From Curvibacter sp. (GTDB lineage: Bacteria > Pseudomonadota > Gammaproteobacteria > Burkholderiales > Burkholderiaceae_C), in the NCBI GenBank assembly GCA_020621965.1, contig JAHRYV010000001.1, positions 62,001-126,000 of the forward strand: a stretch of 64,000 bases of DNA, read 5' to 3'. How positions within the stretch are numbered: the first letter of the stretch is position 1; each line of letters starts with the position of its first letter. The notes under the pieces are model-generated. The model did no database searches and was not told where the DNA came from. It saw only the letters and a list, made by a program, of their open reading frames with translations. Below, one piece after another: positions 1 to 64,000 of this stretch. The position numbers and the translations under genes are program-made.

Positions 1-917
<917 letters not shown>

Positions 918-940
918 GGGGCTCACCTGTGGGAATCGAA

Positions 941-1013
941 AGCAGGTGAGCGTCGTTGGGACATCCAAGCCTGACAGCACGGCGGGGTGCTGCTGCAACG
1001 CTCCTTGGATGGC
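941..1013 (-). ncRNA. SAH (S-adenosylhomocysteine) riboswitch upstream of metH2
   Basis: Minus-strand CATCCAAGGAGCGTTGCAGC...CAGGCTTGGATG...AACGACGCTCACCTG: P1 pairing CATCCAAG/CTTGGATG, GGAGCGUUGCA core and GAGCGU/ACGCUC pseudoknot, matching the SAH riboswitch class found upstream of metH/ahcY. Confidence 0.88.
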
Positions 1014-1071
1014 GGTATTTTACAGGGGCCGGCCCGCGCCCGGTGTCCGGCCCCCCGGAGACGGCGCCGCC

Positions 1072-1671
1072 TCAGTAGTAGAACAGCATGCTGACGCCCA
1101 GGTGGCTGCCGTCGCGGGTTTCCGCGCTGCCGTTCACGCGCTTGAAGCTTTCGCTGACCAGTCGCACGCCCAGGCCCCAGCGGGCCTTGCGTTCCGCGCT
1201 GTAGGGCTGGAAGAAGTATTGCCCTTCCAGCACCACGCCCATGGTGCTCTCGTAGGCGCCGGGCGTCACCACGGTGAGGCCCGCGCCGGTGGCCGTGAGT
1301 TCGGCGTTCTGCGCCTTGCGCACGCCGCCGCCGAGGCGGAATTTTTCGCTCATGTCATAAAAGGCCAGCAGTTCGACCGGCGAGCGTTTGAAGGCGATCT
1401 CGCCGTTGTCGGCATTGGTCTGGTCGACATGGCTGCCGAACGTCGCCTGCAGCGTGAGCGCGTCCGTCACCCTGACGTCGGCCCCCAGCGCCAGGATCAG
1501 GCCGCTGCCGGCGCTGACGCGGTACGAGGTGCCGTTGGTGTAGTTCCCCGAGGCCAGCGTCGCGCCGCCAACGCTGTAGCCGAGATTGCCGTGGAAACGC
1601 ACCGTTGGCGCCTGGGCCTGTGCCAGCGTGCTGCCCAGGACGAGCATGGAACCGATCAACCAGTTTTTCAT
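1072..1671 (-). CDS. Outer-membrane beta-barrel-like protein with signal peptide
   Basis: MKNWLIGSMLVLGSTLAQAQA signal peptide, alternating beta-strand-like sequence, terminal SMLFYY. Confidence 0.7.
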   Translation of the reverse strand: MKNWLIGSMLVLGSTLAQAQAPTVRFHGNLGYSVGGATLASGNYTNGTSYRVSAGSGLILALGADVRVTDALTLQATFGSHVDQTNADNGEIAFKRSPVELLAFYDMSEKFRLGGGVRKAQNAELTATGAGLTVVTPGAYESTMGVVLEGQYFFQPYSAERKARWGLGVRLVSESFKRVNGSAETRDGSHLGVSMLFYY

Positions 1672-1819
1672 TGTTACCCCTTGAGTCGATTGAATAAATA
1701 GGAATCTGATTTTTCCATGGCGTTTGTCGATACCCAAGCGCACCCCGCTTGCGGACGCGATCGGCGTTGCAGCGGCGCCACCATCCCGGTGGGCCGGACG
1801 GGCGCGCGGGCGTCGCAGC

Positions 1820-2878
1820 TCAGGTCCGCAGGGTGTGTAGCGGGATCACCGGGCGCGCCGGCGTCGGCCCGGCCTGCACGGCGCGCGCGCGCAGCTGGCC
1901 GCAGCCGGCGTCGACGTCCTGGCCCGCCGACTGCCGCAGCTTGGTCAGGATGCCGCGCGCGTGCAGGCGGCGCGCCAGGGCCGCAGCCTGCTGCGGCTCC
2001 GGGCGCCGGTAGGGCATGCCGTCGACCGCGTTGTAGGGAATCAGGTTGAGGATGGCGTACTTGCCGTGCAGCAGGCGCACCAGGCCGTCGACTTCCTCGT
2101 CGGTGTCGTTGATGCCCGCCAGCAGGGTCCACTGGTACTGGATGGGATAGCCGCTGGCACGCGCATAGTGTTCACCGGCGTCGACCAGTTCTTCCGGGGT
2201 CAGCCGCGGAGCCCGCGGCAACAATTGCGCGCGCAGGTCGGCGCGTGTCGTGTGCAGGGACAGCGCCAGCGCCGGCTTGACGCGGCCCTGCGGCAAGGCC
2301 TCGAACACGCGCGGGTCGCCCACGGTGGAGAACACCAGGTTCTTGTGCCCGATATCGCCGGCCGTGCCCAGCAGGTCGATGGCCTCCAGCACATTGTCCA
2401 GGTTGTGCGCCGGCTCGCCCATGCCCATGAAGACCACACGCCGCACGGGCCGGCGGGTGCGCGCCAGCGCCACCTGGGCCACGATCTCGGCGCTGCCGAG
2501 CTGGCGCACCAGCCCCGTGGTGCCGGTCATGCAGAACAGACAGCCCACGGCACAGCCCACCTGGGTGGAAACGCACAGGGCCGGCGTGCGGCCGGGCGGC
2601 ATGAGCACACTCTCCACCAGCTGGCCGTCGGCCAGCGCCACCACCAGGCGCAACGAGCCGTCCACGCCCGGATGCTCGGAGACCAGGGTGCTCAGGCCGG
2701 CGAGTTCGCGCTCGATCCCGGGCAGGGCCAGGCGCAGCGGGGTGGGCAGGAAGTTTTCGATCGGCCGGCTGCCGTGGTTCTGCGGCAGGGCCTGCGACCA
2801 CAGGCGCAGCACGCGGTGCTCGTGGCGCGGGTTGGCACCGAGGGCGCGCAGGCGCTGGCGCAGGGCCTCGACGCGCAT
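1820..2878 (-). CDS. RlmN/Cfr-like radical SAM RNA methyltransferase paralogue
   Basis: CVSTQVGCAVGCLFC radical-SAM motif, VVFMGMGEPAHNLDNV, LSLHTTRADLR, RQSAGQDVDAGCGQL. Confidence 0.85.
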   Translation of the reverse strand: MRVEALRQRLRALGANPRHEHRVLRLWSQALPQNHGSRPIENFLPTPLRLALPGIERELAGLSTLVSEHPGVDGSLRLVVALADGQLVESVLMPPGRTPALCVSTQVGCAVGCLFCMTGTTGLVRQLGSAEIVAQVALARTRRPVRRVVFMGMGEPAHNLDNVLEAIDLLGTAGDIGHKNLVFSTVGDPRVFEALPQGRVKPALALSLHTTRADLRAQLLPRAPRLTPEELVDAGEHYARASGYPIQYQWTLLAGINDTDEEVDGLVRLLHGKYAILNLIPYNAVDGMPYRRPEPQQAAALARRLHARGILTKLRQSAGQDVDAGCGQLRARAVQAGPTPARPVIPLHTLRT

Positions 2879-2897
2879 GCTGCGGCCCCGGGCGACC

Positions 2898-3977
2898 TCA
2901 GGCCGCTTCCTGGTAAAACGGCCCGGCGCTGCCCAGCACGCGCGTAGCCAGCGGCGCCACGGCGTTGTGGATGGAGGCGATGTGCTCGGGTGTGGTGCCG
3001 CAGCAGCCGCCGACGATGTTGACCAGGCCCTCGGACGCGAATTCGCGCAGCAGGCGGCTGGTGACCTCGGGCGTCTCGTCGAAGCCGGTCTCGCTCATGG
3101 GGTTGGGCAGGCCAGCGTTCGGGTAGCAGCTGATGTAGGTGTCGCTCGCCACACGCGCCAGCTCCTGGATGTAGGGACGCATCAGCGCGGCGCCAAGCGC
3201 GCAGTTCAGGCCCACGGCCAGGGGCTGGGCGTGACGCACGCTGTGCCAGAAGGCGGCGACGGTCTGGCCGCTGAGGATGCGGCCCGAGGCGTCGGTCACC
3301 GTGCCGCTGATGATGAGGGGCAGGCGCTCACCCGACTTTTCGAAGTACTCGTCGATGGCGAACAGCGCGGCCTTGGCGTTGAGGGTGTCGAAGATGGTTT
3401 CCACCAGCAGCACGTCGGCGCCGCCTTCGACCAGGGCCTCGACCTGCTCGTAGTAGGCCGCCCGCAGCTCCTCGAAGCTGGTATTGCGCGCACCAGGGTC
3501 GTTCACATCCGGGCTGATGCTCGCGGTCTTGGGCGTGGGGCCGAGGGCCCCGGCGACAAAACGCGGATGGTCCGGCGTGCTGTACTTGTCACAGGCCTCG
3601 CGCGCGATGCGGGCCGAGGCCAGGTTCATCTCGCGCGCCAGGTGGGCCATGTCGTAGTCGGCCTGGGCCACGGTGGTGGCGCCGAAGGTGTTGGTCTCGA
3701 CCAGGTCGGCGCCGGCGGCGAGGTAACCCTCGTGGATGTCGCGGATGATGTCCGGTCGCGTCAGCGACAGCAGCTCGTTGTTGCCCTTGACGTCCTTGTG
3801 GAAGTCCTTGAAGCGCCCGCCGGCCGCGCCGGGGCCGGCGTAACCTTCCCCGCGGTACTGGGCCTCGTTCAGCTTGAAGCGCTGGATCATGGTGCCCATG
3901 GCGCCGTCCAGGACGACGATGCGGCGGGCCAGGATACCGGGCAGGGCTTGGGCGCGGGTGTAGTGCAGCGGTTTCAT
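2898..3977 (-). CDS. metH: Methionine synthase, homocysteine S-methyltransferase half
   Basis: [44 protein letters not shown]...; C-terminal [15 protein letters not shown] zinc motif. Confidence 0.93.
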
Positions 3978-4047
3978 AGCCCTCCATTGTAGAAAGGCCG
4001 GCCGCGTTGCCTCGGATCGGCCGCAAAACCCGGGACAATAGCGGGCT

Positions 4048-4443
4048 ATGAAACACCTGATGCCCCAGGAAGCCTGGGCGTTCCTGCAGCAAGAGCCGGC
4101 GGCGCTGTTCATCGACGTGCGCATGGAGATCGAGTCCCTCTACGTCGGCCGCCCGCCCGGCGTGATCAACATCCCCTGGTACGAATACCCGGAACTCAAA
4201 CCCGATCCGGCGGCTTTCCTGGCCGCCGTCGCACGCGAGACCGGCGGCGACACGGCGCGCCCGCTGGTCCTGTTGTGCCGCAGCGGCAAGCGCACGCTGG
4301 ATGCCGGCCAGGTGCTGGGCCAGGCCGGCTACGCCCGGGTCTACAACGTGATGCACGGCTTCGAGGGCGACCTGAACGACGACTTCCGGCGCTCCACGCT
4401 CAACGGCTGGCGTTTCGACGGCCTACCCTGGGAGCAGATGTGA
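4048..4443 (+). CDS. Rhodanese-like domain protein
   Basis: FIDVRMEIE...[18 protein letters not shown], active-site CRSGKRT loop. Confidence 0.9.
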
Positions 4444-4470
4444 ACGCGCTCCAGGCAGGCGGTTGCTAAG

Positions 4471-6327
4471 TTGAGCTCACTGCCCGTGTTGCCTCACGAC
4501 ATCCTGCGCCAGGTCTTCGGCTACGAGGCCTTTCGCGGCCCGCAGCAGGCCATCGTCGAACACGTGGTGGGCGGCGGCGATGCGCTGGTGCTCATGCCCA
4601 CCGGCGGCGGCAAGTCGCTGTGCTACCAGATCCCGGCTATCGCGCGCCAGCAGGCGGGGCAGGGCATCACCGTGGTCGTCTCGCCGCTGATCGCGCTGAT
4701 GCACGACCAGGTCGGCGCCCTGCACGAGGCGGGCGTCGAGGCGGCCTTCCTCAACTCCAGCCTGTCGGGCGAGGAGGCCGCACAGGTGGAAAAGCGCCTG
4801 CTGCGCGGCGAGATCACCCTGCTGTATGCGGCGCCGGAGCGCGTGACCACGCCGCGCTTCCTGGCCCAGCTGGACTCGCTGGCCGAGCGCGGCCAGCTGG
4901 CGCTGTTTGCCATCGACGAGGCGCATTGCGTGAGCCAGTGGGGCCACGACTTCCGGCCCGAGTACCGCGCGCTGACCGTGCTGCACGAGCGCTACCCCGG
5001 CGTGCCGCGCCTGGCCCTCACCGCCACCGCCGATGCATTGACGCGCGCGGACATCGTGGAGCGCCTGCAGCTGGAGCAGGCCCGGCAATTCGTCAGCAGC
5101 TTCGACCGCCCCAACATCCGCTACACCATCGTCGAGAAGAAGGACGCCCTGACCCAGCTGCTGCGCTTCATCGAACGCGAACACGCGGACGACGCCGGCA
5201 TCGTCTACTGCCAGTCGCGCAAGCGGGTGGAGGACGTGGCGGCTTCGCTGTGCGAGGCCGGCCTGAAAGCCCTGCCTTATCACGCCGGCCTGGACGCGAC
5301 CGTGCGACAGCGGAACCAGGATCGTTTCCTGCGCGAAGAAGGGCTGGTGATGGTGGCGACCATCGCCTTCGGCATGGGCATTGATAAACCCGACGTGCGT
5401 TTTGTCGCCCACCTGGACATGCCCAAGAACATCGAGGGCTATTACCAGGAGACCGGCCGCGCCGGCCGTGACGGCGCCGCCGCCGACGCCTGGATGGCCT
5501 ATGGCCTGCAGGACGTGGTGAACCAGCGCCGCATGATCGACGAGAGCCCGGCTGGCGAGGAGTTCAAGCAGGTCATGCGCGGCAAGCTCGACGCCCTGCT
5601 GGCCCTGGCCGAGGCCACCGACTGCCGGCGCGTGCGCCTGCTGGGCTACTTCGGCGAGCAGAGCCAGCCCTGCGGCAACTGCGACAACTGCCTGCACCCG
5701 CCGGCCGTGCAGGACGGCAGCGAGCTGGCGCGCAAGCTGCTCTCCTGCATCTACCGTGTGCAGCAGGCCAGCGGCATCAGCTTCGGCGCCGGCCACATCA
5801 TGGACATCCTGCGCGGCAAGCAGACCGAGAAGGTGAGCCAGTACGGCCATGAGCGACTGAGCACCTTCGGCATCGCCAAGGAGGCCGGCGAGAGCGAGCT
5901 GCGCGCCGTGCTGCGCCAGCTGATTGCCATCGGTGCGGTGGCGGTGGACGGCCAGGCCTTCAACACCCTGCGGCTGACCGAGGGCTCACGCGCTGTGCTC
6001 AAGGGCGACGTCAAGGTGCAGCTGCGCGAGTCGGTGGCCGCCGCGCCGGCCAAACGCAGCCGCCGCGGCACGGTGGCCGCGCCGGCGGCACAGGAACTGG
6101 GGGTGGATGACCAGGTGCGCTTCATCAATCTGAAGGCCTGGCGGGCCGAGGTGGCGCGCGAGCACAACCTGCCGGCCTATGTGATCTTTCACGACGCCAC
6201 GCTGGCCGAGATTGCGCGGCGGCGCCCACAGACGCTGGACGACCTGCAGGGCATCAGCGGCATCGGCGCCAAGAAGCTCGAAGCCTATGGGGCCGACGTG
6301 TTGCGGGTGGTGGCAGACGGGGAGTGA
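4471..6327 (+). CDS. recQ: ATP-dependent DNA helicase RecQ (TTG start in ORF track)
   Basis: [42 protein letters not shown]-terminal HRDC domain. Confidence 0.96.
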
Positions 6328-6366
6328 GCGGCGGCCTGCCGGCGCCAGGCGCAGGGCCCCGGGCGC

Positions 6367-6666
6367 TCAGTGGCGGTGGAAGCTGCTTTCGTAGGACAGG
6401 GCCGCGGCCGACATGGTGTTCTGCAGGCGCTCGATGGCGCGGCTGTGGCGCTGCACCTTGGAAGAATCGCGCAACTGCTGGCGGTGGTGCTGCATCAGCT
6501 TGTCGAACTTGGTACGGCAGGGGTCGAGCACGCCGGCCAGATGCAGGGCGATGTAGGCCACATGATCGGCATGGGTGTGGCGGAACTCGTCGGTCCACTG
6601 CTTGAAGAGTTGCCATTTGTAGGTGCCCTTTTCCGGCACCTTGATGAGGTCTTTACGCATGTTCAT
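6367..6666 (-). CDS. Hypothetical protein
   Basis: MNMRKDLIKVPEKGTYKWQLFKQWTDEFRHTHADHVAYIALHLAGVLDP...; complete ORF between recQ and the AAA gene. Confidence 0.6.
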   Translation of the reverse strand: MNMRKDLIKVPEKGTYKWQLFKQWTDEFRHTHADHVAYIALHLAGVLDPCRTKFDKLMQHHRQQLRDSSKVQRHSRAIERLQNTMSAAALSYESSFHRH

Positions 6667-6845
6667 ACATCCTCTGGTTGCGGGTCCAACGACTTTGGTC
6701 CGACTCCGGGGCCTACCCCCGGCGACCACTTCGTATCCCGCCCTGGACCTATCACGCCGCAGCCTGCCCCGCGGTTGACACGGGCGGGTCTTTTTTTGCC
6801 CGCCGCGGCGTTTCCGGACGTAACAATCCCCTGTGGATTACTCGG

Positions 6846-9170
6846 TTATTGCATGAAGCCGACGCTGCGCGCTTCGCGCACCTCGGGCTTGATGCGGTGT
6901 TCGGCTTCGAGCTGATCGAGGAATTCCAGCGCCTCGAAACCGGCCCCCAGGATGGCCGCCTGGCGCTGGACGGCGGCATAGTCGCCCAGGCAGAGCTGGT
7001 CCAGCCGGTCCAGCCGCTCCTGCAGCTCGGGCGTCAGCCGGTCCGCCTGGGCACCCAGGACTTCGGCCACGAACATGGCACGCCGCTGCTCGCGGGTCAG
7101 GGGCTTGAAACGGATCTTGAAGGTGAAGCGGCGCAGGGCCGCCTGGTCGATGCGGTCCATCAGGTTGGTGGTGCAGATGAAAACACCTTTGTGGCGCTCC
7201 ATGCCCTGCAGCATCTCGTTGACTTCGGTGACCTCGTAGGTGCGCTGGGCGCCCCGGCGGTCCTGCAGGAAGCTGTCGGCCTCATCGAGCAGGAGCACGG
7301 CGTTTTCGCTTTCGGCCTCGGCAAACATGGCGGCCATGTTCTGCTCCGTCTCGCCGATGAACTTGCTGATCAGGTCGCTGGCGCGGCGCATCAGCAGGGG
7401 GCGCCCCATCGTGTCGGCCAGATGGCGGGCCAGCGCGGTCTTGCCGCTGCCCGGCGGGCCGTAGAAGCACAGGCTGCCGTGGCCGCGCGCCTGCAGCGCC
7501 TGCACGATGCGCGGCAGCGGGAAGCGGCTTTCCACGTTGAGCAGGGCCAGGTCGTAGCGGGTGTCGGCGCTCTGGGCCGCGGCATGGTCGTGCCGGCTGC
7601 CCAGGGCATGGTCGGCGTTGCGCAGCTGGCGCTCGATCAGCGCCTCCAGGCTGTCGGAGGCCACGCCGGTCGGCGCGCCGATCAGACCGGCAAAACGCAC
7701 GGCGGTGTGGATCTGCGCCGGGGTCAGTCCCTTGCGAGCCACCAGCCGGGCCACGAAGGCGTCCGACACGGCCACCCCCTCCAGGGTCTTGCGCACCAGT
7801 TGCTCGCGCGCGCCCGGCGGCGGTGACTTCAACTCCAGGTGGTAGGCGAAACGGCGCCGGAAGGCCGGGTCGATCTGCTCGATGCGGTTGGTGACCCAGA
7901 CCGTGGGCACGGCATTGGACTCCAAAATCTGATTGACCCAGGCCTTGCCGCTGACGCTGGCGCTGGCTTGCGGTCCGCTTTTTTCGGCCCGCGCCAGCAA
8001 CTGGGCCGCCTCGCTGGACAGCGGCGGGAACACGTCTTCGACCTCGTCGAACAGCAGCGCCGCCTGAGCGCTGCCCTTGAGGAAGACCTGGGCGATCTGC
8101 AGCGAGCGGTAGCGTTCGCGCCCGCTGAGGGAGTTGCCGTCGCGGTCGGCGTACTCCACTTCGAACAGGTCCAGCCCGGCCGCCTGCGCGGCCACCTTGG
8201 CCAGCTCGGTCTTGCCGGTGCCCGGCGGCCCGTACAGCAGCACGTTGACCCCGACTTCGCGCCGCGCCACGGCGTGGCGCAGCAGGGTGCTGAGCATCTG
8301 CGCCTCCTCACCGACAAAGGTGAAGTCGTCCAGGGTCAGGCTGCTCTTGCTGGCGGGGCGGGTGAACACCGCCATCAGTTCGGCCTGGTCACGGTATTCG
8401 CGCATCAGCACCGGCGGCAGCTTCTCGCTGACCTTCATCAGGTCGGCCAGGTCGGTGATGTTGTGCTCGGAGATCAGGTTGTCGACCAGGCCGATGCGCT
8501 CGAGCCGGGAGCCGGCGCGCAGGGCCTCGCCCACCTCCTCGGCCTTCACGCCGGCCACTTCGGCGAGCACGGCGTAGGCCTCGGCCGCGTTGTTGACCTT
8601 GAACTCCACCAGCAGGCTGCGCAGCTCGCGCTGGTAACGCGTCAGCGTGCCGTACAGCAGCAGGGCGCGCTCGGCCTGGTTGAGCTGCAGCAGGCCGGCC
8701 AGGGCGTCGATGTTCTTCTGCACCAGGGTGGATTGCTTCTTCAGGGTCTGGCGCAGCCAGTCGCCGGTGGCGCCCAGCACGGCCAGCAGGTCGCGCGGCT
8801 GCTGCTTGGCATAGTCGTCCAGATAGAAGAACAGCGTGCCCTCCTCGTAGGGTCCGCGCCAGTCGCCGAAACGCGCCAGGAATTCGACCATGCTCAGGGC
8901 TTCGTGGCCGGCCCATTGCTCGCTGCCGGTGCAGCGCCGCGCCAGGTAGTCACGCAGGCGCTGCAGCACCGGCTGCGGCCAGATCAGATGGCGCCCGGTC
9001 AGTTCGATCACGCCGTGCAGGTCACGCCGCGCGTTGAAGCCGCCGCCCATGCGGCTCACCAGGGTCAGCACAAAATGCGAACACATCAGGTCCAGCACCG
9101 GCGCGTCGCGCAGGCCGGGCGAGACCAGCAGCGGCCCGTTCGCCTTGTCCATCAACAATCGCTTGACCAT
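6846..9170 (-). CDS. Large AAA+ ATPase with two AAA modules
   Basis: Two Walker A motifs (LLYGPPGTGKTELAK; CFYGPPGSGKTALAR) with Walker B LLFDEVEDVF and LLLDEADSF; about 300 aa N-terminal region of unclear family. Confidence 0.9.
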   Translation of the reverse strand: MVKRLLMDKANGPLLVSPGLRDAPVLDLMCSHFVLTLVSRMGGGFNARRDLHGVIELTGRHLIWPQPVLQRLRDYLARRCTGSEQWAGHEALSMVEFLARFGDWRGPYEEGTLFFYLDDYAKQQPRDLLAVLGATGDWLRQTLKKQSTLVQKNIDALAGLLQLNQAERALLLYGTLTRYQRELRSLLVEFKVNNAAEAYAVLAEVAGVKAEEVGEALRAGSRLERIGLVDNLISEHNITDLADLMKVSEKLPPVLMREYRDQAELMAVFTRPASKSSLTLDDFTFVGEEAQMLSTLLRHAVARREVGVNVLLYGPPGTGKTELAKVAAQAAGLDLFEVEYADRDGNSLSGRERYRSLQIAQVFLKGSAQAALLFDEVEDVFPPLSSEAAQLLARAEKSGPQASASVSGKAWVNQILESNAVPTVWVTNRIEQIDPAFRRRFAYHLELKSPPPGAREQLVRKTLEGVAVSDAFVARLVARKGLTPAQIHTAVRFAGLIGAPTGVASDSLEALIERQLRNADHALGSRHDHAAAQSADTRYDLALLNVESRFPLPRIVQALQARGHGSLCFYGPPGSGKTALARHLADTMGRPLLMRRASDLISKFIGETEQNMAAMFAEAESENAVLLLDEADSFLQDRRGAQRTYEVTEVNEMLQGMERHKGVFICTTNLMDRIDQAALRRFTFKIRFKPLTREQRRAMFVAEVLGAQADRLTPELQERLDRLDQLCLGDYAAVQRQAAILGAGFEALEFLDQLEAEHRIKPEVREARSVGFMQ

Positions 9171-9379
9171 TCAACGCCCTCCCTACGGATCAGCGCCCTT
9201 GACGGACCCACGATAGCTCAGACGCCGGGCGCTGGGAAGTCCCCCGGGGCGTCCGGGGCCGGCGCCCGGGCGGCTCCGCCTCTGCCGGACCCGGGCACCC
9301 CCGGGCAAATGCCGGTGTCGGCAGCGGGGCAACTATGTAAAATCCGGGGTATCGGATACCAGATCAACGAGGAAACACC

Positions 9380-9517
9380 ATGTCCCACCAGCCCCAGAAC
9401 CAAGCCCACAGCGTCGACCCCATCGAGAGCCTCGTGCATTCGATCCCGGTGGTCATCCCGGTGCTCGGCGGCCTGATGATGTTCCTGCTCGCCTTCATCG
9501 CCATCTCCATGGGCTGA
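9380..9517 (+). CDS. Small single-TM protein (45 aa)
   Basis: MSHQPQNQAHSVDPIESLVHSIPVVIPVLGGLMMFLLAFIAISMG*; GAGGAAA RBS-like sequence before ATG; below the ORF-track cutoff. Confidence 0.7.
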   Translation: MSHQPQNQAHSVDPIESLVHSIPVVIPVLGGLMMFLLAFIAISMG

Positions 9518-9542
9518 ACGCCCTCAGCCCGGCGCGCGGCGC

Positions 9543-10700
9543 TCAGCCGCCGGTGCGCTGCGGCATGATGTGGATCCCCTGCAAGGGGATCTGCACCACC
9601 AGTTTCCCCCCGACCACGGCCTGCAGGCGCCTGAGTTGCGCAGTCGACAGGTTCAGCGTCAGTTTTTCCGCCGGCAGTTGTTCGGGCACCAGCGTGCACA
9701 GGCTGGTTTCGCCCAGCGCCAGCGTTTCCCGCAGTTCGCAGACCAGCCAGTTCGACGGTTCGCCCGCCGGCCGGGGCGCATCGGGCGCGTGCACGTCCAC
9801 ATGTGCGCCGACCAGCACCCAGGTCACGGCCACGCCGTCGTCCAGGCGATGCTTGTCGATCACCTGCAGCGCCAGCGCCCGACCGCTGCCGTCTTCCCAG
9901 ACCAGTACCCCGGTATCACCGTCTCGGCGCTGAAACCGTCCACGGAAATGATTCTGGATGCCCACCAGGTCGGCCACCCGGGCGTTGCGCGGGCTGGAAA
10001 ACACCCGCTCGGGCGGGCCGCTTTGCAGGGTCTGGCCGGCGTCCACGATCACCACCCGGTCGGCCAGGCGGCGCGCCTCGGCCAGATCATGGGTGACCAG
10101 CACCATGGGCGTGGAGACCTCCTGGCGCAGGACCGCCAGTTCGCGGTAAAGCGTCTGGCGCGTCGGCGCATCGACGGCGGAAAAGGGCTCGTCCAGCAGC
10201 AGCACGCCGGGGCGCTGCGTGCCACCGTCCAAGGGACGGGTGATGCGGCGCAGGGCGCGGGCCAGCGCCACGCGCTGCTGCTGGCCGCCGGAGAGCTGGG
10301 CAGGCCGGCGCTGCTCCAGCCCGGCGAGCCCCAGCCGCTCGAACAGCGCACGCAAGGAGGCGTCGTGCCGGATGTCCAGGCTGGACGGGCAGGCCACGGC
10401 GACGTTCTGCAGCGCGCTCAGATGCGGAAACAGCGCATAGTGCTGGAACACCAGACCGACGCGGCGCTGCTGCGGCGTCAGGTGCACGGCGCGGGCACTG
10501 TCGAACCAGACTTCGTCACCGACCTGCACCGTGCCGGCGAGTTGCGGCGCCCGCAGCAGACCGGCCACGGCGCGCAGCAACGAGGTCTTGCCGCTGCCCG
10601 AGGGGCCGACCAGAGCGATCAGCTCGCCGGCCGCGCACTCGAACTCGGCGGCCAGCGGGATCGGCGCCGCATTGTGCAGACGGACCTGCAGACTGGGCAT
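9543..10700 (-). CDS. modC: Molybdate ABC transporter ATP-binding protein
   Basis: LVGPSGSGKTSLLRAVAG, LSGGQQQRVALARAL, C-terminal TOBE-like region; adjacent to modB/modA. Confidence 0.88.
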   Translation of the reverse strand: MPSLQVRLHNAAPIPLAAEFECAAGELIALVGPSGSGKTSLLRAVAGLLRAPQLAGTVQVGDEVWFDSARAVHLTPQQRRVGLVFQHYALFPHLSALQNVAVACPSSLDIRHDASLRALFERLGLAGLEQRRPAQLSGGQQQRVALARALRRITRPLDGGTQRPGVLLLDEPFSAVDAPTRQTLYRELAVLRQEVSTPMVLVTHDLAEARRLADRVVIVDAGQTLQSGPPERVFSSPRNARVADLVGIQNHFRGRFQRRDGDTGVLVWEDGSGRALALQVIDKHRLDDGVAVTWVLVGAHVDVHAPDAPRPAGEPSNWLVCELRETLALGETSLCTLVPEQLPAEKLTLNLSTAQLRRLQAVVGGKLVVQIPLQGIHIMPQRTGG

Positions 10701-11380
10701 CAGCGCTCCTGCAGGCTGCGCGCGCCGGCTTGGCGGCGGTCGGCGGCAAAAACGAGGGCCAGCGCCAGCAGCGACAACAGCACCAGCGCCAGCGCCATGC
10801 TGTGCGCCCCCGCCAGGTCGAAGGCCTGGACCCGGTCGTAGACGGCCACGCTCAGCGTGCGGGTCTCGCCCGGGATGCTGCCGCCCACCATCAGGACCAC
10901 GCCGAATTCGCCCAGGGTGTGGGCCACGGTCAGCGCCACACCGGCCAGCAGGCCGGGCCAGGCCAGCGGCAGTTCGATGCGCCAGAAGGTCTGCCAGACG
11001 CTCAGGCCGCTGACCCAGGCCGCTTCGCGCAAGCTGTTTGGCAACGCCGCGAAGGCGCGCTGGATGGGTTGCACCATGAAGGGCAGGTTGACCAGCAGAC
11101 TGGCCAGCAGCAGGCCTTCAAAGCTGAACACCAGCTGCAGGCCCAGCCCCTGCGCCAGCCAGGCGCCCAGCGCCGAGCCCTGGCCGAAGGCCAGCAGCAG
11201 ATAGAAACCGATCACGGTGGGGGGCAGCAGCAGCGGCAGCATCAGCAGCGCCTCCACCAGCGGTTTGCCACGCCGGCTGGTCAGCGCCAGCCAGCGCGCC
11301 AGCAGCAGGCCCGGCGGCAGCAGCAGCAACGCCGTGGCCGCGGCGAGCAGCAGGGAGACACGGGCGGCCTGGTAATCCAT
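10700..11380 (-). CDS. modB: Molybdate ABC transporter permease
   Basis: MDYQAARVSLLLAAATALLLLPPG...LPLLLPPTVIGFYLLLAFG...HTLGEFGVVLMVGGSIPGETRTLSVAVYD; TGATG overlap with modC. Confidence 0.9.
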   Translation of the reverse strand: MDYQAARVSLLLAAATALLLLPPGLLLARWLALTSRRGKPLVEALLMLPLLLPPTVIGFYLLLAFGQGSALGAWLAQGLGLQLVFSFEGLLLASLLVNLPFMVQPIQRAFAALPNSLREAAWVSGLSVWQTFWRIELPLAWPGLLAGVALTVAHTLGEFGVVLMVGGSIPGETRTLSVAVYDRVQAFDLAGAHSMALALVLLSLLALALVFAADRRQAGARSLQER

Positions 11381-11418
11381 GCGGCGAATTATGGGGCGCT
11401 GGCGCCGCTTGCGGCCGC

Positions 11419-12213
11419 TCAGACCACGAAGCCGTAGCGCTGGAACACGACGCGCGCCGCCGGACTCTGCAGATACTCGTACAGGCGCTGCGCGCCGGCC
11501 GGAGCGTGCTGGAGCAGCACCATGCGCTGGTGCAGCGGCGCATGCAGCTGTTCCGGCAGAAGCTGATGGCGGGCGTGGCGGGCGACTTCCGGCGCCAACG
11601 CCAGCGCCAGTGCCGTGATGCCCGCCTGGGCAGCGCCCGTGGTGACGAACTGGGTGGTCTGGGCGATGTTCTCGCCCAGCACCAGCTTGGGCCGCACCAG
11701 CTCCCACAGGCCGAGTTTCTCCAGCGCCTGCCGGGCGGCGCGGCCGTAGGGTGCGTGCTCCGGATGGGCGATGGCGAACTTGTGGATGCTCGCCCAAGCC
11801 GCGCGCAGGCCCTGGAGCTCGGGATCGAGCGTCAGGCGCGAGCCTTGCCGTACCAGCAGGGCAAGGCGCCCCTGGCCGTAGACCACGCCGCGGTCGCGGC
11901 CTCCATCCGGCAGGGCACGGGTCAGCCCGGCCTGGGCCAGTTGCAGCACCCAGGCTTCGTCGGCCGACATGAACAGGTGGACCGGCAGCCCCTGGCGGAT
12001 CTGGCGCGTGAAATTGCCCGAGGAACCGAAACTGGCTTCCACGATGAGGCCGGTCTCGCGCTGAAAGCCGTCGAGCAAGGGCGCCAGCACAAACTGCAGG
12101 TCACTGGCTGCGGCCAGCCGGATCACCGGCTCGCGGGCTGACGCCGGTCGTGCCGGCAGCAGCGGCCCCGCCAGCCACAGCGCGCTGGCCAGCACGGAGG
12201 TTCTACGGCGCAT
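11419..12213 (-). CDS. modA: Molybdate ABC transporter substrate-binding protein
   Basis: IRLAAASDLQFVLAPLLDGFQRETGLIVEASFGSSGNFTRQIRQGLPVHLFMSADEAWV, ModA-type. Confidence 0.9.
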   Translation of the reverse strand: MRRRTSVLASALWLAGPLLPARPASAREPVIRLAAASDLQFVLAPLLDGFQRETGLIVEASFGSSGNFTRQIRQGLPVHLFMSADEAWVLQLAQAGLTRALPDGGRDRGVVYGQGRLALLVRQGSRLTLDPELQGLRAAWASIHKFAIAHPEHAPYGRAARQALEKLGLWELVRPKLVLGENIAQTTQFVTTGAAQAGITALALALAPEVARHARHQLLPEQLHAPLHQRMVLLQHAPAGAQRLYEYLQSPAARVVFQRYGFVV

Positions 12214-12246
12214 GACGGCGGGTCCATTTCGGCTGGTTTTGGCTGC

Positions 12247-12260
12247 GCATAATGTTATGC
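12247..12260. promoter_or_regulatory. Perfect short palindrome GCATAATGTTATGC in the modA/pckG divergent intergenic region
   Basis: GCATAA-TG-TTATGC, upstream of modA; regulator identity not established. Confidence 0.4.
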
Positions 12261-12282
12261 ATGTTTTGCATAGATTTCGTCC

Positions 12283-12302
12283 GTAACACGGTGGTAACAC
12301 GG
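12283..12302 (+). repeat. Direct repeat GTAACACGG-TG-GTAACACGG upstream of pckG
   Basis: Two exact 9-mers with 11-bp period in the modA/pckG intergenic region. Confidence 0.6.
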
Positions 12303-12441
12303 AATCAAGTTCATACAATGGCCCGCACTGCAGGCCGCGAACACCCATGGCGCGGCTTGACGGAGTGCGTTTTTCCAAACCGGTCCGGGCCTGTGCCCAG
12401 GGGTCGGGTTCGAAAAGATCACAACTACCTGGAGCTTATAT

Positions 12442-14314
12442 ATGAATTCTCCCGTGATGCAGGGCATCAACCTGAACGCCCCCAGCCATGTGAAGCATGC
12501 CCGCCTGCTGGCCTGGGTCGCCGACATGGCGGCCCTGTGCAAGCCCGACGCCATCTACTGGTGTGACGGCAGCGACGAAGAATACAAGCGCCTGTGCGAC
12601 CAGCTGGTCCAGGCCGGCACCTTCACCCGCCTCAACGAAGCCAAGCGGCCCAACAGCTTCCTGTGCCGCTCGGATGCCAGCGACGTGGCCCGCGTGGAAG
12701 ACCGCACCTTCATCTGCTCGGCCCGCAAAGACGACGCCGGCCCGACCAACAACTGGGTCGAACCGACCGAGATGCGCGCACTGCTGCAATACGGCACGGC
12801 CGACGGCAAACCCGCCCTCTTCAACGGCTGCATGAAGGGCCGCACCATGTATGTGGTGCCCTTCTCCATGGGCCCGCTGGGCAGCGACATCGCCCACATC
12901 GGCGTGGAGCTGTCCGACAGCGCCTATGTCGCAGTCAACATGAAGCTCATGACCCGCATGGGCCGCGCCGTCTATGACGTGCTGGGCACCGACGGCGACT
13001 TCGTGCCGGCCATGCACACCGTGGGCGCGCCGCTGCAGCCGGGCCAGCAGGACAGCAAGTGGCCCTGCAACCAGACCAAGTACATCGTGCACTACCCCGA
13101 GACACGCGAAATCTGGTCCTACGGCTCGGGCTACGGCGGCAACGCCCTGCTGGGCAAGAAGTGCTTCGCGCTGCGCATCGCCTCCAACATGGGCCGCGAC
13201 GAAGGCTGGCTGGCCGAGCACATGCTGATCCTGGGCGTGACCAGCCCCAAGGGCAAGAAGTACCACGTCGCGGCGGCTTTCCCCAGCGCCTGCGGCAAGA
13301 CCAACTTCTCCATGCTGGTGCCGCCCAAGGGCTTCGAAGGCTGGAAGGTCACGACCATCGGCGACGACATCGCCTGGGTCAAGCCGGGCAACGACGGCCG
13401 CATGTACGCCATCAATCCGGAAGCCGGCTACTTCGGCGTGGCCCCCGGCACCAACTACAAGACCAACCCGAACTGCATGGAGTCGCTCAAGAGCGACGTG
13501 ATCTACACCAACGTCGCGCTGACGGACGACGGCGACATCTGGTGGGAAGGCATGGACGGTGAGCCGCCGGCGCACGCCATCGACTGGCAGGGCAAGGACT
13601 GGACGCCGCAGCTCGCCAAGGAAACCGGCGCCAAGGCCGCCCATCCGAACTCGCGCTTCACCGTGGCCGCCACCAACAACCCGGCCCTGGACCCCGAGTG
13701 GGACAACCCCAAGGGCGTGACCATCGACGCCTTCATCTTCGGCGGCCGCCGCTCCAACACGGTGCCGCTGGTGACCGAGGCCCGCAACTGGGTGAAGGTG
13801 TCTACATAGCGCACCATGGGTTCGAACCACGGCGGCCATCATCGGCCAGCAGGGTGTGGTGCGCCGCGATCCGTTCGCCATGCTGCCCTTCACCGGTTAC
13901 CACATGGGCGACTACTTCCAGCACTGGCTCAACCTGGGCGAGAAGGTCGCGGCCAAGGGTGGCCGCCTGCCCTCCATCTTCACGACCAACTGGTTCCGCA
14001 AGGGTGAGGACGGCAAGTTCGTCTGGCCCGGTTACGGCGAGAACATGCGCGTGCTCAAGTGGATGATCGATCGCATCGAGGACGAGGTCCAGGGCAAGGA
14101 GCACTTCTATGGCCTGACGCCGAGCTATGAAGAGGTCAACTGGAAGGGCCTTGAGTTCACGCCGGAACAGTTCCACGCCGTCACCAGCATCGACAAGGCC
14201 CAGTGGCTGGCCGAGCTCAAGCTGCACGACGCGCTGTTCGACCAGATCGACGCCCGGCTGCCCAAGGCCCTGCGCGACACCCGCGCACGCATCGAGAAGC
14301 TGCTGACCGCCTGA
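12442..14314 (+). pseudogene. pckG: Phosphoenolpyruvate carboxykinase (GTP), reading frame broken at about 13791-13827
   Basis: N-part (12442..13809) ends ...[17 protein letters not shown]-part resumes in another frame as ...VVRRDPFAMLPFTGYHMGDYFQHW... to 14314. Restoring five bases gives [33 protein letters not shown]. Confidence 0.9.
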
Positions 14315-14349
14315 CCCCGCCCGCCGGCGCAGGGCGCCGGCGGGGAATG

Positions 14350-14379
14350 AAAAAAGCCACCGCATGCGGTGGCTTTTTT
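14350..14379. terminator. Bidirectional intrinsic terminator between convergent genes
   Basis: AAAAAAGCCACCGCATGCGGTGGCTTTTTT, perfect palindrome with A/T tails. Confidence 0.93.
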
Positions 14380-14405
14380 GTGGGCGGTGGAAGTCCGCGC
14401 TACGC

Positions 14406-14828
14406 TCAGGCTTCCTGGCGGGTGCGCGCTGCACGCAGGTCAGCCATCACGCGCGGGTCCTTGCTGGCCAGATCCCAGAGGCGCTCGTCGGCGCGGCGCC
14501 GTGCGAGACGCTGCGACCAATTGTCCAGGCCTACCGTCAGTCGGGCTGCCAAGCTGCGGGCCGTCGGCGCCAGCAGGGCAAAGGCGGCGAAGCCGATGGC
14601 CCAGAGCAAGACCCAGGCAGCCAGCAGGTGGCCATCAGCCCAGGTGTCCATCAACTGGTCGGCCACGACCACCAGCGCCGCCACCATGGCCACCAGCAAC
14701 ACGGCAGCCAGACCACGGGTTTCCGTCAAGCCCTTGCGCAGGCTCTTGAACGTCTGGGCCACGCCTTCAAAACGGCCCACGGCCGGATGACGGGTCGGAT
14801 ACTCGATATGGACAAAGTTGCGATTCAT
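14406..14828 (-). CDS. Hypothetical membrane protein
   Basis: MNRNFVHIEYPTRHPAVGRFEGVAQTFKSLRKGL... with two hydrophobic segments (GLAAVLLVAMVAALVVVA; AAWVLLWAIGFAAFALLA). Confidence 0.7.
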   Translation of the reverse strand: MNRNFVHIEYPTRHPAVGRFEGVAQTFKSLRKGLTETRGLAAVLLVAMVAALVVVADQLMDTWADGHLLAAWVLLWAIGFAAFALLAPTARSLAARLTVGLDNWSQRLARRRADERLWDLASKDPRVMADLRAARTRQEA

Positions 14829-14946
14829 GGTGACCTCCTGAGAAACATATTTGCTGCAATGCCGCAATATTAGGGTTTCCACTACTGCGCTACAACTTTA
14901 TATTGCTTATGCGGTACATTCACTGTAGTGATGATAGGAGGCTGGC

Positions 14947-15924
14947 ATGGCCGAACTCAATTTCCGCACCCTGGACCTGAACCTGCTGCGCGTCTTCAAC
15001 GAGGTGATGACCGAGCGCAGCCTGACAAAGGCTGCCAGCAAGCTGGCGCTCACTCAGCCTGCGGTCAGCAATGCCCTGCGGCGCCTGCGCGAAGCCGTGG
15101 GGGACGACCTGCTGCGCCGCAGTGGCCACGGCCTGGAGCCGACACCGCGCGCCCTGGCCCTGTGGCCCACGGTGCAGCACGCCTTGCGCCAGCTGCAGGA
15201 CTCGCTGGCGCCGGCCAGCTTCGTGCCGGCACAGGCCACCAGCACTTTCGTGCTGGCCATGGCCGACGCCACGGCCGCCGAGCTGATCCCCGGCCTGATC
15301 GCGGTGCTCGACCGCGAGGCCCCGGGGGTGACCATCCGCGTGGTGCCGCTGACCACCCGCGACCCGCGTCGTATGCTCATCGACGAAGCGGCCGACATGG
15401 CCATCGGCTATTTCCCGGCGGTGATGGCGGCCCTGACCGCGCAGGCCCAGGCCGGTGAGACCGTGCCCTTCGAACACCAGCGGCTCTACCTGAGCAAATA
15501 CGTCTGCGTGATGCGGCGCGACCATCCCCTGGCCGACGTGGAGCTGACGCTGGACCGCTATTGCGACGCGCGCCATCTGCTGGTCAGCTTCTCGGGCCGC
15601 CCCTACGGCTTCATCGACCAGGCCTTGGGCTCCTTGGGTCGCGAGCGCCACATCGTGCTGACCGTCAACCAGTTCTTCACTGCCGGGCGCGTGGTCGCCA
15701 CCTCCGACCTGCTGACCGTGCTGCCGCGTCACTTCGTCAGCGTCACGGGCATCGCCGATCAGCTGGTCCTGCGCGAGCTGCCTTTCCCGGTGCCGGCCGT
15801 ACACGTCGACGCGCTGTGGCACCGGCGCATGCAGACCAACGCCGCGCATGCCTGGCTGCGCGAGGTGGTATCGCGCCTGCCGCGGCAGCGGGCGCGCGAC
15901 CACCTGGGTGTCCTGGACGTTTAG
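14947..15924 (+). CDS. LysR-family transcriptional regulator
   Basis: LDLNLLRVFNEVMTERSLTKAASKLALTQPAVSNALRRLREAVGDDLL, LysR HTH. Confidence 0.93.
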   Translation: MAELNFRTLDLNLLRVFNEVMTERSLTKAASKLALTQPAVSNALRRLREAVGDDLLRRSGHGLEPTPRALALWPTVQHALRQLQDSLAPASFVPAQATSTFVLAMADATAAELIPGLIAVLDREAPGVTIRVVPLTTRDPRRMLIDEAADMAIGYFPAVMAALTAQAQAGETVPFEHQRLYLSKYVCVMRRDHPLADVELTLDRYCDARHLLVSFSGRPYGFIDQALGSLGRERHIVLTVNQFFTAGRVVATSDLLTVLPRHFVSVTGIADQLVLRELPFPVPAVHVDALWHRRMQTNAAHAWLREVVSRLPRQRARDHLGVLDV

Positions 15925-16041
15925 ACCTGCTGGCGCCGTGGCTACTACGTAGTACCCCTTCTTTTTGCGCTGCGCCCATCGCGCATAGGATTGCGCGGGT
16001 TGACGATAAACTCCCTTACACCGAAAAGAAAGGAAACCACC

Positions 16042-16464
16042 ATGAAGATTCTTCTCGCCGTCGATGGCAGCGAATACACCAAGAAGATGCTGGCCTACCT
16101 GACCACGCATGAGAGCCTGTTCAGCGCCAACAACAGCTACACCATCTTTACGGCCCAGCCCCAGCTGCCCCCCCGCGCGCGCGCCGCGGTCGGCAAGGAA
16201 GTCGTCGACAACTACCACACCGAAGAGGCCGAGAAGATCATCGGCCCGGTGTCCAAATTCCTGGCCCGCCACGGCATCGACGCCAAGAGCCAGTGGAAAG
16301 TCGGCCACGCCGGCGAGACCATTGCTAAGGCCGCCGAGTCCGGCAAATTCGATCTGGTGGTGATGGGTTCGCACGGCCACAGCGCCCTGGGCAACCTGGT
16401 GCTGGGTTCGGTCGCCACGCAAGTGCTGGCGCATTGCTCGGTGCCGGTGCTGCTGGTGCGCTGA
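16042..16464 (+). CDS. Universal stress protein (UspA family)
   Basis: MKILLAVDGSEYTKKMLAYL...VVMGSHGHSALGNLVLGSVATQVLAHCSVPVLLVR. Confidence 0.93.
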   Translation: MKILLAVDGSEYTKKMLAYLTTHESLFSANNSYTIFTAQPQLPPRARAAVGKEVVDNYHTEEAEKIIGPVSKFLARHGIDAKSQWKVGHAGETIAKAAESGKFDLVVMGSHGHSALGNLVLGSVATQVLAHCSVPVLLVR

Positions 16465-16510
16465 CACCCAGCCGCCGACGTCGCGCCGCCGGTGCCGGCG
16501 CGCGACGTCT

Positions 16511-17359
16511 TCAGTGCTGCGACAGGCGGGTGTCCGCTTCGGCCATGACGCCGGCCAGCGTCACCCCCATCCATTGGTGCAGATCCGCCCACATGCGCTG
16601 GATCTCCACATTACGCGGCGTCAGCAGCGCACTGGGCAGCTCGATCGTCACCACCGGCATGCCCTGGTGCACCCCGCCGTAGTTGCCCAGCGAGCCGGGA
16701 AACACCCCCAGCTGATCCAGGTAGAGCCGCCCCAGCCGCCGCGGCGGCGTGGTCGGGCCGTCGAAATCGAGGATGCCGTAAGGCGCGTGGATGCTGACGA
16801 TCAGGTTGGGCCGAAAGCGCTGCATCTCGTCGTGCAGAAAACGGGTTTCGGGTTCGCTCAGCGGCGTGCGGCCCGGCCAGCGCCGCGGGTCCTTGCGGGT
16901 GCGCTTTTCCCAGTAGTAGACGGAATCACGCTCCCAGTTGGGCGTGGGGAAGTTGCGATTCAGATCGACGCCGTTGGCGTTGACCCGCCGCGCCGGCTTG
17001 TCGAACAGGCCGTCGGGATTGAGCGCCGGAATGAAACGCCAGTGGATGGGCTCCCCGGCGTCCTGCGCCAGCCGGATCCAGTGCAGCGCCACCGAGGCGG
17101 AGGAGAGCTCGTCGCCGTGCATGCCGCCGATCACCAGCACCCGCAGGCGCGGCGCCGCCGCCTGCACGTCGCGCGTGTAGATCGTCCGCCCCTTGACGCT
17201 GCGCCCCTCGCCGGGCTGCAGGCCCGCCGTCTGACACAGGGTCCAGCTCACATTGGGCAAGCGCGCGTAAAACTCGTCACAGGCCCGGCCGCCAGCGTGG
17301 ACCGCCGTGCCCAGCAACAGCGTCATGACGCCGGCCGCCATCCATTTGCAGTTAGGCAT
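16511..17359 (-). CDS. M14-family zinc carboxypeptidase (murein peptide amidase-like)
   Basis: GGMHGDELSS, PALNPDGLFDKPARRVNANGVDLNRNFPTPNW; signal peptide. Confidence 0.85.
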   Translation of the reverse strand: MPNCKWMAAGVMTLLLGTAVHAGGRACDEFYARLPNVSWTLCQTAGLQPGEGRSVKGRTIYTRDVQAAAPRLRVLVIGGMHGDELSSASVALHWIRLAQDAGEPIHWRFIPALNPDGLFDKPARRVNANGVDLNRNFPTPNWERDSVYYWEKRTRKDPRRWPGRTPLSEPETRFLHDEMQRFRPNLIVSIHAPYGILDFDGPTTPPRRLGRLYLDQLGVFPGSLGNYGGVHQGMPVVTIELPSALLTPRNVEIQRMWADLHQWMGVTLAGVMAEADTRLSQH

Positions 17360-17412
17360 GGGGCCATTTTAGGGCGCCACGCCCAGGACACAAATCAGGG
17401 AAAATCGACCCC

Positions 17413-17931
17413 ATGCCCGCTACTTCCCCGGCCACGCGCGCCCGCCCGCCGAGCTTCACCCAGTCCGAATTCCGCGCCGCCCTGGGCATGTTTGCCACCG
17501 GCGTCACCATCGTCACCGCCCGCGCAGCCAACGGCAAGCTGGTCGGCCTGACCGCCAACTCCTTCAACTCGGTGTCGCTGAACCCGCCGCTGGTGCTCTG
17601 GAGCCTGGCGCGCGCGGCCGGCTCCATGGCCGTGTTCAGCGCCGGCTCGCACTACGCGATCAATGTGCTGGCGGCCGACCAGCAGGAACTGGCCCAGCGT
17701 TTTGCCGCCCGGGACGTCGACCGCTGGGCCGGCGTGGCCCACACCGAGGGCGTGGCCGGCGCGCCGCTGCTCGCGGGTGCGGCCGCCAGCTTCGAGTGCT
17801 TCAACCGCAGCCGTTATGAAGAGGGTGACCACGTGATCTTCGTCGGCGAAGTGGAGCGCTGCACCCACCGCGCCCACGCGTCGCCGCTGCTGTTTCACGG
17901 CGGTCGTTTTTACGCCGAACACCCCCTCTGA
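17413..17931 (+). CDS. Flavin reductase-domain protein
   Basis: FRAALGMFATGVTIVTARAANGKLVGLTANSFNSVSLNPPLVLWSL. Confidence 0.92.
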   Translation: MPATSPATRARPPSFTQSEFRAALGMFATGVTIVTARAANGKLVGLTANSFNSVSLNPPLVLWSLARAAGSMAVFSAGSHYAINVLAADQQELAQRFAARDVDRWAGVAHTEGVAGAPLLAGAAASFECFNRSRYEEGDHVIFVGEVERCTHRAHASPLLFHGGRFYAEHPL

Positions 17932-17937
17932 TTCCTG

Positions 17938-18834
17938 ATGAGTCAACGCAAGGACCATCTCGACGGCCTGGCCGCCGGCATCCTGCTGGCCTGCTGCATG
18001 TTCTGGGGTTTCCAGCAGGTGCTGGTGAAGGCCACACTCCCCGAGCTGGCGCCGGTGTACCAGGCGGCCCTGCGTTTCGTCGGCGCGACCCTGCTGCTTT
18101 TGCTGTGGTGTCGCTGGCGCGGCGTAGCCCTGTTCGCACGCGACGGCACGCTGGGGCCCGGCCTGCTGGCCGGCGCGCTGTTCGCCGCCGAATTCGCCTG
18201 TCTGTACATCGGCCTGCAATACACCACGGCCTCGCGCCTGACGGTATTTCTCTACACCTCGCCGTTCTGGGTCGCGCTGGTGTTGCCGCTGCTGGTACGC
18301 GCCGAGCGGCTGCGCGCCGTGCAGTGGCTGGGCCTGACGCTGGCCTTCGTCGCGCTGGTGTTCGCGGTGCGTGAAAGCTTCGTGGCCCCGACGACCGAAG
18401 GCCAGTTGTTCGGCGATCTGCTGGCGCTAGCCGGCGGCCTGTCCTGGGGCCTGACCACGGTGACCATCCGCGCCACGACGCTGGCGCGCAGCTCGCCGGA
18501 GAAGCTGCTGTTCTATCAAGTCGGCGTGAGCGCGGTCACGCTGCCGCTGCTCTCGCTGGCGCTCGGTGAAAGCTGGACCTGGCGGTTCAGCGGCTTTGCC
18601 CTCACCTCGCTGCTGTTGCAGACGGTGGTCGGCGCCTTTGCCAGCTACCTGGTGTGGATGTGGATGCTGGGGCGCTACCCGGCCACCCGGATTTCGGCCT
18701 TCGCCTTCCTCACCCCCATGTTCGCGCTGCTGTTCGGCGCCCTCTGGTTGCGCGAGCCGCTCACGCCCAGCCTGTTGGCCGCGCTGGCGCTGGTCGCCTT
18801 GGGCATCGTGCTGGTGAACCGCAAACCGGGCTGA
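17938..18834 (+). CDS. EamA/DMT-family transporter
   Basis: Two repeated EamA-like halves, many TM segments. Confidence 0.9.
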   Translation: MSQRKDHLDGLAAGILLACCMFWGFQQVLVKATLPELAPVYQAALRFVGATLLLLLWCRWRGVALFARDGTLGPGLLAGALFAAEFACLYIGLQYTTASRLTVFLYTSPFWVALVLPLLVRAERLRAVQWLGLTLAFVALVFAVRESFVAPTTEGQLFGDLLALAGGLSWGLTTVTIRATTLARSSPEKLLFYQVGVSAVTLPLLSLALGESWTWRFSGFALTSLLLQTVVGAFASYLVWMWMLGRYPATRISAFAFLTPMFALLFGALWLREPLTPSLLAALALVALGIVLVNRKPG

Positions 18835-18858
18835 GCGGAGCGCGGCTCACCACACGCT

Positions 18859-19857
18859 TCAGATCTTGCCGGCCGCCTTGAGGCGGTCAATCGTGGCCTT
18901 CTCGGCCGCGTAGGTGCGCGCCGCATAGGCCGTGTACTCGGCCGTGTTCATGTAGACCGTCGGCATGTAGAACTTGTCCAGGGTGTCCTGCACGCGCTGG
19001 TCGTCCAGCGTCTTCTTGAAGGCGTCGTGCAGGATCTTCACCAATGCGGGGTCCATGTTCTTCGGGCCGCCGATGCCCCACGGCGACTCGGTCACCGTAT
19101 CCCATCCGCTTTCCTTGACCGTGGGCACATCGGGGAAGGCCTTGTTGCGCTTGCTGCCCAGCGTGGCCAGCAGCTTGAGCTTGCCGGCCATCACGTGCGG
19201 CGCGAATTCCATGGTGCCGCTCATGAGCGGGATGTGCCCGCCCAGGATGGCCTGCAGGATCTCGGCCGAGCCCTTGTAGGGGATGTCCTGCAGCACGATG
19301 CCGGCCTTGGCCGCGAACTCCTCGATGGCCAGATGGGGTGTGGTGCCGGTCCCGGTGTGGCCGTAGTTGACCTGCCCCGGATGGGCCTTGGCATAGGCCA
19401 CCATCTCCTGCAGCGTCTTGTAGGGCGCGTCGGGACGCGCGGCCAGGCCGAAGGTGTAGCCGGTCAGGCAGACGATGTGCGTGAGATCCTTGACCGGATC
19501 GAAAGCGGTCTTCTGCATGTGCGGGATGCGGTAGATGCCCAGCGGAAGCTGGGTCAGCAGATAACCATCCGGCTTGGCGTTGACCATGGCGTTGGCGCCC
19601 AGGGTGCCACCGGCACCCGGCTTGTTTTCGATGATCACGGTGCCGCCGAGCGCCCGTCCCGCCGCCTCGGCAAAGGCGCGCATCACCGCGTCGCTGCTGC
19701 CGCCGGTGGGCCAGGGCGCGATCAGTGTGATGGGGCGGTTCGGAAACTTGTCCTGCGCCAGCGCCCAGGGGCTGACCAGTGCGGGCGCGGCGGCCAGCGC
19801 GGCGCCGCGTGTGATCAGTTGGCGGCGGGTGAGGGAACGATACGGGGAACGGCTCAT
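18859..19857 (-). CDS. Bug/TctC-family periplasmic substrate-binding protein
   Basis: PNRPITLIAPWPTGGSSDAVMRAFAEAAGRALGGTVIIENKPGAGGTLGANAMVNAKPDGY. Confidence 0.93.
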   Translation of the reverse strand: MSRSPYRSLTRRQLITRGAALAAAPALVSPWALAQDKFPNRPITLIAPWPTGGSSDAVMRAFAEAAGRALGGTVIIENKPGAGGTLGANAMVNAKPDGYLLTQLPLGIYRIPHMQKTAFDPVKDLTHIVCLTGYTFGLAARPDAPYKTLQEMVAYAKAHPGQVNYGHTGTGTTPHLAIEEFAAKAGIVLQDIPYKGSAEILQAILGGHIPLMSGTMEFAPHVMAGKLKLLATLGSKRNKAFPDVPTVKESGWDTVTESPWGIGGPKNMDPALVKILHDAFKKTLDDQRVQDTLDKFYMPTVYMNTAEYTAYAARTYAAEKATIDRLKAAGKI

Positions 19858-19975
19858 GCTTGTCTCCTGATGATGAGGGGCAGATCAGGATTCTGATCCG
19901 CTTTGCCGCGCCGCCCTGTCTCCAAGGCGGCGTCGGCGAGCCCTGCCTTTATAGTGGAACACGGAGGATGCATCC

Positions 19976-20323
19976 ATGGCCAGCCGCAACGAATTTGCAG
20001 AGTTTGTCATCGGGCAGATGGCCGGACTCGGCACCATTGCTGCTCGCCGCATGTTTGGCGGCCACGGCATCTACTGCGATGGGCTTTTCATCGCCATCAT
20101 CACGGGCGACAAGCTGTATTTCAAAGCCGATGCGCAGACGCAGGCCGACTTCGAGGCGCGCGGCCTGCCACGCTTCGGCTACAGCGCAGGCGGCAAGGCC
20201 GTGCAGCTGAGGTACTACGAGGCGCCCGCCGAGGTGTTCGACGAGCCGCAGGCCATGCGCGATTGGGGCCGGCTGGCGCTGGCCGCCGCCGTGCGCGCGC
20301 GCAAGCCGGCGCGCAAGAACTAG
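19976..20323 (+). CDS. TfoX/Sxy N-terminal domain protein
   Basis: EFVIGQMAGLGTIAARRMFGGHGIYCDGLFIAIITGDKLYFKAD. Confidence 0.9.
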   Translation: MASRNEFAEFVIGQMAGLGTIAARRMFGGHGIYCDGLFIAIITGDKLYFKADAQTQADFEARGLPRFGYSAGGKAVQLRYYEAPAEVFDEPQAMRDWGRLALAAAVRARKPARKN

Positions 20324-21570
20324 ACGATGCCTGCGTCGCGCAAGGCCGCAATGCGCGACGCATCCAGCCCCAGCTCGGCCAGCACCTCGTCGGTGTGCTC
20401 GCCCAGCACGGGCGCGGCGCGGCGCAGCACCGGCGGCGTGGACTGCAGGCGCAGCGGGCTGGCCACACTGCGGATGACGGGCACACCCTCGGCCGCCACC
20501 GCCTGCGGCGAGCGCGCCTGCTCGACGGCCAGGCCGCGCGCGCGCACCTGCTCGTCGGCAAACGCCTGGCCGATATCGTTGATCGGGCCGCAGGGCACGG
20601 CCTTGTCTTCCAGCAGGGTGATCCACTCGGCCGTGCTGCGGGTACGCGTCACGTCCATGAGGCGCGGCACCAGTTCCTCGCGGTGCTTGACCCGCTGCGG
20701 GTTGCTGGCGTAGCGCGCGTCGCGCGCCAGTTCGGGGCAGCCGGCCGCGTCGCAGAAGCGCGCGAACTGCCCGTCGTTGCCGATCGCCAGCAGCATGGCG
20801 CCGTCGCGCGTCGGGAAGTCCTGATACGGCACCAGGCTCGGGTGGCTGTTGCCCTGGCGCTGCGGCACCTTGCCGGTGTTGAGAAAACCACCGGCCTGGT
20901 TGGCCAGGATGGCCATGCCGACGTCGAGCAGGGCCATGTCGATGTGCTGGCCCTCGCCCGTGCGATGGCGCACTTCGAGCGCGGCCAGGATGGCGGTGGC
21001 AGCGTAGACGCCGGTGAAAAGATCGGTCAGCGCCACGCCCACACGCTGCGGGCCCCCGCCGGGCACGTCGTCGGGGCGGCCGGTGATGCTCATCATCCCG
21101 CTCATGGCCTGGATCATCAGGTCGTAGCCGGCGCGCTCGGCGTAGGGACCGTCCTGGCCGAAGCCGGTGACCGAGCAGTAGATGAGTTTCGGGTTGACGG
21201 CCTTCAGGCTCTCATAGTCCAGCCCGTAGTGCGCCAGGCCGCCGACCTTGAAGTTCTCCACCAGCACGTCGCTCTGCGCGGCCAGCTGGCGGATCAGCGC
21301 CTGTCCTTCGGGTTTGGCCAGGTCCACCGTGATGGAGCGTTTGTTGCGGTTGGCGGCTGTGTAGTAGGCCGCATGCCCGGTGTCCTGACCTTGCGCGTCC
21401 TTCAGGAAGGGCGGCCCCCAGTGACGCGTGTCGTCACCGGCACCGGGGCGCTCGACTTTCACCACATCGGCCCCGAGATCGGCCAGGATCTGCGCGCACC
21501 AGGGGCCGGCGAGCACGCGTGAGAGGTCGAGCACCTTGATGTGAGGAAGTGCGGATGGTTTGTCAGTCAT
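20320..21570 (-). CDS. CaiB/BaiF-family CoA-transferase
   Basis: LPHIKVLDLSRVLAGPWCAQILADLGADVVKVERPGAGDDTRHWGPP. Confidence 0.93.
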   Translation of the reverse strand: MTDKPSALPHIKVLDLSRVLAGPWCAQILADLGADVVKVERPGAGDDTRHWGPPFLKDAQGQDTGHAAYYTAANRNKRSITVDLAKPEGQALIRQLAAQSDVLVENFKVGGLAHYGLDYESLKAVNPKLIYCSVTGFGQDGPYAERAGYDLMIQAMSGMMSITGRPDDVPGGGPQRVGVALTDLFTGVYAATAILAALEVRHRTGEGQHIDMALLDVGMAILANQAGGFLNTGKVPQRQGNSHPSLVPYQDFPTRDGAMLLAIGNDGQFARFCDAAGCPELARDARYASNPQRVKHREELVPRLMDVTRTRSTAEWITLLEDKAVPCGPINDIGQAFADEQVRARGLAVEQARSPQAVAAEGVPVIRSVASPLRLQSTPPVLRRAAPVLGEHTDEVLAELGLDASRIAALRDAGIV

Positions 21571-21601
21571 GCTTCTGTCCTTCTTGCGGGTTTCTCGCCT
21601 G

Positions 21602-21675
21602 CCACATGGGCGCTTGCCGGGGGCCTCATAGGCGCTGCGCTTTGCCAAATCGGCCCCCGGCAAGCGCCCATGTGG
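21602..21675. repeat. Stem-loop A: 24-bp perfect inverted repeat with 26-nt loop
   Basis: CCACATGGGCGCTTGCCGGGGGCC / GGCCCCCGGCAAGCGCCCATGTGG around TCATAGGCGCTGCGCTTTGCCAAATC. Confidence 0.97.
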
Positions 21676-21717
21676 CGAGAGCAAGGTTTTCTTTTGGCAA
21701 GGCAAATACCTTTGCAG

Positions 21718-21793
21718 CCGAGAGGGGGAGCGGGTGGCGGCCGATTTGGCAAAGCGCAGCGCCTATGAGGCCGCCGCCCGCTCCCCCTCTCGG
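21718..21793. repeat. Stem-loop B: 25-bp near-perfect inverted repeat whose 26-nt loop is the exact reverse complement of loop A
   Basis: CCGAGAGGGGGAGCGGGTGGCGGCC / GGCCGCCGCCCGCTCCCCCTCTCGG (one mismatch) around GATTTGGCAAAGCGCAGCGCCTATGA. Confidence 0.97.
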
Positions 21794-21832
21794 CCGCCAC
21801 ATGACTCACGTCGAAACGAGTGCTACCAAACT

Positions 21833-23032
21833 TCAGTTCGCAAACGCCGCGATACCGGTCTGCGCGCGCCCCAGGATCAGCGCATGGATGTCGTGCGTGC
21901 CCTCATAGGTGTTGACCACCTCCAGGTTCACCAGATGGCGCGCCACGCCGAACTCGTCGGAAATGCCGTTGCCGCCCATCATGTCGCGCGCCAGGCGCGC
22001 CACGTCCAGCGCCTTGCCGCAAGAGTTGCGCTTGAGGATGGAGGTGATCTCCACTGCCGCCGTGCCTTCGTCCTTCATGCGGCCCAGACGCAGGCAACCC
22101 AGCAGGCCGAGGCTGATCTCGGTCTGCATGTCGGCCAGCTTCTTCTGGATCAGCTGGTTGGCCGCCAGCGGACGACCGAACTGCTTGCGGTCCAGCACGT
22201 ACTGGCGCGCACGGAACCAGCAGTCCTCGGCCGCGCCCAGCGCGCCCCAGGCGATGCCGTAGCGCGCCGAGTTCAGGCAGGTGAAGGGGCCCTTAAGCCC
22301 CTGCACGTCGGGGAAGGCGTTCTCTTCCGGGCAGAACACGTTGTCCATCACGATCTCGCCGGTGATGGAGGCGCGCAGGCCCACCTTGCCGTGCACGGCG
22401 GGGGCGGACAGACCCTTCATGCCCTTTTCCAGCACGAAGCCGCGGATCGGGCCGACGGCGCCGCTCTCGCTGACCTCCTTGGCCCAGACCACGAAGACGT
22501 CGGCGATCGGGCTGTTGGAGATCCACATCTTGCTGCCCACCATGCGGTAGCCGCCGGCGGTCTTGTAGGCGCGCGTGGCCATGGAGTTGGGGTCGGAGCC
22601 GTGGTCGGGTTCGGTCAGGCCGAAGCAGCCGATCCACTCGCCCGTTGCCAGCTTGGGCAGGTACTTCTGCTTCTGCGCCTCGGAGCCGAATTCGAAGATC
22701 GGGACCATCACCAGGGACGACTGCACGCTCATCATGGAGCGGTAGCCGGAATCGACACGCTCCACTTCGCGGGCGATCAGGCCGTAGGCCACGTAGTTCA
22801 GGCCCGGGCCGCCGTACTGCTCGGGAATGGTGGGGCCCAGCAGGCCCAGCTCACCCATCTCGCGGAAGATGGCCGGGTCGGTTTTCTCATGGCGGAAGGC
22901 CTCCAGCACGCGGGGGGCCAGCTTGTCCTGGCAATAAGCGGCAGCGGCGTCGCGCACCATGCGCTCGTCGGCGCTGAGTTGCTGATCGAGGAGGAAGGGG
23001 TCGTTCCAGTGGAAGGCGGCATTGGTGGCCAT
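21833..23032 (-). CDS. gcdH: Acyl-CoA dehydrogenase, glutaryl-CoA dehydrogenase-like
   Basis: [36 protein letters not shown]...[17 protein letters not shown]...[26 protein letters not shown]. Confidence 0.9.
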
Positions 23033-23191
23033 GATCGGTGCTCCAGTAGTCTGCCGCCATGGTAGCCATCGGCCGGTGCGAGGGCAAACGAGAATTTGGC
23101 ACCCACATATGATTAGAGCGCATATATAAACAACGCCCATTGCGGCACTTCATTGCTGTTGGCCGCGTCAGTTGTGTATATTTCGCACACC

Positions 23192-24091
23192 ATGCGCCGC
23201 AAGATCCCTTCGCTGCAAGCCCTGGCCTGCTTCGACGCCGCCGCCCGCCACGAGAGCTACACCCGTGCGGCGCAGGAGCTGGCCCTGACGCAAAGCGCCG
23301 TGTCGCGCCAGATCGGCGCGCTGGAAGAGTTCCTCGGCATCGCGCTGTTCCGGCGCACGCGCCACGGCGTGGCGCTCACACCCGGCGGTGCCGACTATGC
23401 GCGCCAGATCGCGCCGCGCCTGCAGGCGCTGGAGCGCGACACGCTGGACGCCATGTCCCGCCAGGGCACCGCCGGCGGCATCGCCCTGGCCGCGGTGCCC
23501 ACCTTCGCCACCCGCTGGCTGCTGCCGCGCCTGCCGCAACTCGCGCAGCAACATCCCGAGCTGGTGGTGCACATCGAGACGCGCACCCGTCCTTTCCTGT
23601 TTGCCGACACCGGCTTCGACGCCGCACTCTATTCCGGCACGCCTGAGCAGGTGGCCAACTGGGCCGGCACCCGCGCGCTCGCGCTGATCGACGAGGAGGT
23701 GGTGCCGGTCTGCGCCCCGGCCCTGCTGGGCGGGCGCCGCCGCCTGCAGCCCCGGGACCTCGCGGGCCTGCCGCTGCTGCAGCAGAGCACGCGGCCCGAG
23801 GCCTGGCGCCAGTGGTTCGAGGCCATGGCGGTGGAGGCGCCCCAGGCGCTGTCCGGCCCCCGCTATGAGCTGTATTCGATGACGGCCGCCGCCGCTGCCC
23901 AGGGCCTGGGCCTGGCATTGGTGCCGCGCCTGCTGATCGAGCCGGAGCTGGCGCGTGGCGAACTGGTGGTGGCCTGCCCACGGCCACTGAAAAGCGGCCG
24001 CGCCTACTGGCTGGTCATGCCCGAGCGCGGCGAGCCGCGGCCGGCGCTGGCGGCCTTCGCCGCCTGGCTGCAGCGGCAAGCCGGCCGCTGA
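23192..24091 (+). CDS. LysR-family regulator (GcvA-like), divergent from gcdH
   Basis: MRRKIPSLQALACFDAAARHESYTRAAQELALTQSAVSRQIGALEEFLGIALFRR. Confidence 0.92.
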   Translation: MRRKIPSLQALACFDAAARHESYTRAAQELALTQSAVSRQIGALEEFLGIALFRRTRHGVALTPGGADYARQIAPRLQALERDTLDAMSRQGTAGGIALAAVPTFATRWLLPRLPQLAQQHPELVVHIETRTRPFLFADTGFDAALYSGTPEQVANWAGTRALALIDEEVVPVCAPALLGGRRRLQPRDLAGLPLLQQSTRPEAWRQWFEAMAVEAPQALSGPRYELYSMTAAAAAQGLGLALVPRLLIEPELARGELVVACPRPLKSGRAYWLVMPERGEPRPALAAFAAWLQRQAGR

Positions 24092-24100
24092 GGCCCGCGC

Positions 24101-25246
24101 TCAGAGTTGTTCCACGCGGTTGCGGCCGTTCTGCTTGGCCCGGTACAGCGCCTGGTCGGCGACGTTGACCATGTCATCGGTCGAGCGGTCGGCCGTGATG
24201 TCCAGTGCGTGGCAGCCGATGCTGACGGTCAGCGGCATGCGTGGCCCATCGAGTGCCAGGAAGGTCGTGCGCTCCACGGTCAGCCGCAGGTGCTCCGCCA
24301 GCAGGGCCGCGCCCTGGGCGTCGGTCTCGGGCAGGACCACCAGGAACTCCTCGCCGCCCCAGCGGCCCGCCAGGTCCTGGGACCGCACCCTGGCCCGTAT
24401 GCAGTCGGCCAGCTGGCGCAGGGCCTGGTCGCCGGAGAGGTGGCCGTAGCTGTCGTTGATGCGCTTGAAGTGGTCTATGTCGATCATGAGCAGGGCCAGG
24501 GGGCGGCCGCTGCGCAAGGCTTGCGCCAGCTGCCGCGTCAGCGCTTCCTGGATGTCGCGGCGATTGCTCAGGCCCGTAAGTTCGTCCTGCATGGCCAGCT
24601 GGCGGTTGCGCTCGTCGGCACGCTCCTTGGTCATGACCACCATGCCGAAGTTGGACAGCACCATGGCGACGGAAGTGATGCTGAAGATCAGGGCCTGCAC
24701 GGCATTGGAGTCGGTGACGGATCGGATCTCCACCGTGCCGGACAACACAGCCGCGGCACGCACCAGCAGCGCCAGCAGAAATAGGCCGAAGCCGGCCAGC
24801 ACGAACTGCTTGCCGCGCCCGGGCGTCAAGGCCCAGCGCTGGTGCATGGCCCAGGCGAACTGGACGAACTGCACACTCAGCACGGCGGCCAGCAGCAACA
24901 CCCGCGCAACCATGTGATCCTGCAGCAGCGCGAAGGTCAGCGCCACAAAGGGCACCGGCGCCCAGATCCAGCGCCGCGGCGGCCGGCGGCCCTGGAACTT
25001 GTACACACCCTCGCTCATCAGCGCGAACACGGACGTGATCAGCACGTTGGCCAGCACGACCGACAGCCAGTCGCTGGCCACACCGCGCAGCGCGTACAAC
25101 ACATAGGCGCCGGTATGGGCCACCAGCGCCAGGGCCCAGTACATCAGGCCGTCGGCCCGGTCCCGCCGGGCGACCAGGCCGAGGCAGGCGGCCAGGGTGG
25201 TCGTGATCAGGATGTTGACGTACAGCAGGGTCGGCGTGTGCACCAT
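24101..25246 (-). CDS. Membrane diguanylate cyclase (GGDEF)
   Basis: Several N-terminal TM segments; DELTGLSNRRDIQEAL, MIDIDHFKRINDSYGHLSGDQAL, RWGGEEFLVVLPET. Confidence 0.93.
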   Translation of the reverse strand: MVHTPTLLYVNILITTTLAACLGLVARRDRADGLMYWALALVAHTGAYVLYALRGVASDWLSVVLANVLITSVFALMSEGVYKFQGRRPPRRWIWAPVPFVALTFALLQDHMVARVLLLAAVLSVQFVQFAWAMHQRWALTPGRGKQFVLAGFGLFLLALLVRAAAVLSGTVEIRSVTDSNAVQALIFSITSVAMVLSNFGMVVMTKERADERNRQLAMQDELTGLSNRRDIQEALTRQLAQALRSGRPLALLMIDIDHFKRINDSYGHLSGDQALRQLADCIRARVRSQDLAGRWGGEEFLVVLPETDAQGAALLAEHLRLTVERTTFLALDGPRMPLTVSIGCHALDITADRSTDDMVNVADQALYRAKQNGRNRVEQL

Positions 25247-25302
25247 GGTGTGCCCATTGTGGGGGCGCTCATGAGTCGCGGCCCGGTTCCCGAGCGCGAT
25301 GC

Positions 25303-27414
25303 TCAGTGACTTATTGCCGCTTGCCCGGCCGCGTAGCGTTCCGCGAACTGCACGTACCACTCCAGGCAACCCGGATTGGCCATGGCGTCCTGGTTGACCA
25401 CCTTGGCCAGCGGCTGGCCCAGCAGCAGCTTCTTGATCGGCAGCTCCTGCTTCTTGCCGGTGAGCGTGCGCGGGATCTCGGTCACCCGCAGGATTTCGTT
25501 GGGCAGGAAGCGCGGCGACAGTGCGGTCTTGATGGCGTCGTTGATCTTCGCCGTCATCGCGGCGTCGAGTGTGTAACCCGGACGCAGCACCACGAACAGC
25601 GGCATATAGCTCTCGCGCCCCAGGTACTCGAGGTCCACCACCATGGAGTCCAGCACCTCGGGCAGGGCTTCCACCGCGCTGTAGAGCTCGCTGGTGCCCA
25701 TGCGCAGGCCATGGCGGTTGATGGTGGCGTCGCTGCGGCCGTAGATGATGCAGCTGCCGCGCGGGGTGATCTTCAGCCAGTCGCCGTGGCGCCAGACGGG
25801 TCCGGCTTCGGGCCCCGCATCGCCGCCGCCGGGCCGGCGGCCGTGGCCGGCCGGGTACGTGTCGAAATAGCTGGCGAGATAGCGCTGATGCCCCTCGTCG
25901 TTCCAGAGGCGCAAGGGCATGCTCGGGATGGGCTGGGTGCAGACCAGTTCGCCCACGGCGTCGGTGACCGGCTCACCCTGCTCGTTCCAGGCCTCGACCG
26001 CGCAGCCCAGGATGCGGCACTGCATCTCACCCGGTACCTGGGGCAGTTCACGGTTGCCGCCGATGAAGGCGCCGGCAAAGTCCGTGCCGCCGGAAATATT
26101 GCTCCACCAGATGTCGGGGGTGCCGATGGCGCTCATCTGCGCGTCGCCCCAGCGCTGCACCTCCTCGCTCAGCGGCGAGCCGGTGGAGCCCAGGGCGCGC
26201 ACGCGGCCCAGCGGCCCGCAGCGTTGGAGGTCGATGCCGGCTTTCATGCAGTTGGCGTAGAAGGCGGCGCCGGCGCCGAAGTAGGTGACCTTGGTGTCGG
26301 CGGCGAAGCGCCACAGCGTGGTCCAGTCCGGGGCGGTGCGCTGGCCCGCCGCGTCCACGCTGGCGCCCGCCGGGCTGCCATCGAAGATGCAGACGGTGGT
26401 GCCGGTCAGCAGGCCGGCCAGCTGGCAGTTCCACATCACCCAGCCGGTCGAGCTGTACCAGTGGAAGCGTTCGCCGTAGGTGTTGGGCGCATAACTGCAG
26501 CCGATGTCGGTATTCAACGTGAGGGCCAGCGCGACGATGAGGATGCCGCCGTGTCCGTGCACGATGGGCTTGGGCAGGCCGGTGGTGCCGCTGGAGTAGA
26601 CCACCCACAGGGGATGGTCGAAGGGCAGCCACTCGGGCTGGAAGGCGCGGGTCTGCGCCTCATCGCGCGCCGTTGCCTGCGCGAAGGCCAGCACCTGCAC
26701 CCCGGCGCGCACAGCGAAACTGGGCAGTCCCAGCGTGGGCAGCACGATCAGGTGCTCGACCGTGGGCAACGCCGCGCAGAGCTCGGCCACCACCGCGCGC
26801 CGGTCGGCATCGCGCCCGCCGTAGTGCACACCGTCGCAGGCGATCAGCACCTTGGGTTCGATCTGCCGGAAGCGGTCCAGCACAGCGGCCGTCCCCATGT
26901 CGGGTGCGCACAGGCTCCACACCGCGCCGATGGCGGCGGTGGCGAGGAAGGCCACCATGGCCTCGGGAACATTGGGCAGATAGGCCACCACACGATCGCC
27001 GCGGCCCACCCCTAGCGCCTTGAGTTGCAGCGCCAGCGCAGCCACCTGGCGCTGCAGCTCGGGCCAGCTCAGCTCGCGCGCCTTCGCGCCCGCCGCCAGG
27101 CTGCGCTCGTCGTGGCTGACGATGGCGGGCAGGCCGGCGGCCTGTGCCATGGCCACGTGACGGAACACCTGCTGCACGTAGTTCACCTGGGCGCCCGGAA
27201 ACCAGCGCGCGCCCGGCATACGGTTTTCGGCCAGAGCGGCCGTGTGCGGCGTGGGCGAGCTCAGGCCATAGCAGTCCCAGATGCTCTGCCAATAGGCGTT
27301 CAGATCGGTGACCGACCAGCGCCAGAGCGCGTCGTAGGAGTCGAAGCTCAGGCCGCGGCGCTCACGCAGCCAGTTCTGGTAGAGCCGTAGTTGCGGAATG
27401 TTGGGTGCTTTCAT
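25303..27414 (-). CDS. Acetoacetyl-CoA synthetase
   Basis: LFKW-type AACS architecture: WFPGAQVNYVQQVFRH, VVYSSGTTGLPKPIVHGHGG, KQELPIKKLLLGQPLAKVVNQDAMANP. Confidence 0.9.
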   Translation of the reverse strand: MKAPNIPQLRLYQNWLRERRGLSFDSYDALWRWSVTDLNAYWQSIWDCYGLSSPTPHTAALAENRMPGARWFPGAQVNYVQQVFRHVAMAQAAGLPAIVSHDERSLAAGAKARELSWPELQRQVAALALQLKALGVGRGDRVVAYLPNVPEAMVAFLATAAIGAVWSLCAPDMGTAAVLDRFRQIEPKVLIACDGVHYGGRDADRRAVVAELCAALPTVEHLIVLPTLGLPSFAVRAGVQVLAFAQATARDEAQTRAFQPEWLPFDHPLWVVYSSGTTGLPKPIVHGHGGILIVALALTLNTDIGCSYAPNTYGERFHWYSSTGWVMWNCQLAGLLTGTTVCIFDGSPAGASVDAAGQRTAPDWTTLWRFAADTKVTYFGAGAAFYANCMKAGIDLQRCGPLGRVRALGSTGSPLSEEVQRWGDAQMSAIGTPDIWWSNISGGTDFAGAFIGGNRELPQVPGEMQCRILGCAVEAWNEQGEPVTDAVGELVCTQPIPSMPLRLWNDEGHQRYLASYFDTYPAGHGRRPGGGDAGPEAGPVWRHGDWLKITPRGSCIIYGRSDATINRHGLRMGTSELYSAVEALPEVLDSMVVDLEYLGRESYMPLFVVLRPGYTLDAAMTAKINDAIKTALSPRFLPNEILRVTEIPRTLTGKKQELPIKKLLLGQPLAKVVNQDAMANPGCLEWYVQFAERYAAGQAAISH

Positions 27415-27540
27415 GCCGGTCCTTGCGCGGATAGCGGGCGTACACGCAACTCTAGCAGCCGCCAGGCAGGGGCTGCTGCAAGAACCGGCCGGCGGCGCCG
27501 GGACTCGCGCCGGCATGACCGGCAGCGGGCCCTCGCCGAC

Positions 27541-30500
27541 TTATTTCTGGCCTTCGATGTACCAGTAGTTCTTGCGGCGCACCGGCGTGGCCGAGGGCTT
27601 GACCTTCGAGCCTTCGATGCCGGACTTCTTGGAGTTCGGCGCGCCGATGATGAAGGGCACGTTTTTGGTCTGCGTCTCGCCATTGATCTGGTATTCGACC
27701 GCTACGATGCCGGTCACGGGCGAGGGCGGCAGGCCGCCGCCGGTCAGGATCTGGTCGGTTGTCAATTTGCAGAAAACCGGGGCGGCGTAGATCTTGGCGC
27801 GACCCAGGTTGCTCAGGCAAGAGTTGGTGGACGGCGCCACCGGCTTGTTGGTGGCGAAATACGTCACGCCCATGGAGGTCGTCGGCGCGTTGACCACCTT
27901 CTCGCCGCTTTCCAAGTCCAGGTAGCAGCCATCGCCGGTGGAGGTGCCGGCTTCGCTGATGACCGTCATCGTGCTCGGTGTGATCGCAGCAGGCGTCACG
28001 GCCGGCTTGAAGCCCATGGTGCGGTCGAACACGGTGAAGAAGGCGTCCGTGGAAATCTGGTTCAGCGGCTTCTCCCGGTCGCCGCTGCCCACCAGCACGG
28101 CCACGAAGGTCGGCGCCATCACCACGTCCGGCGGATAGAAGAACTTGCGGTTGGAGGTAGCCGCGCCCTGCAGGGCCGCGAGCTTGTAGATGCCCCAGTC
28201 GGCGACGTCGGTGCTGCTCAGCGTCTCGAAATCCACCCGATAGACGTTGCCGCCCACGTCGACGGCATAGGCGCGGTCGATCTTGCCATCGATGTTGACG
28301 TCCATCAGCGTCACGTCGGCCGCGACGCTGCGCTCGGTCGGCAGCGAACGCAGCAGCGTACCGTCGAAGGCATCGAGCACCAGCACCGCGTTGCCCATGG
28401 TGGTGGCGCCGCGCGGCGAGGCGTCCTCGGCGGCGGCATCGTAGCCGGCGCCCATGATGATGACTGGGTTGGCCCGCCCCTTGACGAAAGCCACCTTGGG
28501 CTCGGACCAGGTCTGGCCCAACACGCCGAAGCCGCTGTCAGTGCTGGAACGTTTCCACTTGAATTTCGGCGCCGCCGGATCGCTGACGTCCAGGGCATAC
28601 AGCAGCCGGCCGCCGCGGCGCATGCCGACATAGATGTGCACCTTCTCCGTAACGCCCGCGGCGTCGATCTTCTGGTAAACCCCGATCGGACCGTCCATCA
28701 GGTAGTCGCGCGGTTTCGGATCGGTGAGGGCCGCGGGGGTGGTCGACAGGCGGATTGCCGGCGTGTTGTCGCGCAGACGCTTGAGCTTGCCCAGCCGCTC
28801 CTCCGCGGCAAAACCCCACAGTTCTTCGCCGGCGCCGGCGCCGCTCTGGTTGCCGTTGACCGCGCGCAGCAGGCCGTCGTTGGAGCCGTAGTACAGGATC
28901 ACGCCGGTGGTCCCGCCGTAGTTCACCACCGCCGGGCGCGAATGCAGCACGTCGCCGTGCACGCTGGGGCGGATGGTCGTGGTGCCGCCAGGCCCTTGCT
29001 CGTCCGCGGCATTGTCCGTGCCGCGGGCCCAGTTGATGATGGCGGTCCGCTCGGTGGCGGTGCTCACGCCCAGCATGGCCTGCGTGATGCCGCCGTTGCT
29101 GTCGACGAACTGGGCGGCCGTTGTCGTCGCCAGGTCGGTACCTTCGGCGCAGCCCAGGCAGGTGTAGACCTTGCGGGTGGCCTGCGACGTCGCGTAGTTG
29201 GTACGGATACGCTGGGCCACACCGCCTTTTTCCACCACTTCGCCGTCGGGACTGTCGGAGCCCGAAGGGGGTGTGCCCATGGGCTGGTTGACCCAGAAGC
29301 TGCTGTCCGTGGTCCAGAACGACACCGCGCTAGGCGCGATGAAGCCGGTGGAGCCGCTCACGATGGCGTTGCCGTTTGCGTCGGTCAGGGCGATGGAGTC
29401 TGTCGCTGGGTCGTAGGAGAACTTGTACTGCTTGACGTTGCCGCGCCAGCGCGGACGGCCCAGCTCATCCGGGCGGAACATGCCCATATAGACCTGGTTC
29501 AGATAGGTGCCGCGCGCGTTCACACTCACCGGCAGGCTGGCCGAGGAGAACACGCTGTTGACCGCCTGCATCTCGTTGAACAGTTTCAGGATGGCGTCCA
29601 CGATGGCGTTGACGCTGGAGCCGCTGTAGTAGTTACCGCCGCCCTGCCCCGCGGTGCTGGCCATCAGGACCGGAAAGGTACCGTCGCTGCCCGTGCCCGC
29701 CAGCACCGCGATGGCGTGAGTGGTCACGTATTGCTCACCGTCCTTGCTGCTGGTGTCCATCTTGGTCAGGAAGCGCGCCATCTCGTCCACCCAGTCGGCC
29801 TGGTCGTTGCCCAGGGCCGCGTTGACGATCTCCGCCTTCAGCTTGGCGCGCTCCGCCAGAGTCCAACTGGGCAGGTCGGCGTCCACACGCGCAGCCAGCA
29901 GGCCGCGCACGGCCTTTTCCTCGGTGGTGATCTGGGGCGAGCCGTTACCGATCAGGATGATGTGGTTCTTGGCGCAGGAGGCAGCCGCCGGGCTGTTGTA
30001 GGCACCGCCGGCCAGGAACGCGTCCCGGTCCCGCTTGGGTGCCAGCTGGCCGTTGCGCGGGGCCATGCCCTTGAAGTAGAGGTAGGCCTCGTACATGGCC
30101 TGGCCGTAGTCGGCGTTGCTGCCCTTGTCGGTGTTTACCGACAGGTTCTTGATGAAGTCCTTGTAGACCGCCTTGTTTTCCTTCGTCAGCGGCAGGAAAC
30201 GCACCCGCGGATAGGCGCCGGCGTTGTTCGGCTCGTTCATCAGCAGCACGCCGACGTTGAACAGCGCCGTGCCGTCTTCAGCCACCGGCAGCGCGTCGAT
30301 GGCGTTGTACAGCGCGCATTTCTCGATCGAGAACTTCTTGCCCTGGGGAGTCGGGCCGTCGGCGGTGTCCACCCCGTCGTCCTTGTAGTGGCAGGTGGGC
30401 GCGCCCGAGACGTTGGCCCCCCAGTTGGCCGAACTGTCCCAGATGAAGAGCACGTTGGGCTTGTCCGCGCTCAGGTTGGCGCCGACGTAGATGTCGATGT

Positions 30501-30609
30501 CCTCGGCGCGGGCGGTGCCGGCGGCGACCAGGGCGCAGGCGCCCAGCAGCAGCCAGCGGCGGCAGGCGCCGGCCCATCCACGTTGATTGCTTGTTGTTTG
30601 CTGATTCAT
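27541..30609 (-). CDS. pilY1: Type IV pilus-associated protein PilY1-like
   Basis: Signal peptide then DIDIYVGANLSADKPNVLFIWDSSANW; GRPRWRGNVKQYKF; C-terminal beta-propeller-like region; lies in a minor pilin operon. Confidence 0.88.
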   Translation of the reverse strand: MNQQTTSNQRGWAGACRRWLLLGACALVAAGTARAEDIDIYVGANLSADKPNVLFIWDSSANWGANVSGAPTCHYKDDGVDTADGPTPQGKKFSIEKCALYNAIDALPVAEDGTALFNVGVLLMNEPNNAGAYPRVRFLPLTKENKAVYKDFIKNLSVNTDKGSNADYGQAMYEAYLYFKGMAPRNGQLAPKRDRDAFLAGGAYNSPAAASCAKNHIILIGNGSPQITTEEKAVRGLLAARVDADLPSWTLAERAKLKAEIVNAALGNDQADWVDEMARFLTKMDTSSKDGEQYVTTHAIAVLAGTGSDGTFPVLMASTAGQGGGNYYSGSSVNAIVDAILKLFNEMQAVNSVFSSASLPVSVNARGTYLNQVYMGMFRPDELGRPRWRGNVKQYKFSYDPATDSIALTDANGNAIVSGSTGFIAPSAVSFWTTDSSFWVNQPMGTPPSGSDSPDGEVVEKGGVAQRIRTNYATSQATRKVYTCLGCAEGTDLATTTAAQFVDSNGGITQAMLGVSTATERTAIINWARGTDNAADEQGPGGTTTIRPSVHGDVLHSRPAVVNYGGTTGVILYYGSNDGLLRAVNGNQSGAGAGEELWGFAAEERLGKLKRLRDNTPAIRLSTTPAALTDPKPRDYLMDGPIGVYQKIDAAGVTEKVHIYVGMRRGGRLLYALDVSDPAAPKFKWKRSSTDSGFGVLGQTWSEPKVAFVKGRANPVIIMGAGYDAAAEDASPRGATTMGNAVLVLDAFDGTLLRSLPTERSVAADVTLMDVNIDGKIDRAYAVDVGGNVYRVDFETLSSTDVADWGIYKLAALQGAATSNRKFFYPPDVVMAPTFVAVLVGSGDREKPLNQISTDAFFTVFDRTMGFKPAVTPAAITPSTMTVISEAGTSTGDGCYLDLESGEKVVNAPTTSMGVTYFATNKPVAPSTNSCLSNLGRAKIYAAPVFCKLTTDQILTGGGLPPSPVTGIVAVEYQINGETQTKNVPFIIGAPNSKKSGIEGSKVKPSATPVRRKNYWYIEGQK

Positions 30610-30622
30610 ATCTCGCCTCTTT

Positions 30623-31195
30623 TCATTTGCAGGCACTGTCCGCGTCAGTGACCAGCACCCGCAGGGAAACCCCTTGGTGGACGGCCACCTCGGCGTCGCT
30701 GGCCGGGTCTTTCACGGAGGCCCGGATATTCCATTCGCTGTTGGCACACATCGAGTCGCCGGTTTCCGTGGCCCCACTGGTTGATTCGATGCCGGTGTTC
30801 TTGCCGCCGGCCGTGCTCATGCAGGCCAGATCAGCCGGCACACTCGGGTCCAGCTGATTGGCCTTGATCGTCTTGACCTTGTTGCACTTGGGCTGGGGGT
30901 TGCGGGTGACGTTGTAGTCGGCCTTGCCGTCGCCGTCGATATCCACCGTAAATGGCGTGGCGGCGATCAAGGCCGGATTGGTCGAGAACTGGGTGTTGCT
31001 GATGGTGGAGGCCAGCGCCACCTGCGCGGCCGCCAGGGCCTCGTTGCGCACCTGGATATTGCCGGTGATCCTGACGTTGGTCGTGGTCGTCTTGAACATC
31101 ATGACCGTCATCAGACTCATCACCATCAGGAAGATCAAGGTGACGATCAGGGTGGCGCCGCCCTGGCGCCCGGCTTCATGGTGGCATGTGCGCAT
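30623..31195 (-). CDS. pilX: Minor pilin assembly protein PilX-like
   Basis: GGATLIVTLIFLMVMSLMTVMMFKTTTTNVRITGNIQVRNEALAAAQ. Confidence 0.85.
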   Translation of the reverse strand: MRTCHHEAGRQGGATLIVTLIFLMVMSLMTVMMFKTTTTNVRITGNIQVRNEALAAAQVALASTISNTQFSTNPALIAATPFTVDIDGDGKADYNVTRNPQPKCNKVKTIKANQLDPSVPADLACMSTAGGKNTGIESTSGATETGDSMCANSEWNIRASVKDPASDAEVAVHQGVSLRVLVTDADSACK

Positions 31196-31198
31196 GGC

Positions 31199-32218
31199 TT
31201 ATCTTTCCCTCGGTCCCGCCACGTTCTGCAGCTTTGCGGTGGTGACGAACAGCTTGCGCTTGTACTTGTCGTTATACGGGCCCAGCGTGCCGTGCAGGCC
31301 CATGACATAACTTTTGGCGGGAACGGGCTCCTTGGCCTCGTCGTCGGTGCGGGCCAGCACGTAGATGCGGGCGGTTACGACGTTTTCCCACTTGTTGTCC
31401 GCCGCACCGGCCACGCCGCTGAGGGCGGTACGGTAGAGCTCGGGGATGCCGTCGTTGTTCGTGTCGAAACCGTACTCCAGCGCGATGTGCTCGATGCCGC
31501 TGGCCAGGGGCGTCACGGTGATCGTGTTGCCGGTCAGCTCGGCGCGCTTGAGGGTGGGGATCTTGTCGGCCGCGCTGCCCGTGCACTCGTTGCACGAGGC
31601 CACGTAATAGAGCCGGGTGATGTAGCGCCGCACGTCGCTGGCGGCGGTACAGGCGAGATTGCGCAGCGTGAAGGCGCTCTTTTGCGCGGCGACGACGTAG
31701 GCCGTGGCGGCGGTGTCGTCGTTGCACTGCGAGGTCTGCACGTAGGCGATGCCGGCACTGTCGTTGACGCTGGCCTGGGGGGTGGTGGTCGTCTCCAGGC
31801 GGCGCAGCACGACCGCCGGACTGGTGCTCGAAGAGTAGGTCGCGCAGGTCAGTGCGGCCAGTTCGGCCACTGTCTTGCCCTCCATCGGGCTGGGGCGTTT
31901 TTTGGTGTCGTTGTCCCAGCCCAGATCAGCGAGCGCGGTGGCACAGGCGCCGGGGTTGGTATAGACCGCGCTGTCCGCGGGCACTTCGCCGTAATACCCC
32001 GCGACCGCGAGTTCCTGGGCCAGCAGATCCACCACGTAGCGCCCGTTCTCGATCTGGCGCGAGGTGCTTTCCAGCTCGCGGCCAACCCGGCTGCTGTTGG
32101 CAAACATCACGGCCAGCCCCGCCAGCACGATCAAGCCGATGGCCATGCCGACCATCAACTCGATCAGCGTGACGCCACGCTGACCGGAACGGGGAAGGGT
32201 GGGTATGCGATGGTTCAT
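31199..32218 (-). CDS. pilW: Minor pilin PilW-like
   Basis: GQRGVTLIELMVGMAIGLIVLAGLAVMFANSSRVGRELESTSRQIENGRYVVDLLAQELAVAGYYG. Confidence 0.88.
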   Translation of the reverse strand: MNHRIPTLPRSGQRGVTLIELMVGMAIGLIVLAGLAVMFANSSRVGRELESTSRQIENGRYVVDLLAQELAVAGYYGEVPADSAVYTNPGACATALADLGWDNDTKKRPSPMEGKTVAELAALTCATYSSSTSPAVVLRRLETTTTPQASVNDSAGIAYVQTSQCNDDTAATAYVVAAQKSAFTLRNLACTAASDVRRYITRLYYVASCNECTGSAADKIPTLKRAELTGNTITVTPLASGIEHIALEYGFDTNNDGIPELYRTALSGVAGAADNKWENVVTARIYVLARTDDEAKEPVPAKSYVMGLHGTLGPYNDKYKRKLFVTTAKLQNVAGPRER

Positions 32219-32787
32219 GAGAGCACCGGCAACTGCAGTACCACGGTGACGGCCCGCCGGGTGGCCTCGCTGTCGTAGGCGTCCTTGCCGCAGGCGACGG
32301 TCGGCGCGCCGCTTTCGCGCAGACCCTGCCAGACCACGGCCACCATATAGATGTTCGGCGCCGCCACCGGGTCGGGCCGGCTGATGCAGCCGCGCGCGCC
32401 GATCATGGCGCCCACCTTGCTGCCGCCCAGCTTCTCGGCCGCGCCTTGCAGCAGCGCGCCCCACTCGCACTTGTCCCGCGCCGCCGTCGTGGTCTCCAGC
32501 GTGCAGTCAGTTGCCGCGGTGGTGCCGATGTCGACGGTGGTGACGTAGTTCGCGATCTGAAGCGGGTTGGCCTCCATGCGTTGCGCCATGTCCTTGACCA
32601 GGACCAGGGCCTGGGCGCGCTGGTAGGCCTCCATCTGCGACACCGTGGCCTGGGTCTGCATGCCGAACATGCCCAGGATGCCGAAGGCCACGATGAGCAT
32701 GGATATCAGCACCTCGATCATGGCCGCTCCGCGCTGGACGGCGGGACGCGGAGATCGATGGCTGTGAATTTGCGCGGGCGCTTTCAT
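32215..32787 (-). CDS. pilV: Minor pilin PilV-like
   Basis: QRGAAMIEVLISMLIVAFGILGMFGMQTQATVSQMEAYQRAQALVLVKDMAQRMEANP. Confidence 0.87.
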   Translation of the reverse strand: MKAPAQIHSHRSPRPAVQRGAAMIEVLISMLIVAFGILGMFGMQTQATVSQMEAYQRAQALVLVKDMAQRMEANPLQIANYVTTVDIGTTAATDCTLETTTAARDKCEWGALLQGAAEKLGGSKVGAMIGARGCISRPDPVAAPNIYMVAVVWQGLRESGAPTVACGKDAYDSEATRRAVTVVLQLPVLS

Positions 32788-33254
32788 GGGCAGGCCTTGG
32801 TGTTGCTGCTCGGCTGGCCCGAGGGCTGCACGGTGATGCAGCGGTAGGTGCTGTTGCCGTCGAAGACCTCGAAGCGCACCGTCGACGTCACGCCGGACAG
32901 GCGGCCGGCGTTGTCATAGGTCAGGCTCGTGGGCGAGCGAGTAATCGTGACGCCGCCGCCCACGCCCTCGCGCTGGCCCAGCAGTTCCGACGTCTCCACT
33001 GTCTTGACCGCCCAGCCGTCTGCCCAGGCCGACGCCGGGCTCAGGCTGACGTCCTTGTTGCGCTTGATCGCCTCGCTACGCGCCAGCAGCAGATCGGCCA
33101 CCAGCGCGTTCGTCGCCGCCCGGGCGCGCTGGCCGGCGATCAGCGAGCGCATGCCCGGCGCCGCCGCCAGCGTCAGCACCGTCAGTATGACAACGACGGT
33201 CATCAGCTCGATCAGGGTGAAGCCGCGAGCGCGGCGCCGTGCTGGGGAGTGCAT
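32784..33254 (-). CDS. GspH/FimT-family minor pilin
   Basis: RARGFTLIELMTVVVILTVLTLAAAPGMRSLIAGQRARAATNALVADLLLARSEAIKRN. Confidence 0.88.
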   Translation of the reverse strand: MHSPARRRARGFTLIELMTVVVILTVLTLAAAPGMRSLIAGQRARAATNALVADLLLARSEAIKRNKDVSLSPASAWADGWAVKTVETSELLGQREGVGGGVTITRSPTSLTYDNAGRLSGVTSTVRFEVFDGNSTYRCITVQPSGQPSSNTKACP

Positions 33255-33268
33255 GACCGTGGCCTGGT

Positions 33269-33667
33269 TTACCAGCAGTTCGCCGGCAGCTTGGTGCCGT
33301 TCTGATCAATGGACAAGGGCGCGCAGCTGCTGTCCTTGGCCTGGTCGCCGGTCGGCGTCGCCGTCGCCGTGAAGGTCGGCTTGACGCCGGCGCCCAGGGT
33401 GATGGCCACTGTGTAGCGAGCGCTCACCTTGGCCGGCACCGTGGTGTTCAGTTCGGCCACGGTGGCCACGTATCTGCGCGTGTCCACCAACATCTGTTGC
33501 TGCCGGGAAGCGATGTCCATCAGCGCCGCCTGGGCCTCGCTGCGATGCGATTTGCGCATGGCGCTGTTGTAGCTGGGCAGGCCGACCGCAACGAGGATGC
33601 CGATGATCGCCACGGTAATCATCAGCTCGATCAGCGTGAAGCCGCGCGCCTTGCTCTTTGCGTTCAT
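33269..33667 (-). CDS. pilE: Type IV pilin PilE-like
   Basis: MNAKSKARGFTLIELMITVAIIGILVAVGLPSYNSAMRKSHRSEAQAALMDIASRQQQ. Confidence 0.9.
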   Translation of the reverse strand: MNAKSKARGFTLIELMITVAIIGILVAVGLPSYNSAMRKSHRSEAQAALMDIASRQQQMLVDTRRYVATVAELNTTVPAKVSARYTVAITLGAGVKPTFTATATPTGDQAKDSSCAPLSIDQNGTKLPANCW

Positions 33668-33825
33668 ATGCTTGGTCCGCTCTGGGCGGTTCTTAGGTTT
33701 CTGTTCCAACGACGTCCTCCATATGAAACGGGGCGCCTATGTTTTGATTTTAGAAATCTGAGTGATGCTTTCTTGTTTGATTCCGTAAGCACGTTCTAAT
33801 TTATGTTGCCAATTGTGAGAACTTG

Positions 33826-33848
33826 TCACGAAAAACAGCATTTCGTGA
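33826..33848. promoter_or_regulatory. Inverted repeat TCACGAAA-N7-TTTCGTGA between pilE and the TetR gene
   Basis: Perfect 8-bp arms in the AT-rich divergent intergenic region. Confidence 0.5.
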
Positions 33849-33917
33849 CTTTCTACTGTGTTTCAGCACGAAGACGGCTGCTATGTAGGCACCGACCCGA
33901 CGCGATCGCTGCGGCTT

Positions 33918-33945
33918 GAACTTTCGCACAATCGTGCTAAAGTTC
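33918..33945. promoter_or_regulatory. Putative TetR operator O1
   Basis: GAACTTTCGCAC-AATC-GTGCTAAAGTTC, 12-bp arms with one mismatch, 6 bp before ATG at 33952; core shared with O2. Confidence 0.75.
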
Positions 33946-33951
33946 AGCAAC

Positions 33952-34566
33952 ATGAGCCAGGGTATGGACGCCAAAACCGCCAAAAGTGAGCTGACCCGCG
34001 CCGCCATCGTCGGCGCCGGGCTGGATCTGGCCGCCACCGAAGGGCTGGAGGCGCTGACGCTGCAGGCGGTGGCCGACCGCGTGGGCCTGTCCAAGAGCGG
34101 GGTGTTCTCACGGATCGGCTCGCGCGAGACACTGCAGACGGCGGTGATCGAGGAGTTCGGCCGCCGCTTCCTGGCCGATGTCTTCGTCCCGTCCATGCAG
34201 CAGCCCAAGGGGCTGCCCCGGCTGGACGAGATCGTGCGCCGCTGGCTGGCCCGCATGAGCCGGCCGGAGGCGCACAGCAGCTGCATCTACGTGCCCGGTG
34301 CCTTCGAGTTGGACGACCGGCAGGGGGTGCTGCGCGACCTGCTGCTGCTGGAGGTCACGCGCTGGCGCGCCGCTTTGCGGCGCACCGTGCTGCAAGCCGT
34401 CGAGGCCGGCCATCTGCAGGCCGGTACCGATGCGGAACAGCTGGTGAGCGAAATCTACGCCCTGGCCATCGGCCTGCTGCACGACACCCGCTTCCTGCGC
34501 GACGCCGGTGCCCCGGCCCGTGCCCTGGCCAGCTGGCAGCGCCTGCTGCGCAGCTACCAGACCTGA
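33952..34566 (+). CDS. TetR/AcrR-family regulator
   Basis: LTRAAIVGAGLDLAATEGLEALTLQAVADRVGLSKSGVFSRIGSRETLQTAVIEEF. Confidence 0.92.
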   Translation: MSQGMDAKTAKSELTRAAIVGAGLDLAATEGLEALTLQAVADRVGLSKSGVFSRIGSRETLQTAVIEEFGRRFLADVFVPSMQQPKGLPRLDEIVRRWLARMSRPEAHSSCIYVPGAFELDDRQGVLRDLLLLEVTRWRAALRRTVLQAVEAGHLQAGTDAEQLVSEIYALAIGLLHDTRFLRDAGAPARALASWQRLLRSYQT

Positions 34567-34616
34567 ACTCCGCTACACGGCATGCACCACCGCCCTCACT
34601 TTTTTGTCGACCAGAT

Positions 34617-34634
34617 TTCGCACAATCGTGCGAA
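34617..34634. promoter_or_regulatory. Putative TetR operator O2
   Basis: TTCGCAC-AATC-GTGCGAA, same TTCGCACAATCGTGC core as O1, just upstream of the 34648 ORF. Confidence 0.75.
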
Positions 34635-34647
34635 GAAAGGAAGCTTT

Positions 34648-34761
34648 ATGTGGATCATCTTTTCCGGCCTCGGCCTCTATCTGCTGGTCCGCGGCCTGAT
34701 CGCCGCCCTCAAGTCGCTACGCAGCGTGCCGCGCAGCAACCGCGACTGGATCTTTTATTAA
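34648..34761 (+). CDS. Small membrane protein (37 aa)
   Basis: MWIIFSGLGLYLLVRGLIAALKSLRSVPRSNRDWIFY*; preceded by GAAAGGAAG and followed by the hydrolase gene. Confidence 0.65.
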   Translation: MWIIFSGLGLYLLVRGLIAALKSLRSVPRSNRDWIFY

Positions 34762-34774
34762 GACAGGAGTCGCC

Positions 34775-35671
34775 ATGAACCACGCCACCGCCGACACCGG
34801 CCCCTACGGCCACTCCGCCGCCGTCCGCCTGATGCGGCTCGGACTGGCCGCCTCCCAACGCCTGTGGCCCGGCCTCGCCGTCCAGACCGCCCAGCGCCTG
34901 TTTGGCACCCCCGTGCCGGCGCGCCGCCTGCGGCGCCGACCGGCCTGGGCCCAGGCCTGGCAGGTCGAGCACTGGCCGTTCGAGCGCAGCGGCCTGACGC
35001 TTTATGCGCCGGCTGCCGGCGCAGGCGGGCCGGCCGTGCTGCTGACCCACGGCTGGGGCGGCCATGCCGGCCAGTTGCTGGGCCTGGCGCAGGCGCTCGC
35101 CGAGCGCGGCCTGCAGCCGCTGCTGCTGGAGATGCCGGCGCACGGCCTGAGCCGCGGCGCCGCCAGCAACCTGCCGCAGTTCGCCCGCGCCCTGGAGTAC
35201 GCAGCCGCCCGGCTGCAGCAGCGCGGCCGCGCCCCGCAAGCCGTGGTGGCGCACTCGCTGGGCGCCAACGCGGCGGCGCACGCCGTCAGCCGGGGCCTGC
35301 CGGTGCAAGGGCTGGTGCTGCTGGCGCCACCGGCCTCGCCCCACGAATACACGCGGCTGTTCGCCCGCCTGTTCGGCCTGAGCGAGACCACCCGCGCGGC
35401 CATGCAGCAGCGCATCGAGGCGCGCGAGGCCATCCTGATGCCGCAGTTCGAGCCGCAGGCCGTGGGCCCGCGCATCCACGTGCCCACGCTGGTGGTGCAC
35501 GACCGGGGCGACCGCATCAACCGCTTTGCCGACGGCGAGGCTTACCACCGCGCCATCGCCGGGGCGCAGCTGCACACCACCGAGGGCCTGGGCCACGCCA
35601 AGATCCTCAAGGATGCGGGCGTGCTGGCCGGTGTGGCGGCGTTCGTGAGCGCAAACATCGGCGGGCGCTGA
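34775..35671 (+). CDS. Alpha/beta hydrolase
   Basis: VLLTHGWGGHAGQLLGLAQAL, VVAHSLGANAAAHAV, VPTLVVHDRGDRINRFADGE. Confidence 0.9.
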   Translation: MNHATADTGPYGHSAAVRLMRLGLAASQRLWPGLAVQTAQRLFGTPVPARRLRRRPAWAQAWQVEHWPFERSGLTLYAPAAGAGGPAVLLTHGWGGHAGQLLGLAQALAERGLQPLLLEMPAHGLSRGAASNLPQFARALEYAAARLQQRGRAPQAVVAHSLGANAAAHAVSRGLPVQGLVLLAPPASPHEYTRLFARLFGLSETTRAAMQQRIEAREAILMPQFEPQAVGPRIHVPTLVVHDRGDRINRFADGEAYHRAIAGAQLHTTEGLGHAKILKDAGVLAGVAAFVSANIGGR

Positions 35672-35688
35672 AGCGCCGCCGGCCCGCC

Positions 35689-36342
35689 TTACTGCGTGCC
35701 AAAGATGCGGTCCCCCGCATCACCCAGGCCGGGCAGGATGTAGCCGTGGTCGTTGAGCTCGCGGTCGATGGCCGCGGTGTAGATGGGCACGTCCGGATGC
35801 TCCCGGTGCAGGGTGTTGATGCCTTGCGGACAGGTCAGCAGGCACAGGAACTTGATGGACTTCGGCTTGCACTGCTTGAGGCGTGTCACGGCGGCGGCGG
35901 CCGAGTTGCCGGTGGCCAGCATGGGGTCGACCACCACCACGTCGCGTTCCTCCATATTGCGCGGCATCTTGAAGTAGTACTCCACCGCCTGCAGCGTCTT
36001 GGGATCGCGGTACAGGCCGATATGGCCCACACGCGCGCCGGGCACCACCGACAGCACGCCGTCCAGGATGCCGTTGCCCGCGCGCAGGATGCTGGCGAAC
36101 ACCAGCTTCTTGCCGTCGATCACCTTGCCGGTCATGGTCTCCAGCGGCGTCTCGATCTGCACGTCCTGCAAGGGCATGTCGCGGCAAACCTCGTAGATCA
36201 TCAGCGCCGCCAACTCACCCAGCAGGCGGCGAAAGCTGCTGGTGCTGGCCTCCTTCTTGCGCATCAGGGTCAGCTTGTGCTGCACCAGGGGGTGGTTGAT
36301 CAGGTGGACGTGGGCGCGGGCGGCGGGGTCGATGGCGATCAT
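35689..36342 (-). CDS. upp: Uracil phosphoribosyltransferase
   Basis: [44 protein letters not shown]...[18 protein letters not shown]. Confidence 0.96.
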
Positions 36343-36474
36343 GGTCCAGGGCTTCCTGCGAGATTGAAAAACAACGCCATCTTGCCGCATTTTTGCGACG
36401 ATGAGCCCATTTGCTGGGCGTTTCCAGGCAAATCGCCTAGCATCGCAGCACTCTAGCACCCAGGAGATGCCTCG

Positions 36475-37761
36475 ATGAGCCTGTTTCAATGGACTGAGAA
36501 AAGCGCCGCGGTACTGCAGCAAGGCGGCGTGATCGCCCCGGACGAACGCCTGCCCTGGCCGCAGACGGCGGTGATGGGCGTGCAGCACGTGATCGCCATG
36601 TTCGGCGCCACCGTGCTGGCCCCCATCCTCATGGGCTTCGATCCCAACATCGCCATCCTGATGAGCGGCGTCGGCACCCTGATCTTCTTCCTCATCACCG
36701 GCGGCAAGGTGCCCAGCTACCTGGGTTCGAGTTTTGCCTTCATCGGCGTGGTGATCGCGGCCACGGCCTACGCCGGCAAGGGAGCGAACGCCAACATCGG
36801 GCTGGCCCTGGGCGGCATCATCGCCTGCGGCGCCGTCTACACACTGATCGGCGTCATCGTGCAGGCCGTCGGCACCGGCTGGATCGAACGCTTCATGCCG
36901 CCGGTGGTCACCGGCGCCGTGGTGGCGGTGATCGGCCTCAATCTGGCCGGCATCCCGGTCAAGAACATGGCCGCCAGCAACTTCGACAGCTGGATGCAGC
37001 TGCTCACCTTCGTTTGCGTCGGCCTGGTGGCCGTGCTCACGCGCGGCATGGTGCAGCGGCTGCTGATCCTGGTGGGCCTGATCGTCGCCAGTGTCATCTA
37101 CGCGGTGCTGACCAACGGCCTGGGCCTGGGCAAGCCCATGGACCTGTCGGGTGTGTTGAACGCCGCATGGTTCGGCTGGCCCCACTTCACCACGCCCGTG
37201 TTCGAAGCCAACGCCATGCTGCTGATCGCTCCGGTGGCCATCATCCTGGTGGCCGAGAACCTGGGCCACATCAAGGCCGTCACCGCCATGACCGGCAGGA
37301 ACCTGGACCCGTACATGGGCCGGGCCTTCATCGGCGACGGGGTGGCCACCATGGTCAGCGGTGCCGCCGGCGGCACGGGCGTGACCACCTATGCCGAGAA
37401 CATCGGCGTCATGGCGGCCACCAAGATCTACTCCACCGCCATCTTCGTCTTTGCCGCCGTGCTGGCCGTGCTGCTGGGTTTCAGCCCCAAGTTCGGCGCC
37501 GTGATCCAGGCCATCCCGCTGCCGGTGATGGGCGGCGTCTCCATCGTGGTGTTCGGCCTGATTGCGGTGGCCGGCGCCAAGATCTGGGTCGACAACCGGG
37601 TGGACTTCAGCGTCAACAAAAACCTGATCGTCGCCGCCATCACCCTGGTGCTGGGCACGGGCGACTTCACGCTAAAGTTCGGCCAGTTCGCGCTGGGCGG
37701 CATCGGCACCGCCACCTTCGGCGCCATCCTGCTGTACGCGCTGCTGAATCGCCGACGCTGA
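36475..37761 (+). CDS. uraA: Uracil/xanthine permease (NCS2)
   Basis: [58 protein letters not shown]; divergent from upp. Confidence 0.93.
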
Positions 37762-37782
37762 TTCCCTCCACGCCCAGACAAG

Positions 37783-37815
37783 AACGCCCACCGGAAACGA
37801 CCCGGTGGGCGTTTT
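37783..37815. terminator. Intrinsic terminator between uraA and PduO-type gene (convergent)
   Basis: AACGCCCACCGG-AAACGAC-CCGGTGGGCGTTTT hairpin. Confidence 0.9.
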
Positions 37816-37827
37816 GTGTGTGGGGCG

Positions 37828-38394
37828 TCACTGCGCCTGGTTCTGCGCCAGCCGCTCGCTTTTCCAGTACACGTCGTCCCCGCCGTTCATGCGGTTGAGC
37901 ACGCGCGCCAGCACGAACATCAGGTCCGACAGGCGGTTCAGGTACTGGCGCGGCGTCTCCTTCAGCGCCTCCTCGTTGCCCAGCGCCACCACGGCGCGCT
38001 CGGTGCGGCGCGCCACGGTGCGGCAGACATGGGCCTGGGCGGCGGCGTGGTTGCCGGCCGGCAGGATGAACTCCTGCAGGCGTGGCAACTGAGCGTTGTG
38101 GGTGGCCAGTGCCTCGTCCAGTGCCAGCACGGCCTCGGGTTTGAGCAGCTCGAAGCCGGGGATGGACAACTCACCACCGAGGTTGAAGAGCTGGTGCTGG
38201 ATCTCCACCAGCAGCGTCCGCACCGCGGGCGGCATCTCTTCGCACAGCAGCACACCGATGTGGGAGTTCAGTTCATCCACCTCGCCCATGGCGTGCACGC
38301 GCAGGCTGTTCTTGGACACGCGCTGGTTGTCGCCCAGGCCGGTGGTGCCGTCGTCCCCGGTGCGAGTGGCGATTTGCGAGAGGCGATTTCCCAT
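37828..38394 (-). CDS. Cob(I)alamin adenosyltransferase, PduO type
   Basis: GNRLSQIATRTGDDGTTGLGDNQRVSKNSLRVHAMGEVDELNSHIG. Confidence 0.95.
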   Translation of the reverse strand: MGNRLSQIATRTGDDGTTGLGDNQRVSKNSLRVHAMGEVDELNSHIGVLLCEEMPPAVRTLLVEIQHQLFNLGGELSIPGFELLKPEAVLALDEALATHNAQLPRLQEFILPAGNHAAAQAHVCRTVARRTERAVVALGNEEALKETPRQYLNRLSDLMFVLARVLNRMNGGDDVYWKSERLAQNQAQ

Positions 38395-38510
38395 GATGGC
38401 GACCTTGGATCAAAATGTGGGTAGGCCGAGCCTGAGTCATTCAGGGCCGGCAATTGACGATTATTCCCCAGCCCCGCCGGCGAGGCGAGCTTGACCCTAC
38501 TGGAGATCCC

Positions 38511-39938
38511 ATGAATGCACCCGCGCCCGCCACCCAGCTGCTGCCCGAGGTCCATCCGCGTGAGGTGCCCTCGTCCCTGATCAACGCCCTCAAGGCCCGC
38601 TTCGGCGAGCGCTGTTCCACCGCTCAGGTCGTGCGCGAGCAGCACGGCCGCGACGAGTCGGCCTACACCACGGTGCCGCCGCCCGCGGCCGTGGTCTTTG
38701 CCGAGAGCACGCAGGATGTGGCCGCAGCCGTGCAGCTGGCCGGCCAATACAGCGTACCCGTCATCCCCTTCGGCGTCGGCTCCTCGCTCGAAGGCCACCT
38801 GCTGGCCGTCGAGGGCGGCATCAGCATTGATGTGAGCCGCATGAACAAAATCCTGGCCGTCAACGCCGAGGACCTGACCGTCACCGTGCAGGCCGGCGTC
38901 ACGCGCAAGCAGCTCAACGACGAGATCAAGAGCACCGGCCTGTTCTTCCCCATCGACCCGGGGGCGGACGCCACCATCGGCGGCATGAGCGCCACCCGCG
39001 CCTCCGGCACCAATGCCGTGCGTTACGGCACCATGCGCGAGAACGTGCTGGCGCTGGAAGTGGTCACCGCCAGCGGCGAGGTGATCCGCACCGGCACCCG
39101 CGCCAAGAAATCTTCCGCCGGCTACGACCTCACCCGCCTGCTGGTGGGCAGCGAGGGCACGCTGGGCGTCATGACCGAGATCACCCTCAAGCTCTACCCG
39201 CTGCCCGAAGCCATTTCGGCGGCCGTCTGCTCCTTCCCCAGCATCGAGGCGGCGGTACGCACGACCATCCAGGTCATCCAGATGGGCATCCCGATCGCCC
39301 GCGTGGAGTTGATCGACGCCAACACCGTGCGCGCGGTCAACGCGCACTCCAAGCTGAGCCTGCGGGAGGAAGCCATGCTGCTGATGGAGTTCCACGGTTC
39401 ACCGGCCGGCGTGCAGGAACAGGCCGAGACGGTGCAGGAGATCGCGGCCGAACACGGCGGCCAGGCCTTCGAGTGGGCCAGCACACCCGAGGAGCGCACG
39501 CGGCTGTGGAGCGCGCGCCATATGGCCTATTTCGCCGGCCTGCAGTCGCGCCCGGGCTGCCGCGCCATCACCACCGATGCCTGCGTGCCGATCTCGCAAC
39601 TGGCCACCGCCGTGCTCGAGAGCGTGGCGGAGGCGGAGGCCAGCGGCATCCCCTACTTCATGGTCGGCCACGTGGGTGACGGCAACTTCCACATGGGCTA
39701 CCTGATCGACCCCGACAGCGCCAGCGAACGCGCCGCCGCCGAAGCACTGAACCACCAGCTGGTCACCCGCGCCCTGCGCCTGGGCGGCACCTGCACCGGC
39801 GAGCATGGCGTGGGGCTGCACAAGATGGACTTCCTGCTCAGCGAGGCCGGCACCGGCGCCGTCGACATGATGCGCACCATCAAACGCGCGTTGGACCCGA
39901 AGAACATCATGAACCCGGGCAAGATCTTCGCGCTCTGA
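38511..39938 (+). CDS. FAD-linked oxidase (D-lactate dehydrogenase-like)
   Basis: VIPFGVGSSLEGHLLAVEGGISIDVSRMNKIL...HVGDGNFHMGYLID...GTCTGEHGVGLHKMDFL. Confidence 0.92.
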   Translation: MNAPAPATQLLPEVHPREVPSSLINALKARFGERCSTAQVVREQHGRDESAYTTVPPPAAVVFAESTQDVAAAVQLAGQYSVPVIPFGVGSSLEGHLLAVEGGISIDVSRMNKILAVNAEDLTVTVQAGVTRKQLNDEIKSTGLFFPIDPGADATIGGMSATRASGTNAVRYGTMRENVLALEVVTASGEVIRTGTRAKKSSAGYDLTRLLVGSEGTLGVMTEITLKLYPLPEAISAAVCSFPSIEAAVRTTIQVIQMGIPIARVELIDANTVRAVNAHSKLSLREEAMLLMEFHGSPAGVQEQAETVQEIAAEHGGQAFEWASTPEERTRLWSARHMAYFAGLQSRPGCRAITTDACVPISQLATAVLESVAEAEASGIPYFMVGHVGDGNFHMGYLIDPDSASERAAAEALNHQLVTRALRLGGTCTGEHGVGLHKMDFLLSEAGTGAVDMMRTIKRALDPKNIMNPGKIFAL

Positions 39939-39948
39939 TCACTGGCGC

Positions 39949-42900
39949 ATGAAAGAACCGCTCCCATCCGGCAGCTCCGCGCTGCGCGTGGTGCTGCTCT
40001 ACGCCTGCTTCGCGGCGCTCTGGATCCTGCTGTCCGACCGGGCCGTGTCCTGGGCGCTGGACGATGCCGAACTCATCGCCCTGGCCAGCACCGCCAAGGG
40101 CTGGATCTTTGTGGGCGTCACCTCGGTCCTGCTCTACCTGCTCTTGCGCCGGGAGAGCCGCCTGACACTCGCGCCGGATACCCCCAAACCCCTGGCGCGC
40201 CGTCAGCGGCTGCTGTTTCTGGCCTTGCTGGGCACCATCTTTGCGCTCTTCCTCGCCGTGGCCGGCTGGCAGAGCTACAGCCACGAGAAGGCGCAGGGCC
40301 ACAGCCGCCTGCAGTCCATCTCGGAGTCGCGCGCGCGGGAGATCTCCAACTGGCACGCCGAACGCCTGCACGATGCGGCCTGGGCGCAGAAGAGTCCGCA
40401 CCTGCGCGAACTCTGGCTGAAGTGGCGCCAGACCAGCCGGGCGGAAGACGCGCTGCGGCTGCGCCAGTTCATGCACAGCTATTTCCTCAACGACGCCGTG
40501 TTCCGGCGCATCGAGATCGTCGATGTCGAAGGCCACGTCGCGCTCTCCAGCGCCACGCAGCTGGCCCTGCCCGCTTCGCCGCGGGGTGCTCCCGACAGCC
40601 ACCCGACCTTGCACCAGGCCTTGCTGGAGGCCCTGACCAGCAACCAGGCCATGCACGCCGGTCCCTGGCGCGATCCCGACGGCGTCTTGCGCCTGGCCTT
40701 CGTCGCCCCGCTGGCGGCCGAGACCGCCTGGCCCGCGGTCATGGTGCTGCACCTGGATCCGCCCGACTACCTGCATCCCGCGCTCAAGCCCGGCGCCCTG
40801 CCCATGCGGACCGCCGACATCTTCCTCTACCGCGCGGACGGCGACGACCTGGTGATGCTGAGCGAGCCGCGCTACGAGGCGAACGCGGCGCTGCGCCGCC
40901 GCCTGCCGCTGAGCGAGGCGCGCTACATGAGCGTGCAGGCGCTGCGCGAGCCCGCGGGGCGCCTGCTCGACGGCTGGGACTACCGGCGGGTCGACTCCTA
41001 CGGCGTGGCGCAGGCTATCGCCGGCACTGACTGGTGGCTGCTGGTCAAGCAGGACAGCGCCGAGCTGCTGCTGGGCGCACTGCTGCGCGGCAGCTGGATG
41101 GCCCTGGCGGGTGTGCTGGCGCTGCTGGCCCTGGGCACGGCCCTGTACCTGCACGACGCCCGACGGCGGGCGCTGGATGCGACACGCGAGATCCACGAGC
41201 TGCGGCGCATCGAGCGCTCGCTCAGCGAGAGCGAGGCGCAGTTCCGCCTGCTGGCAGAAAACACCAGCGATGTGCTCTGGCTCTACGACCTGGAGAGTGA
41301 CCGCTACCTTTACCTCAGCCCCTCGATACAACAACAACTGGGCTATCAACCGGAGGACATGCAGAACTTCCCGCTCGACAAGCTGCTGAGTGCACAGCAG
41401 GTCCGGCAGGTGCGCACCGAGCTGGCGCTGCGGCTGCAGCGCTTCGCCGCCGGGGACGAGTCGCGCCGCACGCTCACCCTCGAATCCAGCCACCCGCACA
41501 AGGACGGCCACGTGGTGCCGCTGGAGATCGTCAGCACCCTGCTGACCGACGAGCACGGCAAGGTCACCCGCCTGCTGGGTGTGTCGCGCGACATCACGGC
41601 GCGCAAACTGGCCCAGGCCGAGTTGCTGCGAATGTCGCAGGCCATCGAGCAGAGCCCCGCCAGCGTCATCCTCACCGGGCTGGACGGCCGCATCGAATAC
41701 GTCAACCATGCTTTCGAGCAGCTCAGCGGTTATGCCCGCGAGGAGGTGGTGGGGCAGAAACCGGCCCTGCTGCGTTCGGGCCGCACGCCGGCCGAGACCT
41801 ACGAAGCCCTGTGGGCTGCCCTGCGCGCGGGCAACAGCTGGACCGGCGAGATGGTCAACCGCCATCGCAGCGGGCGCGAGTACGTGCAGACCATGAACAT
41901 GGCGCCGGTGCGCGACGGGCAAGGCCAGGTGACCCATTACCTGGCGGTGCAGCTGGACGTGACCGCGCAAAGGAGCGCCGAGGAAAGGGCGCGCCAGCTG
42001 GCCTGGTTCGACCCGCTCACCAGCCTGCCCAACCGGCACCGCCTGCTGGTGGAACTGCAGGACGTGCTGCAGGTCCACGCGCGCACCCACGAAGTGTGTG
42101 CCCTGCTGCTGCTCAACCTGGACCGTTTCCAGACCGTCAACGACGCGCTGGGCCACGCCGCCGGCGATCTCCTGCTCCAGCGGGTGGGCGAGCGTCTGGC
42201 CGGCCTGCTGCATCCGGGTGACCAGCTCGCCCATCTGGCCGCCGACGAGTTCGCCATGCTGCTGCACACCGGTAGCCACGATGCCGAGGCCGGCAGCGCG
42301 CTCGGCCTGCGCCGCGCACAGGAACTGCACGAGCACATGGATGCGGCCTTCCGGCTCGAGGGCGAAGCGCCCGTCGGCATCAGCTGCTGCATCGGCGTGA
42401 CCGTGCTACCGCTGTCGGGCAGCGACACGGCGGGCGATGCCCTGCGGCGCGCCGACACCGCCTTGCACCGGGCCAAGGGCGCCGGCACGCGGCAGACGGC
42501 GTGCTTCGACACCTCGATGGAGCAGCTCATCAGCCGTCGTTTTGCCATCGAGCAGGATCTGCGCCGCGGTCTGGGGGCCGACGAGTTGCGCCTGTACCTG
42601 CAGCCCCAGGTAAACGCGCAGGGCCATGTCATCAGCGCCGAGGCGCTGGTGCGCTGGCAGCATCCGGCACACGGCCTATTGGCGCCGGGCCACTTCATCC
42701 CGATCGCCGAAGAGAGCGAGCTCATCATCGAGCTGGGCCGCTGGGTGCTCAACTCGGTCTGCCTGCAGCTGGGCGAGTTGCGCCGCGCCGGCCTGCGCCT
42801 GCCCATCGCCGTCAACGTCAGCCCGCGCCAGTTCCACCAGCCCGGCTTCGTGCACGTGGTGCAGGACCTGCTGCAGGGGCACGGCGCCGCCCCTGACGAC

Positions 42901-43308
42901 CTCGTGATCGAGATCACCGAAGGCATCGTGATGGATCAGATGGACAGCGTGGCACGCAGAATGTCGCACCTCAACAGCCTGGGTGTGCGCTTCTCGCTCG
43001 ACGATTTTGGCACCGGCTACTCCTCGCTGGCCTACCTCAAGCGCCTGCCCATCCACGAGATCAAGATCGACCGCAGCTTCGTGCAGGACGCCCCCAACGA
43101 CCCGAACGACGCCGCGCTGGTGGAGGCCATCCTGGCCGTGGCGCGCCACCTGCGCCTGCGGGTGGTGGCCGAAGGCGTGGAGACACCCGAGCAGGCGGAG
43201 TTCCTGCGCGCGCGCGGCCCGGTCATCCAGCAGGGGTATCTGCACGGCCGCCCTGAACCGGCGGCCAGCCTGCTGGCGCGCTGGCGCGCGAGCCAGCACA
43301 AGGCCTGA
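39949..43308 (+). CDS. Membrane sensor with PAS, GGDEF-like and EAL domains
   Basis: Two TM regions flanking a periplasmic domain, PAS repeats, DPLTSLPNRHRLLVEL, EALVRWQHP, FSLDDFGTGYSSLAYLKRLPIHEIKIDRSFV. Confidence 0.93.
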   Translation: MKEPLPSGSSALRVVLLYACFAALWILLSDRAVSWALDDAELIALASTAKGWIFVGVTSVLLYLLLRRESRLTLAPDTPKPLARRQRLLFLALLGTIFALFLAVAGWQSYSHEKAQGHSRLQSISESRAREISNWHAERLHDAAWAQKSPHLRELWLKWRQTSRAEDALRLRQFMHSYFLNDAVFRRIEIVDVEGHVALSSATQLALPASPRGAPDSHPTLHQALLEALTSNQAMHAGPWRDPDGVLRLAFVAPLAAETAWPAVMVLHLDPPDYLHPALKPGALPMRTADIFLYRADGDDLVMLSEPRYEANAALRRRLPLSEARYMSVQALREPAGRLLDGWDYRRVDSYGVAQAIAGTDWWLLVKQDSAELLLGALLRGSWMALAGVLALLALGTALYLHDARRRALDATREIHELRRIERSLSESEAQFRLLAENTSDVLWLYDLESDRYLYLSPSIQQQLGYQPEDMQNFPLDKLLSAQQVRQVRTELALRLQRFAAGDESRRTLTLESSHPHKDGHVVPLEIVSTLLTDEHGKVTRLLGVSRDITARKLAQAELLRMSQAIEQSPASVILTGLDGRIEYVNHAFEQLSGYAREEVVGQKPALLRSGRTPAETYEALWAALRAGNSWTGEMVNRHRSGREYVQTMNMAPVRDGQGQVTHYLAVQLDVTAQRSAEERARQLAWFDPLTSLPNRHRLLVELQDVLQVHARTHEVCALLLLNLDRFQTVNDALGHAAGDLLLQRVGERLAGLLHPGDQLAHLAADEFAMLLHTGSHDAEAGSALGLRRAQELHEHMDAAFRLEGEAPVGISCCIGVTVLPLSGSDTAGDALRRADTALHRAKGAGTRQTACFDTSMEQLISRRFAIEQDLRRGLGADELRLYLQPQVNAQGHVISAEALVRWQHPAHGLLAPGHFIPIAEESELIIELGRWVLNSVCLQLGELRRAGLRLPIAVNVSPRQFHQPGFVHVVQDLLQGHGAAPDDLVIEITEGIVMDQMDSVARRMSHLNSLGVRFSLDDFGTGYSSLAYLKRLPIHEIKIDRSFVQDAPNDPNDAALVEAILAVARHLRLRVVAEGVETPEQAEFLRARGPVIQQGYLHGRPEPAASLLARWRASQHKA

Positions 43309-43371
43309 GAGGCCCGGGCCGCAGACACGGCGCGCGGGGGCCCGCCAGCGCCGAGCTTCGGACTGGCGCGC

Positions 43372-44079
43372 TCAGGGCGCCACGCGCACCCTGCTCTCTA
43401 CCTTGTCGGTATAGCGGATCTCGACCCGCCGGTTTTGCGCGCGGCCATCGAAGGTATTGTTGTCGGCGATCGGGGACTCTTCGCCATACCCCTTGGTGCT
43501 GATGCGACTGGCCGCCACCCCTCGGCTGACCAGATAGGCCTTGACCGACTCGGCGCGCGCCTGCGAGAGCCTGACATTGCTTTGTGCGCTGCCGACGTTG
43601 TCGGTGTAGCCCGACACTTCGAAGTTGATGTCCGGATGGTCCTTCGACTGCTGCGCCACCTGATTGAGCTGGCCATAGGCGCTGGGCAGCAAGGTGCTGG
43701 AACCGGTCGGGAAATTGGCACCCTCCAGGACGACGGGTTTCTCGGTGATCACCGTCCTGAAGGCCGGCGCAGCGGGCGGCGGGGGTGGGGGTGGGGGCGC
43801 GACGACCGGAGCCGGTGCTGCGACCGGAGCGGGCGCCGGCGCAGCCACCGGAACTGGCGCGGGCTTCGGGACCAGATCCGGATCGCACTCGGCGATCGCC
43901 AAGGCCGGCATCCAGTAACCGGAGCGCCAGCACTCGCCCCAGCTGTTCTTCGCCACGCGGCCACTGGAGTCGACCCAGTAGCCATAGTTGACGGGCATGG
44001 ACTGCGCCATCAGGGTGCCGCTGGCGCCCAGCAAGACCAGACTTGCGGTGAGCAGCTGCTTCTTCTTCGGGTTACGCAT
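43372..44079 (-). CDS. OmpA-family protein with Pro/Ala-rich linker
   Basis: Signal peptide; APAPVVAPPPPPPPPAAP linker; NFEVSGYTDNVGSAQSNVRLSQARAESVKAYLVSRGV. Confidence 0.92.
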   Translation of the reverse strand: MRNPKKKQLLTASLVLLGASGTLMAQSMPVNYGYWVDSSGRVAKNSWGECWRSGYWMPALAIAECDPDLVPKPAPVPVAAPAPAPVAAPAPVVAPPPPPPPPAAPAFRTVITEKPVVLEGANFPTGSSTLLPSAYGQLNQVAQQSKDHPDINFEVSGYTDNVGSAQSNVRLSQARAESVKAYLVSRGVAASRISTKGYGEESPIADNNTFDGRAQNRRVEIRYTDKVESRVRVAP

Positions 44080-44184
44080 GGACACTCCTTGCAGTGACAG
44101 GACATTCACTATAGGAAACGATTCCCGATCCATCAACACGAATATGGCCGGGCGGATCCCTGCCCCGGGACCCGGGGGGGGCAC

Positions 44185-44643
44185 CTAACGCGGCAGTGTG
44201 CCTTGCAGGCAGGTCCACAGCGGCAGCGGCCCGTGCACCGTGTACCAACCAGCGGTCCCGCGGCTGGTGTATAGATAGGCCAGACGGTCCCGCTCGGTCA
44301 CGTGTAGCCGGTAAGAAGCGCCGCCGGCCGCCTTCTGGGGGAACTCCAGCGCGTAGATGGGCTGCGCACCTTGATCGGCCGGTGGCACCAGCTCCGGCGC
44401 CGTCCGCCGCAGCCGCGCCATGCAGGTGTCGGAGAGAAAGGACTGCTGCAGATAGCGCATCTCTTTCTCGATCTGCTCGGCCGTGGCCGGCGGCGGGGGT
44501 GACGACAGTGCCGGCGTCCGCCGGGCATCCATCCCGCCAGGCGTGCTGCAGCCCGCCAGCAAGACAACGGCCCCGAGGAACAGTGTGGCAACAGCGCGCC
44601 TATCGCAGAGGGCCGGCAGCCAAAAACGCAAACGGGCGAACAT
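44185..44643 (-). CDS. Putative lipoprotein, unknown function
   Basis: TLFLGAVVLLAGCSTPGG lipobox. Confidence 0.65.
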   Translation of the reverse strand: MFARLRFWLPALCDRRAVATLFLGAVVLLAGCSTPGGMDARRTPALSSPPPPATAEQIEKEMRYLQQSFLSDTCMARLRRTAPELVPPADQGAQPIYALEFPQKAAGGASYRLHVTERDRLAYLYTSRGTAGWYTVHGPLPLWTCLQGTLPR

Positions 44644-44659
44644 ATCCTTGCGTGGCTGT

Positions 44660-45463
44660 TTACCGTTTCAGGATGATGCCCTGCCCTGTGGGCAGCGGGA
44701 AGATGCGGTACTTACGCCGGTCAAACCATTGGTCTTCGGCTTGCTTCTGCGGGCGGTAGACGCCGGCCCATTCATAGTCATCCAGGATGATGATGCCGCC
44801 CGGCGAGACCCGGTCGAACAGCCGTTCCAGCACCGCGACTTCGCCTTCGACATTGTTGAGGTCGATGTGCAGGTAGGCGACCTGCTCGGGCTCGTTGTCT
44901 TCGAACGAGTCGGGGAGAAAACCCTTGATCAGCCGGACTTGCGGGTAGTCCTCGAAGCGCGCCTGCACCTTTTCGTAGAAGCCCTCCTGCTGGCCGGCGA
45001 AGGCGTGTCCTTCGACCGGGTTGTAGTCGTAGGTGTCGTAGCCCCAGAAGGTCTTGGGAAATGCCTGGCCGCCAAGGTAGTCCATGACGGTCTTGATGCC
45101 GGTGCCCACGTAGACCCCGCACTCGACGAAGTCGCCGGGGATGTGCACGCAGTGATACGCCGCACAGGCCAGGATGTAACGACGCCAGACGATGGCTTCA
45201 TCCGCCGGGTTCTGGGCATTCTCCTGCCAGGCTTTCCTGAACGGCAGGTCCTCCAGGGCCGAGTTGTTGCGCAGCCAGGTGAACAGATTGTCGCCAAGGA
45301 AATAGCCCGCGCCGACCAGCCCCTTGGCCTCCTCCATCAGCTCGCCGAAGCGCTGCGGGTTCTCCACCCCCCAATAGGTATGGATGGCGTAGTTGATGAC
45401 TTGGTCCGGCGCGATCTCGTTGAGTTCAGGCAGCGGCAGCTGGAGTTGTTCGGGTGTTGTCAT
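44660..45463 (-). CDS. TylF/MycF-like methyltransferase
   Basis: HIPGDFVECGVYVGTGIKTVMDYLGG...VAYLHIDLNNVEGEVAVLERLFDRVSPGGIIILDDY. Confidence 0.8.
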   Translation of the reverse strand: MTTPEQLQLPLPELNEIAPDQVINYAIHTYWGVENPQRFGELMEEAKGLVGAGYFLGDNLFTWLRNNSALEDLPFRKAWQENAQNPADEAIVWRRYILACAAYHCVHIPGDFVECGVYVGTGIKTVMDYLGGQAFPKTFWGYDTYDYNPVEGHAFAGQQEGFYEKVQARFEDYPQVRLIKGFLPDSFEDNEPEQVAYLHIDLNNVEGEVAVLERLFDRVSPGGIIILDDYEWAGVYRPQKQAEDQWFDRRKYRIFPLPTGQGIILKR

Positions 45464-45497
45464 AGGGGCTCGGCTCTGCAGGAGAAGGACTGGGGGC

Positions 45498-46004
45498 TCA
45501 CTCGGGCGCAACCTTGCGCATGACAGTGATCAGGTGGATCTTGTTCTCGTGCCAGCGCTGCTCCTCGATGCGAAAACGACCGGAGAAGCCGTACATGGCG
45601 GCCATGCGGTGCTTGTCGTCGAAGTAGAGCGGGAAGGTTTCTTCGGTGATGATGTTGACGTGGGTCGGGTCGCGCAAGGCCTCGGGCGCCGGATGTGCCG
45701 GCGTGAAGGAGAACAGCAGGCCGTCGAGCTTGAGCACGCGGTAGATCTCGTTCATCAGTTCCACGAAGCAGAAGCGGCGCTCGGGCGTGTAGATCACGCG
45801 CGGGATGTGTTCGATGAAGTCAAAGGCGCTCACGCCGTCGAAGTAGTCGTCGTCGAACGGGATAGGCTCCACCGCCAGGTCGGCCTGGTGGATCCGGGCG
45901 TCGAGGTCCTCGCGGATATCGATGCCGTAGACCTCTTCCATCTCGAAAGGGTTCTTCGGGCTGCGTCCGCAACCGAGGTCCAGGGTTCTTCTTTTCATCG
46001 TCAT
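45498..46004 (-). CDS. Class I SAM-dependent methyltransferase
   Basis: MTMKRRTLDLGCGRSPKNPFEMEEVYGIDI...FDFIEHIPRVI. Confidence 0.85.
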   Translation of the reverse strand: MTMKRRTLDLGCGRSPKNPFEMEEVYGIDIREDLDARIHQADLAVEPIPFDDDYFDGVSAFDFIEHIPRVIYTPERRFCFVELMNEIYRVLKLDGLLFSFTPAHPAPEALRDPTHVNIITEETFPLYFDDKHRMAAMYGFSGRFRIEEQRWHENKIHLITVMRKVAPE

Positions 46005-46110
46005 TCCCGATTTTTCCGTGTGTCGGTCAGCGCGCCGCCCACTTCGCCGCCGCCGGTGGCCCGGCAAGCGTAGCATAGCGACGCGCAGTCGCGTGGCGGT
46101 ACTCCCTTGC

Positions 46111-46950
46111 TCATTGACGCCGCTGGCGGATCGCCAGCGTGATGCCACCCAGAATCGCCAGCGAGGCCAGCAACAGGCGCAACGTCAGCGGTTCGCCCAA
46201 CCAGACGATGCCACCCACGGCCGCGATCACCGGCACGCTGAGCTGCAAGGTGGCCGCGCTGGTGGCTTTCAGGTGCGGCAGCGCCGCGTACCAGAGGGCG
46301 TAGCCGATGCCGGAAGTGATGGCACCGGAAGCGATGGCGTAAAGCGCGCCTGCCGTGTCCAGCTGCGCGCTGTGGATGAACAGCAGGCTCATGACGAGGG
46401 CCACCGGCACCGTGCGCAGGAAGTTGCCCGCCGTCACGCGCAGCGGGTCCCCCGCCCCCTTGCCGCGCAAGGAGTACACGGCCCAGGCCAGGCCGGCGCT
46501 GACCATCAGCAAGGCCGCGCCCAGCGGCGGCGCCGACAGCCCCGGCAGCAACAGGCCCACCAGCCCCGCAAGAGCCAGCCCCAGGCCGAGCCACTGCACG
46601 GGCGAGAAACGCTCACCCTTCACCAGCCCCCAACTGATCATGCCGGTCTGCACCGCGCCGAACAGCAGCAGTGCGCCGGTGCCGGTGGGCAGGCGGAGGT
46701 AGGCAAAGGAGAAGGCGGCGGCGTAGGCGAACAGCGCCAGCGCCGAAGGCCAGTTGCCGCGGCCGGAGGCGCCACGGCGCGTGAGCTGCTCCAGCAGCCA
46801 GAGCGTGAGCGCGCCCGCGATCAGGCGGACGGAGGTGAAGCTGATCGCGTCGATGGAGGTGTGCTGCAGGGCGGCGCGGCACAGCAGGGAGTTGCCGGCG
46901 AAGGCGATGAGGGCTAGGACTGTGTGACTCAGTTTGCGGGCAGTCTGCAT
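46111..46950 (-). CDS. EamA/DMT-family transporter
   Basis: Multiple TM helices with EamA-type repeats. Confidence 0.9.
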   Translation of the reverse strand: MQTARKLSHTVLALIAFAGNSLLCRAALQHTSIDAISFTSVRLIAGALTLWLLEQLTRRGASGRGNWPSALALFAYAAAFSFAYLRLPTGTGALLLFGAVQTGMISWGLVKGERFSPVQWLGLGLALAGLVGLLLPGLSAPPLGAALLMVSAGLAWAVYSLRGKGAGDPLRVTAGNFLRTVPVALVMSLLFIHSAQLDTAGALYAIASGAITSGIGYALWYAALPHLKATSAATLQLSVPVIAAVGGIVWLGEPLTLRLLLASLAILGGITLAIRQRRQ

Positions 46951-47070
46951 TCAGAGTTTCTTGTGACTAACAGGTCACACGCCAGCACCCGTTGTCTAAT
47001 GAGCGGGGCACTGCGTGAAGTCTCGAATTCGTACGCAAGTGATGCCCCTGAATGCTACGCATGCCAACGG

Positions 47071-48438
47071 CTATATTGGCTTGAAAATCGTCGCCCCGGC
47101 TTCTCTCAGACGCCGATAGAACTCAACCGCATATCGATCAGTCATCCCGGCCACGAAGTCGCAGATCAGGCGTTTCTTGTCGTCTGTACTGAATAGCCTC
47201 TCATGTAGTCGCTGCAGATCATCAGGCAGTAGAAGATGACCTTCATCTGAATCTAGTGCATTAAAGATGGTCTTAACGACATCGTACCCGCGGTATTCAA
47301 CCACTTTCAGTCTAGGTGACATGATCGTCAGTAAGAAGTTCAGATGCTTCAAAGACTCGATCTTTATTCGGATATCTCGTGCGACCTCTATCCTTGTAAA
47401 GCGGAGTTCACTCGCCGTTGGAACCATCGCCGAAACGCCACGCATAAAGCCACCGACCAACTTCGATGAGAACTCCGAACGCATTTTTCCGTCTGTCGCG
47501 ATAAGTTTTGACTGCGTATACTTTTCCAGCGCATCGTCTGTAGTCCCATCTAAGACCAAAACGTCCGTCACGGCGTTGAAGACTTCTTGATCCGTTACGT
47601 CAGGAACCTCCTTCGTGACCTTCTCTACTAACTTCTCGAACAGTGCTTTGTCCGCGATTCGCGCCAATAGCTGCATTGGGTGCGTAAAGCCGCCCTTCAT
47701 CGCGTCTTCTAGGTCATATGTCGAATACGCGATATCGTCCGCGACATCCATAATCTGACATTCGATCGTCTTGAATTGGGTTCCCTTGCTGGGCTTCCCT
47801 ACATGCGCCTTGATGTCGGCGACTAGGTTTTTTTCGGAGATGTAATAGCCTTTTTCTAGCGATGAACCCTTCCTTCTCTTCATCGTTATCGCGTTGTCGT
47901 ATTTGAGAACGGCGGCCAGGCTGCGATAGGTCAGGTTCAGTCCAAGGCGCCGGTCAACACCAGACAATGAAATGCCGCAAATATCCTTGGCATCGTTGTC
48001 ATGCTTCAGGACTTTTTTCTCGACCCTTGAGAGAATGCGCAAGGTCTGCGCATTGCCCTCAAAGCCCCCAAACGCCTTCATGCAGTCATCGAGAGCGTGC
48101 TCACCGTTATGACCAAACGGCGGATGGCCTAAGTCGTGAGCTAGTCCGGCAAACTCAACCAAGTCCAAGTCGATAGGAGACTCTGCGAAGGCTTGGTTTG
48201 TGGTGTTGATTTGCTGCGCGATGCCTTTGGCAATCTGTGCGACTTCGAGAGAGTGCGTCAGCCGATTACGAAAAAAATCTGACTCGTAGCCTGGGAAGAG
48301 CTGGGTCTTACCTTGCAGTCGTCGAAATGAAGGGGAATGCAGGAGTCGGCCAAAATCTCGCCGGAAAGCGGACCGCCCGACATCTGAATCTTCTTCCTCA
48401 GACTGAACTCGCTCGTAATCACTTGCGATGTAAAGCAT
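47071..48438 (-). CDS. dGTPase-like HD-domain triphosphohydrolase
   Basis: FRRDFGRLLHSPSFRRLQGKTQLFPGYESDFFRNRLTHSLEVAQIAKGIA, AGLAHDLGHPPFGHNGEHAL, DVADDIAYSTYDLEDAMKGG. Confidence 0.93.
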   Translation of the reverse strand: MLYIASDYERVQSEEEDSDVGRSAFRRDFGRLLHSPSFRRLQGKTQLFPGYESDFFRNRLTHSLEVAQIAKGIAQQINTTNQAFAESPIDLDLVEFAGLAHDLGHPPFGHNGEHALDDCMKAFGGFEGNAQTLRILSRVEKKVLKHDNDAKDICGISLSGVDRRLGLNLTYRSLAAVLKYDNAITMKRRKGSSLEKGYYISEKNLVADIKAHVGKPSKGTQFKTIECQIMDVADDIAYSTYDLEDAMKGGFTHPMQLLARIADKALFEKLVEKVTKEVPDVTDQEVFNAVTDVLVLDGTTDDALEKYTQSKLIATDGKMRSEFSSKLVGGFMRGVSAMVPTASELRFTRIEVARDIRIKIESLKHLNFLLTIMSPRLKVVEYRGYDVVKTIFNALDSDEGHLLLPDDLQRLHERLFSTDDKKRLICDFVAGMTDRYAVEFYRRLREAGATIFKPI

Positions 48439-48458
48439 CCCGCCTCCCTCAAAAGAAG

Positions 48459-48477
48459 AAGCCACCTCAAGGTGGCT
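48459..48477 (-). terminator. Hairpin between the 58-aa ORF and the dGTPase gene
   Basis: AAGCCACCT-C-AAGGTGGCTT-type hairpin, followed on the minus strand by CTTCTTTT. Confidence 0.7.
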
Positions 48478-48486
48478 TTCTTGTGT

Positions 48487-48663
48487 TTATTTTTTTTCAG
48501 GCGGTTTGGCCTGCGTCTGCGTCTGCGTCTTCTGCGTTTGAGGTTCCGCTCTGGCGGCACTGGCTTGGGCAGATTTTGCGGCCATCATCCGATTGAAAAA
48601 ACCTAGTTGGTCGTGAGCTGCGCGACGAGCTTCTGCAACGACCTGGAAATCAGCTGCTTTCAT
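48487..48663 (-). CDS. Small protein (58 aa)
   Basis: MKAADFQVVAEARRAAHDQLGFFNRMMAAKSAQASAARAEPQTQKTQTQTQAKPPEKK*; strong GGAGGAG RBS upstream. Confidence 0.7.
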   Translation of the reverse strand: MKAADFQVVAEARRAAHDQLGFFNRMMAAKSAQASAARAEPQTQKTQTQTQAKPPEKK

Positions 48664-48850
48664 GTAGATCTCCTCCAGTGAACGAAACTCTGAAAATTAT
48701 TGTATTACCCAAATCAACCGTTGGTTTGGGATTTTGCAGAAATCCCCTCTAGCTGGAAGGCCCCAGAAGCTGAATTGGGCGTTGGGGCCATGAATTCTGG
48801 TGGCTGGGGGCGAAATCGACCGCCGTTGCACGGATTTCGGGTCCGTTGCT

Positions 48851-49135
48851 CTATTGAGACAACGGCCGATAGACCCACACCTGTGCACCCTCCAGCTTCG
48901 CCAGCGGCGTCGGCCCCACGGCTTTGAACGCCAGGCTCACCAGATACGCCTCGGGCTTAAGCCCCGTCCTCGTCTTCGCTATAGCGCGTGGCATGCTCTC
49001 GGGTCGCTGGAGCCGATCGACCAGTTCATGGCCAGACCATGCAACCCGCCAGATCTCGCCGCGCTCCACCTGCGCCCAGGAACAGCGGCGCGCACACAGC
49101 CAAGCCCGCGGCAAGCTCCATTCGGAGCCGCGCAC
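48851..49135 (-). CDS. Hypothetical ORF, doubtful
   Basis: 94-aa ORF in the gap between parB and the dGTPase island; no recognised domain. Confidence 0.25.
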   Translation of the reverse strand: MRGSEWSLPRAWLCARRCSWAQVERGEIWRVAWSGHELVDRLQRPESMPRAIAKTRTGLKPEAYLVSLAFKAVGPTPLAKLEGAQVWVYRPLSQ

Positions 49136-49225
49136 GTCGGTCAGCGTACAGGGCTGGCGCGTGGCCGTGATGCCGGCGCAAGCCAGGACAGTCGGGCCGG
49201 CGGATTCATGCGGCCCGCCCTGCCC

Positions 49226-50163
49226 TCAATTGCCGCCCGTGCGGCGCAGCCGGTCGATCAGACCGTTGAGCTCGTCGAGCGAGCCGAACTGGATGCAGAG
49301 CTCGCCCATCTCTTCCACCCGGCCGTGGCGCTTGACGCGTTTTTTCACGCGCACTTCCACCTCGGCGGTGAGCAGATCGGACAGCTCTTCTTCCACACGC
49401 TTCAAGTCGCGCGACTTTTCCTTGCCGGGTTTTTGCGGCGTGAGCGAGAACTCGGCACCGAGTTTCTTGACCAGGTTCTCGGCCTCGCGCACCGACATCT
49501 TCTTGGCGGTGATCTGGTTGGCGGCGGTGATCTGGGTGGCGCGGTCCAGCGAGCAGCGCGCGCGCGTGGCCCATGTCGATGTCACGGCCATCAGCAGGGT
49601 CTGCACCGGCTCGCCAGATTCAGCAGACGTAGCAGGTTGGAGGCGGCGCTGCGCGAGCGGCCCACGGTTTGCGCGGCCTGTTCGTGCGTAAGGCCGAATT
49701 CACGGATCAGACGCTGCAGGCCCTGCGCCTCTTCCAGCGGATTCAGGTCTTCACGCTGGATGTTCTCGATGAGCGCCATGGCGGCGGCGGCCTCGTTGGG
49801 CACGTCGCGTACCAACACCGGCACGCTGTCCAGGCCGGCCAGTCTGGCGGCACGGAAACGGCGCTCACCGGCAATGATCTCGTGCTTGCCGGCGTTGGGG
49901 CCGTCGGTGAGCTTGCGCACCAGGATCGGTTGCATGATGCCCTGGGCCTTGATGGACTCGGCGAGTTCATACAAGGCGCCTTCGTCCATGCGGGTGCGCG
50001 GCTGGTACATGCCAGCCACCATCTCGTCGAGCTTGAGGCTGCCGGTGCCCTGGCTTTCACGGGCCTCGCTCATGGCGGCGGTTTCGGCACGGGTGTCGTC
50101 GACCTTGGGGCCCAGCAGGGCTTCGAGTCCGCGGCCGAGGCCCTTGGGTTTCTTGGTGACCAT
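49226..50163 (-). pseudogene. parB: Chromosome-partitioning protein ParB, frame broken at about 49550-49613
   Basis: N-part MVTKKPKGLGRGLEALLG...GERRFRAARLAGLDSVPVLVRD...SNLLRLLNLA; C-part DRATQITAANQITAKKMSVREAENLVKKLG in a different frame. Restoring four bases gives NLAEPVQTLLMAGDIDMGHARALLSLDRATQ. Confidence 0.9.
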
Positions 50164-50178
50164 ATCGCTGCTCTCTGT

Positions 50179-50754
50179 TTATGCGTGGGTAGTCTGTACT
50201 TGGCGCGCCGTCGGCGGCAGGGCCATCAGGCGCTGCAGCAGGGCGTGGCCCTGGGGCCAGTCGCCCAGGCCCGAGTCGGCGTTGAGGTGGCCGGCCGGGC
50301 CAGCGTCCACCAGCTCCGCGCCCCAGTCCTGCGCCAGGCCCGTGGCCAGGTCGTAGGGGCAGCGCGGATCGTTGCGACTGGCGACCAGGGTGCTGGGGAA
50401 AGGCAGGCGCTTGCGCTCGATCGGCCACCAGCTCGGCAGCACGGCACGGGTTTCATCGCGCGCCACGTCACCGGGCGCCACCAGCAGCGCGCCCTTGACG
50501 CGGTGCACGTTGCGCGAGTGCGCGGCCCAGGCCGCGACCAGGATGACACCCAGGCTGTGTGCCACCAGCACGGCCGGCTCGGGGCACAGCAGCACGGCTT
50601 CTTCCAGCTGCATCTGCCAGTCGCCGCGCAGGGGACGCTCCCAGTCGTGCTGCTGCACGCGCGTGTAGCCGTGCGCCATCTCCCAGCGGCTCTGCCAATG
50701 GGCCGGGCCGGAGTTGTGCCAGCCCGGCAGGATGAGGACGCTTGAGGGATGCAT
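50179..50754 (-). CDS. RBBP9/YdeN-type alpha/beta hydrolase
   Basis: SVLILPGWHNSGPAHWQSRWE...VLVAHSLGVILVAAWA...GHLNADSGLGDWPQG. Confidence 0.92.
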   Translation of the reverse strand: MHPSSVLILPGWHNSGPAHWQSRWEMAHGYTRVQQHDWERPLRGDWQMQLEEAVLLCPEPAVLVAHSLGVILVAAWAAHSRNVHRVKGALLVAPGDVARDETRAVLPSWWPIERKRLPFPSTLVASRNDPRCPYDLATGLAQDWGAELVDAGPAGHLNADSGLGDWPQGHALLQRLMALPPTARQVQTTHA

Positions 50755-50789
50755 GCTATTGTTTTTGTAGCTTACGGCGAACCGATGGA

Positions 50790-51575
50790 TCACATCTTCT
50801 GGATGCGCTCCACCATTTCCTGCGCGAAGCTCACGAAGGACTGCGCGCCCTTGGAACCCGGGTCGAACACCACCCCGGGCACGCCATAGCTCGGCGCTTC
50901 GGCCAGGCGGACGTTGCGCGGGATGACGGCGTCGAATACCTTGTCGCCGAAGTGGGCCTTGAGCTGATCGCTCACCTGGGCCTGCAGGGTGATGCGCGGG
51001 TCGAACATGACACGCAGCAGGCCGATGATCTGGAGGTCGGGGTTCAGGTTGGCGTGCACCTGCTTGATGGTGTTGACCAGATCGGTCAGGCCTTCGAGCG
51101 CGAAGTACTCGCACTGCATAGGCACGATGACACCGTGCGCACTGCACAGGCCGTTGAGGGTGAGCATCGAAAGCGACGGCGGGCAGTCGATCAGCACGAA
51201 GTCGTATTCGCTGTCGACCTGGGCCAGGGCCTGCTTGAGGCGCTTTTCGCGCCGCTCCACGTCGACCAGTTCCACCTCGGCGCCCGCGAGTTCGCGGTTG
51301 GCACCCAGGATGTCGTAGCCGCAGCCGCCTTCGATGAGCTTTTCGCTTTTCACCCGCGCTTCGGCGATGGAGGCGGATTCCAGCAGCACGTCGTAGAGGC
51401 TGAGCTTGAGCTGCCGCTTGTCCACCCCCGAACCCATGGTGGCATTGCCCTGCGGGTCCAGGTCCACCATCAGCACCCGCTGCCCCACCTTGGCCAGGCC
51501 GGCGGCCAGGTTGACGGTGGTGGTGGTCTTGCCGACGCCGCCCTTCTGGTTGGCAATGCAGAAAATTTTCGCCAT
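50790..51575 (-). CDS. parA: Chromosome-partitioning ATPase ParA
   Basis: MAKIFCIANQKGGVGKTTTTVNLAAGLAKVGQRVLMVDLDPQGNATMGSGVDK. Confidence 0.96.
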   Translation of the reverse strand: MAKIFCIANQKGGVGKTTTTVNLAAGLAKVGQRVLMVDLDPQGNATMGSGVDKRQLKLSLYDVLLESASIAEARVKSEKLIEGGCGYDILGANRELAGAEVELVDVERREKRLKQALAQVDSEYDFVLIDCPPSLSMLTLNGLCSAHGVIVPMQCEYFALEGLTDLVNTIKQVHANLNPDLQIIGLLRVMFDPRITLQAQVSDQLKAHFGDKVFDAVIPRNVRLAEAPSYGVPGVVFDPGSKGAQSFVSFAQEMVERIQKM

Positions 51576-51610
51576 CGAGTCGTCCCTTATAGATATGTAG
51601 TCAGTCGAGA

Positions 51611-52225
51611 TCAGCGGGTGAAAGCAAGACGCAGGCCGAAGCCGATCAGGCAGAGGCCGGCAATTTTCTGCAGCACCCGTCCGACCAGGGGATTGGCGCG
51701 CAAGTGGCCGGCCAGGTGGTGCGTGAGCAAGGTCATGCCCAGCCCGTAGAGAAAAGTCAGGAACGCAATCGTCACGGCCATGAAGCCGAAAGTGAGCAAG
51801 CCCTGGTGCGTGGCCGGATCGACGAAGAGCGGAAAGAAGGCCAGGTAGAACATGATGGCCTTGGGGTTGAGCAGGGTGATGAGCATGGCCTGCTTCAGGT
51901 AATGGCCGGTCCTGATCTGGAGTACGGGTGCGGCACCGGGTTTGGCCAGCAACATCATGAGGCCCAGCCAAGCCAGGTAGGCGGCCCCGCCCCACTGCAG
52001 GGCGTTGAAGGCCGCTGGGTAGGCCAGCAGCAGCGCGGCCACGCCAGCGACCGCGGCCCACATCAAGACTTGGTCGCCCAGTATGACACCCAGGGTGGCG
52101 GCCAAGCCACCGCGCACCCCGCCCTTGCTGGTGGAGGTGATCAGCGCCAGATTGCCGGGGCCAGGAATCAGCAGAAAAATGATGACGGTGACGACGAAAG
52201 CGCCGTAGTCGGCTACGCCAAACAT
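51611..52225 (-). CDS. LysE/RhtB-family exporter
   Basis: MFGVADYGAFVVTVIIFLLIPGPGNLALITSTSKGGVRGGLAATLGVILGD. Confidence 0.93.
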   Translation of the reverse strand: MFGVADYGAFVVTVIIFLLIPGPGNLALITSTSKGGVRGGLAATLGVILGDQVLMWAAVAGVAALLLAYPAAFNALQWGGAAYLAWLGLMMLLAKPGAAPVLQIRTGHYLKQAMLITLLNPKAIMFYLAFFPLFVDPATHQGLLTFGFMAVTIAFLTFLYGLGMTLLTHHLAGHLRANPLVGRVLQKIAGLCLIGFGLRLAFTR

Positions 52226-52326
52226 GGGGGATTGGGGTCTTGAGTGGGGCTTGGAGGAAGGGTTGAGTGTACGGCAGCTTTTCTGGCGTTCTGGGCGGCG
52301 GGACTGCTGGTTTGCCCGGGTTTGGG

Positions 52327-52342
52327 TGTTTCACGTGAAACA
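52327..52342. promoter_or_regulatory. parS site 1
   Basis: TGTTTCACGTGAAACA, exact consensus parS palindrome. Confidence 0.95.
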
Positions 52343-52411
52343 AACCTCTTCGTTTTTCGCCTGGATCTTTCCCTGCGGGAGGCATTTGTTTCCCCCCACT
52401 CTCTCCCCCCG

Positions 52412-52441
52412 CCCTCTCTCGCCCCGCCGGGCGAGAGAGGG
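52412..52441. repeat. Hairpin at the head of the left arm of an inverted repeat pair
   Basis: CCCTCTCTCGCCC-CGCC-GGGCGAGAGAGGG, perfect 13-bp arms. Confidence 0.9.
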
Positions 52442-52570
52442 GGCCTGGATTTGGTGGTTGGCGTCTTGGCTACGCTTCTATGAGGCGGGGCGTCGCCACT
52501 GCCTTTGGCCCGCCCGGATTCCTAGGTTGCGGTCGTAGTCAACGGCGCCGAAGTAGTTAGCCACTAACGA

Positions 52571-52589
52571 GGGTTGGCTTCGCCAACCC
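52571..52589. repeat. REP-like hairpin in the spacer of the inverted-repeat pair
   Basis: GGGTTGGC-TTC-GCCAACCC. Confidence 0.85.
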
Positions 52590-52875
52590 ACCGTTTGCGA
52601 AACCGGAGATCCGGAAACCCGCCCCCTCTCTCTCGTCGCTGGCGCGCAGCTGCCAGCCGGTGCCGCACCGACCCAGCGCCATTAACTACGACCGCTTCCG
52701 GGAAATGTGGGGGTTCAAACCACGGCGGCGACCTCGCCCCGGTAGAAGCGTAGCCGGTGCGCAATTCCAAAATCGGGCTCCCCCTTCCCGCCCCGGCGGG
52801 GGTGGGAAGGGGGTGAGGGGGGATAGGGGGGGGAAGAAGAAGCGCCGGCGCAGCCAGAAACTTCGAGGAAAGAAG

Positions 52876-53544
52876 CTAGGCCGAAGCAGAAAGCCTCATC
52901 CAAACAATGCAGCGCTCAGCCCCAAGCCCTGGAACAGAAAGCTGTTCCACGTGAAACACTTCAACCCCGGCCGGGAGCGCCGCCAGCTCCTCCGCCGGCC
53001 GCTTGCCCTTCATCGCCAGCCAGATCCCCGCCGGCGCCAGGGCCTCCCGGGACCAGTGGGTGAAGTCCCCCAGGGAGGCAAAAGCCCGGGAACAGACGAC
53101 GTCGTAGTGGTCATCCAGGTTCTCCACCCGCGCGTGCAGACCCTTGAGGTTGGGCAGCTTCAGGGTCAGGGCCGCCTGCTGAATGAAGGTGGCTTTCTTG
53201 GCCACCGTGTCCACGCAACTCACGGCCACCTCCGGGCAGCAGATGGCGATGACCACACCCGGCAGGCCGGCACCGGAACCGACGTCGAGCAACCGGAAGC
53301 CCAACCCGGCCGCCGGCTGGCGACCGGCCAGCTGTTGTTGTAGCGGCCGGATCACGGCCAGGCTGTCGAGCAGGTGGTGGGTCAGCATCTCGGCCGGATC
53401 GCGCACGGCCGTCAGGTTGTAGACCTTGGTCCATTTCTGGATCAGGGCCAGGTAGTCCAGCAGCTGGGTGAGCTGGTGCTCGGACAAGACCAGGCCGAGC
53501 TCGGCCACCCCGCTTTTCAGGGTCTCTTTCAATTCCAGGTTCAT
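52876..53544 (-). CDS. rsmG: 16S rRNA m7G methyltransferase
   Basis: [38 protein letters not shown]; adjacent to mnmG. Confidence 0.95.
52943..52958. promoter_or_regulatory. parS-like site 2, inside rsmG
   Basis: TGTTCCACGTGAAACA, one mismatch to consensus; encodes part of VFHVEQ. Confidence 0.85.
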
Positions 53545-53861
53545 GCGGCCTTGGCCTCTTCGGTCTTGGCGAAGCCGCGGAAGCCGCCCTTTTTCAGGTG
53601 GATCAGCAGCAGCGAAATGCTGGCCGGGGTGATGCCGGAGATGCGCGAAGCCTGGCCCAGGGTTTCCGGGCGGTGCTTCTGCAGCTTCTGCCGGGCTTCG
53701 ATGGACAGGGCCGTGACGGCCATGTAGTCCAGGTCGGCCGGGAGCTTGAGGCCTTCGTAGTAGGAGGCCCGTTCCACTTCGTCCTTCTGGCGGTCGATGT
53801 AGCCGGAATACTTGGCGGCGATCTCGATCTGCTCGACCACCGGGGCGGCCAGCTCGCCCAG

Positions 53862-53877
53862 TGTTTCACGTGAAACA
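53862..53877. promoter_or_regulatory. parS site 3, inside mnmG
   Basis: TGTTTCACGTGAAACA, exact consensus; encodes DVSRET. Confidence 0.94.
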
Positions 53878-54050
53878 TCGGGGTTGCCGTACTTGCCGCC
53901 ATCCAGGGACATCAGGCCGGCGTAGCTCACATCGGGCCGGCGCAGCAGGTCGAACAAGTTGTACTCGCGCTCGATGCTGGTGCCCAGCACCCGCTCGGCT
54001 TCGGCCGCGGCCAGGATGCTCGGGTTGACCCAGGTGGCTTTGAGGCGTTC

Positions 54051-54066
54051 GGTTTCACGTGAAACA
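54051..54066. promoter_or_regulatory. parS-like site 4, inside mnmG
   Basis: GGTTTCACGTGAAACA, one mismatch; encodes AVSRET. Confidence 0.85.
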
Positions 54067-55667
54067 GCGTCGCGCTTGCGGCAGAAGGCGTCCCAGCGGG
54101 CATCGTCCACCAGGCCCAGCTGGCGCCCGGTTTCGGTCAGGCGCAGGTCGGCATTGTCCTCGCGCAGCTGCAGACGGAACTCGGCCCGGCTGGTGAACAT
54201 GCGGTAGGGCTCGGTCACGCCCTGGGTGGTCAGGTCGTCGACCAGCACACCCAGGTAGGCTTCGTCACGGCGCGGCTGCCAAGCAGATTCGCCGCGGCAC
54301 TGCAGGGCAGCATTGATGCCGGCAAACAGGCCCTGGGCTGCCGCCTCTTCATAACCCGTGGTGCCGTTGATCTGGCCGGCAAAAAACAGGCCGCCGATCT
54401 GTTTGGTCTCGAAGCTCCCCTTGAGTTCGCGCGGATCGAAGTAGTCGTACTCGATGGCGTAGCCGGGGCGCAGGATGTGCGCGTTCTCCAGCCCCTTCAT
54501 GGAACGCACCAACGCGTACTGAATGTCGAAAGGCAGGCTGGTCGAAATGCCGTTGGGGTAGTACTCGTGGGTTGTCAGGCCTTCGGGCTCCAGGAAGATC
54601 TGGTGGCTGTCCTTGTCGGCGAAGCGGTTGATCTTGTCTTCCACGCTGGGGCAATAACGCGGCCCACGCCTCGATCTTGCCGGTGAACATCGGGCTGCGG
54701 TCAAAGCCGGAACGGATGATCTCGTGCGTGCGTTCGTTGGTGTGGGTGATCCAGCACGGCAGCTGCTGCGGGTGCATGGCCGCGTGGCCCATGAAGCTGA
54801 ACACCGGCACGCCCTGCTCCTCGTTCAAACCGCCGGGCACGCCATCGCCCGGCTGCTCGGTGCATTGCGAGAAGTCGATGGACCGACCATCGATACGCGG
54901 CGGAGTGCCGGTCTTCAGCCGGCCCTGCGGCAGCTTGAGTTCTTTGAGCCGGGCCGACAGGCTGACCGCCGGCGGGTCCCCGGCGCGGCCGGCGGCGTAG
55001 TTGTTCAGGCCGACGTGGATCTTGCCGTCCAGGAAAGTCCCCGCCGTCAGCACCACGGTGCGGCTGCGGAACTTGATGCCGACCTGGGTCACGGCGCCCA
55101 CGACACGGTCACCCTCCACCATCAGGTCGTCCACGGCCTGCTGGAACAGCCAGAGATTGGGCTGGTTCTCCAGCCGGCGGCGGATGGCCGCCTTATAAAG
55201 AATGCGGTCGGCCTGGGCGCGGGTGGCGCGCACGGCCGGGCCCTTGGAGCTGTTGAGAATGCGGAACTGGATGCCGCCCTCGTCCGTGGCGATGGCCATG
55301 GCGCCGCCCAGCGCGTCCACCTCTTTCACCAGGTGGCCCTTGCCGATGCCGCCGATGGAGGGGTTGCAGCTCATCTGGCCCAGGGTCTCGATGTTGTGCG
55401 TCAGCAGCAGGGTCCTGGCACCCATGCGCGCGGACGCCAGCGCGGCTTCCGTGCCGGCATGGCCGCCGCCAACGACAATGACATCGAATTCTTGTGGGTA
55501 AAGCATGGAAAATCCGGGAGAGTGAGCGCATCCTGCGCCGGCGGACGCCGCCAGCCGCGGCGCCGAAAGACCCGATTTTAGCCGCTCCCGGCCATTTTGG
55601 CGACAATAGGGGCTATTGCCCCGCGTCCAGCGGCCCTCTTCAGCTACAACTTCAATAGCACTCCCGC

Positions 55668-55925
55668 ATGGATTGCCGCCCCGGCTGCGCTGCCTGCTGC
55701 ATCGCCCCTTCGATTTCCAGCCCCATCCCTGGCATGCCCCAAGGCAAACCGGCCGGGGTGCGTTGCGTGCAGCTGGACGCCGCCAACCGCTGCCTGATCT
55801 TCGGCCGGCCCGAGCGGCCCGCAGTGTGCAGCAGCCTGGCGCCCGCGCCCGCGATGTGCGGCGATTCAGCCGAACAGGCCCTGTTCTATCTGAACCGGCT
55901 GGAAAAAGAAACCGCGCCGACCTGA
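55668..55925 (+). CDS. YkgJ-family cysteine cluster protein
   Basis: [37 protein letters not shown], Cys-cluster motif. Confidence 0.9.
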
Positions 55926-55984
55926 GACAGGCGGGCGCGGCTGGAACAAAGCAAGCTTCTTGTTGTTCTTCGCTCTTGTTCTTC

Positions 55985-57439
55985 TTAAAACGGGTAGTGA
56001 CGCGGCGTGGTCTGCATGGTAATCCAACGCAGCTCGGTGAACTCGGCGATGCCGGCCTTGCCGCCGAAGCGACCGATGCCGGAACCCTTGACGCCGCCGA
56101 AGGGCATCTGCGCCTCGTCGTGCACCGTGGGGCCGTTGACGTGGCAGATGCCGGAGTCGATGCGGCGCGCCACGTTGAAGGCGCGGGCGATGTCACCACC
56201 GAAGACGGCGGCCGACAGGCCGTACTCGTTGTCGTTGGCGCAGGCCACGGCTTCTTCCACGCCGTTGACACGCACGACGGCCTTGACCGGGCCGAACGTC
56301 TCCTCGTGGTAGATCTTCATGGCTGGGGTCACGTGGTCCAGGATGGTGGCGGGCATCAGCGTGGTGGTCGCCTTCTCGCCGCAGACCAGTTTGGCGCCCT
56401 TGGCCAGCGCATCGTCGATCAGCGCATTGCAGTGCTCCACCGTGCTCATGCCGATCACCGAGCCCAGCACCACCGGCTCGGGCTTGCGCGGATCACCCAG
56501 CGGCAGGTTGCGGGCCTTGTCGGCGAACTTCTTCACAAAGGCGTCGGCGATCTTCTGGTCCACGATGATGCGCTCGGTGCTCATGCAGATCTGGCCGCTG
56601 TTGGCAAAACAGCCGAAGGCCGCGCCGTTGACGGCGTCATCGATATCAGCGTCATCCAGGATCACCATGGGCGCCTTGCCGCCCAGCTCCAGCACCACGG
56701 GCTTGAGATAGCGGGCGCAGGTCATGGCGATGATCTTGCCGATCTTGGTGGACCCGGTGAAGTTCACGCGCCGCACGGCCGGATGCGCCACCATGGCTTC
56801 CACCACGGCACCGGCGTCGGCCGGGGCATTGGTGATGTAGTTCACCACGCCGGGCGGGAAACCCGCCTCCATCAAGGCTTCGATGATGAGCTGGTGGGTG
56901 CGCGGGCAGTTCTCCGAACCTTTCAGGATCACGGTGTTGCCGCAAGCCAGCGGAGTGGCGATGGCGCGCACGGCCAGGATGATGGGCGCGTTCCAGGGCG
57001 CGATGCCCAGCACCACGCCGGCAGGCTGGCGCACACCCATGGCCAGGGACCCCGGCACATCAGAGGGAATCACCTCGCCCGCGACCTGGGTGGTCAGCGC
57101 GGCGGCCTCGCGCAGCATGCCGGCGGCCAGCATGACGTTGAAGCCGGCCCACATGCCGGTTGCGCCGGTCTCGGCACCCACGGCCTCGATGAACTTGGGT
57201 GTCTTGCCTTCCAGTGCGTCGGCGGCTTTGAGCAGCAGCATACGACGCTCGGTCGGGCCGGTCTGGCTCCAGGTCTTGAAGGCTTCGGCGGCGGCATCAC
57301 AGGCCATCACGGCATCGGCCGGCGAGGCGGCTGGGGCACGCGTCGCCACGCTGCCGTCGAGCGGGTTGCGGCGCTCGAAGGTGGCGCCGCGCTCGGCCGT
57401 CACCTTGAGGCCGTTGATGAGCATGGACATATCGGACAT
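55985..57439 (-). CDS. Aldehyde dehydrogenase (aromatic/vanillin DH-like)
   Basis: [70 protein letters not shown]. Confidence 0.92.
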
Positions 57440-57466
57440 GGTTTTCTCCTTCAGGGGATCGGTTTG

Positions 57467-58269
<803 letters not shown>

Positions 58270-58273
<4 letters not shown>

Positions 58274-59076
58274 GCGGCCACCTCCTCGTCCTGGCTCGCG
58301 GGCTCGGCCATCTCGTCACCCAGATAGGCTTCAATGACCTCGGGGTTGCGCACCACGTTGTGCGGCGTGTCGTCGGCGATCTTGCGGCCCTGGTGCAGCA
58401 CGATGACGCGCTCCACATGGCGCAGCAAGGTCGTTACGGCGTGTTCGATCCAGATCACGGTCAGGTCCAGCTCGTCGCGCAAGCGGCGGATCAGGCGGGC
58501 CATCTCCTCGATCTCGGCTTCGGTCAGGCCGGCGGCCACTTCGTCCAGCAGCAGGAGCTTCGGCCTAGTGGCCAAGGCCATGCCGATCTCCAGCAGGCGC
58601 TGCTGCGAAGGCGTGATGGCCGCGGCCGGCAGCTCGGCCTGGGCCGAGAGGCCGATGAGCTGCAGGATGCTCATGGCATCACGCAGCGCCCATGGCACAC
58701 CGAGCTCGTCGCCCCAGAAGACGTACTTGCGGCGGCGACGCCCGGCGAACTTGAGGCCGAACTCGATGTTGGCGACCACCGGCATGTCGGGGAAGACGCG
58801 CGGCGTCTGGAAGGTGCGCGCCACGCCGTGGGCGGCAAAGCGGTGCGGACCCCGCCCCGTCAGATTGCGCCCGTTGGAAACCAGACGGCCCGAGGTCGGA
58901 ACAAGTACTCCGGAGATCGCATTGAAGAAGGTGGTCTTGCCGGCACCGTTGGGACCGATGATGCCCACCAGTTCACCGGGCGCAAAACTGGCGCTGACGG
59001 CGTCCACGGCCACCAGGCCACCAAAACGCACGGTCACGTTGTGCGCCTCCAGCAAAGGCGTGATGTGCTCAGACAA
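58270..59076 (-). CDS. livG: Branched-chain-type ABC transporter ATP-binding protein (TTG start overlapping livM stop)
   Basis: LVGIIGPNGAGKTTFFNAISGVLVPTSGRL, TPSQQRLLEIGMALATRPKLLLLDEVAAGL. Confidence 0.9.
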
Positions 59077-60097
59077 AGTGGCTCTCCTTCTCGCGGCGCT
59101 TGGCGCGCTGCTTCTCACGTTCCTTCTCGCCACTCAACTCGCTGCGGATGTCACGCGCCCAGGCACGGCTGTCGTTCCACCAGTCCTTGAACGTGGCCCA
59201 GCGCAGCGAGGCCAGGCCGCCGGGCAGGTACAGCACGCACAGGATGAGCAGCAGGCCCAGCGACATCAGGTAGATCTGCGGGAACTGCAAGCGCAGCGAC
59301 TCGGCCAGCACGCTGAAGATGATGGCGGCCAGCAAGGGGCCCCAGAGCGTGAGCACGCCGCCGATCAGGGTGATCAGCACGGTCTGGAAACCGATGAAGG
59401 GGTTGAACACGGTGTGCGGGTCGATATAGGTCCAGCGCACCGCCATCGCCGCACCGACCGCGCCGGCAAAGGCGGCGGTGATCGCAAAACCCGCGATCTT
59501 GACCAGCCGCGTGTTCACGCCCAGGGTCTGGGCCCGCTGCTCGTCCGCGCCTATGCCCATGAGGGCCAGGCCAAAGCGTGTGCGCCGCACCACGATGGAG
59601 GTGGCCACCGCCAGCAGGGCCAGGGCCAGCATGGTCAGGTAGATGGTGTCGCGCTCGGGGACCACGGTCAGGACGCGCCCCACGGTGCCGGTGACCGTCT
59701 TCTCGAAATAGGTCACGGCGTGCAGGATGAGCTCGGTCATGCCGAAGGTCAGCACGGCGAAGTAGGTGCCGCGCAGGTGCAGCACGGCCGCGCCCATGAC
59801 GATGGCCACCAGCACGGCGATGCCCGCCCCGATGGCGATGGTCTCGACCCAGCTGAACTGGCCCAGGAGGATGGCGCTGGTGTAGGCGCCGATGCCGAAG
59901 AAGGCCGAGGTGGCCAGCGACAGGTAACGCGTGCTGCCGCAGAACAGGCCCCAGCTCGAAGACAGGGCCACGTACATCAGGCAGGTCAGCGCCATGGAAA
60001 CCACAAACTCGCTGGCATAGAACGGCAGGGCCAAACACCAACCGGCAAAGGCCAGCAGCACCAGCAGGTCGCGGATGAGGAATTGGCGGGAATTCAT
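59069..60097 (-). CDS. livM: Branched-chain-type ABC transporter permease
   Basis: LivM-type permease: MGIGADEQRAQTLGVNTRLVKIAGFAITAAFAGAVGAAMA. Confidence 0.9.
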   Translation of the reverse strand: MNSRQFLIRDLLVLLAFAGWCLALPFYASEFVVSMALTCLMYVALSSSWGLFCGSTRYLSLATSAFFGIGAYTSAILLGQFSWVETIAIGAGIAVLVAIVMGAAVLHLRGTYFAVLTFGMTELILHAVTYFEKTVTGTVGRVLTVVPERDTIYLTMLALALLAVATSIVVRRTRFGLALMGIGADEQRAQTLGVNTRLVKIAGFAITAAFAGAVGAAMAVRWTYIDPHTVFNPFIGFQTVLITLIGGVLTLWGPLLAAIIFSVLAESLRLQFPQIYLMSLGLLLILCVLYLPGGLASLRWATFKDWWNDSRAWARDIRSELSGEKEREKQRAKRREKESHFV

Positions 60098-60984
60098 GCC
60101 TTGCGTCCTTTACGGGCAAACAGACCTTCGGGGCGCAGCAAGAGTACGGCGATGAACACCGCGTAGGACAGCAGGGCCTTGAGCGAGGGGTTGGTGAAGT
60201 GCATACCCAGGGCCTCGATCACGCCGAGGAACAGGCCGCCAAGCAGTGCGCCGCTCATGCTGCCGAAGCCGCCGAGGGTGATGACAATCAGCGCCGTCAC
60301 GGTGTAGGGCTGGCCCATATAGGGGGTGATGGTGTAGGCCATGGACAGCAGCGCGCCGGCGATGCCCGAGAGGCCCAGGCCGATGCCGAACATCAGCGGG
60401 TGCAGGCGTTTGGTGTCGATGCCCATGAGCTGCGCGCCGATGGGCGACTGCATCAGGGCGCACACGCCCTTGCCCAGCAGCGTCATGCGCAAGAGCACGA
60501 TGAGCGCGCCCGAGAACAGCAGGGCCAGGAAAAAGACCAGCAACTTGTTGGCGGCGAACTGCACCTGACCAAACTTCACGGGCTCGGTCAGGTAGTCGTA
60601 ACCGCGCAAGTCACCACCCCAGAGCCAGGACACGAAGTTCTGCACCAGGAACATCAAGCCGAAAGCCACCATGAGGCCACGCGCCTCGAACACGTCGAGG
60701 TTGGGCGAAGTGGCGGTGAGGCGGCGGAAGCACAGGAAGTGCAGCACGACACCGAGCACCATCAGCACGAGAAAGGCTACGGGCACCATGAGCAGGGGTG
60801 AAATGCCGAACTGCGTCTGGACCAGCCAGGTCAGGTAGGCGCCCACCATGAGGAACTCCCCATGGGCGATGTTGAGGATGCGCATCAGGCCGTACTGGAG
60901 GTTCAGCCCCAGGGCGACCAGCGCATAGATGCCGCCGGTGATGAGACCGGAGGCGATCAGTTCTAGCCAGGCAGTGATGGACAT
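60094..60984 (-). CDS. livH: Branched-chain-type ABC transporter permease
   Basis: MSITAWLELIASGLITGGIYALVALGLNLQYGLMRILNIAHGEFLMVGAY. Confidence 0.92.
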   Translation of the reverse strand: MSITAWLELIASGLITGGIYALVALGLNLQYGLMRILNIAHGEFLMVGAYLTWLVQTQFGISPLLMVPVAFLVLMVLGVVLHFLCFRRLTATSPNLDVFEARGLMVAFGLMFLVQNFVSWLWGGDLRGYDYLTEPVKFGQVQFAANKLLVFFLALLFSGALIVLLRMTLLGKGVCALMQSPIGAQLMGIDTKRLHPLMFGIGLGLSGIAGALLSMAYTITPYMGQPYTVTALIVITLGGFGSMSGALLGGLFLGVIEALGMHFTNPSLKALLSYAVFIAVLLLRPEGLFARKGRKA

Positions 60985-61028
60985 ATCGAGAAGGTTCCGC
61001 CCACCCCTGCCGGAGCAGAAGCGGGCGG

Positions 61029-61060
61029 AAAAAAGAAACAAGGACGGGTCAGAGACCCGT
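61029..61060 (-). terminator. Hairpin plus T-rich tract between the binding-protein and permease genes
   Basis: Minus strand ACGGGTC-TCT-GACCCGT followed by CCTTGTTTCTTTTTT. Confidence 0.7.
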
Positions 61061-61072
61061 CACAGGGAAGAA

Positions 61073-62263
61073 TCACCAAACCGGTTTCGGCGCCAGCTTG
61101 GCAGTAGCGACCTTGGCCGGCCACACCACCTCGAACTCGCCCTTTTGCCACTGGCCCACGGTGCCCGGGGTGCCCACGTTCTCGCTGCCGACGAACTTGA
61201 TGTCGCCCAGGATGGTCTTGTGCGTGGTGTTGGCCACGTAGTCACGGATGGCCTTGCGATCCAGGCCGTGCGTCTTGACCGCATTGGTCAGGATCTCCAG
61301 GCCGGCCCAGGTCGCGCCGCTGGCCCAGCGGTCGGGCTCCTTGCCGCCGAACTTCTTGGTGTGCGCGTCGAAGTAGGCCTTGGCGCCGGGGCTGGTCTTG
61401 CCATTCCACGAGCCCATGCCCAGCACGCCTTCGGCACCGGCCGGCGTCATGACGTTGCGGTAGAGCTGGAAGGCGGTACCGACCGAGGCGTAGAAGTACT
61501 TGGGGTTGAAACCGATCTCCTTGGCCTGCTTGCTGGCCAGGATGGTGTCGGGCGGGTAGGTGAAACCGACGAAGGCGTCCGGGTTCTTGTCCTTCATGGA
61601 GCGCAGCACGGGCGACAGGTCCTTGACGCCACCGGGGTAGCTCTTGTCTTCCACCATGCTGATGCCCGAGCCCTGCAGCGCCACTTTCAGCGCGGCGTAG
61701 TTCTCCAGGCCGAACAGGTCGTCCACGTAGATGACGGCGATGGTCTTGGCGCCATTGGCCTTGAGCATGTCGACCAGGGCCTCGCACATGGGCTTGGGCT
61801 GCTGCAGCAGCAGGAAGAAGTAGGGCAGCTTCATCTCGATCAGGCGCTTGGACAGGGCCGTGGGCGCCAGGAAGGGATATTGGAAGCGGTTGGCCAACGG
61901 GGCCACGGCGAAGTTGGCATTCGACCCCCAGGGTGGCAGCACCAGGTCGACCTTGTCGCTACCCATGAGCTTTTCATAGGAGCGCACGCAGGTCTCGATG
62001 TCGCTGCGGTCGTCGGAGCTGATCAGCTCGATCGGGCGCTTTTCGCCCTTGACGTTCAGGCCGCCGGCGGCGTTCTGCTGCTCGGCCCACAGCAGGTAGT
62101 TGGGCTCCTGGCTGACCTGGGCGCCGCCGGTCCACGGACCGGTGCGGGCAATGGCATAACCCACGCGCACCGGCGCGGCTGCGAACAGGTGCGGGGCAAA
62201 GGCGGCGGTGCCGACGGCGGCGGCCGTGCCCTTGAGCAGGGTGCGTTTAGTCTGTTGAACCAT
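61073..62263 (-). CDS. ABC transporter substrate-binding protein (LivK-like)
   Basis: Tat/Sec-like leader TLLKGTAAAVGTAAFAPHLFAAAPVRVGYAIARTGPWTGGAQVSQEPNYLLWAEQ. Confidence 0.9.
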   Translation of the reverse strand: MVQQTKRTLLKGTAAAVGTAAFAPHLFAAAPVRVGYAIARTGPWTGGAQVSQEPNYLLWAEQQNAAGGLNVKGEKRPIELISSDDRSDIETCVRSYEKLMGSDKVDLVLPPWGSNANFAVAPLANRFQYPFLAPTALSKRLIEMKLPYFFLLLQQPKPMCEALVDMLKANGAKTIAVIYVDDLFGLENYAALKVALQGSGISMVEDKSYPGGVKDLSPVLRSMKDKNPDAFVGFTYPPDTILASKQAKEIGFNPKYFYASVGTAFQLYRNVMTPAGAEGVLGMGSWNGKTSPGAKAYFDAHTKKFGGKEPDRWASGATWAGLEILTNAVKTHGLDRKAIRDYVANTTHKTILGDIKFVGSENVGTPGTVGQWQKGEFEVVWPAKVATAKLAPKPVW

Positions 62264-62469
62264 GGTGTCTCCAGTGGAAGTTGCTTCAGGAATGGCGCAC
62301 AGCCATCCTAAGAAGCCGGCGCGCCGACGGCTTTGCTGAACGTGCACAAAGTAGTTGACGGTTCATGCAAGAGCATTAGGGTTAACCCGTCTCCACGGGT
62401 TTGCCCGGGCGCCGATCCACCCCATAATCCCGCGATGATGCAGAGCCTCGCCCTCCCACGGAGTCCCGC

Positions 62470-63423
62470 ATGACCACCAACGCCACCGCCGTCACGACAG
62501 ACGATGTCGCGCCGCGCGAGCGTGCGCCCCTGTGGCGCGAGTGGATCTGGAAACACTTCGGCGGCCTCGAGTCCGACCTCTACGGCGACACCGATTTCGA
62601 CGGCCACATGGCTTCGGTGCGCGCCGGCCCGCTCATCCTCACCAAGCTGGAGGCCAACCGCCATCGTGTGGTGCGCACCCGCGACATGGCGCGCAAGAGC
62701 GATGAGGGTTATCTCAAGATCGTGGCGCCGACCCGCGGGCGCGCCGGCGTCGAGCAGATGGGCCGCCAGACCTGGGTCACCCCCGGCACCTGGACCATCT
62801 ACGACACCACGGGCAGCTACGCCGTGGGCAACCCGGAACGCGTGGAGCATCTGATCGTCATGGTGCCCAAGGCGCAAATGATCGAGCGCGGCCTGCGGCT
62901 GGACAACCTGATGGCGCGCCCGGTAGGCGGCAGCAGCGGCATCGCCCGCGTGGCGCTGACCACCATGCGCAGCACCTTCCTGGAGCTGCCCAATATGAGC
63001 GCCGATGCCGCCCGCGGCGCCGGCGAGCTGATCACCCAGCTGGTGCACCTGTCCTTGCTGGAGCTGGCGGGCCAGGAAACCCAGCTCACCCAGCGCGAGG
63101 CGCTCAAGGACCGCATCCGCGGTTATGTGGCACTGCACCTGCACAACCCGGCCCTCAGCGCGGACCAGATCGCGCACGCCCTGAACTGCAGCAAGCGCCA
63201 CCTCTACAACGCCTACGCCGACGAGGAAGAGACGCTGGCGAGCTACATCCAGCGCCTGCGGCTGGAAGCCTGCATCCGCGAGCTGCAGCAGACCGCACCC
63301 GCGCGCCCCATCACGGACATTGCGCTGTCCTGGGGTTTCAACAACCTCTCCCACTTCAGTCGCGTGTTCCGCGAACACACGGGCAAGAGCCCGAGCGAAT
63401 TCCGCCACACCTCCCTGCCCTGA
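62470..63423 (+). CDS. AraC-family regulator, divergent from the ABC operon
   Basis: C-terminal HTH: ALSADQIAHALNCSKRHLYNAYADEEETLASYIQRLRLEACIRELQQ...WGFNNLSHFSRVFREHTGKSPSEFR. Confidence 0.93.
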   Translation: MTTNATAVTTDDVAPRERAPLWREWIWKHFGGLESDLYGDTDFDGHMASVRAGPLILTKLEANRHRVVRTRDMARKSDEGYLKIVAPTRGRAGVEQMGRQTWVTPGTWTIYDTTGSYAVGNPERVEHLIVMVPKAQMIERGLRLDNLMARPVGGSSGIARVALTTMRSTFLELPNMSADAARGAGELITQLVHLSLLELAGQETQLTQREALKDRIRGYVALHLHNPALSADQIAHALNCSKRHLYNAYADEEETLASYIQRLRLEACIRELQQTAPARPITDIALSWGFNNLSHFSRVFREHTGKSPSEFRHTSLP

Positions 63424-63451
63424 GCTCCCCGGTCGGGCTGCCGATGCGGGC

Positions 63452-64000
63452 TCAGTGCCCCGCTTCTTCAGCGGCCCACAGCCGGTGTGCGTCCACCAGC
63501 AGACGCGCCACCGTCTCCAGCGCATCCCAGCGCGCCGCCTCGGCGGCCAGGGCGGCCTCCAGCGCGCCGCGGCGCGACTGCAGCGCCTCGGTCAGCGTCA
63601 TCTCACCCAGGCTGTAGGCCTTCATGCCCATTTGCGCCACCCGCGCCATGGCCTGCTCCACCGCCGCCAGCCGCTGCCAGGTCGCCAAGGCATGGGTGGC
63701 GCGCAGCACCACGCCCTGCGCCGCCGCCTCCACCCGCTGGCGGGTCTGCAGCAGGCGCTGCTCGGCCGCCGCCAGTTCCGCCAGCGCGACCCGCTGCTCG
63801 GAAGCACGGAAGCTGCCGGTCAGCGGGATGGACACATAGGCGCCGACGATGTTCTCCGCCCCGCCGCGCTCGCGCGCGGCGCGCACACCCAGCAGCGGGT
63901 CGGCGCTGCGGTCCTGGCCGGCGCGTTCGCTCTTGAGGCGGGCCAGCCCCACCTCGGCCTCGGCCAGTTCGATCTCGTGGTTGTCGTCCAGGATGCGTTG
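63452..64000 (-). CDS. TolC-like outer-membrane efflux protein (partial at window edge)
   Basis: Coiled-coil heptad-like repeats; RASEQRVALAELAAAEQRLLQTRQRVEAAAQGVVLRATHALATWQRL; frame open to window edge. Confidence 0.7.
   Translation of the reverse strand, partial: QRILDDNHEIELAEAEVGLARLKSERAGQDRSADPLLGVRAARERGGAENIVGAYVSIPLTGSFRASEQRVALAELAAAEQRLLQTRQRVEAAAQGVVLRATHALATWQRLAAVEQAMARVAQMGMKAYSLGEMTLTEALQSRRGALEAALAAEAARWDALETVARLLVDAHRLWAAEEAGH

Follow-up and report, generated by a model that had tools for sequence, protein, structure and literature searches.

A family of intergenic hairpins in Comamonadaceae with a conserved tip and locus-specific stems

A contig of Curvibacter sp. carries, between gcdH and a CaiB-type gene, two adjacent long hairpins, and the 26-nt tip of one is the exact reverse complement of the tip of the other. 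This arrangement raises the question of whether the tips work together as a contact between loops, or whether each hairpin is one copy of a repeat, and in that case what is preserved in it and on which strand. We approached this from the 64-kb stretch of DNA that contains the locus (the window) and from related genomes.

The paired hairpins between gcdH and the CaiB-type gene

Computation of inverted repeats recovered both hairpins and the exact complementarity of their tips, as described in the original prediction, and they are the sole near-perfect inverted repeats of at least 20 nt in the 64-kb window. Hairpin A (21601..21676) is a perfect 25-bp stem around a 26-nt core, its 25-nt arms (21601-21625 and 21652-21676) being 100% complementary on either side of the 26-nt loop; the perfect pairing had been recognized, with a length of 24 bp that can be counted as 25 bp. 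Hairpin B (21714..21797) had been given as a 25-bp stem with one mismatch; the stem is real, but its 29-nt arms (21714-21742 and 21769-21797, 93% complementary, around a 26-nt loop) pair over 29 bp with two mismatches. The location marked for the whole, 21602-21793, was right, with an actual extent of 21601-21797. The core X of hairpin A (TCATAGGCGCTGCGCTTTGCCAAATC, 21626..21651) lies on the plus strand, and the opposite strand, X', which is the presumed active one, is the minus strand; in hairpin B the core X (21743..21768) is the exact inverse, on the minus strand, and X' is on the plus strand. The inverted 34-bp GGCC-core-GGCC block that had been proposed is exact and is included in a 41-nt inverted repeat of 95% (21618-21658 and 21736-21776). 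Elsewhere in the window, a 25-nt inverted repeat of 84% (3966-3990 and 4035-4059) lies between seemingly diverging gene starts, both GCTATGAAAC.

Both neighboring genes are on the minus strand, in the order and direction that had been predicted: upstream lies gcdH, an acyl-CoA dehydrogenase of the glutaryl-CoA dehydrogenase type (21833..23032; PF02771, PF02770, PF00441), and downstream a CaiB-type CoA transferase of family III (20320..21570; PF02515). In the spacer between the hairpins (21677..21713), a GGTATTTGG-like stretch recurs at gcdH-CaiB in relatives, and inspection of the sequence identified no conserved promoter. The core is matched twice in the window against 0.03 matches expected per shuffled window, and each hairpin, whether folded as RNA or DNA, lies 8-10 standard deviations below its shuffles, which together exclude a chance origin. 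Several other genomes have the same doublet in the gap between these two genes, and this disposes of the concern that one hairpin might be an assembly artefact. The identity of an intrinsic terminator was considered and rejected, as these are GC-rich hairpins with no T run directly after either of them, in either direction, on inspection.

The exact complementarity of the loops in the window is what favors a kissing-loop switch between hairpins A and B, or a long duplex of the A-loop with the B-loop, as the working structure. In minus-strand RNA folding the 221-nt region forms two separate hairpins at -157 kcal/mol, and a forced loop-loop duplex is 15-33 kcal/mol worse. Moreover, the tip has internal helices of its own that are backed by compensatory change, many loci hold a single hairpin, and in two diverged doublets (genomes G012 and G019) the loops are mismatched. 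We therefore regard such a switch as scarcely credible, and trace the complementarity of the loops to a single conserved core that is present twice, the second time inverted.

Range of the family and anatomy of its tip and stem

The two hairpins are a doublet of a genuine, Comamonadaceae-specific family of intergenic hairpin elements. The suggestion that a conserved core inside variable stems marks a repeat family was borne out by copies across same-genus and wider genomes: about 170 distinct copies (171 hairpins, in which orthologues are not independent) were gathered from Limnohabitans, Rhodoferax, Curvibacter, Hylemonella and related genomes, at 1-15 per genome, with 2-15 in each of fourteen carrier genomes. 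In G000, the genome to which the window belongs (86% complete), another doublet, whose stems are different, separates an mmsA-type gene from a GMC-type oxidoreductase gene. Of 26 same-genus genomes, 13 have the core when up to 3 mismatches are allowed. At the same tolerance it turned up in 5 of the 126 genera sampled from its family, one of which (G155) has a weak match only, in a coding region and with no stem; none was found in the sampled genomes of other families, and many of the sampled genomes are MAGs. A scan of 85,488 species genomes gave at least 119 core stretches, those listed coming from Limnohabitans, Rhodoferax, Curvibacter, Hylemonella, other Comamonadaceae and Burkholderiales MAGs. 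Among the matches is one Akkermansia-labelled MAG, whose contigs titled Akkermansia muciniphila (L072, L104, L110 and L141) have Limnohabitans-type loci and which is probably mislabelled. There was no exact core match in 2.9 million viral contigs, no match in plasmids, and no full core match in plasmids, phages and viral contigs.

The 16-nt core sequence had no match in the texts of the literature searched, and the family is apparently undescribed, being set apart by description only from the Beta-proteobacterial repeat element (BRE; Hot et al. 2011, PMC3110155). The BRE is similarly 75-91 bp long, GC-rich, intergenic and beta-proteobacterial, including Comamonadaceae. However, it is >70% identical throughout and often tandem, in Bordetella, Delftia and Polaromonas (PMC3110155), in contrast to a core confined to 5 of 126 genera of its own family and missing from the sampled other families. 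On this comparison of descriptions rather than sequences, identity of the two is unlikely. A different GC-rich repeat (GAGACGCTTCGCGCCTCCCCCTCAAGGGGGCG...), possibly BRE-like, fills the gcdH-CaiB gap of one genome that has no hairpins there (L218, G001); its CTCCCCCTCAAGGGGG centre is absent from the window.

The unit has a length of about 76-84 nt, made up of a locus-specific stem, normally of 25-29 bp, and the 26-nt tip. Tip X, TCAKASGCGCTNCGCTTTGCSAMATC, is nearly invariant over the 171 distinct hairpins, an invariance that is overstated and partly built in, since the copies were collected by the core, in a main scan that put no constraint on four positions, among them the middle base of the triloop. 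On the X' strand, whose tip reads GATGTGGCAAAGCGNAGCGCCTCTGA, the layout is GAT-T-T-GGC-AAA-GC-GCA-GC-GCC-T-A-TGA, in which a GC-GNA-GC mini-hairpin, with a GNA-type triloop whose middle base is A, C, T or G, is accompanied by an AAA bulge and flanking G.A mismatches. Two tip pairs vary in a compensatory manner across the 171 hairpins, pair 4/23 being G-C or T-A and pair 6/21 G-C or C-G. Some core variants are genus-wide: position 12 is G in the window's genus and T in Limnohabitans, and C/G is found at 6/21 in g122. Mini-hairpins of the type d(GCGNAGC) are very stable as DNA, with the GCGAAGC DNA melting at 78 C (PMC4686876). The family resembles them in its GC-GNA-GC tip with any N, and differs in that this tip crowns a long natural stem and has the bulge and the mismatches beside it.

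The stem differs in sequence between loci while its pairing is kept: among 21 distinct same-genus hairpins, 94% of cells are paired and changes on both sides are seen at 23 of 30 stem pairs. The covariation score of the stem is 0.727, against 0.148 in shuffled and at most 0.117 in slid alignments, for a structure that was read from these same sequences. Its limit is sharp, with a mean pairing of 0.52 at position 29 and of only 0.16 one position further, at 30, and inspection of the nucleotides flanking it revealed no conserved base. Within the stem, G occupies positions 16-17 (counted from the tip, on the X strand) in 37-38 of the 46 representatives of loci, which are not fully independent; these positions lie about one turn of the helix beneath the first five pairs, which are conserved. 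Families of intergenic palindromes in bacteria usually have a conserved stem and a link to either a transposase or the termination of transcription; in this one the stem sequence is free, pairing and length are held, and the folded tip of one strand is kept almost letter for letter beside the same genes in different species.

The folded X' strand as the object of selection

When the hairpins are oriented by their tip, the mispairs in their stems are strongly one-sided, with 223 G.U/G.T against 46 A.C on the X' strand; read on the X strand, the same mispairs are 223 A.C against 46 G.T. The bias has the same direction in 27 of the 30 locus-orientation groups that show a difference. Both members of inverted doublets, which occupy opposite strands at a single locus, show it, the ratios of A.C to G.U on X' being 1/17 and 1/18 in the PPIase/U32 doublet, 0/21 and 4/7 in pcaF/DUF1841 and 1/22 and 1/14 in polA/thrB, which indicates that the bias follows the tip, and not the chromosome strand or the genes. 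From this asymmetry within inverted doublets it is apparent that the X' strand, folded as a single strand with its tip and stem, is what selection preserves at many fixed loci. The order of change among close orthologues agrees with what selection on a hairpin of the X' strand predicts: among the one-sided changes, wobbles on the X' strand prevail by 144 to 37 over the opposite kind, one-sided changes come first, and the share of two-sided ones grows with divergence.

One could instead suppose that the elements have no function, the palindromes being kept perfect by template-switch correction during replication and the core being homogenised by gene conversion. Compensatory transversions are as common as transitions, which is in keeping with this and suggests that correction between arms may contribute to the pairing, and the genus-wide core variants are likewise expected of it. 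However, the asymmetry of mispairs tracks the orientation of the tip even inside a single locus, a pattern that symmetric correction is unable to produce, and conversion would have to copy the tip yet spare the stem. One-sided changes precede two-sided ones in close relatives, ruling out instant correction of the arms as the sole cause of pairing. Absence of function is accordingly very improbable.

A one-strand fold of this kind is also known from integron attC sites, which are palindromic and variable and in which one strand is active as a folded hairpin, with conserved ends and a varying centre. Compared by anatomy alone, the present hairpins share with them the palindrome, the variable sequence and the single folded strand, but have the reverse layout of a conserved centre and a variable stem.

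Gene boundaries, turnover and a putative reader

The elements lie between genes, as called by a codon-usage script that gives approximate distances. About 16 gene pairs recur as hairpin sites, often the same pair in different species. Some of the neighboring genes were named by HMM and the names of others we presume from their sequence and general knowledge; the pairs include PPIase-U32 peptidase, pcaF/DUF1841, polA/thrB, hpaH-hpaI, trxB-rpmB, Orn/Lys/Arg decarboxylase/fabI, etfA-acyl-CoA dehydrogenase, GAPDH/GMC oxidoreductase, gcdH-CaiB, mmsA-GMC and others. Loci with converging genes have single hairpins only and those with diverging genes mostly doublets. Intact doublets are all inverted (37 examples at about 10 loci), and the only same-strand doublet, L181, includes a partial core. 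It is one of three polA/thrB copies (with L094 and L134) in which a half-core is fused to a second hairpin and looks like what is left of an additional unit after partial deletion.

The X' strand has no fixed orientation to the upstream gene. Among conserved single-hairpin loci, it is antisense to hpaH (mostly), gcdH, the decarboxylase and GAPDH genes, and sense to trxB (mostly), mmsA and the acyl-CoA dehydrogenase gene. The tip can also turn around in place, and inversion of the core, which had been raised as a point to check, was seen between species at two loci. At trxB-rpmB it is inverted in 3 of 12 species while the arms and flanks still align, and the tree of the trxB side needs at least 2 changes of tip orientation; the greater divergence of the arms at hpaH-hpaI makes the similar change there less certain. 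By eye, a separate canonical terminator of the PPIase gene precedes the first hairpin in the PPIase/U32 alignment, and promoter-like boxes (TGGGATAAT, TACAAT and TATAAT) stand between hairpin and gene at U32, thrB and rpmB.

These positions bear on whether the fold acts as RNA. The X' hairpin might function in transcripts arising by read-through or in antisense, as a structure concerned with processing or stability or associated with termination, to which a protein binds or which RNase III cuts. With an inverted doublet, transcription from either side would then be sure to yield an RNA that has one X' hairpin. The great excess of G.U over A.C on X', the appearance of one-sided wobbles before two-sided changes as in RNA helices, the very stable RNA folds and the copies between co-directional genes all fit such an element. 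Against it, the conserved single-hairpin loci are divided, X' being antisense to the upstream gene at several and sense at others; at PPIase/U32, polA/thrB and rpmB the hairpins appear by eye to come after a terminator or ahead of promoters; and Rfam matches were all below the gathering score, the sub-threshold ones being mostly of microRNA type and to the long hairpin. We consider the RNA element possible though doubtful.

The reading we prefer, with a probability of about 0.45, is that the hairpins are a positionally stable signal, REPIN-like in appearance, which is read in single-stranded or cruciform form by a putative factor. That such a factor would read them at the same places in many related genomes is suggested by a tip that is almost invariant on stems that differ yet remain paired. 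It would recognize the X' hairpin through the GNA triloop, the AAA bulge and the flanking G.A mismatches, and might also contact the G-C pairs about 12 bp below the tip, at stem positions 16-17. With less confidence, recognition may occur at the DNA level, on a single-stranded or cruciform-extruded hairpin; the lack of a fixed orientation to transcription, several copies that by eye follow a terminator and precede the next promoter or stand ahead of divergent promoters, the ability of the tip to invert at a locus and the exceptional stability of the GNA mini-hairpin as DNA all point this way. An inverted doublet would then present one X' hairpin on each strand. The fuller proposal, of chromosome-wide, strand-specific ssDNA or cruciform signals at gene boundaries, with a factor reading the GNA tip and a contact about 12 bp lower and inverted pairs giving one signal per strand, is put forward more tentatively. 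Tolerance of G.U is equally expected of an RNA hairpin, and the elements at gcdH-CaiB, hpaH-hpaI and etfA-acyl-CoA dehydrogenase are probably transcribed, given their co-directional neighbors, which also counts against recognition as DNA. A cruciform in particular would extrude slowly from GC-rich arms of 25-29 bp with a 26-nt tip. The family thus points to a putative reader of folded nucleic acid in abundant freshwater bacteria, and the cultured Limnohabitans strains 15K, T6-20, Bal53 and Hippo3 are where it can be hunted.

As part of the positionally stable signal we envisage that transposition probably dispersed the family in the distant past and that its copies now keep to fixed gene boundaries. 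At gcdH-CaiB, the copy is absent from 14 of 25 same-genus genomes and is dispensable, its scattered presence on the gcdH tree needing 4-6 gains or losses, which speaks against such a signal. A genome of another genus also has the element at this gene pair (L193). Occupied gaps mostly measure 143-154 nt where there is one hairpin and 255-279 nt where there is a doublet; one single-hairpin gap measures 542 nt. Unoccupied ones are mostly compact (1-69 nt) and lack recognizable shared flanks, which leaves the insertion ends unreadable. Two genomes (L222 and L223, from G010 and G025) have a single hairpin after gcdH in an unusually long intergenic region with more CTCAGCACTGA-type repeats.

Such patchiness, together with the sharply defined unit length, would also suit a non-autonomous mobile element of the REPIN type that is maintained because a transposase still mobilises it. 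The inverted doublets recall the 93% of REPIN doublets that are so arranged (PMC3116915), and three singles (L033, L042 and L050), which are partial fusions of two doublet members, partly resemble doublet deletion products. The predicted likeness to a REPIN double hairpin thus holds for the layout, and extends, in REPIN and REP doublets (PMC3116915, PMC3733652), to intergenic position, remnant-like singles, compensatory changes and GT wobbles in stems. It fails for membership, with no RAYT nearby and a different hairpin anatomy: REPIN stems are 5-13 bp of family sequence, whereas here they are 25-29 bp and locus-specific, the conserved part is the 26-nt tip, the loci are conserved and there are 1-15 copies per genome. 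RAYT-associated REPs are defined by a terminal GTAG (or CGTC) tag and a short stem (PMC3733652); this class was rejected on the normally 25-29-bp stems and flanks that show no conserved base on inspection. Around 34 Y1_Tnp genes there was no core with up to 6 mismatches, no model match and no copy of the element, and these genes occur with or without it. The loci are conserved and orthologous, and a search for recently moved stems gave no clear case, high cross-locus similarity mostly reflecting the same locus. With the absence of copies from viral contigs and plasmids, this makes ongoing mobilisation unlikely. The window's own genome has four Y1_Tnp genes (on C42, C45, C47 and C75; L059-L062), where nearly all relatives have one, and L059 is flanked by inverted repeats of its own (GGGGTCAGGTCTTGCA and AAAGGGGACAGATTTATTT).
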